Positions 1 through 36,887 of a DNA stretch of 36,887 nucleotides are shown here, in pieces. The notes below the pieces were generated by a model that was not told where the DNA came from, ran no database searches, and was given only the letters and a program-made list of their open reading frames with translations. Each line of letters begins with the position of its first letter. Position 1 is the first letter of the stretch. A program made the translations under genes and the position numbers. Source of the DNA: a bacterium (GTDB lineage Bacteria; Vulcanimicrobiota; Vulcanimicrobiia; Vulcanimicrobiales; Vulcanimicrobiaceae); the NCBI GenBank assembly GCA_021790895.1, contig JAJYFM010000018.1, positions 1 through 36,887 on the forward strand, written 5' to 3'.

Positions 1-32
1 GTAGTACGGGCGGCGCAACTGCACCGCAATAC

Positions 33-123
33 GGAGAGGTGGTCGAGCGGTTGAAGGCACCCGCCTCGAAAGCGGGCAGACGTGATGAGCGTCTCGAGAG
101 TTCGAATCTCTCCCTCTCCGCCA
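33..123 (+). tRNA. tRNA-Ser (anticodon CGA)
   Basis: A full cloverleaf can be folded. The acceptor arms are GGAGAGG (33-39) and CCTCTCC (113-119), the discriminator is G120, and CCA is encoded at 121-123. The anticodon stem CCCGC/GCGGG encloses the loop CTCGAAA, giving anticodon CGA at 67-69, which reads UCG. A long variable arm and the T-loop TTCGAAT are present, as expected for a type II serine tRNA. Confidence 0.97.
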
Positions 124-126
124 TGT

Positions 127-176
127 AGAACGCACCTCGAGCATGCCGAACGGCACGGGGTGCGTTCTCTCTATTT
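127..176 (+). terminator. Terminator-like hairpin after tRNA-Ser
   Basis: AGAACGCACC (127-136) pairs perfectly with GGTGCGTTCT (159-168), with a 22-nt loop. The following tract is only weakly T-rich (CTCTATTTC). The 3' arm GGGGTGCGTTCT recurs at 1492-1503, where it is followed by a better T-run (TTTT), so the intact terminator may originally have been continuous with the right-hand copy. Confidence 0.6.
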
Positions 177-197
177 CGCGCGCTGGGTTCTGGCGAA

Positions 198-240
198 CGG
201 ATGGTTTTCGCAATCGAGTCGCCAAGCGCAAACGCATGAA
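198..240 (+). repeat. Left copy of 43-bp perfect direct repeat
   Basis: This copy is identical to 1529-1571. It begins CGGATGGTTTTCGC and ends CGCATGAA. Just after it the reading frame continues as Met-Lys-Arg-Ser-Leu before diverging to a stop. It thus mimics the first codons (Met-Lys-Arg-Ser-Phe) of the BNR-repeat protein that begins inside the right copy. A shared 12-mer, GGGGTGCGTTCT, also precedes both copies (157-168 and 1492-1503). Confidence 0.9.
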
Positions 241-423
241 GAGATCGCTCCGTGGCAATATCGTGGGTTGCTGATCCGACAACGCCCACCGACGGGTCAA
301 CGGCGGGCATCGCTGCTGTCGAAACGGGTGAAACTAGTTGATGGGCATGTCTGGGCGAAAGCGGTCTAAGAACCACTCGCCAAGACATTGAATTTAGAAC
401 GAACTGAACTTAACGCGCCTCGC

Positions 424-1323
424 CTAAGCCCTATTCACAGGAACTACGATTACGGGTACCCGATGTAAATCGGCAAGGACGCGAAGGCGGGGTGGAAGTT
501 TTTTCTCGGTAACTAGGATTGATAATCCATTTGGAATTTTACCTTCGGCTTTTAGTTCTGCTCGTAGAAGCGCGCGGTATTTTACGCACTGATAAATGCC
601 GCGCTCTAGATCAGCGAGATTCGCGTTCGATGCCTTAACTTCCACAGCGGCGCAGCCTTTTTTATGTTTGAACAAAACGTCCACGCGGTCGGCTGATGCA
701 AATTGCCATTCGATTTTGCCGGAAGAATATGGAATGTCGTGTCCAAGTACGTCGGGGTTTTTCGAAACCCACTTCTTTAGTGCCTTATGTTGTTTACTCT
801 CGGCCTCATTTGACCAGCTTCTTTCAGGCTGCCTTTCGCGCCGACTGTTTTTTGAGCGCAGGCTGGGAATGCCGCCTTTTAGGGGTTTAAATCCATACCG
901 CTTTAGAAGGCTATCCCACTTTTGAAACTGCCACACCTCTTCCATCGTCTCCTCGGCCATCGCTTTTCGTTGCACGTCAGTCACGATTTTTGAACGGCGT
1001 TTTCCGAGATAGGATGCGAGATAGTAATCAGCACCAGTTCCGGGAATTCCCGATTTTGCATTAACAAGAATTGCGTTTAGGGGCGGAATGCGTTCGCCCT
1101 GAGTCGTCCTCATTTCTTGACATGCATCACCAACGGCACCCGCAGGGGATCCGTATTTGACCTCCATAACGTGGTCGCCCCATCCGCGCCGCTGCAGTTC
1201 TTTGTCCAATTGGCCGTATGTGATTGTTACTCCATTTTGCGCGCACCACACCAGGAGTGGGAACATACGCCTCGCGGTAGCCGGGGTCCACTCTTTGCCG
1301 TTGAGCGATTCCGGAAGCTCCAT
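424..1323 (-). CDS. PD-(D/E)XK nuclease-like protein with an N-terminal MGMT-like/winged-helix-like domain
   Basis: The protein has 299 residues. The C-terminal third shows a restriction-endonuclease-like core: Asp in RVDVLF, then a short hairpin to AAVEVKAS (the D...ExK triad), followed by a helix ending in a QCVKYRALL motif. The N-terminal region (about residues 30-105) contains ITYGQL followed by IPPLNAILVN and SGIPGTGADYYL. That arrangement resembles alkyltransferase-like or winged-helix DNA-binding modules, though this is inference. The ATG at 1323 is supported by GAGG about eight bases upstream. The gene is more AT-rich than its surroundings and stands alone between direct repeats, which suggests horizontal acquisition. 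A DNA-targeting or defence role is plausible, but no partner methylase or helicase is present. Confidence 0.75.
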   Translation of the reverse strand: MELPESLNGKEWTPATARRMFPLLVWCAQNGVTITYGQLDKELQRRGWGDHVMEVKYGSPAGAVGDACQEMRTTQGERIPPLNAILVNAKSGIPGTGADYYLASYLGKRRSKIVTDVQRKAMAEETMEEVWQFQKWDSLLKRYGFKPLKGGIPSLRSKNSRRERQPERSWSNEAESKQHKALKKWVSKNPDVLGHDIPYSSGKIEWQFASADRVDVLFKHKKGCAAVEVKASNANLADLERGIYQCVKYRALLRAELKAEGKIPNGLSILVTEKKLPPRLRVLADLHRVPVIVVPVNRA

Positions 1324-1528
1324 GCCAACCCTCGTTCCAAAGTCTAGCGATGTCGTTGGCTTGAACCGCGCGACGAGACGTTAGCCGATTCTCGGTAGCC
1401 AGCGCCTAGCCGACCGTTCGGGTTCTTTCATGGGTACGCCTCCGACTGCCGTATTCGGTTTGGTGCCAGATTTTTGGGAAAGGCCTGGCTTGGGGTGCGT
1501 TCTTTTTGCTGCGCGCGGATGTACGCAG

Positions 1529-1571
1529 CGGATGGTTTTCGCAATCGAGTCGCCAAGCGCAAACGCATGAA
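1529..1571 (+). repeat. Right copy of 43-bp perfect direct repeat
   Basis: This copy is identical to 198-240 and is offset from it by 1331 bp. It ends inside the start of the BNR-repeat protein gene: the ATG at 1567-1569 lies within the repeat. The upstream region of that gene therefore exists in two copies, and either copy could be the ancestral one. Confidence 0.9.
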
Positions 1572-4548
1572 ACGCTCGTTCGTGTTGCTCCCGATGCTCC
1601 TCGTCGCGCTTGCAGCGAGCGGTCGCTCGGCCCCGCCTCTAGGATCTATTCCATGGCGCTCGGTCGGCCCAGCGATCTCCGGTGGTCGCGCGAGCAGCGT
1701 CGCCGGAAGCAACCTCGATCCGATGTTGGTGGTGGTCGGGAGTGCGGGCGGCGGCGTTTGGCGCAGCGATGACGGTGGCTTGCACTTTCGGCCGATCTTC
1801 GACGGCGAGCCGGTCAGCGCGATCGGTGCCGTCGCAGTCGATCCCGCAAACGCAGCGACGATCTGGGTCGGCACCGGGGAAGCGAACCCGCGCAACGACG
1901 TGAGTTTAGGGAACGGACTCTATCGCAGTACGAACGCGGGTGCGAGTTGGGTGCGCTCGCTTGCGCTTCCGCAGAGTTCGATCTCGACGATTCTCGTCGA
2001 TCCACAGAATCCCACGCACGTTATCGTCGGCGTGCTCGGCAATCCGTTCGCGGCGACGAACGACCGAGGCATCTACGTCACCGACGATAACGGTGCGACC
2101 TGGCGTCACACGTTCTTTCTCGATGCACGCACCGGCATCTCCGACATGGCGATGAACCCGAAGAATCCACGGGAGATTTTCGCCGGAGCGTGGACGATGC
2201 GCCGCACCGGCTGGAGCCTGCAGAGCGGCGGCACGCTCGACGGACTCTATCGCTCGATTGACGGCGGGGCGACGTGGCAACGCGTACAGGCGCCGGGGCT
2301 GCCGAAAGGGCCGCTTGGGCGCATCGCGGTGGCGTTCGCGCCGTCGAATCCCGCGCGTATCTACGCGCTGATTCAATCGCACGCGGGGCTGCTCTGGCGC
2401 ACGAGCGATGGCGGCGCGCACTGGAGAAATGTCAGCAACGACTCGACGATCGACGAGCGTCCATTTTATTTCACGCATCTCGCCGTCGATCCGAAAAACG
2501 AGAACCATCTTTGGTCGGTATCGGTGCATTTAACCGAGAGCACCGACGGTGGCTTGCATTGGCATATTACCGGGCACGGAACGCACGGCGATCACCACGA
2601 TATTTGGATCTCCGCCGACGGCGTTCGCATGCTTGAAGCCGATGACGGCGGGCTCGCGATGAGTAACGACGGCGGCAAACAGTGGCTCTGGCGCAAGGTT
2701 CTGCCGATCTCGCAACTCTATCGCGTCGGCGTCAGCGCCGGTTGGAATTATCGTGCCTGCGTGCCGCTGCAAGATAACGGTATCTATTGCGCGCACGTGG
2801 CGATGCCCGATCCGAGCGGTTTTTCATCGAGCGCATGGCGCAACGTCGGTGGTGGCGACGGCACGGCGGCCCTTCCGGATCCGAGCGACCCGAATATCGT
2901 GTGGACGACCTCCGCCGGCGGCAATTACGATACGACGTTGCAATCGGTCGATCTCCGCAACGGGGCAACGCGCGATCTCTCGCCGTACATGCGCGACCAA
3001 AATGTCGTTCCGCCGGCGGAGTTACGGTATCGCTTTAATTGGGAGACGCCACTCGCCTTCGACCCGTTCGATGCGCATCGACTCTACACGGCGGGAGATG
3101 TGCTCTTTTCCACCACCGATCGCGGGATGCATTGGAAGGTTCGGAGCCCCGATCTCACGCTGCATGATCTCGCGCACGAACGGATGACGGGTGGGCTGAC
3201 GCTCGACGGCACCGGCGCGGAGACCAGCGATACGATTCTTACGATCGTGCCTTCGACGCTGCGGCGGGGCGAGATATGGGTCGGCACCGACGACGGACTC
3301 ATCCAACTGACACGCGACGGCGGCAAACATTGGACGAATATTACGCCGCACGGTGCGGTGCGCTTCGGGCGCTTTGCCTCGATCGCGCTCTCGCCACGGC
3401 GACCGGGATGGGCGTACGCGATCGAAGATAACCACATGATCGGCGACGCGCGCCCCTATGTTTTCCGAACGACCGATTACGGAGCGCATTGGTCGCGGAT
3501 CGACAATGGATTGCCGATTGAACCTGCGCGTTGTATTACCGTCGACCCGCGCACCGCGGGGCTGCTCTATCTCGGAATGGAGCGCGGCATCGAAGCTTCT
3601 TGGGATGGCGGCGCGCATTGGAGGCGCATTAACGGTAGCATGCCGGCGGTCTCGGTGCGCGCGATCGTCGTACAACCGCAGCGCAACGATCTGCTCGTCG
3701 CGACGCACGGGCGCGGGCTCTACATTCTCGATGACGCCTCGGCGTTGCAGGGTTTTGCGCGCGCGGCACGCCGGGGGCTTGCGTTTTTCGCCCCACGCAA
3801 ATCCTATCTCCTCAACGATGTCTCATGGTGGAATACCCGTGCCGACGGCACATCGGCACCGTACGGCGCGATCTTTTCGTACTATCAATCGACGGCGAGC
3901 GCAAAAGCGCCGCAGATTTCGATTGAGAATGCACGGGGCAAGGTGGTTCGGCATCTCTCGTTGCTGCCGAACGGTGCGGGGATGAATCGCGTCACCTGGG
4001 ATCTCAGCGAGGATCCGCCGGTTTCGTGGAAGAGCGCACCGCGTTGGAACCGCGGCTATGTCGGTGGGGCCTCGGTCGTGCCGGGAGTCTATACCGTCCG
4101 GCTCACGCTCCACGGCAAGACGTTCTCGCAGCCGCTGATCGTTGCCGGCGATCCGCGCATGCACGCATCGATCGCTGCGTATCGCGTCGCTCAGCAAGCT
4201 ACGCGGCGCGCCTTTGCTATGCTTTCGTCGATCGATACGGTCCTCAACGCCCTCGATGTGCGCGAAGCGAGGATCCGGGCGCTCCCAGCGAGCGCGAAGC
4301 GCACCGCAGCGTTGGCGCGCATCGCGGCGCTGCGCGCAAGCCTCACCTCGAGCCCGCATGCCGACCAAGACAACGATTTTCTCCGCGATCGCCTCCGCGA
4401 GCGGGTGCAGACGGAGATAGGGTCGTTGCAGACCTCGTTCGTAAGCCCAACTGCCGAACAACTGCGCGAGAATGCCGTGTTGGCGCGGTTGACCGCGCAA
4501 CGCGTCGGGCGCGTTAAGGCGTGGCTTGCGGGCGCGGAGTCCCCATAA
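1567..4548 (+). CDS. Secreted BNR/Asp-box repeat beta-propeller protein (VPS10/sialidase-like fold)
   Basis: The product has 993 residues. The ATG at 1567 is chosen because it opens a clean signal peptide (MKRSFVLLPMLLVALAASG); the open frame extends 31 codons further upstream without one. At least ten Asp-box motifs are visible, including RSDDGG, RSTNAGASW, TDDNGATW, RSIDGGATW, RTSDGGAHW, LTRDGGKHW, RTTDYGAHW and ASWDGGAHW. They indicate one or two beta-propellers over about residues 30-720. The C-terminal 270 residues contain a beta-rich segment (GVYTVRLTLHGKTFSQPL) and then a helical region. The whole matches the roughly 1000-residue WD40/YVTN/BNR glycosyl-hydrolase-like proteins of soil bacteria. 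No catalytic sialidase residues are identifiable, so the substrate is unknown. Its 3' end overlaps the convergent next gene by 35 bp. Confidence 0.88.
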   Translation: MKRSFVLLPMLLVALAASGRSAPPLGSIPWRSVGPAISGGRASSVAGSNLDPMLVVVGSAGGGVWRSDDGGLHFRPIFDGEPVSAIGAVAVDPANAATIWVGTGEANPRNDVSLGNGLYRSTNAGASWVRSLALPQSSISTILVDPQNPTHVIVGVLGNPFAATNDRGIYVTDDNGATWRHTFFLDARTGISDMAMNPKNPREIFAGAWTMRRTGWSLQSGGTLDGLYRSIDGGATWQRVQAPGLPKGPLGRIAVAFAPSNPARIYALIQSHAGLLWRTSDGGAHWRNVSNDSTIDERPFYFTHLAVDPKNENHLWSVSVHLTESTDGGLHWHITGHGTHGDHHDIWISADGVRMLEADDGGLAMSNDGGKQWLWRKVLPISQLYRVGVSAGWNYRACVPLQDNGIYCAHVAMPDPSGFSSSAWRNVGGGDGTAALPDPSDPNIVWTTSAGGNYDTTLQSVDLRNGATRDLSPYMRDQNVVPPAELRYRFNWETPLAFDPFDAHRLYTAGDVLFSTTDRGMHWKVRSPDLTLHDLAHERMTGGLTLDGTGAETSDTILTIVPSTLRRGEIWVGTDDGLIQLTRDGGKHWTNITPHGAVRFGRFASIALSPRRPGWAYAIEDNHMIGDARPYVFRTTDYGAHWSRIDNGLPIEPARCITVDPRTAGLLYLGMERGIEASWDGGAHWRRINGSMPAVSVRAIVVQPQRNDLLVATHGRGLYILDDASALQGFARAARRGLAFFAPRKSYLLNDVSWWNTRADGTSAPYGAIFSYYQSTASAKAPQISIENARGKVVRHLSLLPNGAGMNRVTWDLSEDPPVSWKSAPRWNRGYVGGASVVPGVYTVRLTLHGKTFSQPLIVAGDPRMHASIAAYRVAQQATRRAFAMLSSIDTVLNALDVREARIRALPASAKRTAALARIAALRASLTSSPHADQDNDFLRDRLRERVQTEIGSLQTSFVSPTAEQLRENAVLARLTAQRVGRVKAWLAGAESP

Positions 4549-5248
4549 GCGCCGGATCGGGAGCGGTGGTCGGGAAGGTAAACTCGTCGTATCGCGTCAC
4601 CGCGCGAACGTTGAAGGAGAAGCCGAGAGCATGTTCGGTCGCGGAGAAGACCCCGCGAACGACGACCCAGTATCCGTCGATGCTTCGATAGGTGAGCCCG
4701 ATGCGCATATCGCTGTGACTATCGCTTAACACGATATGCGCGGGGAGTCCCGTCGTCGGATCGACTTGCACCTCGCTTGGATACATGCCGGTATCGAGCG
4801 GCGTCGGCGCTATCAAAATGTGCAGAGCCGTCGGTGTCGAGTCGGGCGCGTAGCTCGGCGCGAGAAAACTGATGTAGGGAACCGACACGTCGGCGTTCGG
4901 GTCGGGCGCGGGAATGGGGAAAACGATCGGTGCGCCGCGTTTGAGCGTGATGGAGATCGCCTTGAGGTTTGCATAGTATGCAAACGTAAAACTCGAGAAC
5001 GGATCGAAATAGGGGATGATGGGGAACGCTTCGCCGGTTCGCGTCGCTCCGTGCGGAAGGTCGTGCATAACGGCAAAATTATCCGCGTTTCGCAGCGCGA
5101 CGCTCCGGTCGATCTCCTGGGATCGGCCAAGTGAGGGAACCGTGACGCTCGTTCGCTCGCGATAGGTGATATAGGTCGGCGGATGGGCGCTATACGCCAT
5201 CGCCGTGCGGTTTACGAGAAGCGCGAGCGCAAGGTCGGCACCGATCAT
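4514..5248 (-). CDS. Secreted protein of unknown function
   Basis: The product has 244 residues. I do not recognise the family. The N-terminus ([20 protein letters not shown]) is hydrophobic and could be a short signal peptide. The rest is rich in Pro, Thr and Tyr and looks beta-stranded, with [12 protein letters not shown] near the N-terminus and a closing tail [12 protein letters not shown]. The ATG at 5248 is preceded on the minus strand by GAAGAGAGAACC. It is divergent from the M20 amidohydrolase gene across 53 bp and converges with the BNR protein gene, overlapping it by 35 bp. The coding assignment rests on length and plausible composition, not on homology. Confidence 0.7.
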
Positions 5249-5301
5249 CGGTTCTCTCTTCGGCGGAGGAGCTGCGCCCTCCGGTACCGCACATTCTCCC
5301 C

Positions 5302-6495
5302 GTGAAGAGAGCGGATCGCGTTACCCTCGACGCTCGCGTGATCGAATGGAGGCGAGCGATTCACCGTCGCCCCGAACTCGGTTTTCAGGAGTTCGAGACG
5401 CAGGCATTGATCGAACGCGAACTCGATGCGCTCGGTATCGAGCATCGTCGCGCAGCGACGACCGGCGTTGTCGCCGTCATCCACGGCGCGTTGCCCGGAC
5501 ATACCGTTGCGCTGCGTGCCGACATGGATGCCCTTCCGATCGCCGAACGAAGCGGGCTCCCGTTTGCATCGGAGATTCCCGACGTCATGCATGCCTGCGG
5601 ACACGACGCGCACGTTGCCATGTTGCTCGGCGCCGCGACGCTGCTGCAGGCGCAACATGCGGATCTGCACGGAAAGGTCGTGTTGCTCTTTCAGCCGGCG
5701 GAGGAAGGTCCGGGCGGCGCGGAGCCGATGATCGCCGAAGGCGCGCTCGAAAACCCGCGCGTCGAATGCGCGGCGATGCTGCACGTCGACGTGCGCTTGC
5801 CGACGGGTACGATCGGTGTTACGCCGGGGGCGGTGAACGCTTCAGCGGATGAATTCTCGCTCCGCATTATCGGACGCGGCGGGCATGGCGCCTATCCGCA
5901 TACCGGCGTCGATGCGATCGTCGCTGCCGCTGCGGTGGTCTCGGCGTTGCAGAGTATCGTCGCGCGCGAGATCGATCCGCTCGCCTCGGCGGTGGTGACG
6001 ATCGGTACGATCGCCGGCGGCTATCGCAATAATGCGCTCGCCGACGAAGTGGTGATGACGGGAACGTTGCGCGCGCACGACCCGTTCGTTCGCGATGCGC
6101 TCGCGCAACGCGTGGAACGAGCCGCGCGGTCGGTCGCGGAGGGCTACGGCGCGCGCGCCGAGCTCGATCTGCGCCGCGGCTATCCGCCGGTCGTCAACGA
6201 CAGCGCGCTCGCGCGCACCTTCGCACCCGTGCTTGCACGGGAGACGGGGGTCGACGTCGTCGAGGCCGCGCCGACGATGGGCGGTGAGGATTTCGCCTAT
6301 ATCGCCGAGGCGGTTCCGGGGCTTCTGATGCGCCTCGGCGTTCGGAACGAAGCGATCGGGGCGCTCCGCTCCGGGCACAGCGCCGAGTTCATCCTCGATG
6401 AGGCGGCGCTCACGCATGGGGTCGATGCGCTCGTTACCTTCGCGCTCACCTTCGGAGCCCGAGGGGCACTGAACGCGGCAAAACGCAATCCCTAG
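5302..6495 (+). CDS. M20 family metallo-amidohydrolase (N-acyl amino acid/hippurate hydrolase type)
   Basis: The 397-residue product has the full M20D layout. The N-terminal [17 protein letters not shown] is followed by [10 protein letters not shown] (about 71-80), [17 protein letters not shown] (C99, H101) and [12 protein letters not shown] (E134, E135). H161, a dimerisation insert around [13 protein letters not shown], and H359 in the C-terminal SGHSAEF complete the set. These supply the expected metal ligands and general base. Members cleave the N-acyl group from amino acids or small conjugates. The usual HxxPxxPxGTIG motif reads [12 protein letters not shown], a mild deviation. The GTG at 5302 has no clear Shine-Dalgarno sequence and is chosen because the family's conserved N-terminus follows directly. 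The substrate cannot be set from sequence. Confidence 0.93.
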
Positions 6496-6545
6496 TAGCT
6501 GCGACAAAAGCAGGTACTACTGAATGTGCCTTCGAAGTCTGGGAC

Positions 6546-7028
6546 ATGGACGTCTATCGGAACGAAGATCTGCCGCAGGGGTGCGCGCACTTCGAGGCTG
6601 CCATCGATCTCCCCGCGATCCCCGAGGAAGCCTTTGCGCTGCTCTGCGCGGTCGAGAAGTGGCCCGTCTGGCTACCGTTGGTCCGTAGTGCCGAGCGGCG
6701 GGGGGAAGGTGCGCTCGCCGTCGGCGATGAGATTCTTTTGCGCCTCGGCGAACCGCGTGACGAGGAGCAGCTCTTCGAGGTTCGGCGGATCGTCAGTAAC
6801 CATTGCCTGACGCTGGTCGGCGCCTACTCGACCCGGCGTCGCATCGATTTTCGCTTGGAGCGGCAGAGCAGCCGCACGCGCCTGCGCATGGCCTGGCTCT
6901 ACCCGACCTACCACGGTGCGATGGGCTCCGCGGTCGACCGCCTCTTCCGTGGCCGAACGGTCTCCACGCTGCTCGAGCGCGCCGCACAGCAGTTCCGTGG
7001 CCTCCTCGAGGCGAGTCTCGTCGCTTAG
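6546..7028 (+). CDS. SRPBCC/polyketide cyclase-like protein
   Basis: The product has 160 residues and the length and pattern of the START/SRPBCC fold. An N-terminal strand (HFEAAIDLPAIPEEAFALL) leads to the conserved W-P-x-W-L motif (KWPVWLPLVRS). Paired strands follow around EEQLFEVRRI and RRIDFRLERQSSRTRLRMAW, and a long C-terminal helix (STLLERAAQQFRGLLEA) closes the ligand cavity. There is no signal peptide. The ligand or role is not predictable. It follows the M20 gene by 50 bp and precedes the zinc-ribbon gene by 41 bp, all on the same strand, but co-transcription is not shown. The ATG at 6546 lacks a strong ribosome binding site. Confidence 0.8.
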   Translation: MDVYRNEDLPQGCAHFEAAIDLPAIPEEAFALLCAVEKWPVWLPLVRSAERRGEGALAVGDEILLRLGEPRDEEQLFEVRRIVSNHCLTLVGAYSTRRRIDFRLERQSSRTRLRMAWLYPTYHGAMGSAVDRLFRGRTVSTLLERAAQQFRGLLEASLVA

Positions 7029-7069
7029 CAGTCGTTGACCTGGAGTGCCAAACCCGCTAGAATCAGCGC

Positions 7070-7318
7070 ATGCCGCTCTATGATTACCGCTGTGATTCCT
7101 GTGGAACCGTTCGTGAGATTCGACACGGATTTGACGATCGTGTCAGCGATCCGTGTGCCGGCTGCGGCGGGACGCTCGTACGCGTCTTCAACCCCGCGCC
7201 GATTCTCTTCAAGGGTTCGGGCTTTTACGTAACCGATTCGCGCCCCTCAGGGGGATCCGCGGCGAGTTCGAGCTCCTCGGAGAGTACGAGCTCCGGCTCC
7301 GGCGAGAGCGCCGCTTGA
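7070..7318 (+). CDS. FmdB-type zinc ribbon protein
   Basis: The product has 82 residues. The N-terminus MPLYDYRCDSCG and the later CAGCGG supply two CxxC knuckles, spaced as in the FmdB_2/CxxC_CxxC_SSSS family. The segment NPAPILFKGSGFYVTD is also a hallmark of that family. The C-terminal tail is Ser/Gly-rich and low in complexity, as is common there. Members are small putative regulators or chaperone-like proteins of unsettled function, originally noted beside formamidase genes. The ATG at 7070 is the only sensible start. The gene converges on the methyltransferase gene with 8 bp between the stop codons. Confidence 0.92.
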   Translation: MPLYDYRCDSCGTVREIRHGFDDRVSDPCAGCGGTLVRVFNPAPILFKGSGFYVTDSRPSGGSAASSSSSESTSSGSGESAA

Positions 7319-7326
7319 AGCGTCGC

Positions 7327-8520
7327 TTAGGCGGGCGGTTCGCTCGTCCCTGAATCGGGTGGCTCCCACTGCCACCCAACCCCGGATCCCGGTGCTCCCG
7401 GCTGCGGGGGCACCGCGAACGGCGGCGGAAAGGGCGCACCGAAGCTCGGTTGCCCCTCGGCTGTTTCCGTCGGCGGTGCGAAACCCGTTCCCGGTGGGGG
7501 TGCAAAGCTCGGCGGCGGCACGAAGGTCGGCGGTGGAACGAAGCTCGGCGGCGGCACGAAGGTCGGCGAGGACTCCATAAAGCCCGGCGGGACACCCGGT
7601 GGGCGAATCGTCGGCGTCTCGGCCGGAACCGGCGGCGGCGGAAGCGGCGGAAATTCGTAGCCGTTCTCGGGGGTTACCTCGTTCTGCGTAACGCCGATAT
7701 CGACGCGTTTTGCGGGCGCAGGAGCCGCACTCGCCGCTGCGGTTGCAGCGAGTCGTTCTTCGAGCAGCGGCGGGCGAGCGGTAAAGAGCGGCGCCGGAAG
7801 GTCGCCGACGGCAGCGCCGACGAGCACGTTGCGCACCGGTGGAAGAATCTGCGCATCGGAGCGACGCGCAATCGCGCGTAACTCTTCGACGATATCGTCG
7901 GGAGCCGCTTCAGCTTTCATCGTATCGATCAATAAGGCGACGGTGTCGCGTAAGTATTGCGGCGGCGGTACCTTGGCGAATGCGAAGGTGTGTTGAGCGA
8001 GCTCGGCTTTGACGCCCTGCAAGAGTCGCTTCCAATGATCGATATTTTGATAGCGTTCGAAGAGCCCGGCGGTACGTTTTGCTTGCGCGTAGAGCGAGGC
8101 GATGCGTTTCCCTAACGGGTCGGCGGGCGGTGCGGGTTCGACGACGGCAACGCGCCCGGCAACGCGCGCGAGTTCGCCGAGAATCTGCGAATGGAAGAGC
8201 GGGTCGACTTCGTGAAGATAGTGGTAGGCGAGCCCAAGATCGAAACTCGCATCGCGCGCGGGGATGACCGAGGTGCTGCCGCGCAGGAGTGTGGCGCCGA
8301 TATTTGCATACTCCGCAATTGCAAGATCGCGCGATTCGATCACGGTAACGGTCGCGCCGCGTTCGAGTGCCGCGCGAACCGCGCGCGCCTCGTCACCGTA
8401 GCCGCAGATAAGGATCCGCTCGCCGGCGCGTAGCCCGACGGCATCCCAAATCAGCGCTTCGATATAGCGAGCCTCCGCTTCGAATTCTTGGACGGAATAG
8501 ACGTAATCGGAGATTTCCAT
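7327..8520 (-). CDS. Class I SAM-dependent methyltransferase-like protein with a proline-rich C-terminal tail
   Basis: The product has 397 residues. Residues 30-160 look like a Rossmann methyltransferase: ERILICGYGDEA is motif I, E62 in VTVIESRD would be the acidic ribose-binding residue, and FDLGLAYHYLHEVDPLF resembles motif IV. Residues 290-397 form a disordered Pro-rich tail with repeats such as SFVPPPTFVPPP. The start is fixed by a TAATG overlap: the ATG at 8520-8518 shares its A with the aroA stop, so translation is probably coupled. The open frame could extend 31 codons into aroA, but that stretch is Arg-rich and implausible. The methyl acceptor is unknown. The tail may mediate protein binding or surface tethering, which is inference. 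Confidence 0.75.
   Translation of the reverse strand: MEISDYVYSVQEFEAEARYIEALIWDAVGLRAGERILICGYGDEARAVRAALERGATVTVIESRDLAIAEYANIGATLLRGSTSVIPARDASFDLGLAYHYLHEVDPLFHSQILGELARVAGRVAVVEPAPPADPLGKRIASLYAQAKRTAGLFERYQNIDHWKRLLQGVKAELAQHTFAFAKVPPPQYLRDTVALLIDTMKAEAAPDDIVEELRAIARRSDAQILPPVRNVLVGAAVGDLPAPLFTARPPLLEERLAATAAASAAPAPAKRVDIGVTQNEVTPENGYEFPPLPPPPVPAETPTIRPPGVPPGFMESSPTFVPPPSFVPPPTFVPPPSFAPPPGTGFAPPTETAEGQPSFGAPFPPPFAVPPQPGAPGSGVGWQWEPPDSGTSEPPA
7505..7570 (-). repeat. 18-bp tandem repeat encoding Pro-rich hexapeptides
   Basis: Units at 7505-7522, 7523-7540 and 7541-7558, plus a partial unit to 7570, differ by a few bases. Read on the minus strand they encode the alternating hexapeptides SFVPPP, TFVPPP and SFAPPP. 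Such in-frame repeats change length easily by slippage. Confidence 0.85.
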
Positions 8521-9797
8521 TATGCCGTGACCCGCTGCAAGCGTTCGAAGAAATCGGGAAAACTCACGTCGACTTCGTCGACGGAGTCGATCGCGATCGG
8601 GCCGGCGGCGCACCCGAGCATCGCCGCTGCCATTTGAATGCGGTGGTCCCCAAAGGTCTCGATCGATATGCCCGATGCAACCGGCGAGCCGCCGTCGATC
8701 GCGATGCCGTTTGGGAGATCTTCGGCGGCGATGCCGACGGCACCCAAAAGGCGATGGATCGCAGCAAGCCGGTCGGATTCTTTATCGCGAAGATCGCGAA
8801 CGCCGGAGATCGTCGTTCGCCCGTCGGCGAATGCAGCGGCGATGGCGAGCAGCGGCAGTTCGTCGATCGCGCGCCGTGCGCTCTGCGTATCGATCGTCGT
8901 TGCATGCAGCGTCGCGTGTTCGACATAGAGATCGCCGATCGGTTCGCCGTTTTGCTCGCGCTGGTTGCGGCGTGCGATCCGCGCGCCCATCGCATCGAGT
9001 GCATCGAGCAGCCCGGTTCGGGTCGGATTGAGGTTCACGTCGCGAATCAGGAGTGCACTGCCGCGCGCGAGCGTCGCGCCGACGATGAAGAAGGCCGCTG
9101 CGGAAAAATCTCCGGGGATGACGATCTGCTCGCCACCGCGCACGGTCGGCTCGTAGAGATCGATCTCGTGCCCATTCCACGATATTCCCGCGCCCATCGC
9201 CGCGAGCAGCCGCTCGCTATGATCGCGCGTCTCGCGGTCACCGAATATTTTTATCGGCCTCTGCGCGAAGAGCGCGGCGAAGAGCAGCGCGGATTTTATT
9301 TGCGCGGAGGGATGCACGAGAATGATCTTCGCGGAGCGATCGTCGCTCGCCCCATCGATCCAGATCGGGAGTTTGCCGTCGGCGCTCGTGATGCGCGCGC
9401 CGAGCGCGCGTAGGTGAGCGGCGACCGGTTCCATCGGACGACGCGAGAGCGAGCTATCCCCAACGAAACGTGCGCGAATTCCCGCACCGGTGCAGACGCC
9501 GAGCAGCATGCGCGCCGTCGAGCCGGAATTCATCGCATCGATATCGGCGACCGGATCGTGAAGCGCGCCGCCAGTTACCACGTAAGCGTCGTCGTCGCGT
9601 GCGATCTTCGCTCCGAGTGCTTGCAAAGCGTTGGCCGTTGCGTGCAGATCGCGGCCGGGATTGAGGTTCTCGATGCGCGTTGCGCTGCCCGACGCCGCGG
9701 CGAGAATGAGGGCGCGGTGGGAGATCGATTTATCGCCGGGTACGGTGATTTCGCCGCGAAGGGGATGGGGTTCGAAACGAGGGGAGCGCAGAATCAT
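8520..9797 (-). CDS. aroA: 3-phosphoshikimate 1-carboxyvinyltransferase (EPSP synthase)
   Basis: The 425-residue product matches AroA in full. VPGDKSISHRALILAA (about 19-34) gives the Lys/Ser/Arg of the shikimate-3-phosphate site. Further hallmarks are AMNSGSTARMLLGV, LRDKESDRLAAIHR and, near the C-terminus, FGDHRIQMAAAM. The enzyme joins phosphoenolpyruvate to shikimate-3-phosphate in the sixth step of the shikimate pathway, in the cytosol. The ATG at 9797 precedes the conserved N-terminus directly. The stop overlaps the ATG of the downstream methyltransferase gene. No other aromatic pathway genes are nearby. Confidence 0.97.
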   Translation of the reverse strand: MILRSPRFEPHPLRGEITVPGDKSISHRALILAAASGSATRIENLNPGRDLHATANALQALGAKIARDDDAYVVTGGALHDPVADIDAMNSGSTARMLLGVCTGAGIRARFVGDSSLSRRPMEPVAAHLRALGARITSADGKLPIWIDGASDDRSAKIILVHPSAQIKSALLFAALFAQRPIKIFGDRETRDHSERLLAAMGAGISWNGHEIDLYEPTVRGGEQIVIPGDFSAAAFFIVGATLARGSALLIRDVNLNPTRTGLLDALDAMGARIARRNQREQNGEPIGDLYVEHATLHATTIDTQSARRAIDELPLLAIAAAFADGRTTISGVRDLRDKESDRLAAIHRLLGAVGIAAEDLPNGIAIDGGSPVASGISIETFGDHRIQMAAAMLGCAAGPIAIDSVDEVDVSFPDFFERLQRVTA

Positions 9798-9992
9798 GGA
9801 TGTTCACCGTTCCACGCACGTGCGCAGCGTTCCGGCTGCTCGCGACTATTGAGGGTATGCAGCCTCACCGACGATCGTCGGGAGGGCTTGCGATGGTGGG
9901 GAAACCGAAGCCTCGCGGGGGTGAACCTAGGCCGCAATCGACTCGCGACGGGGTGGGCGAATGCGTTGCCATGGGCACGGCCCATCGTAAAG

Positions 9993-10018
9993 TGCTAAAA
10001 TGGGCGACGGTAGGAGGA
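9993..10018 (+). promoter_or_regulatory. Extended -10 promoter and strong ribosome binding site for the lipoprotein gene
   Basis: TGC-TAAAAT (9993-10001) reads as an extended -10 element. TTGCCA at 9966-9971 is too far upstream to be a standard -35. AGGAGG at 10012-10017 lies 11 bases before the ATG at 10029. The rest of the 231-bp gap (9798-9992) holds no gene I can support. Confidence 0.45.
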
Positions 10019-10028
10019 TCGCGAATCC

Positions 10029-11033
10029 ATGAAATCTACATTTTTTGCCGCGTTTGCTCTGAGTTGCGCGCTCGTCGCCTGCGGAGGCGGCGGCTCATCG
10101 TCAGGAAGCGGGAGCGGAGTCGTGCCGGTAACTCCCGCGCCCGTTTCGTATCAATCTCAAATCGTGTTCAAGGGCGCGCTCGCTGGGGCGCAGAGCGGCG
10201 TCCCCACGCTCTCAGTCGGGGCCTCAACGCAGTCGCTCGATTGGCGCGACCCGCTAAGCGCAAACCCTTCGCCCGCGCCGATTATGATTATTTCGCCCAA
10301 CGCCCCGAACGGGGAGTTTATGGGATCGCCGGATGACGCGGTCGGTGGTACGGCTCTTGCAATCGTGTCACCAATGCCGAGCGCCGCGCCGCAAGTAACA
10401 TTCTCAGTCAACGGAGTGCAGCCGAACCTCGTGCCGACTGCAACGCCTGCTCCCGGTGTCACCCCGCAGCCTGGGGTTGTCGGGGCGATAAACGTATCCG
10501 GCTCGAACGCCGCCGAGAATACGCAAGCCGCGGGAACGGTAACGGCGACCATTGGGGCTCCGGTCAGCCAAGCACCGACAACGCCCGTCTACGAATATCG
10601 GGGCATCGATATTGACTGCGAGATGCTTTACACCAACGATATGCAGGGCGCTACATGGAACGGCACGACGTGGGTCGCTGCTTCCAGCCCCTCGAACGCC
10701 GACATTTATGCAACCTACACCGCGCCTCAATGCTCGGCTCCGTGGGTCGCTGGAACGCAAGCCGTCCTGCATACACCTTACGGCGGCGTACTATTTAACA
10801 GCGCAACGCCTTGCTCAGATTTCTCAGCCTCTCAATGGTCAAATACTTTTACGAGTATTCCCCTGGCGACCGTTGGCACGATGCTGCCGGATTACTCTTT
10901 CAACAGCATCCTGCTGTTTAAGACCGCTTCGGGGAATATCGCCAAACTCTGCCCGACTGCCATAGGGAACGCTACCGAACCGATTCTGGGTGGAGCAATC
11001 GAAGTCTCCGGGGACTCTATCGACGGATTCTAA
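10029..11033 (+). CDS. Secreted lipoprotein of unknown function
   Basis: The product has 334 residues. MKSTFFAAFALSCALVAC is a lipoprotein signal peptide with the lipobox ALVAC (Cys18). It is followed by a Gly/Ser linker, typical of proteins tethered to a membrane. The mature part is rich in Ala, Pro, Thr and Ser, with PAPIMIISPNAPNG and PTATPAPGVTPQPG. The C-terminal half has six or so Cys residues (IDCEML, APQCSAPW, SATPCSDF, AKLCPTA) that could form disulfides outside the cytoplasm. I recognise no family. An AGGAGG site supports the start. Codon choice looks slightly less GC-biased than in the housekeeping neighbours, hinting at an accessory locus beside tRNA-Leu. Confidence 0.82.
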   Translation: MKSTFFAAFALSCALVACGGGGSSSGSGSGVVPVTPAPVSYQSQIVFKGALAGAQSGVPTLSVGASTQSLDWRDPLSANPSPAPIMIISPNAPNGEFMGSPDDAVGGTALAIVSPMPSAAPQVTFSVNGVQPNLVPTATPAPGVTPQPGVVGAINVSGSNAAENTQAAGTVTATIGAPVSQAPTTPVYEYRGIDIDCEMLYTNDMQGATWNGTTWVAASSPSNADIYATYTAPQCSAPWVAGTQAVLHTPYGGVLFNSATPCSDFSASQWSNTFTSIPLATVGTMLPDYSFNSILLFKTASGNIAKLCPTAIGNATEPILGGAIEVSGDSIDGF

Positions 11034-11057
11034 AACTCTTCGGGCCGAAATGGCGGG

Positions 11058-11090
11058 AAGCCGTGGAACGCAGGGACGCGGCTTTCGTAG
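11058..11090 (+). terminator. Possible terminator after the lipoprotein gene
   Basis: AAGCCGTG (11058-11065) can pair with CGCGGCTT (11077-11084) with one G-U pair and an 11-nt loop. The tract after it (TCGTAGTTTC) is only weakly T-rich, so efficiency is uncertain. Confidence 0.4.
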
Positions 11091-11136
11091 TTTCACAGGC
11101 CAAGGCGCGCTTTTTACGCTGTAGAACTTCGCCCGT

Positions 11137-11394
11137 ATGGAAGACGTAGAGAAGCACCTTCTTCAGGGAATGGTAGCCAAGGACAAGAACGGCGTTCCTC
11201 TTCCCTGCGCTGCGCCCGACTGCCCGTATGAGCGCACGTGCTACCCGGATGGGTGCGTTCCTGAGTATTCTTTTACGAATGTTGCGCCGTTCGAGGGTGC
11301 GCAGACGCGCGAGATCGTCCCTGGGCCCTTCGTGCAATATCACCCCGAATGCGCCAAGCGTCTCGGCAAAGAAAGCCAAGTGCGCCGCTCGTGA
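11137..11394 (+). CDS. Small cysteine-rich, probably zinc-binding protein of unknown function
   Basis: The product has 85 residues. Cysteines are spaced as in PCAAPDC, then PYERTC, then YPDGC, and a later QYHPECAKRLG adds His and Cys, a pattern suited to binding one or two zinc ions. There is no signal peptide. The ribosome binding site is weak, and the case for coding rests on the ordered Cys/His pattern and sensible codon use. It sits between the lipoprotein gene and tRNA-Leu with no operon partner. I do not recognise the family; short phage or plasmid-derived proteins often look like this, but no phage genes are near. Confidence 0.5.
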   Translation: MEDVEKHLLQGMVAKDKNGVPLPCAAPDCPYERTCYPDGCVPEYSFTNVAPFEGAQTREIVPGPFVQYHPECAKRLGKESQVRRS

Positions 11395-11444
11395 TCAGTA
11401 TGTGGTCAGTCGGGCGGTTTTAGGGCGATTTTACGAGGGGAATC

Positions 11445-11528
11445 TGGTGGGGAAGGTGGGACTCGAACCCACATGAGTTGCCTCGGCCGCTTTTGAGGCG
11501 GCTGCGTCTGCCATTCCGCCACTTCCCC
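11445..11528 (-). tRNA. tRNA-Leu (anticodon CAA)
   Basis: The acceptor stem GGGGAAG (from 11528 downwards) pairs with CTTCCCC, the discriminator is A, and CCA is encoded at 11447-11445. The anticodon stem GCCGC/GCGGC encloses CTCAAAA, giving CAA for UUG codons. A short class II variable arm (GAG-GCAA-CTC) is present. Confidence 0.96.
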
Positions 11529-11560
11529 GGGCATCGGCAGGGCGGATGGTTCGCGTCGCG

Positions 11561-13900
11561 CTACGGCGCTCCTGGAAGCGCGATATCGATTTCGGCGTGC
11601 CCTCGATACCGTAGCTCAACGAGCCGGCTGCCCGCCGGGCTCGGAACGGTGAGGCGCGTACCGCCGAAGGTGCGGATACGCTCGTCGCCGCCGGCAGCGA
11701 AGGCGTCGATCGAAACGCAACGCGTGGAGCAATCCAAGAGTACGCGCAGCAGCGCGCGCCGCGGATCCAAGATGAAGGTTTTTGTAAAGGCGACCGAGCG
11801 CTTCGCGAGGTCGGGCGCGCGATAGCGACAGAGGAGCACCTGCGCTGCGGCACTGCTGCGGTCGATGCAGCGATAGGCGCGGTTGAAGGTTCCCGCTGGA
11901 AACGGATGCGTGAATGCCGCGATATAGTCGCGCTTCGAGGGCGGCAGCGGTGCTGCGACATCATCGCGGAAGAGGCCGATACTTGTAGCGAGGTTGCGGT
12001 GCTCGCGGCGATCTTCGAGCACGAAGGAGCGCGCACCGGCATCGGCGCTCACGATCAACCGAAGATGCGCATTGCGTAAAACGTAGGTCGGCGTTCCGTC
12101 GGAACGGATCGCTGCGATCAATGCATGCAGATCGTTATCGGCGTTCATTGGTCGCGTGGGAAGCCGCTGCGTGCAGAGCACCCACGCAATCTGCGCCGTC
12201 GATGCGTCGATGCGATCGAGGCGCCAATCGCAGGCGCTGCCTGCAGCGAGCGTGCGCGCGCGAATCGTGACGTGCGCCGATCCGAGCGCGAGCGTCAACT
12301 GCGGAATCCTGCGCGCCTGACGCGAGAGGTTGAAGAGATCGAAGAGCGCAGAGCGACGATGCGGCCCGAGCAAGAGCGTTGCGTCCTCGACGTCGCCGTT
12401 CGTCGGCGTGACGCCGCGCGCGCGGTCGATGCGTGGCGACGGTACGAGCGTGCCGAGTTGACGGTAGCGTTGCAAACGGTTGCGAATCGCCGGGAGCATC
12501 GTGGCTTCGTCGGCGATCGGTGGAATCACGAGCTCGCGATAGCGCGCGAGCGTACCGGGTGCAGCGAAGCGAAGGTCGACGGCACGACAGGTAAGGTGCA
12601 ACGCACGGCATTGCATGAACGCATGGATCGTCGCCGCCGCGAAGGCCGCGACGCGAGCGTTATCGACGTTGCGCGAACGATAGGCGCTCACCGGCCAGGC
12701 GACCGCGACATTTGCCACCGGTCGCAAATGCGCGAGCCAGCGCGCACCGGCCTTACGCACCAACCTACCGAAGGCGGCAGTCGGCGCATACCGCGCCTGC
12801 TTTCTCCCGTCGAGTGCAAGGGCTGCATCCCAGGCATAGAGCGCATTTGCCCAGGGCGCTTCCCAACCGGCCGGGTTCATCGTGTCTTGCACCGGGAAGT
12901 TCACGATCGCATGCGCGCCGAGTTGCAGCAGTTGGTGCAGGGCGATCGTGGTGTTTTCCGGCGCAGCCGGGCGCGGCTGGGTCTCATTTGCACCCTGGAG
13001 CCATCCGGCTTGAAATTCACTCTGCATAACGGCTCGGTGGGGCTGCGTTTGCAGCAGTGCCGTCGAAAAAATCAATTGCGCGAGATCGTGGGTTCCGATG
13101 CGATAGGCATCGCTTTGATACCAATTCCCCCAATCCCACGCGCCGGTCGCCGCGGGAACTTTCGTTTGATAGGTATTGATAAAGAGCGGCACATTCGGCC
13201 CGACCTCGCGTCGCACCGCCGCGCGCAGCCAGCGAATATAGGCGTGCCAATGCGGCGCGGGCCACGTGTCGTTATCGATGTAGGCACCTTGATCATCGTC
13301 GAGTGCGATTGCGACGACGATCTGCGACCATGGCGCAATGGTAGAAAAGAGCGCATGAAACCAGCGATGTACGGCGGCACGATGCGTATGGTTGGCGAGC
13401 CATTCGCGCGCGGCGGCATCGGCGTGAGCGTTCTGGAGCGTAGCGGTCGCGGGATAGCGCCCCTGCAAAATATCGTGGAGCGGCATTCGATAGCTACGAT
13501 GCACGAGCAGCCAGGCCGGGTAACCGCCGTTCCGCCACTCGTTGCGAATCACCGGGCCCGGCCGAACGATAACGCGGAACCGATCGGCGGCAAGAAGCGC
13601 AAAGAGGGCGCGAATGTCGCGGCGAGGATTGCTGCGCCCCGTAAAATCGAAATATCCTTCGCGCGGCTCCTGGAAGTTCCAGGGGATGTAGAGATCGATC
13701 GTATTGATGCCCATCATTCGATAGGCGCGGAGGTCGTGCGCCCATTGTGCGCGCGGCGTCCGTTCGTAGAAGAAGGAAGCGGCGTAGAGAAAGCGCTGGA
13801 TTCCGCGCCGGTGCATCGGCCAGCCGAGCTGATGCGGGGCAAGCGCACCGATGAGCGCGATCGAGAGCGCGAAGGGCGCCCAGCGGCGGAGCGACGGCAT
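11561..13900 (-). CDS. Exported GH35-like beta-galactosidase family protein with altered acid/base residue
   Basis: The product has 779 residues. The start is placed at the ATG at 13900 because it opens a signal peptide or anchor (MPSLRRWAPFALSIALIGAL). The open frame runs 81 codons further, but across the divergent esterase gene. GH35 hallmarks are IDLYIPWNFQEPREGYFDF (about 68-86) and then VRPGPVIRNEW plus GGYPAWLL (112-132). The nucleophile region is MQSEFQAGW, with E295. Where GH35 enzymes have the acid/base motif xENEYG, this protein reads LDDDQG (200-205), so Asp replaces the general-acid Glu and the preceding Asn. The C-terminal 400 residues are beta-rich. It may be inactive, slow or differently specific. 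It is divergent from the esterase gene across 63 bp. Confidence 0.82.
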   Translation of the reverse strand: MPSLRRWAPFALSIALIGALAPHQLGWPMHRRGIQRFLYAASFFYERTPRAQWAHDLRAYRMMGINTIDLYIPWNFQEPREGYFDFTGRSNPRRDIRALFALLAADRFRVIVRPGPVIRNEWRNGGYPAWLLVHRSYRMPLHDILQGRYPATATLQNAHADAAAREWLANHTHRAAVHRWFHALFSTIAPWSQIVVAIALDDDQGAYIDNDTWPAPHWHAYIRWLRAAVRREVGPNVPLFINTYQTKVPAATGAWDWGNWYQSDAYRIGTHDLAQLIFSTALLQTQPHRAVMQSEFQAGWLQGANETQPRPAAPENTTIALHQLLQLGAHAIVNFPVQDTMNPAGWEAPWANALYAWDAALALDGRKQARYAPTAAFGRLVRKAGARWLAHLRPVANVAVAWPVSAYRSRNVDNARVAAFAAATIHAFMQCRALHLTCRAVDLRFAAPGTLARYRELVIPPIADEATMLPAIRNRLQRYRQLGTLVPSPRIDRARGVTPTNGDVEDATLLLGPHRRSALFDLFNLSRQARRIPQLTLALGSAHVTIRARTLAAGSACDWRLDRIDASTAQIAWVLCTQRLPTRPMNADNDLHALIAAIRSDGTPTYVLRNAHLRLIVSADAGARSFVLEDRREHRNLATSIGLFRDDVAAPLPPSKRDYIAAFTHPFPAGTFNRAYRCIDRSSAAAQVLLCRYRAPDLAKRSVAFTKTFILDPRRALLRVLLDCSTRCVSIDAFAAGGDERIRTFGGTRLTVPSPAGSRLVELRYRGHAEIDIALPGAP

Positions 13901-13963
13901 GCTCGCCTCTTCGGGTGAGGAAGCCGCGTACCTCGCGCGAAAGAGGGAAGGGTGTCGATTCAA

Positions 13964-14986
13964 ATGTGGAGCGAGATGCTCGGCCTGCGAGGGGATCTCG
14001 AGATTTGCACGCTCCGTTCGGAGGGGCTCGCGCACGGAGTGCTCGATGCACCCGCCGATCGCTTCATCGGCGTCTACCTGCCTCCGGGATACGATCGCTT
14101 GGGCTCGCAACGCTACGCCACGATCTATTGCCTGCACGGACACGGATCGAGTTTATTGAAAGTGCTCTCCGCCGGCCCGTGGGATCGCAATCTCGTTCAG
14201 CAGGCAGATGCGGCGATGCTCGATGGATCGCTGCATCCGGCGATTCTGGTTTTCGTTGACGGCGCGACGCGTTTGGGTGGTTCGCAATACGTCGACTCGA
14301 TCCAGAACGGCAACGTCGCCCACCATGTCGCCGTTGAAATCGTCGATGAAATCGATCGCCGCTTCCGGACGATCGTTCGTCGAAGCGCCCGCGCAATCGT
14401 TGGGAAATCCTCGGGCGGATTCGGCGCATTTCATCTCGCCGCGCAGTATCCGGAGCGTTTTTCAGCGCTGGCATCGATCGCGGGGGACGGATATTTTCGC
14501 ATGACGATGCCGATGCTGTTCCCAGCGGCGCAACGCAGCTTCGAGCGCCATCACGGCGATCTCGAAGCATTTCTTGAGGTATTCGAACGCGATCCGTCGC
14601 GACGCAGCGAGGATTTTTCGACGCTCTTCATCCTGGCGTGTGCTGCGGCATACTCGCCGCGCTCGAAACGCCCGTTCGATGTGGATCTTCCCTTCGATCG
14701 CGCGACCGGGGCGATCGATGACGAAGTCTTTGCCCGCTGGCTCGCCTTCGATCCGGCGGAGTACGGTCCGGAACGGATCTCCGCGATCGCGCAACTATCG
14801 CTTTGCTACCTCGATGCGGGGCGCCGCGACGAATATGGGCTCGATATTGCCGCGCGCACCATCGCGCGGCGCTTGCGCGAGAACGGCGTCGCCGTTCGCA
14901 GCGAGGAGTTTTCCGGCGGCCATCGCAACACTACCGAGCGCTATATCGGCGCATTTGCCGCCCTTCTCGAGGTACTCGACCGTTGA
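13964..14986 (+). CDS. Alpha/beta hydrolase, putative esterase (esterase D/Enterochelin-esterase-like family)
   Basis: The product has 340 residues. Its fold markers are GVYLPPGYDR, then YCLHGHGSSLL (oxyanion strand), VFVDGATR, and the nucleophile elbow IVGKSSGGFGAFHLA, followed by YPERFSALASIAGDGYF. These match the PF00756 putative esterases. A C-terminal HRNTTERYIGAF region supplies a candidate catalytic His in SGGHRN. No signal peptide is visible, so it is probably cytosolic. The ATG at 13964 is preferred; a GTG at 13952 is the alternative, but the purine-rich AGAGGGAAGGG is only three bases from it and about eleven from the ATG. The gene is divergent from the GH35-like gene and its stop overlaps the TTG of the next gene, so the two are probably co-translated. 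Confidence 0.85.
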   Translation: MWSEMLGLRGDLEICTLRSEGLAHGVLDAPADRFIGVYLPPGYDRLGSQRYATIYCLHGHGSSLLKVLSAGPWDRNLVQQADAAMLDGSLHPAILVFVDGATRLGGSQYVDSIQNGNVAHHVAVEIVDEIDRRFRTIVRRSARAIVGKSSGGFGAFHLAAQYPERFSALASIAGDGYFRMTMPMLFPAAQRSFERHHGDLEAFLEVFERDPSRRSEDFSTLFILACAAAYSPRSKRPFDVDLPFDRATGAIDDEVFARWLAFDPAEYGPERISAIAQLSLCYLDAGRRDEYGLDIAARTIARRLRENGVAVRSEEFSGGHRNTTERYIGAFAALLEVLDR

Positions 14987-15561
14987 TCTTTCGTAGATGT
15001 TTTTTCGCGCTGGTTGCCCTGCTCGTTGTCGCTTACGCACCCGCGGGCGCTACGCTCTCTTCGCCGCCACCGGCAACGTTGGATCAGCGAACCTATAACG
15101 ACCCCGCGATGCACTACGTCGCCCCGGTCGGCGTCGTATTGATCGGTATGCGCCAGGTGCCGTACCAGCTCGCCAAGCATATGACGCCGGTCGCCATCTG
15201 GGGGATCAATCCGGGCAAACGCAATGCGCAGATTATTTCGATTTCATTCGAGCGCTTTTCGCACGGATCGCTGCGCGGTTTTTATGCAACGTATATCGAC
15301 GAACTCCGCGGGAATTCGAACGGCGCCTTCGTTCATCGACGGCATGCGGTGCTCGTCAACGGCATGCCGGCGTATTGGATCAAAGTGAATACCGGAGAGG
15401 GTCTCTCGCAGATGCGCTCGTACGCGTACGTTTGGTATGACGGCGTTCGCGGTGTGGTGCTCTCGGAGGAGGCGCGCGCCGGCAACCTCAGCGAGCGACA
15501 GGCCAAGCGCGATCTCGCCGGTGCGAGCGCGGTTGCCTATCCGGTAAATCGCCCGTTCTAG
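14983..15561 (+). CDS. Secreted protein of unknown function
   Basis: The product has 192 residues. The TTG at 14983 is chosen because it overlaps the preceding TGA (TTGA) and opens a good signal peptide (IFRRCFFALVALLVVAYAPAGA). The mature protein contains NDPAMHYVAPVGVVLIG and a central NGMPAYWIKVNTGEGLSQMRSYAYVWYDG that looks like paired strands. No catalytic motif is seen and I do not recognise the family. It is translationally coupled to the esterase gene. Its TAG stop shares the palindrome CTAG (15558-15561) with the stop of the convergent transsulfuration gene. Confidence 0.75.
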   Translation: MIFRRCFFALVALLVVAYAPAGATLSSPPPATLDQRTYNDPAMHYVAPVGVVLIGMRQVPYQLAKHMTPVAIWGINPGKRNAQIISISFERFSHGSLRGFYATYIDELRGNSNGAFVHRRHAVLVNGMPAYWIKVNTGEGLSQMRSYAYVWYDGVRGVVLSEEARAGNLSERQAKRDLAGASAVAYPVNRPF

Positions 15562-16709
15562 GCGCGAGCGCTCCGCTCGATTGCGTGCCGGAGATCGGCG
15601 ATGAGATCGTCGCAATCTTCGATGCCGACTGAAAGGCGCAAGAGTCCGTCGGTCACGCCGCGTCGCTCGCGATCTTCCTTCGGAATCGAACCGTGCGTCA
15701 TGCGCGCGGGATGGCAGAGGAGCGATTCCACGCCGCCGAGCGATTCTGCAAGGCTGAAGAGCTTGGTTTCGCGGGCAAAGGCGAAGGCGCGCTCGACGGG
15801 CCCTCGGAGCACGAAACTGAGCATGCCGCCGAATCCGCTCATCTGCGCCTTCGCAATCGCGTGCTGCGGATGGCTCGCTAATCCCGGGTAATAGACGCGC
15901 GCGACTTCGTCGTGCGCGTCGAGAAACTCCGCGACGCGCGCAGCGTTCGCGGCATGCTCGCGCATGCGGATCGCCAAGGTCTTTGCACCGCGCATCGTGA
16001 GCCACGCATCGTGCGGCCCGGGTACGCCGCCGACGGCATTTTGGTGGAACTTGATCGATTCGTGCAGATCCGATCGGTCGGTGATCGCCGCTCCCCCGAC
16101 GACATCGGAGTGCCCACCGATATACTTCGTCGTCGAGTGCACGACGACGTCGGCTCCCAACGAGAGCGGTTGCTGAAAATACGGTGAAGCGAAGGTGTTA
16201 TCGACGACGACGATCGTACGCTCGCGGTCGCGCAGCGCGCAGATCGCAGCGATGTCGACGATCTTGAGCAACGGATTGGTCGGCGTCTCGATCCAGATCA
16301 GTTTCGTCTCTTCCCGAATCGCGCTGCGAACCGCTGCAAGGTCGCTCATATCGACGTAGGTGAACGACATGCCGTAACGCTCTAAAACGCGCGAGAAGAG
16401 GCGGTAGGTTCCGCCGTAAAGATCGTCGGTCACCACGATGTGGTCGCCGGCGCTGCAGAGATTCAAGACCGCCGCCGTCGCGGCCATACCACTGGAGAAG
16501 GCGCTGCAATAGCGCGCATTTTCAAGCGATGCCAACTGCGCTTCGAGCGCGCTGCGCGTCGGATTCACGGTGCGGCTGTAATCGAAGCCGCGGTGCTCGC
16601 CGACCGCCGTCTGCGTGTAGGTCGAGGTTTGGTAGATCGGCACGATCGTCGCGCCGGTCGTCGGATCGGCCTCTTGGCCGACGTGGATCGCTCGGGTGCT
16701 GAATTTCAT
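15558..16709 (-). CDS. PLP-dependent trans-sulfuration enzyme (cystathionine gamma-lyase/gamma-synthase)
   Basis: The 383-residue product is a full-length Cys/Met metabolism PLP enzyme. YSRTVNPTR (44-52), FSSGMAATAAVL, DLYGGTYRL, ETPTNPLLKI, VVVDNTFASPYFQ and the PLP lysine K195 in HSTTKYIGGHSDVVGG are all present. Members either split cystathionine to cysteine, 2-oxobutyrate and ammonia or make it from an acylated homoserine; sequence alone does not separate these. Lying nine bases after cystathionine beta-synthase, the lyase role in reverse transsulfuration (methionine to cysteine) is the better inference. ATG at 16709. Confidence 0.93.
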   Translation of the reverse strand: MKFSTRAIHVGQEADPTTGATIVPIYQTSTYTQTAVGEHRGFDYSRTVNPTRSALEAQLASLENARYCSAFSSGMAATAAVLNLCSAGDHIVVTDDLYGGTYRLFSRVLERYGMSFTYVDMSDLAAVRSAIREETKLIWIETPTNPLLKIVDIAAICALRDRERTIVVVDNTFASPYFQQPLSLGADVVVHSTTKYIGGHSDVVGGAAITDRSDLHESIKFHQNAVGGVPGPHDAWLTMRGAKTLAIRMREHAANAARVAEFLDAHDEVARVYYPGLASHPQHAIAKAQMSGFGGMLSFVLRGPVERAFAFARETKLFSLAESLGGVESLLCHPARMTHGSIPKEDRERRGVTDGLLRLSVGIEDCDDLIADLRHAIERSARA

Positions 16710-16718
16710 GAAGGCGCG

Positions 16719-18116
16719 TTACCCTGCCGCCTCGGGGCTACCGGAAAGAAACGTAATAATATCTTGTCGCGTGACGACGCCGACGGGTTCGTCGGCATCG
16801 GTGACGACGATGGCATGGTTTGCCAGCGTGAGCAGTTTATAGGCGCTCTCGAGCGGCTCGGTACTATCGAGCGATGGGAAGGGGCGCCCCATGACCTCGC
16901 CGACTTGCCGATGCACGATATCGCTGCGGTCGAAGACCGCCTGCATCACCGCGACATCGTTGACGCTGCCGATCTGCTCGCGACCGCGCATGATCGGAAT
17001 CTGCGAGATCTCGTACTTGCGCAGAATATCTAAAGCGCGCTGCACCGTCTCGCGTTCGTCGAGCACGATCATCGGGGGAAGCGGTGTTTTGCTACGCAGG
17101 ACATCGGCGACCGTTGCGCGGCGTTTCCCATCGGCGAGGAAGCCGTTGGCGATCATCCATTCATCGTTGAAGATCTTCGACATGTATCCGCGCCCGGAGT
17201 CGGGGAAGATGACCACGACGACGGCGTCTTCAGGAAGCGAGCGCGCGAGTTGAATCGCGGCGACGGCAGCGGTTCCCGATGAACCACCGACGAGCAAGCC
17301 CTCTTCGCGTGTGATGCGGCGCGCCATGAGGAACGAATCGCGGTCCGAGACGCGAACCATCTCGTCGATCACTTTCAAATCGACGGTTTCGGGGAGATAG
17401 TTCATCCCGATGCCTTCGACGGCATACGAACGCGGCGTATCGCCGGAGTAGATCGAACCCTCCGGGTCGGCGCCGATAACATGGATCTTCGGGTTGCGCT
17501 CTTTGAGATAACGCGCCGTTCCGGAGATCGTGCCGCCGGTGCCGATTCCGGCGACGAAATGCGTCAGCGTACCGCGCGTCTGCTCCCAAATCTCGGGGCC
17601 GGTCGTCGCGTAATGCGCATCGGGATTATGGTGGTTGTGAAATTGATTCGGTTGGAACGCGCCGGGGATCTCCGCGGCGAGGCGATTGGCGACGCCATAG
17701 TACGACTCGGGGGAATCCGAGGGAACGTTGGTCGGGGTCACGACGACCTCGGCGCCGTAGGCTTTGAGGAGGTCGATTTTCTCGCGCGACATTTTGTCGG
17801 GCATGACGAGGATGCAACGATATCCGCGGATCGCCGCGGCCATCGCCAGGCCGCTGCCGGTGTTTCCGCTGGTCGGTTCGACGATCGTCCCGCCGGGCTT
17901 CAGCAGCCCTGCTTTCTCCGCGGCTTCGAGCATGGCGACCGCCGGGCGGTCTTTGATGCTGCCGCCGGGGTTCATGTACTCGACCTTGGCGAGGACGAGG
18001 CAGCGCGCGCCGTCGGTCACGCTGTTGAGACGGACAAGCGGCGTGTTTCCGATGGCGGCGAGGGCGTCGGCGCAGTAATCGGGCCGAAGAGCGGAGTCGA
18101 TCGATGGGCTTTGCAT
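16719..18116 (-). CDS. Cystathionine beta-synthase with C-terminal CBS pair
   Basis: The product has 465 residues. The PLP fold II catalytic domain covers about 15-330. K55 in NPGGSIKDRPAV binds PLP, and PTSGNTGSGLA and GIGTGGTISG bind the substrate carboxylate and PLP phosphate. Two CBS domains follow (about 340-455), seen in RALDILRKYEISQIPIM and ANHAIVVTDADEPVGVVT. The sequence GADPEGSIYSG and the ending GRGYMSKIFNDEWM favour cystathionine beta-synthase over O-acetylserine sulfhydrylase. It condenses homocysteine with serine. The CBS pair may sense adenosyl ligands. It is the first gene of a two-gene operon with the lyase. The ATG at 18116 has GGAG four bases upstream. No riboswitch fits in the 90-bp gap upstream. 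Confidence 0.93.
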   Translation of the reverse strand: MQSPSIDSALRPDYCADALAAIGNTPLVRLNSVTDGARCLVLAKVEYMNPGGSIKDRPAVAMLEAAEKAGLLKPGGTIVEPTSGNTGSGLAMAAAIRGYRCILVMPDKMSREKIDLLKAYGAEVVVTPTNVPSDSPESYYGVANRLAAEIPGAFQPNQFHNHHNPDAHYATTGPEIWEQTRGTLTHFVAGIGTGGTISGTARYLKERNPKIHVIGADPEGSIYSGDTPRSYAVEGIGMNYLPETVDLKVIDEMVRVSDRDSFLMARRITREEGLLVGGSSGTAAVAAIQLARSLPEDAVVVVIFPDSGRGYMSKIFNDEWMIANGFLADGKRRATVADVLRSKTPLPPMIVLDERETVQRALDILRKYEISQIPIMRGREQIGSVNDVAVMQAVFDRSDIVHRQVGEVMGRPFPSLDSTEPLESAYKLLTLANHAIVVTDADEPVGVVTRQDIITFLSGSPEAAG

Positions 18117-18206
18117 AGCGCTCCGGGCTTCTTACTGTGGCTGCCCGCTGCCTGCGTCCCCACCGCCGCGCAGGGGCGCGCGATGCGACGCGATAATCCA
18201 TCGGGG

Positions 18207-18605
18207 ATGAAGGCTCTCCTGCGCGGCTTCGCGTTTCTTGCAATCGCAGCGATCCTCGGCGGATGTAACGACGGGGCGCTGCCTCCGGGGGCATCCTATG
18301 CATCGCTCACGGGAACGGTGATCGATACGGCGACGAATCAGCCGATCGCCGGAGCGATCGTCACCGTCGACACCGTCCTTACGGCGACGAGCGACGCTGC
18401 CGGGCACTTTACGTTTGCGAAGATTCCGACCGGTGATTTCGACTACACGGTGCAGGCACCGGGTTACACGACGCTGAGTTCCAGCGGAAGCGCGATACCG
18501 GGAAAGCCGCGCGCAATCGTCGTTCGCCTCAGCGTGCAGAAGACGTCGGCGAGCCCCGGAACAACGACGCCCGCTTCGCCACCACCTGATCGATCGTCTC
18601 GATAA
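18207..18605 (+). CDS. Lipoprotein with a carboxypeptidase regulatory-like (transthyretin-like) domain
   Basis: The product has 132 residues. MKALLRGFAFLAIAAILGGC is a lipoprotein signal with the lipobox ILGGC. Residues 31-105 match the CarboxypepD_reg pattern: LTGTVIDTATNQPIAGAIV, then DAAGHFTFAKIPTGDFDYTV and QAPGYTT. This is a small beta-sandwich used for surface binding. The tail is Pro/Ser/Thr-rich. An ATG at 18183, with AGGGG six bases upstream, is an alternative start that would add eight residues. The last 77 bp overlap the 3' end of yvcK on the other strand, which constrains both tails. Confidence 0.8.
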   Translation: MKALLRGFAFLAIAAILGGCNDGALPPGASYASLTGTVIDTATNQPIAGAIVTVDTVLTATSDAAGHFTFAKIPTGDFDYTVQAPGYTTLSSSGSAIPGKPRAIVVRLSVQKTSASPGTTTPASPPPDRSSR

Positions 18606-19854
18606 CTGCTTGCGCGAGGCGTTCGGGATCGTGACGAACGTGCTCCGATTCACTCATCACCGCCGCAACGATCGGTTCGACGCCAAGCGCGCGAATCGCT
18701 GATTCATCGTTCTCGACCGGTAACTGTCCCTCGACGGCATAGAGGTCGAGCAGGCGACGCGGCCGCTGCGCATTCACCAGTGCATAATCGCAGATCTTCA
18801 CGCCGCCATATCGTTGGAGCGTTGCGACATGTTGCGAGGCACTCATCGCCCCGGTCTCGCCGGGTTGCGTCATCACGTTACAGACGTAGATTTTGACGGC
18901 ATGAGCCGCCGCAATCTCGGTGGCGATGCGTTCGATTAAAAGGTTGGGGAGGATCGACGTGAAGAGCGAGCCCGGGCCCAAAACGATTGCGTCGGCGGCG
19001 CGAATCGCTTCGATGACTTCCTCGAGCGGCTTCACATCGGCAGGATCGAGAAAGAGCCGCGCGATTGGGCTCGGGCTCTTGCCGACCTCCGACTCTCCGC
19101 GCAGAATCTTCCCATCGGCAATCTCGGCGCAGAGCGTCGCAAAACGCAGCGTCGATGGAAGCACGCGCCCGATAACGCTGAGAACGCGACTCGATTCTTT
19201 AATCGCGCTATCGAAATTGCCGGTGATACCGGTCATCGCCGCGATAAAAAGATTGCCGAACGAATGCCCCTCGAGCCCCTCGCCGTCGGCGAAACGGTAG
19301 CGAAAGAGGTCGGTGACCAACGCTTCATCGTCGGCGAGAGCGACCAAACAGTTGCGTATATCTCCCGGAGGCAGGACGCCGAGCTCTTTCTGCAGCCGCC
19401 CGGAGGAACCGCCGTCGTCGCTGACGGTAACGACGGCGGTGAGATTGCTGGTATGGGTCTTGAGCCCGCGGAGCAGCGTTGAGAGCCCGGTGCCGCCACC
19501 GATCGCAACGACCTTGTAGCCCTGCGCGAGCTTAAAGCGGCGCAGGCGCCCTAACGGATCGGTGCGCGGTTCGCGTGCCGAGCGCGCGACGGCACGAACG
19601 CTAAAATAGAGTCCGAGCGCCATCATGGTGATGCCGATGGCGATAAAGGCGGTGGTGAGGAATGACGGCGGCATAAGGTCGACGACGAACGCGTCGAGCA
19701 TTTCATCGATCCGGATGTGCACCCCGGATGCAACGACGATACGATTGGCGGCGTCGAGAATAAAAAACAGGCCGATCAGCGCGACGAACATCCACCGTTT
19801 GATGCCGAAGCCGGGAAGAATCCATTGCGCACCGGTGAGAATTCGCGAACGCAT
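18529..19854 (-). CDS. yvcK: YvcK/CofD-like family protein (gluconeogenesis factor) with two N-terminal membrane segments
   Basis: The product has 441 residues. Two hydrophobic segments (about 21-45 and 65-90) precede the YvcK domain. That domain starts at KVVAIGGGTGLSTLLRGLK (GGGTG 119-123) and continues with TVSDDGGSSGRL, PPGDIRNCLVAL, GHSFGNLFIAAM and a LGPGSLFTSILPNL segment. YvcK proteins bind UDP-sugars and influence cell-wall precursor supply and growth on gluconeogenic carbon sources in other bacteria. Membrane-anchored versions are known in several phyla. Its ATG overlaps the rapZ stop (TAATG at 19856-19852), so the pair is coupled. The usual third partner, whiA, is absent; a lipoprotein gene converges instead. 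Confidence 0.93.
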   Translation of the reverse strand: MRSRILTGAQWILPGFGIKRWMFVALIGLFFILDAANRIVVASGVHIRIDEMLDAFVVDLMPPSFLTTAFIAIGITMMALGLYFSVRAVARSAREPRTDPLGRLRRFKLAQGYKVVAIGGGTGLSTLLRGLKTHTSNLTAVVTVSDDGGSSGRLQKELGVLPPGDIRNCLVALADDEALVTDLFRYRFADGEGLEGHSFGNLFIAAMTGITGNFDSAIKESSRVLSVIGRVLPSTLRFATLCAEIADGKILRGESEVGKSPSPIARLFLDPADVKPLEEVIEAIRAADAIVLGPGSLFTSILPNLLIERIATEIAAAHAVKIYVCNVMTQPGETGAMSASQHVATLQRYGGVKICDYALVNAQRPRRLLDLYAVEGQLPVENDESAIRALGVEPIVAAVMSESEHVRHDPERLAQAVIETIDQVVAKRASLFRGSPTSSAR

Positions 19855-20732
19855 TATCGGCCGATATCCCGCGCTGCGACATTGCAGTCCGTGCCGGCGA
19901 CGCTCTGCGTGCAGGCCTCGCTCAGGCGGTGCGCGACGTAGAGCGATCGATGTCGGCCACCGGTGCAGCCGATGCCGATCGTGACGCGGGTCTTCCCTTC
20001 GCGCCGATAGAGCGGAAGAAGAAAGGCGATGAGGTCGCGCGCGCGCTCGAGGAAGGGTTCGAGGGTTTCGTCGCCTTCGATAAATTTTGCGACCGCGGGA
20101 TCGCTTCCAAGGCGTTCGCGTAATTCGGGATCGTAATTAGGATTGGCGAGAAAGCGCACGTCGAAGAGCAGGTCGAGCTCGGGCGGTAAGCCGTACTTGA
20201 AACCGAACGCGAGAAACGTGACGTCGAGCGCCCCACCGAGCTCGCTGCCGACGGCGTTGCTGACGCGGGCGCGTAGTTGCGAGAGCGTCATCGCGTCGGT
20301 CTCGATGGTCGTGGTCGCGAGATCGTGAATCGGTGCGAGCGCCGTCCGCTCGCGTTCGATCGCTTCGGTGAGCGTCACGCCGAGGCTGAGGCGATGGCGG
20401 CGCCGCGTTTCACTAAAGCGCCCGATCAGCGCGCGCTCTCCGGCCTCGAGAAAGAGGACGTCGAGCCGAGCGACCTGCGTGCGCAATGCATCGATACGCG
20501 CGACGAACGCGGCGACTTCGCCGTCGGGAAGCGTAAATGAGAGCGCCACCTGGTTGGTGCCGCGTTGGTGAAAATGCTCGAGCGTCGCGTCGAGAAGATC
20601 GGCGGGAAGTTGGGCGACGCAGGCGAAGCCGATATCTTCTAGGATCTTGAGCGTCTGCGTGACCCCGGCGCCGGAGAGGCCCGCGGCGATGACCAGGTGG
20701 AGCTCGGGAAATCGTGATGCAGGAGTCGGCAT
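19854..20732 (-). CDS. rapZ: RapZ/YvcJ family RNase adapter-like protein with degenerate Walker A
   Basis: The product has 292 residues. The C-terminal domain carries the family signature (FGFKYGLPPELDLLFDVRFL, then IGIGCTGGRHRSLYVAHRL). The N-terminal nucleotide-binding domain is recognisable, but the P-loop reads GLSGAGVTQ (18-26): Val replaces the Walker A lysine, where most members have GxSGAGKS. The following DNLP motif reads AQLP. ATP or GTP hydrolysis is therefore doubtful. In E. coli, RapZ senses GlcNAc-6-P pathway status through its C-terminal domain. The ATG at 20732 is preceded by GGAGA about ten bases away. The start codon lies back to back with that of DUF2203. Coupled to yvcK. 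Confidence 0.88.
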   Translation of the reverse strand: MPTPASRFPELHLVIAAGLSGAGVTQTLKILEDIGFACVAQLPADLLDATLEHFHQRGTNQVALSFTLPDGEVAAFVARIDALRTQVARLDVLFLEAGERALIGRFSETRRRHRLSLGVTLTEAIERERTALAPIHDLATTTIETDAMTLSQLRARVSNAVGSELGGALDVTFLAFGFKYGLPPELDLLFDVRFLANPNYDPELRERLGSDPAVAKFIEGDETLEPFLERARDLIAFLLPLYRREGKTRVTIGIGCTGGRHRSLYVAHRLSEACTQSVAGTDCNVAARDIGR

Positions 20733-21123
20733 GTCGTTGTTTTCTCCGCGCGAGGCAAACGCCCTCATCGCTAAAATCGAACCGCTCGTTGAGGAGCTCT
20801 TGCGCTTGCGGCGCGAGCTGGCGATCAACCTGCTCGCGACGAACCCCGAGTTGCGCGTCGGGCCGAGCCGCAACCGCCTCGCCGGTCCGCATTCGACGCT
20901 CCCCACGCCGCGTTTCGGCGAGATGAAGATCGAGATCATCCGGCTGATCCACCGCATCGAGCACTTCGGCTGTGTGGTGAAGGACATCGACCTGGGTCTG
21001 ATCGATTTTCCCAGCGAGCGTCAGGGCGAATCGATCTGGCTCTGCTGGAAGTTCGGCGAGCCGCTCGTTGCGCACTGGCATGGCGAGAACGAGGGCTTCG
21101 AATCGCGCCGGCCGCTGAAATAG
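20731..21123 (+). CDS. DUF2203 family protein
   Basis: The product has 130 residues. The N-terminal SPREANALIAKIEPLVEELL and the C-terminal VVKDIDLGLIDFPSE with SIWLCWKFGEPLVAHWH are the two hallmarks of DUF2203, a small family of unknown function. There is no signal peptide. The ATG at 20731 overlaps the rapZ ATG on the opposite strand within CATG (20730-20733). AGGAG at 20721-20725 provides a ribosome binding site five bases upstream, inside rapZ codons 3-4. Confidence 0.9.
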   Translation: MSLFSPREANALIAKIEPLVEELLRLRRELAINLLATNPELRVGPSRNRLAGPHSTLPTPRFGEMKIEIIRLIHRIEHFGCVVKDIDLGLIDFPSERQGESIWLCWKFGEPLVAHWHGENEGFESRRPLK

Positions 21124-21141
21124 CGGCGCCGCCGCGCGGGG

Positions 21142-21552
21142 TTAGGCGGGAGCCTTCTCGGCGCCGGCTTCGAAGGGAATGAAATCCTCGGCGAGCCCTT
21201 GCAAGCGCACTTCACCGAACTCGGCGGTATAGGCGCCGCTCTCGACCCCGACGATCGTGCCGCTCTCCGGAACATTTGCAAGCTGGGGAATTTTTGCGCG
21301 CAGTTCCTCGGGAATGCGCACCTTATCACCGATCGCGAGCGAGCCTTGATCCCAGAGCGCGTTGAGCGCGTCGAGCAGCATCGGCAGCGGTATGCCGTAA
21401 TCTTCGCTGACGGCGCCGATGGTGTGCGATTCGCTGATCGCGCAATTGCTGCAGCCGCCGAGGTGGAAGCGCGCAAAGACGCGGCGCGCACCGGCATGCA
21501 TCTTGAAGGCCTGATCGACCGTAATTTCGGGGGTAAAGGTCTGCTCGCTCAT
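21142..21552 (-). CDS. DUF1858/redox-disulfide-like domain protein
   Basis: The product has 136 residues. The N-terminal half (FTPEITVDQAFKMHAGARRV, then GGCSNC with C34 and C37, and HTIGAVSEDYGI) matches the small DUF1858 or hybrid-cluster-protein-associated domain with a CxxC redox pair. The C-terminal half (GTIVGVESGAYTAEFGE to EDFIPFEAG) is a beta-rich extension I do not recognise. The start at 21552 is supported by TTAGGA about seven bases upstream; an upstream ATG would add 17 residues without a ribosome binding site. It converges on DUF2203 with 18 bp between stops. Its role is unknown, perhaps thiol or iron-sulfur related. Confidence 0.8.
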   Translation of the reverse strand: MSEQTFTPEITVDQAFKMHAGARRVFARFHLGGCSNCAISESHTIGAVSEDYGIPLPMLLDALNALWDQGSLAIGDKVRIPEELRAKIPQLANVPESGTIVGVESGAYTAEFGEVRLQGLAEDFIPFEAGAEKAPA

Positions 21553-21629
21553 CTTGGGTCCTAACGCTGGATTGCGGGGAGGGAAGGGTTCTTTTCGTAC
21601 CAACGCAGCGGCGACCCTGGAGGTTGCGC

Positions 21630-22040
21630 GTGCGGAGGCGTGCCTGTAAGCCGGATTCTGTACCTGCAGTTCATGCAGGCGACGATCATCTCTCTGGGGT
21701 GCGCGTCACCGCGCACCTCGGTGCAACGTAACTCGAGCCGGGTGGGCGACCCGCCTGCCGCAAGCGACAGGTATCGAGCGGTCTTGCTTCGGATGGGGTT
21801 TACCGCGAGGCTACGTCACCGTAGTCCTCCGTGAGCTCTTACCTCACGATTTCACCCTTACCGGCGGCTCGCGCCGACGGCGGTATGTTTCTGTGGCACT
21901 TTCCTTCGAGTTACCCCGACAGGCCGTTAGCCTGCATCCTGCCCGCTGAAGCCCGGACTTTCCTCGCCGCATCCGCGGCGCGATCGACCAGCACCCTCCG
22001 CCTGCAGGGGGTACGCGCCCGCCACCGCAGCCTCCTACGG
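21630..22040 (-). ncRNA. rnpB: RNase P RNA (bacterial type A)
   Basis: On the minus strand the conserved 5' P4 segment GAGGAAAGTCCGGGC (21966-21952) and the 3' universal segment ACAGAATCCGGCTTACAG (21662-21645) are both present. The L15 loop GGTAAACCCCATC, which binds tRNA CCA ends, is at about 21804-21792. GGAGG near 22035-22031 can pair with CCTCC near 21638-21634 as P1. Ends are approximate to within a few bases. The RNA is the catalytic subunit that matures tRNA 5' ends. Confidence 0.95.
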
Positions 22041-22056
22041 CCGGGGGGCGATCCGA

Positions 22057-22103
22057 TTGCTGCACGTCGGCCATTTTGCTAGCATGGTCATATAGTATGA
22101 CCA
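22057..22103 (+). promoter_or_regulatory. Promoter and palindromic operator of the toxin-antitoxin operon
   Basis: TGGTCATA-TAG-TATGACCA (22085-22103) is a perfect inverted repeat with 8-bp arms and contains the antitoxin ATG (22097). TTGCTG (22057-22062), a 17-bp spacer and TAGCAT (22080-22085) form a plausible promoter that would give a nearly leaderless mRNA. The palindrome is well placed for autorepression by the Phd-like antitoxin. It also lies about 45-63 bases upstream of the rnpB 5' end, on the opposite strand. Confidence 0.6.
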
Positions 22104-22393
22104 GACAGAAAAACACGAACGCATCGAAACCGGTCTCGCTGCTGCTGCTCGGGTCGCGAACGATCGGCGCGGCTGCATTCAAATCGCGATGTCTGGAAAT
22201 CATGGACGAAGTCGAACGCTCCGGCTTGGAAGTCGTGATTACGAAACATCGCCGACCCGTTGCGCGTCTGCTTCCGGCGCATGTGGCCGGCGCGGTCTTC
22301 TGCGGCGCGCTTCGCGGCCGCGTCGTGAGTGTCGGGGAGATCGTCGAGCCGATCGGAGTGCCGTGGGAGAATGATGACCCCCATTTTGCTTGA
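22097..22393 (+). CDS. Phd/YefM-family antitoxin
   Basis: The product has 98 residues. The core SRTIGAAAFKSRCLEIMDEV, then SGLEVVITKHRRPVARLLP, is the Phd/YefM DNA-binding fold; the C-terminal 40 residues (VVSVGEIVEPIGVPWEN) would wrap the toxin. There is an N-terminal extension of about 20 residues before the usual family start. The ATG at 22097 lies in the centre of a palindrome and lacks a Shine-Dalgarno sequence, which suggests a leaderless message. It overlaps the toxin gene by 20 bp, the normal antitoxin-first order. Confidence 0.9.
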   Translation: MTRQKNTNASKPVSLLLLGSRTIGAAAFKSRCLEIMDEVERSGLEVVITKHRRPVARLLPAHVAGAVFCGALRGRVVSVGEIVEPIGVPWENDDPHFA

Positions 22394-22784
22394 TACGCAC
22401 GCCGCGATTTGGGCCGCCGATGGAACGCTGCACTCCACTTGTCGCAGGAACATCGACGCTGCGGCGCGCGATGGGCGTCTCTTGCTCTCGCCGATCTCGG
22501 CGTGGGAGGTGGCGATGCTCGTCGAAAAGGGGCGTTTGAACCTCACGGTATCGGTCGATACCTACGTGCGCGAACTCTTCGCGCTGCCCGGCGTGGTGAC
22601 GGCGCCCCTCTCACCGACGATCGCAGCGGAGGCGGCGATGCTCGGTCAGCCGATGCACGCCGACCCAGCGGACCGCATGCTGGTGGCCACCGCAATTGCC
22701 TACGGCGCGAGCCTGATGACGCGCGACCGGCGATTGCAGGCGTACGCACGTGCGACGAAGTCGTTACGCTGCATCGCTTGCTGA
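22374..22784 (+). CDS. PIN-domain toxin (VapC-like ribonuclease)
   Basis: The product has 136 residues. The PIN acidic residues are visible: ILLDTHAAIWA (first Asp), ISAWEVAMLVEKGRL (Glu), DPADRMLVATAIAYG (Asp) and MTRDRRL (final Asp). PIN toxins cleave RNA, often tRNA or rRNA, and are neutralised by their cognate antitoxin. Two adjacent in-frame ATGs exist at 22371 and 22374; the second is better spaced from GGGAG (22365-22369). It overlaps the Phd-like antitoxin by 20 bp and is followed by a strong hairpin at 22794-22811. Confidence 0.92.
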   Translation: MTPILLDTHAAIWAADGTLHSTCRRNIDAAARDGRLLLSPISAWEVAMLVEKGRLNLTVSVDTYVRELFALPGVVTAPLSPTIAAEAAMLGQPMHADPADRMLVATAIAYGASLMTRDRRLQAYARATKSLRCIAC

Positions 22785-22811
22785 AAAGAAAAACGCCCGA
22801 AGAATCGGGCG
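22785..22811 (-). terminator. Terminator for tRNA-Ala (GGC), probably also ending the toxin operon
   Basis: CGCCCGA (22794-22800), loop AGAA and TCGGGCG (22805-22811) form a stable hairpin. On the minus strand it is followed by TTTTTCTTTTC, a strong U-tract. On the plus strand it follows the toxin stop by ten bases but has only a weak T-tract (ATTTC). Confidence 0.85.
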
Positions 22812-22816
22812 ATTTC

Positions 22817-22892
22817 TGGTGGAGGCAAGGAGACTCGAACTCCTGACCCTCACGCTGCCAGCGTGATGCTCTACCAACTGAGCTATGCCCCC
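22817..22892 (-). tRNA. tRNA-Ala (anticodon GGC)
   Basis: The acceptor GGGGGCA pairs with TGCCTCC, giving the alanine identity pair G3-U70. The anticodon loop CTGGCAG gives GGC. The T-loop TTCGAGT is present and CCA is encoded (22819-22817). Length is 76 nt. Confidence 0.97.
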
Positions 22893-23011
22893 CAAGGTGC
22901 GGCGCGTTCTCTTCACGCCGCCCAGCCAGAGTCCTTCGCGATGCGCGGAATTCCTCAACGGTCGCCGAGAGGAGAATCCGCTGCCGGGGGCCAACCCTCG
23001 TGCGCCGCGAC

Positions 23012-23087
23012 GGGGACGTAGCTCAGTTGGTAGAGCGCCTGCTTTGCAAGCAGGATGTCGCAGGTTCGAATCCTGTCGTCTCCACCA
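23012..23087 (+). tRNA. tRNA-Ala (anticodon TGC)
   Basis: The acceptor GGGGACG pairs with CGTCTCC, again with G3-U70. The anticodon loop TTTGCAA gives TGC. The T-loop TTCGAAT is present and CCA is encoded at 23085-23087. It is divergent from tRNA-Ala (GGC) across about 120 bp in which I could not pick out clear promoters. Confidence 0.97.
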
Positions 23088-23110
23088 TGCGTTTGCCGCA
23101 GCTCCGCTCG

Positions 23111-24043
23111 CTAGTCGACGATCGTCGGCACCACCGTTGTTTGCCCGACCGTCACCGTCGCGGCAGTCGTCACCGTCAGCGTCACTCCAACAGCCGCGTC
23201 ATTGCCGGTTGCCGTCACTTGCGCGCCCGCTTGCGTAGTATAGCTATTTTCCACAATCAGCGTGTAGCTGCCGGCGGGGAGCGCATCGATGGTGAAGTTG
23301 CCGTTGGCGTCGGTAATGCCCGCATTGATCACCGTACCATTCTGCGTCGCTTCGACCTCGGCAGAGGTGACCGGAGTGCCGGCTTGATTGAGCACGGTGC
23401 CGGAGAGCGAGCCCGATTGCGCGACCGCCGTGGCGACGATCACGGGTTTCATGACAAAGTTTCCGCCGCCGGTATCAACGATCGATTGTCCGGCATTAAA
23501 ATCGAGCACGAAACCGTAGGTCGTTCCAGCCTGTGCGTCGAGCGAAACGTTCACCTTCACACCGGCGGTGCCGGCGCCGTCGCCGGAGTCGGTCGAGGTC
23601 GCGTTCCCGAAGCCTCCTTGCGTCGCGCTGGGAACCGTCAAGGGGACATCGGTGTAGGTCGTGCCGTTTTGCGTGTACGAGATCGTGGTCGTCGCCGTGT
23701 CGAGCAGCAACCGAATTTGTTGGTAGCGCCCGGAGGGAATGGTGCCCGAGAAATTCAACGCATTCGCCGTCGATGTGTAGTTGAGAATATTCACCACGTT
23801 CGGCGAAGAGTACGATTGTAAGACGGTTGCGGCGCTCCCGTTCCCGACCGCTTCGACCTTGTCGATCCCGAGATTCACTGCCGTCACGGTGATGCCACTG
23901 AGTTGAATCGGTGCATCCATCATCGTCACCGAAAGTTGCGATGTGCCGGAGCTCGGCAGCGAACCCATGCCGCCGCTGCTTCCACCGCCGCCGCAGGCTG
24001 CGAGTGCGAACGTGAGGGATAAGGCGAGTGCTCTGCTTTTCAC
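23111..24043 (-). CDS. Lipoprotein with DUF4382 and carboxypeptidase regulatory-like domains
   Basis: The product has 310 residues. The GTG at 24043 is fixed by AAGGAGG five bases upstream and opens a lipoprotein signal (KSRALALSLTFALAAC) followed by a Gly/Ser linker. Residues 35-190 match DUF4382: SQLSVTMMDAPIQLSGITVT, then a VEAVG segment and IPSGRYQQIRLLLD, ending FVLDFNAGQSIV. A CarboxypepD_reg domain follows (LSGTVLNQAGTPVTSAEV to DALPAGSYTLIV), then a Thr/Val-rich tail. It is surface or periplasmic, with no known enzymatic role. It is related in style to the small lipoprotein at 18207-18605, which carries the same regulatory-like module. Confidence 0.9.
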   Translation of the reverse strand: MKSRALALSLTFALAACGGGGSSGGMGSLPSSGTSQLSVTMMDAPIQLSGITVTAVNLGIDKVEAVGNGSAATVLQSYSSPNVVNILNYTSTANALNFSGTIPSGRYQQIRLLLDTATTTISYTQNGTTYTDVPLTVPSATQGGFGNATSTDSGDGAGTAGVKVNVSLDAQAGTTYGFVLDFNAGQSIVDTGGGNFVMKPVIVATAVAQSGSLSGTVLNQAGTPVTSAEVEATQNGTVINAGITDANGNFTIDALPAGSYTLIVENSYTTQAGAQVTATGNDAAVGVTLTVTTAATVTVGQTTVVPTIVD

Positions 24044-24062
24044 GGGATCCTCCTTGACGGTG

Positions 24063-24094
24063 CGTGTGGGTGACTCTCCGTCACACGGACTATA
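24063..24094 (-). promoter_or_regulatory. Possible promoter and 5' leader hairpin of the DUF4382 lipoprotein
   Basis: On the minus strand TATAGT (24094-24089) resembles a -10 box; no good -35 is visible. Just downstream, CGTGTGAC and its partial complement GTCA...CACG (24087-24063) could form an imperfect stem in the leader, ahead of the AAGGAGG site. Confidence 0.3.
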
Positions 24095-24137
24095 CCCGAT
24101 TCGGTTTTTCGCATGCGGCTCTTCGGTCGCCGGGGAA

Positions 24138-24163
24138 AATAAAAAACCCCGAGGCTTTCGGGG
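24138..24163 (-). terminator. Rho-independent terminator of tRNA-Ile
   Basis: On the minus strand CCCCGA (24163-24158), a short loop and TCGGGG (24152-24147) are followed by TTTTTTATTTT. It lies about ten bases after the tRNA 3' end. Confidence 0.92.
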
Positions 24164-24171
24164 TCGAGTGA

Positions 24172-24248
24172 TGGTGGGCCATCCTGGTCTCGAACCAGGG
24201 ACCTCATGCTTATCAAGCATGCGCTCTAACCAACTGAGCTAATGGCCC
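24172..24248 (-). tRNA. tRNA-Ile (anticodon GAT)
   Basis: The acceptor GGGCCAT pairs with ATGGCCC, the anticodon loop TTGATAA gives GAT, and the T-loop TTCGAGA is present. CCA is encoded (24174-24172). Length is 77 nt. It stands alone rather than in an rRNA spacer. Confidence 0.97.
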
Positions 24249-24259
24249 GACGGTTTGGG

Positions 24260-24268
24260 AGTATAGCA
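24260..24268 (-). promoter_or_regulatory. Extended -10 promoter of tRNA-Ile
   Basis: On the minus strand TGC-TATACT ends at 24260, about 12 bases before the tRNA 5' end. This is a good extended -10 at the expected distance. No convincing -35 is seen. Confidence 0.55.
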
Positions 24269-24300
24269 CATCGCGCAACTCCCTCCCTCCCGATTTTCCG

Positions 24301-24561
24301 CTAGATCATCGCGATCCATTTCTTGAGGGTCTCGTCGGCGTTTTTGAGCTCGGCCATGAGCAGGCTCTGCAGGGCATCGCTCTCGCGCATCTGCTCCGAG
24401 CGCACGGCGGTGACCTCATCGAACTGTTCGTGCATCGCCAGCAACGACGCTTGATCGAGCGCCGCTTGGTGCTCGGCGGCGACCGCGTCGCTCTCGAGCG
24501 TTGGGGTGGCGGCGGGAGCCGGCGTGCCGACTCCCCGCACCTGGGTCGGTGTCGCCTTCAT
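24301..24561 (-). CDS. Small helical protein, paralogue of its upstream neighbour
   Basis: The product has 86 residues. The N-terminal 25 residues are Pro/Thr/Ala-rich and probably disordered; the rest is predicted helical. Its segment FDEVTAVRSEQMRESDALQ aligns closely with FDEATAERSENMREVNTLR of the upstream gene, and both end in a short helix (TLKKWIAMI versus ITKKFIQSI). The two genes are therefore diverged tandem duplicates. There is no signal peptide. The ATG overlaps the upstream stop (ATGA at 24561-24558). It is the third gene of the lysozyme-like operon. Size and shape recall rod or needle-type structural subunits, but I find no decisive motif. Confidence 0.75.
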   Translation of the reverse strand: MKATPTQVRGVGTPAPAATPTLESDAVAAEHQAALDQASLLAMHEQFDEVTAVRSEQMRESDALQSLLMAELKNADETLKKWIAMI

Positions 24562-24875
24562 GCCGAGATCGACTGAATGAACTTCTTGGTGATGTCGTTG
24601 TCGGCTTTGATCTGCTGCATCTCCACGTTGCGCAGCGTGTTGACCTCGCGCATATTCTCCGATCGCTCGGCGGTCGCTTCATCGAAGAGCGCCGACTGCA
24701 GCGAGAGCTGCTCCTGATGCTGCATCTGCGAGGCGTAGAGGCCGAGTTGGAAGTTCTCGTCCCACGAGTTCATTGCGGTCATCGCGCCGTTTTGGGCGCC
24801 TCCGGCGAGCGCCGATGCGCCGATCGAGAGAAGTGCCGGTGCGGCGGCTTCGGCGAGGGCGGGTAGAAAAGCCAC
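24558..24875 (-). CDS. Small protein with hydrophobic Ala/Gly-rich N-terminus and helical C-terminus
   Basis: The product has 105 residues. The GTG at 24875 is supported by AAGGAGA seven bases upstream. Residues 1-35 (AFLPALAEAAAPALLSIG, then ASALAGGAQNGAM) form a hydrophobic, glycine-containing stretch that could insert into a membrane. It has no charged N-region or cleavage site, so it is not a standard signal peptide. Residues 45-105 are amphipathic helix (QLGLYASQMQHQEQ, FDEATAERSENMREV, ADNDITKKFIQSI) shared with the downstream paralogue. The layout of a small hydrophobic head plus amphipathic tail resembles pilot or pore-forming components of injection devices, but that is only analogy. 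Second gene of the operon. Confidence 0.75.
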   Translation of the reverse strand: MAFLPALAEAAAPALLSIGASALAGGAQNGAMTAMNSWDENFQLGLYASQMQHQEQLSLQSALFDEATAERSENMREVNTLRNVEMQQIKADNDITKKFIQSISA

Positions 24876-24886
24876 GATTGTTCTCC

Positions 24887-25498
24887 TTACGAGGTGGGGG
24901 TGGAGGCGGTGGTCTCGGCGGCGAGTTCGTCGAGCCAGGGCTGCTCGCTGTGCTGCGCCGTCGGCGGCGGGGCGAGCGGGATACGGGGGCTCGCATCCAT
25001 GGGTGCGGCATAGCTGCCAACGCTGCCGAGGGCGTCGGGGAGCTCCGCGCGGGCGTCTTCGATCTGCGCCTGGTGGCGCAGGACGGAGTCGGCGTAGCCG
25101 AGGGTCGTGCCGTCGCTCCAGCGCGTCGTCGTGCCGCGGGCGCTCGGCGATCCGCTGTTGTAGGCGGAGAGCGCGGCGCGCTCGTCGCCGCCGTAGCGGT
25201 CGAGCAAGCCGTGGAGCATCTCGGCGGCCCGCTCGGCATTCTGCGCCGGGTCCATGGCTGCAGGGCTGCGCGCGAAGGCATGCCAGCGATCGTCGATCTG
25301 AAAGAGGCCGTGGCCGTGCCCGCCGTCGCCGAGGATATTGCGCCCGGCGTTGCTCCCCGGTCCGCCGGTCTCTTGGGCGGCGACCGCGGCGAGCAGCGTT
25401 GGGTCGAGCCCGTTGCGGGCGGCGGCCCGGGCGATGGGAAGGGAATAGGCGACGCCGTGGGCGGCGAGCGAAGCGGCAGTAGCCGAGAGGGCGGTCAT
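24887..25498 (-). CDS. GH23 lytic transglycosylase/g-type lysozyme-like protein without signal peptide
   Basis: The product has 203 residues. DPTLLAAVAAQETGG carries the catalytic Glu (E43), and ILGDGGHGHGLFQIDDRWH (55-73) is the g-type lysozyme/SLT substrate-groove signature. AALSAYNSGSPSA supplies the conserved Tyr-Asn region. The C-terminal 60 residues are Pro/Ala-rich. The enzyme would cleave the MurNAc-GlcNAc bond of peptidoglycan. The ATG at 25498 has AGGGGGG six bases upstream. No signal peptide is evident, so it needs a dedicated export route or acts with the two small proteins that follow (11 bp, then a 4-bp overlap). This is the usual size and type of transglycosylase that opens the wall for a secretion or injection apparatus. 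Confidence 0.85.
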   Translation of the reverse strand: MTALSATAASLAAHGVAYSLPIARAAARNGLDPTLLAAVAAQETGGPGSNAGRNILGDGGHGHGLFQIDDRWHAFARSPAAMDPAQNAERAAEMLHGLLDRYGGDERAALSAYNSGSPSARGTTTRWSDGTTLGYADSVLRHQAQIEDARAELPDALGSVGSYAAPMDASPRIPLAPPPTAQHSEQPWLDELAAETTASTPTS

Positions 25499-25528
25499 AG
25501 CAGCCCCCCTCTGCGACGAACGCTCGGT

Positions 25529-25557
25529 TTGACAAGAGCGCGGCCCGCCTCTACAAT
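25529..25557 (+). promoter_or_regulatory. Near-consensus sigma-70 promoter of the DUF177-rpmF-fab-ffh operon
   Basis: TTGACA (25529-25534), a 17-bp spacer and TACAAT (25552-25557) form the best promoter in the window. Transcription would start near 25564, leaving a leader of about 57 nt before the TTG at 25621. Confidence 0.88.
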
Positions 25558-25575
25558 AAGCTGGTTGTACCAAAG

Positions 25576-25600
25576 GGCCCCGCCTCGGCGGGGCCTTCCC
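25576..25600 (+). promoter_or_regulatory. GC-rich leader hairpin downstream of the strong promoter
   Basis: GGCCCCGCC (25576-25584) is complementary to GGCGGGGCC (25587-25595), followed by TTCCC. It begins roughly a dozen bases into the predicted transcript. It resembles an attenuator or a transcript-stabilising 5' stem; the poor U-tract argues against efficient intrinsic termination. Confidence 0.6.
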
Positions 25601-25620
25601 AACGCAAGGCGCAGGTTTCT

Positions 25621-26130
25621 TTGGCTCGCTCGCACTCCGTCGATCTCTCCGGCCTCCTCGCGGGAAGCCGCCAGCGGATCCTCATCGATGACGAGGTCCC
25701 CTTAGAACCCTTCGAGGATATCTCGTTCGTTGGGCCCGTTCGCGTGCACCTCGAGGTTCAGGCCACCGACGGCCTGCTGCACCTCACCGGGGAAGCGGCG
25801 GGCACGGTGAGCGCTGCGTGCGTGGGCTGCCTCGACGAGGTCGAGCGGCCGATGCAGGTTGTAATCGACGAGCGTATCAACCCGCGCGTCGGTCGCGAGG
25901 ACGATCCCTTCGGCGAAGGAAACGTCCTTCTCGGCGGAAGATTGGATATCGCGGATCTGGCGCAGCAGGTGCTGCTCGGTGCGCTTCCGATGAGGATGCG
26001 TTGCTCCGAAGACTGCCGGGGGCTCTGTGGAGTCTGCGGGATGAATAAGAACTCGGGCGCATGCTCGTGCGAAACTGGAGAAAAACGTGGCGAACTTAAA
26101 ATGGAAAACCCCTCGCAGCAAGACGCGTAG
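25621..26130 (+). CDS. YceD/DUF177 family protein
   Basis: The product has 169 residues. The conserved C-terminal cysteine cluster ([21 protein letters not shown], split by a short linker from CSC) and the central [16 protein letters not shown] region match YceD/DUF177, which almost always precedes rpmF and is linked to 23S rRNA accumulation. The N-terminal [14 protein letters not shown] also fits. The TTG at 25621 is the only candidate initiator, with AGG six bases upstream. The last 44 bp overlap rpmF in another frame, so the final residues (about 155-169) are an unusual tail. First gene of the operon behind the consensus promoter. Confidence 0.9.
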
Positions 26131-26293
26131 CCGTCGCGCCGCGAACTGGAAGCTCAACCCGGTAACGACGACGGCCTGCTCGCAGTGCCGCCAGCCGAAG
26201 CGTCCGCATTTCGTTTGCGAACATTGCGGAACCTACGACGGCCGCACGGTGGTTGAAGTCCGCGACGAACACGCCGGCCACTCACACGACTAA
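26087..26293 (+). CDS. rpmF: 50S ribosomal protein L32
   Basis: The product has 68 residues. [20 protein letters not shown] is a variant of the L32 N-terminus, and two CxxC pairs (TACSQC and FVCEHC) form its zinc ribbon, followed by [12 protein letters not shown]. The length is slightly above the usual 56-60 residues. The GTG at 26087 has GGAG about six bases upstream, inside the DUF177 gene. It is followed immediately by the fabH GTG (TAA then GTG). Confidence 0.95.
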
Positions 26294-27283
26294 GTGTCGT
26301 TGACCGGAGTTCGTATTGCGGGCGTCGGGCATTATGCGCCCGAACGCGTGGTCACCAACGAAGATTTCGCGGGCTGGCTCGATACCTCCGACGAGTGGAT
26401 CGTTTCGCGCACCGGCATGAAGCGGCGCCACTGGGTCGCCCCCGGCGAAGCGACGAGCGATCTTGCCGTCGCGGCCGGGCGCAAAGCGCTCGCACACGCC
26501 GGGCTCGAGGCGAGCGATATCGATTGCTTCATCGTTGCGACCGTGACGCCCGATTACAGTTTCCCGGCGACCGGGTGTATCGTTGCCTCGCGACTCGGCG
26601 GCGTCGACAAACCGGGCTTCGATATCAATATCGCGTGCAGCGGTTTTATTTACGGTCTCACGACGGCGTCGGCGCTCATCCGCGGCGGCGTCTATAAGCG
26701 CATTCTCTTGATCGGCGCCGAGACACTCACCTCGATTACGAATTACGAGGATCGCGGCTCTGCGATTCTCTTCGGCGACGGAGCGGGCGCCGTGGTGCTC
26801 GAGGCCTCGGAGAAAGATTCGTTTCTCTCCTCCGAGCTCGGTTCCGACGGCAGCCGCCCCGAATTGCTCTTCGTTGAAGCCGGCGGCTCGCGCAACCCGA
26901 TCGACGCCGAGAAACTCGCCGCGCGGAAGAATTATCTTTCGATGCAAGGGCGCGAAGTCTTTAAGTTCGCGGTGACCAAGATGATTGCGGCGACCGATGT
27001 GGCGTTACAGAAGGCCCATCTCACGCGCGACGATCTCAACCTGCTCATTCCGCACCAAGCCAATAAACGCATTGTCGATGCGGCGGCAAAATATCTCAAC
27101 ATGGGTCCCGACCGCGTCGTGATCAACATTCACGAATACGGAAATACCTCGGCGGCGTCGATTCCGATCGCGCTCTCGGAGGCCGTTGCGGCTGGGCGCG
27201 TTCGCGACAACGACGTCATCGTCTTCGTCGCCTTCGGCGGCGGGCTCTCATGGGGCGCGGTGACGTGGCGGTGGTCGGCATGA
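26294..27283 (+). CDS. fabH: Beta-ketoacyl-ACP synthase III
   Basis: The product has 329 residues. The catalytic triad is visible: C115 in NIACSGFIYGL, H254 in LIPHQANKRI and N284 in EYGNTSAASIP. It starts type II fatty acid synthesis by condensing acetyl-CoA (or a branched primer) with malonyl-ACP. The GTG at 26294 directly abuts the rpmF stop with no intergenic base. The stop overlaps fabD (ATGA). plsX, which often lies between rpmF and fabH, is absent here. Confidence 0.97.
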   Translation: MSLTGVRIAGVGHYAPERVVTNEDFAGWLDTSDEWIVSRTGMKRRHWVAPGEATSDLAVAAGRKALAHAGLEASDIDCFIVATVTPDYSFPATGCIVASRLGGVDKPGFDINIACSGFIYGLTTASALIRGGVYKRILLIGAETLTSITNYEDRGSAILFGDGAGAVVLEASEKDSFLSSELGSDGSRPELLFVEAGGSRNPIDAEKLAARKNYLSMQGREVFKFAVTKMIAATDVALQKAHLTRDDLNLLIPHQANKRIVDAAAKYLNMGPDRVVINIHEYGNTSAASIPIALSEAVAAGRVRDNDVIVFVAFGGGLSWGAVTWRWSA

Positions 27284-28242
27284 GTGCGTTGCGCATCGGT
27301 GCCGTCTTCCCCGGACAGGGTTCGCAGACGTTGGGCATGGGGGTCGATGTCGCGCAGCGCTACCCCGCCGCCGCCGAGCTCTACGCACGCGCCGAAAAAA
27401 TTCTCGGGTACGATCTGTTGGCGCTGCAGCGCGAAGGCCCTGAAGAGCGGCTGCGCGAGACGCAATACAGTCAACCGGCGATCTTCGTGACGAATCTCGC
27501 GCTTGCGACCGCGGTGCAAGGGCTTGCGCCGCAGATCGTCGCGACCGCAGGGCACTCGTTCGCCGAATTTTGCAGTCTCGTCATCGCGGGTGCGATCTCG
27601 TTCGAGAACGCGCTGCGCGTCGTCGACGAGCGCGGAAAAGCGATGAATGAAGCTGCCGCGACCGCACCGGGCGGCATGTCGGCGATCCTCGGCCTCGATG
27701 CGGCTGCGGTTCGCGCGGTCACCGATGCTACGCAAAAGCAGACCGGGCTCCGCGTTTCGCCGGCAAATTTCAATGCACCGGCGCAGATCGTCATCTCCGG
27801 AGATCTCGAGGGTGTTCTCGCAGCGGGTGAAGCAGCGCTCGTCGCCGGCGCGAAGCGTGTCGTGCCGCTCAATGTCTCGGGTGCATGGCACTCGGCGTTA
27901 ATGCAGCCTGCGGTCGCGCGTTTCCAGCACGCCGTCGACGCCGCATCGTTTCGCATGCCCGAAGGCGTCGAGGTCATCTCGAATGTCGATGCGCAGCCCT
28001 ATCGCAGCGCCGACGAGATGCGAAAGAATCTCGTCGCCTCGATCGTGCACGAAGTTCGCTGGCACGAAACGGCGAGCCGTCTTCTCGACGCTCAGCTCGA
28101 TCTCGTTGTTGAGTTCGGTGCGAGTGCGGTATTGGCACCGATGATGAAGCGCATGCCGAACGCACCCGAGGTGATCGCCGTCAGCGATGCAGGCGGCGTC
28201 GAGCGCCTCGAAGCGCGCCTACTTTCGGAGGTGGGAGCATGA
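27280..28242 (+). CDS. fabD: Malonyl-CoA:ACP transacylase
   Basis: The product has 320 residues. FPGQGSQTLGMG (10-21) is the N-terminal signature, R118 lies in DERGKAM and H204 in VSGAWHSALM. The nucleophile is S93, but its elbow reads GHSFAEF, where the family norm is GHSLGEY or GHSxGE; Ala replaces the second glycine. The enzyme loads malonate onto ACP for chain elongation. The ATG at 27280 overlaps the fabH stop, and its own stop overlaps fabG, so fabH, fabD and fabG are translationally coupled. Confidence 0.96.
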   Translation: MSALRIGAVFPGQGSQTLGMGVDVAQRYPAAAELYARAEKILGYDLLALQREGPEERLRETQYSQPAIFVTNLALATAVQGLAPQIVATAGHSFAEFCSLVIAGAISFENALRVVDERGKAMNEAAATAPGGMSAILGLDAAAVRAVTDATQKQTGLRVSPANFNAPAQIVISGDLEGVLAAGEAALVAGAKRVVPLNVSGAWHSALMQPAVARFQHAVDAASFRMPEGVEVISNVDAQPYRSADEMRKNLVASIVHEVRWHETASRLLDAQLDLVVEFGASAVLAPMMKRMPNAPEVIAVSDAGGVERLEARLLSEVGA

Positions 28243-28985
28243 TGTTCGCGGGACGCAGCGCGATCGTTACCGGGGCGAGCCGCGGCATCGGCCGAGCGAT
28301 CGCCGTCGACCTCGTTCGCAACGGTGCCGACTGTGCACTCGTGGGGCGCGACACCGTTGCGCTGGAAGAGAGCGCCGCCGCCTGTCGTTCCGTCCGCGCC
28401 GACGCGCGCATCGAGATCCTCGTTGCCGACGTTGCCGATGCCGCGTCGGTCGATGCCGCCGTTCTCCGCGCACAGGAAGCCTTCGGCAAAATCGATTTTG
28501 CGATCGCCAACGCCGGCCAGTCGATCGATGCGCTCCTGATGCGCATGAAGCCCGAACAGCTCGACCAACTGCTCGACGTCAACCTGAAATCGGCATTCTA
28601 TCTCTGTGCGGCGGTGACACGCCCGATGATGAAGCAGCGCTCGGGAAGCATCGTCTTGCTCAGCAGCATCGTCGGCATCACCGGCAACGCCGGGCAGAGC
28701 GCCTATGCCGCCTCAAAGGCGGCGCTCCTCGCGCTGGGCAGTTCGCTCGCCAAGGAGTTGGGTTCGCGGAATATCCGCGTGAATAGTGTCGCTCCGGGAC
28801 TGATCGAGACGGCGATGACCGCCTCGATGCCGGCAGCGTACCGCGAGGCTTTGATCGCCAAAACGGCGCTCGGGCGAGCGGGGACCCCGGAGGATGTAGC
28901 CGGGGTGGTGTCGTTTCTTTGCTCGGATGCGTCGCGATACGTCACCGGGCAATGTATCGTCGTTGACGGCGGCATCGTCACCTAA
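28239..28985 (+). CDS. fabG: 3-oxoacyl-ACP reductase
   Basis: The product has 248 residues. The SDR cofactor loop is TGASRGIG (11-18), NAG follows at 91-93, and the catalytic set is S143, Y156 and K160 in [20 protein letters not shown]. The dimer-end motif [12 protein letters not shown] is also present. It performs the NADPH-dependent reduction of beta-ketoacyl-ACP. The ATG at 28239 overlaps the fabD stop (ATGA) and has GGAGG upstream; a second ATG follows directly. Confidence 0.97.
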
Positions 28986-29014
28986 ATCCGTATCACCGTA
29001 CTACAAGGAGAATC

Positions 29015-29260
29015 ATGTCCAGCAGCACCTTCGATCGCGTAAAGAAAGTCATCGTCGAACAACTCGGCGTTCAGGAGTCAGAAGTGACGCCGGAGGCCTC
29101 GATCACCGACGATCTCGGTGCCGATTCACTCGACCAGGTGGAATTGGTGATGGCGTTCGAGACCGAATTTAACATCAGCATTCCCGACGAAGAGTCGGAA
29201 AAAATCAAGACCGTCGGCGATGCCGTTGCACGCATCGACGAGGCTACGGCGAAGGCCTAG
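29015..29260 (+). CDS. acpP: Acyl carrier protein
   Basis: The product has 81 residues, acidic and helical. S38 in [16 protein letters not shown] is the phosphopantetheine attachment site, and [16 protein letters not shown] is the usual helix III-IV region. AAGGAG (29005-29010) precedes the ATG. It carries intermediates for the fab enzymes upstream. fabF, the normal next gene, is missing here; ffh follows after 15 bp. Confidence 0.97.
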
Positions 29261-29275
29261 CCCGGCAGCCCCGAC

Positions 29276-30598
29276 GTGTTCGAACAACTCAGCGATCGAT
29301 TAGGCGCGCTCTTTTCGCGCCTAACGGGTCGCGGTCGGCTCAGCGAGAGCGATATCACCGAGGCGCTACGCGAAATTCGCGTGGCGCTCTTGGAGGCGGA
29401 TGTCTCGCTCTCGTCGGCCAAGTCGTTCGTTGCACGCGTCAAAGAACGCGCGCTCGGCGCGGATATTCTCGAATCGCTCACGCCGGCGCAGACGATCGTT
29501 TCCATCTGCCACGAAGAACTCGTGGCGTTGCTCGGCGGCGCCGAGGCGCGGCTGCAATTCAGCGATGCACCGCCATCGGTCATACTGCTCGTCGGGCTTC
29601 AGGGATCGGGAAAAACGACGCACGCCGGCAAGATTGCGTTGCGTCTGAAGGAGCAAGGGAGACGGAGTCTCCTCGTCGCCGCCGATATCTACCGCCCCGC
29701 CGCCATCGCGCAGTTACAACGGCTCGGCGAACAGATCGATCTTCCGGTCTTCGAACGCGGAACCGCCGACCCGGTGGAGACCGCGCGGCTTGGTGTCGCC
29801 GAAGCCAAGCGTCTCGGCATCTCGACGGTCATCATCGATACCGCAGGGCGCCTGCAAATCGACGATACCTTGATGTCCGAACTCGAGCGCATCAAAGCGG
29901 CGACGCAGCCGCGCGAAATTCTCTTCGTTGCCGATGCGATGACGGGGCAGGAGGCGGCCAACGTCGCCGACGGCTTCCATCGTCGGCTCGGCATCACGGG
30001 CATCGTCCTCACGAAGATGGACGGCGATACCCGCGGCGGCGCGGCGCTCTCGATATTCGAACGCACCGGCGCGCCGATCAAGCTGATTGGTGTCGGCGAG
30101 AAACTCTCGGCACTCGAAGCGTTCCACCCCGATCGCCTCGCGTCGCGCATTCTCGGTATGGGCGACGTTTTGACGCTGATCGAAAAAACGCGCGGTATCT
30201 ATACCGAGGAACAAGCAAAATCACTCGAGCAGAAGATGCGCAATGCGCAATTCTCGCTCGATGACTTCCTCGATCAATTACGACAGGTTCGCAAAATGGG
30301 ATCGATGGGCGATCTGCTCAAAATGATTCCTGGTATGTCGCGCGCACTTCCGAAGAATTTTGAACTTCCCGAAGGGGAGCTCAAAAAAACAGAGGCGATT
30401 ATCTGCTCGATGACGCGGCAAGAACGGCGCAGCCCCCAGATTCTCAATGGATCTCGGCGCAAGCGCATCGCTCTTGGCTCAGGCACGCAGGTCGCCGATG
30501 TGAACCGCTTGATCAAACAATTCGATCAAGCCAAATCGCTCATGAAGCAATTCGGGGGCAAACGCCGCCCGCAGATTGCTCGTGGCTCATTCCGATAG
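29276..30598 (+). CDS. ffh: Signal recognition particle protein Ffh (SRP54)
   Basis: The product has 440 residues. The N domain (1-95) is followed by the G domain with GLQGSGKTT (107-115), DTAGR near 190 and TKMDGD near 248. The methionine-rich M domain includes [15 protein letters not shown] and [13 protein letters not shown]. It binds 4.5S RNA and signal sequences to target membrane proteins co-translationally. The GTG at 29276 lies in the short gap after acpP. ylxM is absent. Confidence 0.97.
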
Positions 30599-30605
30599 GA
30601 GAAGT

Positions 30606-30902
30606 ATGGTTAAGATCAGGTTGCGCCGCATGGGCGCAAAGAAACAGCCCACGTATCGCTTTATCGTTGCCGACTCGCGCTCGCCGCGCGATGGAAAGTT
30701 CATCGAAATCCTCGGGCACTACAATCCGCGTACCGAACCCAAGACTGTCGAGATCGACGAAGCGAAGGTGAAGGAGTGGATGGGCAAGGGTGCCCAGCCC
30801 TCGGAGACCGTTCGGCGTCTGCTCTCAGCGCGCGGGATCATGGACGCAGGCCCCGCGCCGACTGCGAAGCGCAAGCCGAAGAAGGCGGCGAGCGAGAGCT
30901 AA
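30606..30902 (+). CDS. rpsP: 30S ribosomal protein S16
   Basis: The product has 98 residues. [20 protein letters not shown] is the conserved S16 N-terminus, followed by [20 protein letters not shown] and a basic C-terminus. The ATG at 30606 has TAGGAGA upstream. It sits between ffh and khpA as in many bacteria. Confidence 0.98.
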
Positions 30903-31412
30903 GTGAGCGCTTTCGACGACGAATTCGGTCTCTTCAGCGAGGAGACCGGAGAGGAAGAGCGCCGCGCAACCCTCAGTGGTCGGCGCGTCTCTGGGCAACG
31001 TCCGGTCGGCGATATCGACCGTGAAGAGCAACAGCCCGATCGTCCGGCTGCTTCACCGAAACCGCGCGGCCGCACGCGCCGCGATGCTCCCGCGCGCCCC
31101 TCGACACCGCGCGAACGCACGCCGCGAACCGGCGACCCCTATGCGGGGCAACGCCGCGCACAGGGTATTCTCGATTTTCTTGCGCGCAAGTTAGTCAGCA
31201 AACCCGATTCGGTCGAGGTCGATCTTTTTCTCGACGAGACCGGACAACCGACCATCGAAGTGGTGGTCGACCGCGAGGATCTCGGGAAGGTGGTCGGTCG
31301 CAGCGGTCGCGTTGCGCACGCACTGCGAACGATCGCACGCGCGTCGGCAGAGGATCGCATCACCGTCGATATTCTCGATCGCGAAGAGGCCGAGGGTGAA
31401 CCGGAGTCCTAA
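30903..31412 (+). CDS. khpA: KhpA-like KH-domain RNA-binding protein with long disordered N-terminal extension
   Basis: The product has 169 residues; KhpA is normally about 75-80. The last 85 residues hold the KH fold, with DLGKVVGRSGRVAHALRTIA giving the GxxG loop (GRSG). The first 85 residues are acidic, then rich in Arg, Pro and Thr (PRGRTRRDAPARPSTPRERT), and look disordered and RNA-friendly. KhpA partners with KhpB in other bacteria and affects cell size and sRNA stability. The GTG at 30903 abuts the rpsP stop. A shorter KhpA could start internally, but the extension keeps codon bias and is probably real. Confidence 0.88.
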   Translation: MSAFDDEFGLFSEETGEEERRATLSGRRVSGQRPVGDIDREEQQPDRPAASPKPRGRTRRDAPARPSTPRERTPRTGDPYAGQRRAQGILDFLARKLVSKPDSVEVDLFLDETGQPTIEVVVDREDLGKVVGRSGRVAHALRTIARASAEDRITVDILDREEAEGEPES

Positions 31413-31902
31413 CGACCGGATTCCGCTAGCAAGGCTCGCCGGAGCGTTCGGCGTTCACGGAGAGATCAAGTGCGACCCGTCTAATGCGGGTCGTACGCTC
31501 TTTGTTCCTGGGGCGCATTTCTTTTTAACGCAGGCCGGCGAGACGCGCGATGTCGTCGTCAGCGACGTGCGCGAACATAAGGGGCGGCTGCTGCTGCGTA
31601 TCGAGGGGATCGACGGCATGGAGGGTGCGCTCGCGCTCAACGGCGCCGAACTCACCGTCGAGCGCGAGCGGATCGAACTCGCCGCCGACGAGTATCTCGA
31701 CGAGGATCTCGTCGGGCTCGAACTGCGCGGCGTCGACGGACGTCGTTATGGGCGCGTGGATCGCGTCGAACACTGGCCGAGCAGCGATATGCTCGTCGTC
31801 GGCGGGCGCATGGTGCCGATGGTTCGGGAAATCGTGCGCGAGATCGACCTTCGCGGCGGTCTTGTGATTATCGATCCGCCGCTCGGGTTACTCGACGACT
31901 AG
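31396..31902 (+). CDS. rimM: Ribosome maturation factor RimM
   Basis: The product has 168 residues. The N-terminal IPLARLAGAFGVHGEIKCDP and the PRC-barrel half (EYLDEDLVGLEL to MVPMVREIVREID) match RimM, a 16S rRNA processing factor that binds S19. The GTG at 31396 overlaps khpA by 17 bp, with AAGAGG six bases upstream. trmD and rplS, the usual followers, are absent. Its stop shares the CTAG palindrome (31899-31902) with the convergent next gene. Confidence 0.94.
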   Translation: MNRSPNDRIPLARLAGAFGVHGEIKCDPSNAGRTLFVPGAHFFLTQAGETRDVVVSDVREHKGRLLLRIEGIDGMEGALALNGAELTVERERIELAADEYLDEDLVGLELRGVDGRRYGRVDRVEHWPSSDMLVVGGRMVPMVREIVREIDLRGGLVIIDPPLGLLDD

Positions 31903-32975
31903 GAGTTATTCGGATGTAGTTCCACGTAGTCGTCGACGGCGTTGCGTATCGCCGTCTGCGCGTTGGCACCGTTCGCATGGCCGTGATATAACAACGCGCC
32001 GAAGCACGCATAGGCTTTGAGATAGAACCGGCTGCTGCCGCGGTGCATAAAGTGCCCCGGTATCATTTCGAGCGTTCCGGTGAGAATCGTGGCATCGCGA
32101 TCGGTACCGCAGATCGCGCTCGCTTCGGAGATAATATTTCCCGCGGGTGCAGCGACGATCGTCGCGTGAAAGTGCTTGCGCAGGTACGACGCCAGCAGAT
32201 CGGTTGAGGTCGTGAGCATGCCCCCGGGTGCATTGCCGCTGACGCGCACGACGAGCGCGCGCCGCGAGGGCTTCGGCTCGGGGGTCGGGGTGGCGGCCGC
32301 GACCGTCGGATGCTTGCCGAAGAGACGCCCGAGGACGCCCGAGATGCCGGAGATTTTAATCGAGGCCGCCTGCCCCGCAGGGCCGGTCGCCGTCGGAGCC
32401 GGTGTCGCTGACGATGAGCTCGTTTGATAATCGCGCCCGACGCCGGCATCGGCGAGAATCGCGCTGCGCGCATTGAGCGCGAGTGCACCCGCATCGTTCA
32501 CCGAAAACACCTGCGCGGTCTTCGAATAGATAATCACGCCGTTCGTCACGCTGACGACCTGTTCGAGCACCGAGACACCCTGACCGATCGGCGTGAGATA
32601 GCCGGAGACGTAGTAGCCCGCACCGAGGTGCGCTGCGGTCGACGATAAGAGTTTTACCGTGGTCGGCGGTGGACTCGGCAGAACGTCGAGGCCGCCGCTG
32701 GCCTCAAATGCGTGCGCGAAGATCGTCGCCACCGTCGCACCGGCGGTCTTCGGCAAACCACTGGAGGTCGCGATGAACGGATAGACGAGTACCTTCGGGC
32801 CGCTGGGGATCGGCGTACCCTTCGGAGCAGGCGTGCCCTTCGGCACCAGCGAGCTTTTTGGGGCGATCTTCGCGGCCGGGCTCGGGCTCGCGACGGCGCG
32901 CGCAGCGACGGCGTGGGGAGCCGCAAGCGCGGGCAGGGCACAGAGAGCGAGCATCGCGAGGCAGAGTCGTCGCAC
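31899..32975 (-). CDS. Secreted protein of unknown function with Pro/Thr-rich linkers
   Basis: The product has 358 residues. The GTG at 32975 is supported by AAAGGA about seven bases upstream and opens a signal peptide (RRLCLAMLALCALPALAAPH). The next 50 residues are Lys/Pro low complexity (KGTPAPKGTPIPSG). A folded part begins KVLVYPFIATSSGLPKTAG and resembles the beta-alpha start of TolB-N or FlgO-like domains. A Thr/Pro linker near the middle separates a second domain (RRALVVRVSGNAPGG to NAVDDYVELHP) that could be a copy of the same fold. Function unknown. Confidence 0.78.
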   Translation of the reverse strand: MRRLCLAMLALCALPALAAPHAVAARAVASPSPAAKIAPKSSLVPKGTPAPKGTPIPSGPKVLVYPFIATSSGLPKTAGATVATIFAHAFEASGGLDVLPSPPPTTVKLLSSTAAHLGAGYYVSGYLTPIGQGVSVLEQVVSVTNGVIIYSKTAQVFSVNDAGALALNARSAILADAGVGRDYQTSSSSATPAPTATGPAGQAASIKISGISGVLGRLFGKHPTVAAATPTPEPKPSRRALVVRVSGNAPGGMLTTSTDLLASYLRKHFHATIVAAPAGNIISEASAICGTDRDATILTGTLEMIPGHFMHRGSSRFYLKAYACFGALLYHGHANGANAQTAIRNAVDDYVELHPNNS

Positions 32976-33012
32976 GGACGGTCCTTTCGGGGATTTCGTA
33001 GACGTACGGTGG

Positions 33013-33696
33013 TTAGCCGTGTATGGAATCAACGAAGCGGGCGAGTTGAAGGTTCGTCGCTTCGGGTCCTTCGAGCATCGCTAGGTGCCCGAGTCCCGGT
33101 AATACTTCGACACGCGCGCCGGCAATCCGGTCGGCGAGAAAAAGAGAGCGGTCCGGCGGGGTCATGACGTCGCGCTCGCCGACGAGCAGCAGGGTCGGCA
33201 CGGCGATCGCCGCGAGCCGCTCGCGCACGTCGAAGGCGTCGCAGGCGAGAAAATCAGCGAGCCGTTGCTCGGCCGAGACCGCCGAAAACTCCGCGAGCAT
33301 CCGCGCGCGGCTCTCGTCGGTAGGGGTGGCGAACATTACGTCGGCGAGCGTTTTCAGAACGCTCGGATCGTTGCCGCGCAAACTCTCGATAATCGCCGGA
33401 GCGACGCGCAATTTTGCACCGCTGCCGATCGTCACCAGCCCAGCGAGCGGGAGATTTCCGCGAATCGCGATCTCCAAGGCGATCGCTCCGCCCATCGAGC
33501 TGCCGCAGAGAACGAGATCGCGGCCCGCGGCCGCGAGGCGTGCTTCGACGGCATCGGCGAAGCCCGCAACATCGGTTGCGGTGCCGGGAACGCCGTGCCC
33601 CGGAAGCGCGACGGCGATTGAATCGGGAAAAGCAGCGCGTTGGTGTTCGAAGACTGCGGGCGTGCAGGCGGCACCGTGAATAAAAACGAGCGTCAC
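33013..33696 (-). CDS. Alpha/beta hydrolase
   Basis: The product has 227 residues. FIHGAACTPAVF is the oxyanion loop and LCGSSMGGAIALEIA the nucleophile elbow. GERDVMTPP gives the Asp and GLGHLAMLEGP the His. It is a compact cytosolic carboxylesterase- or lactonase-like hydrolase; the substrate is unknown. The GTG at 33696 overlaps the stop of the YihY gene (GTGA), so the pair is co-translated. Confidence 0.93.
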   Translation of the reverse strand: MTLVFIHGAACTPAVFEHQRAAFPDSIAVALPGHGVPGTATDVAGFADAVEARLAAAGRDLVLCGSSMGGAIALEIAIRGNLPLAGLVTIGSGAKLRVAPAIIESLRGNDPSVLKTLADVMFATPTDESRARMLAEFSAVSAEQRLADFLACDAFDVRERLAAIAVPTLLLVGERDVMTPPDRSLFLADRIAGARVEVLPGLGHLAMLEGPEATNLQLARFVDSIHG

Positions 33697-34499
33697 GACG
33701 ATTTCTCCATGAGACGATCTTCGACGGCGGCATTGAGCGCACCACCGAAGAGAAAGATCGAACCGATTAAATAGAACCAGAGCAACAAGACGATCGGCGC
33801 CGTCAACGCTCCGTAGATCGCAGTGTAATTCATATGTAGCGTGTAGAGGGTGAAAAGATACTGCACCAGCGGCCAGAGCGCCGCGCAGAGGATTGCGCCG
33901 GGCAGCGCCACGGCCCAGGGAATATCACGATTGGGAAGCAAGCGATAGAGCAAGAGCGATGCGGAAAAGACGAGCGCGAGCGAGATCGCGTATGCGGCGA
34001 GATGAAGAAGATCGCGCCGATCGGGGATATGCGCCAGCGCAAACGCAACGGAAAAAATGACCGGGAGCACGAGTGCGACCAGCAGCGCGAGGCCGAGAAT
34101 CGGTAGCGTGACGACGGCGACGGCGATGTGCGCGACCAATGGGCGGCGTTCCTCGATTTTCATCGTGCGATCGAGGGCGAAGGCGAGCGACATAAAGAGA
34201 TTCTTCGCCGACCAAATCAGCACGATTAATGCGATCGTGCTCGTTATTCCGCGACCGTAGTAATAGGCACTCAGATTCGCCGAAACGACGTGATGGAGCG
34301 TCGGGGCGAGTTCGTCAAAGAAAGTAAGCACTCGCTCGCGACCGTTCGGGATGAAGATCGAGACGCCGCCGATTGCGAGGACGACGAGCGGAAAGAGCGA
34401 GAAGAGCGCATTGAACGCGACCGCTTGTGCTGCAAAGGCACAGCCCTCGGAAGAGAACCGGGCACCGGCATTCCTGAAGATCGCAAAGATTCGCGCCAT
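33693..34499 (-). CDS. YihY/BrkB-family inner membrane protein
   Basis: The product has 268 residues. The N-terminal pattern CAFAAQAVAFNALFSLFPLV is the YihY/virulence BrkB signature, and about six membrane helices are visible, ending LLLWFYLIGSIFLFGGALNA. YihY proteins are proposed transporters or flippases of unproven substrate. The ATG at 34499 lacks a clear ribosome binding site; the open frame continues upstream across the divergent gene, but only this start gives the family N-terminus. The divergent start at 34523 is just 23 bp away. Confidence 0.92.
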   Translation of the reverse strand: MARIFAIFRNAGARFSSEGCAFAAQAVAFNALFSLFPLVVLAIGGVSIFIPNGRERVLTFFDELAPTLHHVVSANLSAYYYGRGITSTIALIVLIWSAKNLFMSLAFALDRTMKIEERRPLVAHIAVAVVTLPILGLALLVALVLPVIFSVAFALAHIPDRRDLLHLAAYAISLALVFSASLLLYRLLPNRDIPWAVALPGAILCAALWPLVQYLFTLYTLHMNYTAIYGALTAPIVLLLWFYLIGSIFLFGGALNAAVEDRLMEKSS

Positions 34500-34522
34500 C
34501 GCGTGCGGTATATCGCCGTATC

Positions 34523-35032
34523 GTGCCGTTTCTCCCACCGCCCCGCCTTCTGCGCGATGGAACGCCGGTCGGCTCGTACCGCCCGTTGTTGCTCCGCCGC
34601 GGGCACCTCTACGCCCCTGCCTGGCCGGTCGTCGCGGCATTCGTCGACCGAATCGTGCGGGTCGGGAATCGCCTGTATATCTACCGCAGCGGGCGGTGCG
34701 TGGTCGTGCGCGTGCCGCATTCGACGCATCGCACGCTCGCCGAGCTGTACCTCCCGCTCGCCGCGACGCTGCGTCCCCTCGGCGACGAGGTGAACTACGC
34801 GGGGCCGACGCGCACGGTGGAGGTGCGCACGCCGCAACCCGAGCTCGCAACGCAGTTGACGCAGCAACCCAACCCGATGCCGCGCGCGGTCTTTGCGCCG
34901 CGGGTCGCGCCGACGCCGCGCCCGCAGTGGAACGGCATTCCGTTGCCGCGACGGACGCCGTTGCCGGCTATCGCACCGAGCGCACCGCCGAACGCGCGAG
35001 CGCCGCGAGATCGGCGCTCCCCGCACCGGTAG
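34523..35032 (+). CDS. Copper amine oxidase N-terminal-like (stalk domain) protein, unknown role
   Basis: The product has 169 residues. Residues 15-100 (GSYRPLLLRRGHLYAPAWPV, then VGNRLYIYRSGRCVVV and ELYLPLAATLRPLGDEV) resemble the small Cu_amine_oxidN1 module used as a surface stalk in many bacteria. The C-terminal 60 residues are Pro/Arg-rich. Unlike most such proteins it shows no signal peptide from the GTG at 34523, and no better in-frame start is visible. The last 65 bp overlap the convergent dehydrogenase gene. Coding is likely but less secure than for its neighbours. Confidence 0.6.
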   Translation: MPFLPPPRLLRDGTPVGSYRPLLLRRGHLYAPAWPVVAAFVDRIVRVGNRLYIYRSGRCVVVRVPHSTHRTLAELYLPLAATLRPLGDEVNYAGPTRTVEVRTPQPELATQLTQQPNPMPRAVFAPRVAPTPRPQWNGIPLPRRTPLPAIAPSAPPNARAPRDRRSPHR

Positions 35033-35825
35033 CGGCGAGTTCGGCGAGTTGGGCGGCGACCGCATCGATCACCGGCAGAGCGCGCTCGTAGGCGGCGCCC
35101 TGCATGAGCCGCGCATCTTTGAGCGCCATCTCGACCGACCAGGTCGCACGCTCGTCGCCGGCCGCCATCCTGCGGCCGCGCCCTTCGATCTGTCCCTTCG
35201 GATCGTAGAAATCGAAGATGCGAAACGACTCCTCACCGTTGAGGCCCTGCGCCGCACCGATCTGCAGCACGTCGGCGATCCCGCCGATCACCGCGAGAAT
35301 CATCGCGTTGCCGAGCAATTTATAGATCGCGGCGGCCTCGGTACGCTCGCCGAGATCGCGAATCGTCCCGGTCATCGCCGCAAGGTGCTCCCGAACCCGG
35401 GCGATCTCGACGCGGTCACCGCTGACGAGCATCGATCCCGTGCCGTCGAGAGCGTTCGGGGGACCCATGAAGACCGGCGCGTGCAGATAGTGAAAGCCCT
35501 TCGCGCGGAGCTCGGTGGTGCGTTTTGCGACGCGCTGCGGGAGGCAGGTGGTGTGGTCGCAGATCGGCGTCGCTGCATCGAGGGTCGGCAGCACACGATC
35601 GAGTACGCTCTCCACCGCGTTGTCGTCACTCAGGCAGAGATGCACGAAATCGGCTCCGCGCGCCGCTTCCTCGGGCGTCGCAGCGATCTGCACGCCGATC
35701 TCGGCAAGCGGCTGCGCGTGCGCGGCCGTGCGATTCCAGAGGCGCACCGCGAAGCCGCGGCGGCGGAACGCGCGAACGAAATTCGAGCCGAGCAGGCCGG
35801 CTCCGTAAAAAGCGATCGTTTTCAT
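34968..35825 (-). CDS. NAD(P)-dependent beta-hydroxyacid dehydrogenase family protein
   Basis: The product has 285 residues. The Rossmann motif FYGAGLLGSNFVRAFRRRGF opens the protein. A substrate loop (DHTTCLPQ, then HAPVFMGPPNAL) and the catalytic lysine region YKLLGNAMIL follow, as in 3-hydroxyisobutyrate dehydrogenases and glyoxylate or imine reductases. The usual DAPVSGG reads HAPVFMG, so the substrate probably differs. The ATG at 35825 overlaps the stop of the upstream deacetylase gene (ATGA). Confidence 0.9.
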   Translation of the reverse strand: MKTIAFYGAGLLGSNFVRAFRRRGFAVRLWNRTAAHAQPLAEIGVQIAATPEEAARGADFVHLCLSDDNAVESVLDRVLPTLDAATPICDHTTCLPQRVAKRTTELRAKGFHYLHAPVFMGPPNALDGTGSMLVSGDRVEIARVREHLAAMTGTIRDLGERTEAAAIYKLLGNAMILAVIGGIADVLQIGAAQGLNGEESFRIFDFYDPKGQIEGRGRRMAAGDERATWSVEMALKDARLMQGAAYERALPVIDAVAAQLAELAATGAGSADLAALARSAVRSVR

Positions 35826-36757
35826 GTGCGGTGCGAACCTGGTGCCTTTCCGTCGACGCTGACGAGCGAACGCGCGAGGACGAAGGTGATGCCCTCGCGT
35901 TCGAGTTCGGGATAGAGCGCGCGCACGGCAGCGAGCGTCGCCGGGCGCGGATGCCCGATAGCGATCGCACTGCCGCGCGTCAACGCGATCTTCGCCGCGA
36001 GACGCAACTGCGCTTCGACGGCGCGAAGAGTATTGCGATCGTCGAGAAAGACGTTGCGCGCGGCATTGGGGACGCCGTCGGCGCGCGCCGTCTTTTGTGC
36101 GACCGTCGTCGCGATCGTGCGCGAATCGATGAAGAAGAGCCCACGACGTTGGAAGACGCGCATCACCGCTGCCATGACGCGTGGATCGGAGGTAGCGCGG
36201 CTCCCTTCGTGGTTATTCGCGCCGTCGGCATACGGGATTGCGTCGATATCGCGTGCGGTCTGCGCCTCGATCGTCTCGCGGTTCATCGAAACCATGATTT
36301 TGCCGGGACCAGGGTTGAGATCGGCCATCGGTTGCATCGGTAAATGCAGCATGACCTCTTTCCCGGCGGCATGTGCTTCATCGGCGATGCGCGCGCTGTA
36401 GCGCACCTCCGGCAAAACCGCCATCGTGAGCGGGATCGGCAAGGCGATGTAGCCTCGTTCGATCGTCGGCCATTGGCCGCAATCGTCGATGATGAGGGCA
36501 AGCCGCCCGCGGCGGCTCGGGGCACCGGATCTCGTCGCGGTGACGGCGGGGCTCCGCTGCGGCGTCGGCGAGGACGTCGGGGTGCTCGCCGGCGGCGCAG
36601 TTGCGGTGAAGGTAGGCTGTGGCCGCACCGCAATACGCGCAGCTTCATGCGGAATGAGGAAGGAGCGCACGAAGAAGACTCCAACGATGAGAGCGAGAGC
36701 TGCGACCAATGCACGAACAGGGGTTATTCGGGGGCGGCGATGCGAACGACGTGGCAT
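35822..36757 (-). CDS. Divergent polysaccharide deacetylase family protein (YibQ-like), membrane anchored
   Basis: The product has 311 residues. A basic N-terminus and one membrane helix (PVRALVAALALIVGVFFV) are followed by a Thr/Pro linker. The divergent polysaccharide deacetylase domain then runs RLALIIDDCGQWP, MAVLPEVRYS, GKEVMLHLPMQPM, NNHEGSRATSD and GLFFIDSRT. The Asp-Asp and the His residues are candidate metal ligands. The location is periplasmic or extracytoplasmic. Homologues often lie by cell-division envelope genes, but the true substrate is unknown. ATG at 36757. Confidence 0.92.
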   Translation of the reverse strand: MPRRSHRRPRITPVRALVAALALIVGVFFVRSFLIPHEAARIAVRPQPTFTATAPPASTPTSSPTPQRSPAVTATRSGAPSRRGRLALIIDDCGQWPTIERGYIALPIPLTMAVLPEVRYSARIADEAHAAGKEVMLHLPMQPMADLNPGPGKIMVSMNRETIEAQTARDIDAIPYADGANNHEGSRATSDPRVMAAVMRVFQRRGLFFIDSRTIATTVAQKTARADGVPNAARNVFLDDRNTLRAVEAQLRLAAKIALTRGSAIAIGHPRPATLAAVRALYPELEREGITFVLARSLVSVDGKAPGSHRT

Positions 36758-36844
36758 AGGGCCACTCTTCGCGCTCGAGGCCCAGCACCCGTTCGCCGCG
36801 GGCGAGATCTCTCGATGCTTTTATAAACCATTGGAGGAACGATC

Positions 36845-36887
36845 GTGGCTGAAACCCTCGCGAAGCGTCCGCACGGAATCGGGCGTA
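36845..36887 (+). CDS. 5' end of a gene cut by the window edge
   Basis: The GTG at 36845 is preceded by GGAGGA (36833-36838), six bases away, and TATAAA (36822-36827) may be a promoter element. Fourteen codons are visible (AETLAKRPHGIGR after the initiator). The ending loosely recalls the N-terminus of ribosomal protein S9, but this is too short to call. Nothing else is seen in 36758-36821. Confidence 0.55.
   Translation, partial: MAETLAKRPHGIGR

What the first reader, a model, noticed from the sequence alone, without database searches (positions are those of the whole stretch)
157..1571. Single-gene segment bounded by 43-bp perfect direct repeats next to tRNA-Ser
The repeat at 198-240 recurs exactly at 1529-1571, and a flanking 12-mer (157-168, 1492-1503) extends the similarity into the tRNA-Ser terminator. 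Between them lies one AT-richer gene for a PD-(D/E)XK nuclease-like protein and nothing else. This looks like a minimal cargo island mobilised in trans, possibly a solitary defence gene at an integration hotspot. The repeats and composition are seen; mobility and defence are inferred.
Basis: partly seen in the sequence, partly recalled or inferred. Interest (0 to 1): 0.72.

Follow-up and report, generated by a model that had tools for sequence, protein, structure and literature searches.

The report
Foreign nuclease gene inserted beside tRNA-Ser
A single foreign gene for a DNA-cutting enzyme, probably an anti-virus protein, has landed between a tRNA gene and its neighbour in an uncultured bacterium, flanked by a duplicated stretch of the neighbour's start region; the gene belongs to an unnamed nuclease family that travels between distant bacteria, but the repeats are not a classical tRNA integration site.

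Summary
A 43-bp perfect direct repeat (198-240, 1529-1571) is the longest exact repeat in the window. It sits in a longer imperfect duplication (152-250, 1487-1581; 80% over 99 columns). It is not tRNA sequence: it is the leader and start of the downstream sortilin/VPS10-type gene (ATG 1567) plus half of the tRNA terminator. It occurs only twice in the genome.

All nine sister species keep tRNA-Ser next to the VPS10 gene. Two have a clean empty site. Six carry, and one has a remnant of, a probably ancestral EAL gene there. None has the nuclease, nor does any other of 149 genomes of the phylum. Its nearest relatives (70%, 67%) are alphaproteobacterial, beside a large serine recombinase (or its remnant) at tRNA genes. 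More distant ones are an integron-type cassette, defence-island genes or solitary genes.

So it is a cross-phylum acquisition of a solitary PD-(D/E)XK nuclease, probably anti-phage. Integration "in trans" at a tRNA att site is not supported; duplication of host leader DNA by recombination or break repair fits better. The protein family is unnamed in Pfam, NCBIfam, PHROGs and PADLOC.

The parts
33..123 (+). tRNA-Ser (CGA), next to tadA on the upstream contig C37
   Evidence: ARAGORN, Rfam; tadA-like gene at the start of C37; C37 overlaps window 1-127 exactly
127..168 (+). hairpin (terminator-like) after tRNA-Ser; its 3' arm is repeated at 1487-1503
   Evidence: inverted repeats I2 and I3
152..250 (+). 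left copy of the duplicated host segment: terminator arm, linker, leader, ATG 236 and about four codons, then degenerate (stop at 270-272)
   Evidence: alignment to 1487-1581, 80%; alignment with sister species
198..240 (+). 43-bp perfect repeat, left
   Evidence: two copies in the genome by the inner 29 bases
424..1323 (-). 299-aa solitary PD-(D/E)XK nuclease gene; D215, E228-x-K230, Q245 conserved; convergent with tRNA-Ser
1487..1581 (+). right copy of the duplicated segment, continuous with the intact downstream gene
1529..1571 (+). 43-bp perfect repeat, right; leader and start codon of the VPS10-type gene
1567..4548 (+). sortilin/VPS10-type BNR-repeat gene, the conserved right neighbour in all ten genus members
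   Evidence: Pfam PF15902 E 4.9e-22

Best explanation
A single foreign gene for a PD-(D/E)XK nuclease was acquired from outside the phylum and inserted between tRNA-Ser and the VPS10-type gene, at a spot where the EAL gene had been lost. The insertion left a second, now broken copy of about 99 bp of host sequence (terminator arm, leader, first codons) on the far side. The repeats are a by-product of recombination or break repair in host leader DNA (single crossover with a molecule carrying a related leader copy, or a staggered break filled in on both sides), not a tRNA attachment site. The 43-bp core stayed or became identical through recombination between the copies and could allow RecA-type loss back to an empty site. 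The protein most likely protects against phage or other incoming DNA: the mostly helical N-terminal domain would recognise DNA or a signal, and the D215/E228-x-K230 site would cut DNA. Shown: foreign origin, the insertion anatomy, empty sites in sisters, the predicted fold, conserved catalytic residues. Inferred: the recombination route, order of EAL loss and insertion, DNA cleavage, defence.
For: Empty sites with one leader copy in G001 and G007, and EAL gene or remnant in seven others, at the same synteny. Nuclease absent elsewhere in the phylum; nearest kin alphaproteobacterial at 70% and 67%; alien composition. The repeat is VPS10 leader sequence found once in sisters and only twice in this genome. 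No PF07508 recombinase in the genome, no recombinase trace in the flanks, no attC. PD-(D/E)XK fold and invariant active-site residues. Family members lie among restriction, methylase, Abi and Shedu genes and in an integron-type cassette, a known store of anti-phage genes (PMC12409362).
Against: Only one genome carries the insertion, so its mobility, age and exact mechanism cannot be tested. The 43-bp perfect block between diverged flanks could also be a recombinase core. The assembly is 84% complete, so a recombinase could be missing, and three tyrosine recombinases are present. No PADLOC model matches the window protein and no member has a tested function known to me.
Confidence: 0.6

Rival explanations
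1. Site-specific integration: the 43 bp is an att core used by a tyrosine or serine recombinase supplied in trans, making this a minimal integrase-less mobile island next to a tRNA.
For: Perfect 43-bp core between diverged flanks; the closest homologue is carried directly upstream of a large serine recombinase abutting a tRNA, and another beside a remnant of it, in the same orientation relative to the tRNA; three tyrosine recombinases in the genome.
Against: The core is not tRNA sequence but the leader and start codon of the VPS10 gene, and similarity continues for tens of bases into host DNA on both sides; no PF07508 recombinase; no viral contig carries the core; only two copies in the genome.
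Confidence: 0.17
2. Decayed integrative element: a recombinase-carrying element like that of Methylocella inserted here and later lost everything but the nuclease, the repeats being a later local duplication.
For: Same gene and orientation relative to a tRNA in Methylocella and Nitrospirillum, the latter with only a recombinase remnant.
Against: No recombinase, small-ORF or tRNA-end remnant in 241-423 or 1324-1486; the integration site is not the tRNA end.
Confidence: 0.12
3. The nuclease is not for defence but a NucS/EndoMS-like or SfsA-like housekeeping or repair enzyme.
For: Best Foldseek matches of the catalytic domain are NucS/EndoMS and SfsA.
Against: Patchy distribution, presence in one of 149 genomes of the phylum, repeated links to restriction and methylation genes and to mobile vehicles.
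Confidence: 0.15
4. Assembly artefact: the repeats come from joining two strains.
For: The genome is a fragmented assembly (154 contigs) and the window begins in sequence shared with another contig.
Against: Exact 127-bp overlaps at both contig ends suggest a k=127 graph; the 43-bp repeat and the 99-bp duplication are shorter than that and would be spanned by unique k-mers.
Confidence: 0.04

Closest known systems
Nuclease gene upstream of a large serine recombinase at a tRNA (Methylocella tundrae L044; remnant in Nitrospirillum iridis L043)
   Same: Orthologous-looking nuclease (67-70% identical), convergent with a tRNA gene, small-cargo slot next to the recombinase
   Different: Window has no recombinase, no relaxase, no tRNA-end repeat; its repeats are leader DNA of a protein gene
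Single-gene integron cassettes with anti-phage function
   Same: A distant family member (L056) is such a cassette between attC-like sites; one gene, small size
   Different: No attC-like site or integron integrase context in the window
Core-gene-flanked defence hotspots (cDHS type, PMC10250203)
   Same: Foreign, probably defensive gene between conserved core genes, no integrase visible; transfer through flanking homology was proposed there
   Different: One gene in one species only; the spot otherwise holds an EAL gene or nothing, so a hotspot is not shown
PD-(D/E)XK nucleases NucS/EndoMS, SfsA, Can2/Card1, XisH
   Same: Catalytic-domain fold and D...ExK...Q arrangement
   Different: Different N-terminal part; no credible sequence-level relation; full-length TM about 0.3

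Membership tests
PD-(D/E)XK nuclease superfamily | D and E-x-K active-site residues conserved across the family | tested here: met
   D215, E228, K230, Q245 invariant in two alignments
PD-(D/E)XK nuclease superfamily | alpha-beta core fold | tested here: met
   model pLDDT 80.5; Foldseek NucS 2vld E 3.7e-4, prob 1.00
PD-(D/E)XK nuclease superfamily | nuclease activity | not testable with these tools
   needs biochemistry
Known anti-phage defence system | match to a PADLOC model | tested here: not met
   best E 0.019 for the window protein; none at 0.01
Known anti-phage defence system | phage protection | not testable with these tools
   needs a plaque assay
Integrative element in a tRNA gene | repeat is the 3' end of the tRNA | tested here: not met
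   repeat lies at 198-240, 75 bp beyond the tRNA, and is VPS10 leader sequence
Integrative element in a tRNA gene | own integrase or recombinase | tested here: not met
   only the nuclease between the repeats; no PF07508 protein in the genome
Integrative element in a tRNA gene | empty site in relatives | tested here: met
   G001 and G007 have one leader copy and no gene
Integron gene cassette | attC site beside the gene | tested here: not met
   no R''/R' pair in the flanks, while the same scan finds them in L056
Dispersed repeat element | many copies in the genome | tested here: not met
   two copies only

The most novel reading that the evidence does not exclude
An unnamed family of solitary anti-phage PD-(D/E)XK nucleases spreads as one-gene cargo by whatever vehicle is at hand: integron-type cassettes, serine-recombinase elements at tRNA genes, and here an integrase-free insertion that duplicates a host gene leader and stays reversible through the repeat. 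The last would be a distinct, homology-based way of swapping single defence genes.
Probability: 0.2. Interest if true: 0.65.

Novelty: new member of a known kind. Interest (0 to 1): 0.4.

Why it matters
It is a clean case of a single, probably defensive gene crossing phyla into a small-genome uncultured lineage, with sister species that preserve the empty site. It also points to an unannotated nuclease family, found as an integron-type cassette and beside an integrative-element recombinase, that is small enough to test directly against phages.

Tried and rejected
Dispersed repeat: rejected, the inner core occurs only twice in the genome. tRNA attB: rejected, the repeat lies outside the tRNA. 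attC or integron cassette in the window: rejected. Recombinase remnant in the flanks by blastn and tblastx: none. Virus carrying the core: none. Homologues in the phages collection: none. Direct repeats around 15 other homologues: one strong case (G545, 78 columns, 73%), but a third similar sequence exists elsewhere in that genome, and a few marginal ones, so not accepted as the same mechanism. Pfam DUF6189 and PADLOC PDC-S11 hits are below significance. A single-sequence fold gave a poor model. PDB sequence searches gave nothing credible. My recollection that the N-terminal domain resembles the MGMT DNA-binding domain got no support from Pfam.

Full report
Observation. The 43-bp repeat at 198-240 and 1529-1571 is exact and is the longest exact forward repeat of the window; the next is 28 bp. 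It is the centre of a longer duplication: 152-250 against 1487-1581 align at 80% over 99 columns with E 3e-19, far above shuffled flanks (score 53, maximum of 40 shuffles 15). Outside the core only 36 of 56 columns match. The core, sought by its inner 29 bases with up to 3 mismatches, occurs nowhere else in the 2.1-Mb assembly.

What the repeat is. The right copy runs into the start of a sortilin/VPS10-type gene (Pfam PF15902): the core ends with its ATG at 1567 and the first two bases of codon 2. Sister species have the orthologous sequence once, at the same place before the same gene. The left copy keeps the ATG and a few codons, then meets a stop at 270-272. The left edge of both copies is the 3' arm of the hairpin that follows tRNA-Ser. 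So the repeat is host leader DNA and not tRNA sequence.

Comparison with relatives. All ten genus members hold tRNA-Ser next to the VPS10-type gene. G001 and G007 have about 85-92 bp between the tRNA end and a single leader copy: an empty site. G002, G003, G004, G006, G008 and G009 carry an EAL-domain gene on the minus strand in that gap (Pfam EAL E 1.6e-51 for the G008 protein), and G005 a truncated one. On a tree of the VPS10-type gene G000 branches outside the pairs G001/G007 and G003/G008. The tree needs three changes of the EAL label; I infer that EAL is ancestral and that G000 lost it separately from G001/G007. The nuclease is in none of the 197 other relatives searched by protein, and by profile only in the window genome among 149 genomes of the phylum. 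Across the wider family tRNA-Ser(CGA) is often flanked by a tadA-like gene, recognised from its sequence, and no integrase was seen there by eye. The contig upstream of the window begins with a tadA-like gene, so the order is tadA, tRNA-Ser, insertion, VPS10.

The gene. GC is 50.7% against 60-69% for the other long ORFs, and codon adaptation is the lowest. The closest homologues found are in Nitrospirillum iridis (70% overall) and Methylocella tundrae (67%). In Methylocella the gene overlaps by 4 bp the start of a 559-aa large serine recombinase (Resolvase, Recombinase and zinc-ribbon domains) whose frame runs into tRNA-Arg. In Nitrospirillum it is followed by what reads as the C-terminal piece of the same recombinase, abutting tRNA-Ser. 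The same recombinase family on other plasmids has other small genes in that slot. The window contains neither the recombinase nor a recognisable remnant, and the genome has no PF07508 protein.

Other homologues. On a Rhizobium plasmid the relative lies between a restriction endonuclease and a DNA methyltransferase with Shedu nearby; next to Abi genes in Chryseobacterium; near a DNA methyltransferase in Rhodovastum; near cytosine methylase and Vsr genes, and near an adenine methylase, in two virus-flagged contigs; alone between SPFH and mutL genes in G816, there with a stop inside; and, in contig L056, as a single-gene cassette next to attC-like sites. Integron cassettes are a recognised reservoir of anti-phage genes (PMC12409362).

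Fold. With an eight-sequence alignment the model reaches pLDDT 80.5. Foldseek places the C-terminal part with NucS/EndoMS, SfsA, Can2/Card1 and XisH, i.e. PD-(D/E)XK. D212, D215, E228, K230, Q245, K248 and Y249 are invariant in both alignments. No Pfam, NCBIfam, PHROGs or PADLOC family claims the window protein.

How it got there. A tRNA-site integration predicts that the repeat is the 3' end of the tRNA; it is not. Duplication of host leader DNA during insertion explains why the repeat spans a terminator arm, a leader and a start codon, and why sister species have exactly one copy. The two 43-bp copies share variants not seen in the sisters (GAGTCG, GCAAACGC), so they are recently related, while their flanks have diverged. 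This fits either a single crossover with a molecule carrying a related leader copy, or a break-repair duplication followed by conversion of the core. These cannot be separated with one genome. A dedicated recombinase acting on the core remains possible; the genome has three tyrosine recombinases.

Assembly. Both window ends overlap other contigs by exactly 127 bp, as in a k=127 graph; the repeats are shorter than that, so a misjoin is unlikely. The branch at the window start hints at strain variation near this locus but does not prove it.

Verdict. Real, foreign, single-gene insertion; likely defence nuclease of an unnamed family; repeats probably a scar of insertion rather than a mobile-island att pair.

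Noticed in passing
window 1-127 and 36761-36887: Both contig ends are shared exactly (127 bp) with other contigs of the assembly (C37, C2), which looks like k=127 graph junctions; the left one lies at the tRNA-Ser just before the insertion, hinting at strain variation there.
   Followed up: partly
L056 2930-4830: Single-gene cassettes with attC-like sites, one encoding a distant relative of the window nuclease, inside a virus-flagged contig that also carries an integrase-like gene.
   Followed up: partly
L095 5123-5200 and 6528-6603: Another solitary relative of the nuclease is bounded by a 78-column, 73% direct repeat at about the same spacing (1.4 kb); a third similar sequence lies elsewhere in that genome.
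   Followed up: partly
L044 5710-5930 and L043 5715-5945: A short open frame of about 70 codons with similar sequence precedes the nuclease in both serine-recombinase loci (seen by eye); absent from the window.
   Followed up: no
window 7505 and 7541: A 28-bp exact direct repeat at 36-bp spacing within the minus-strand ORF 7327-8613.
   Followed up: no
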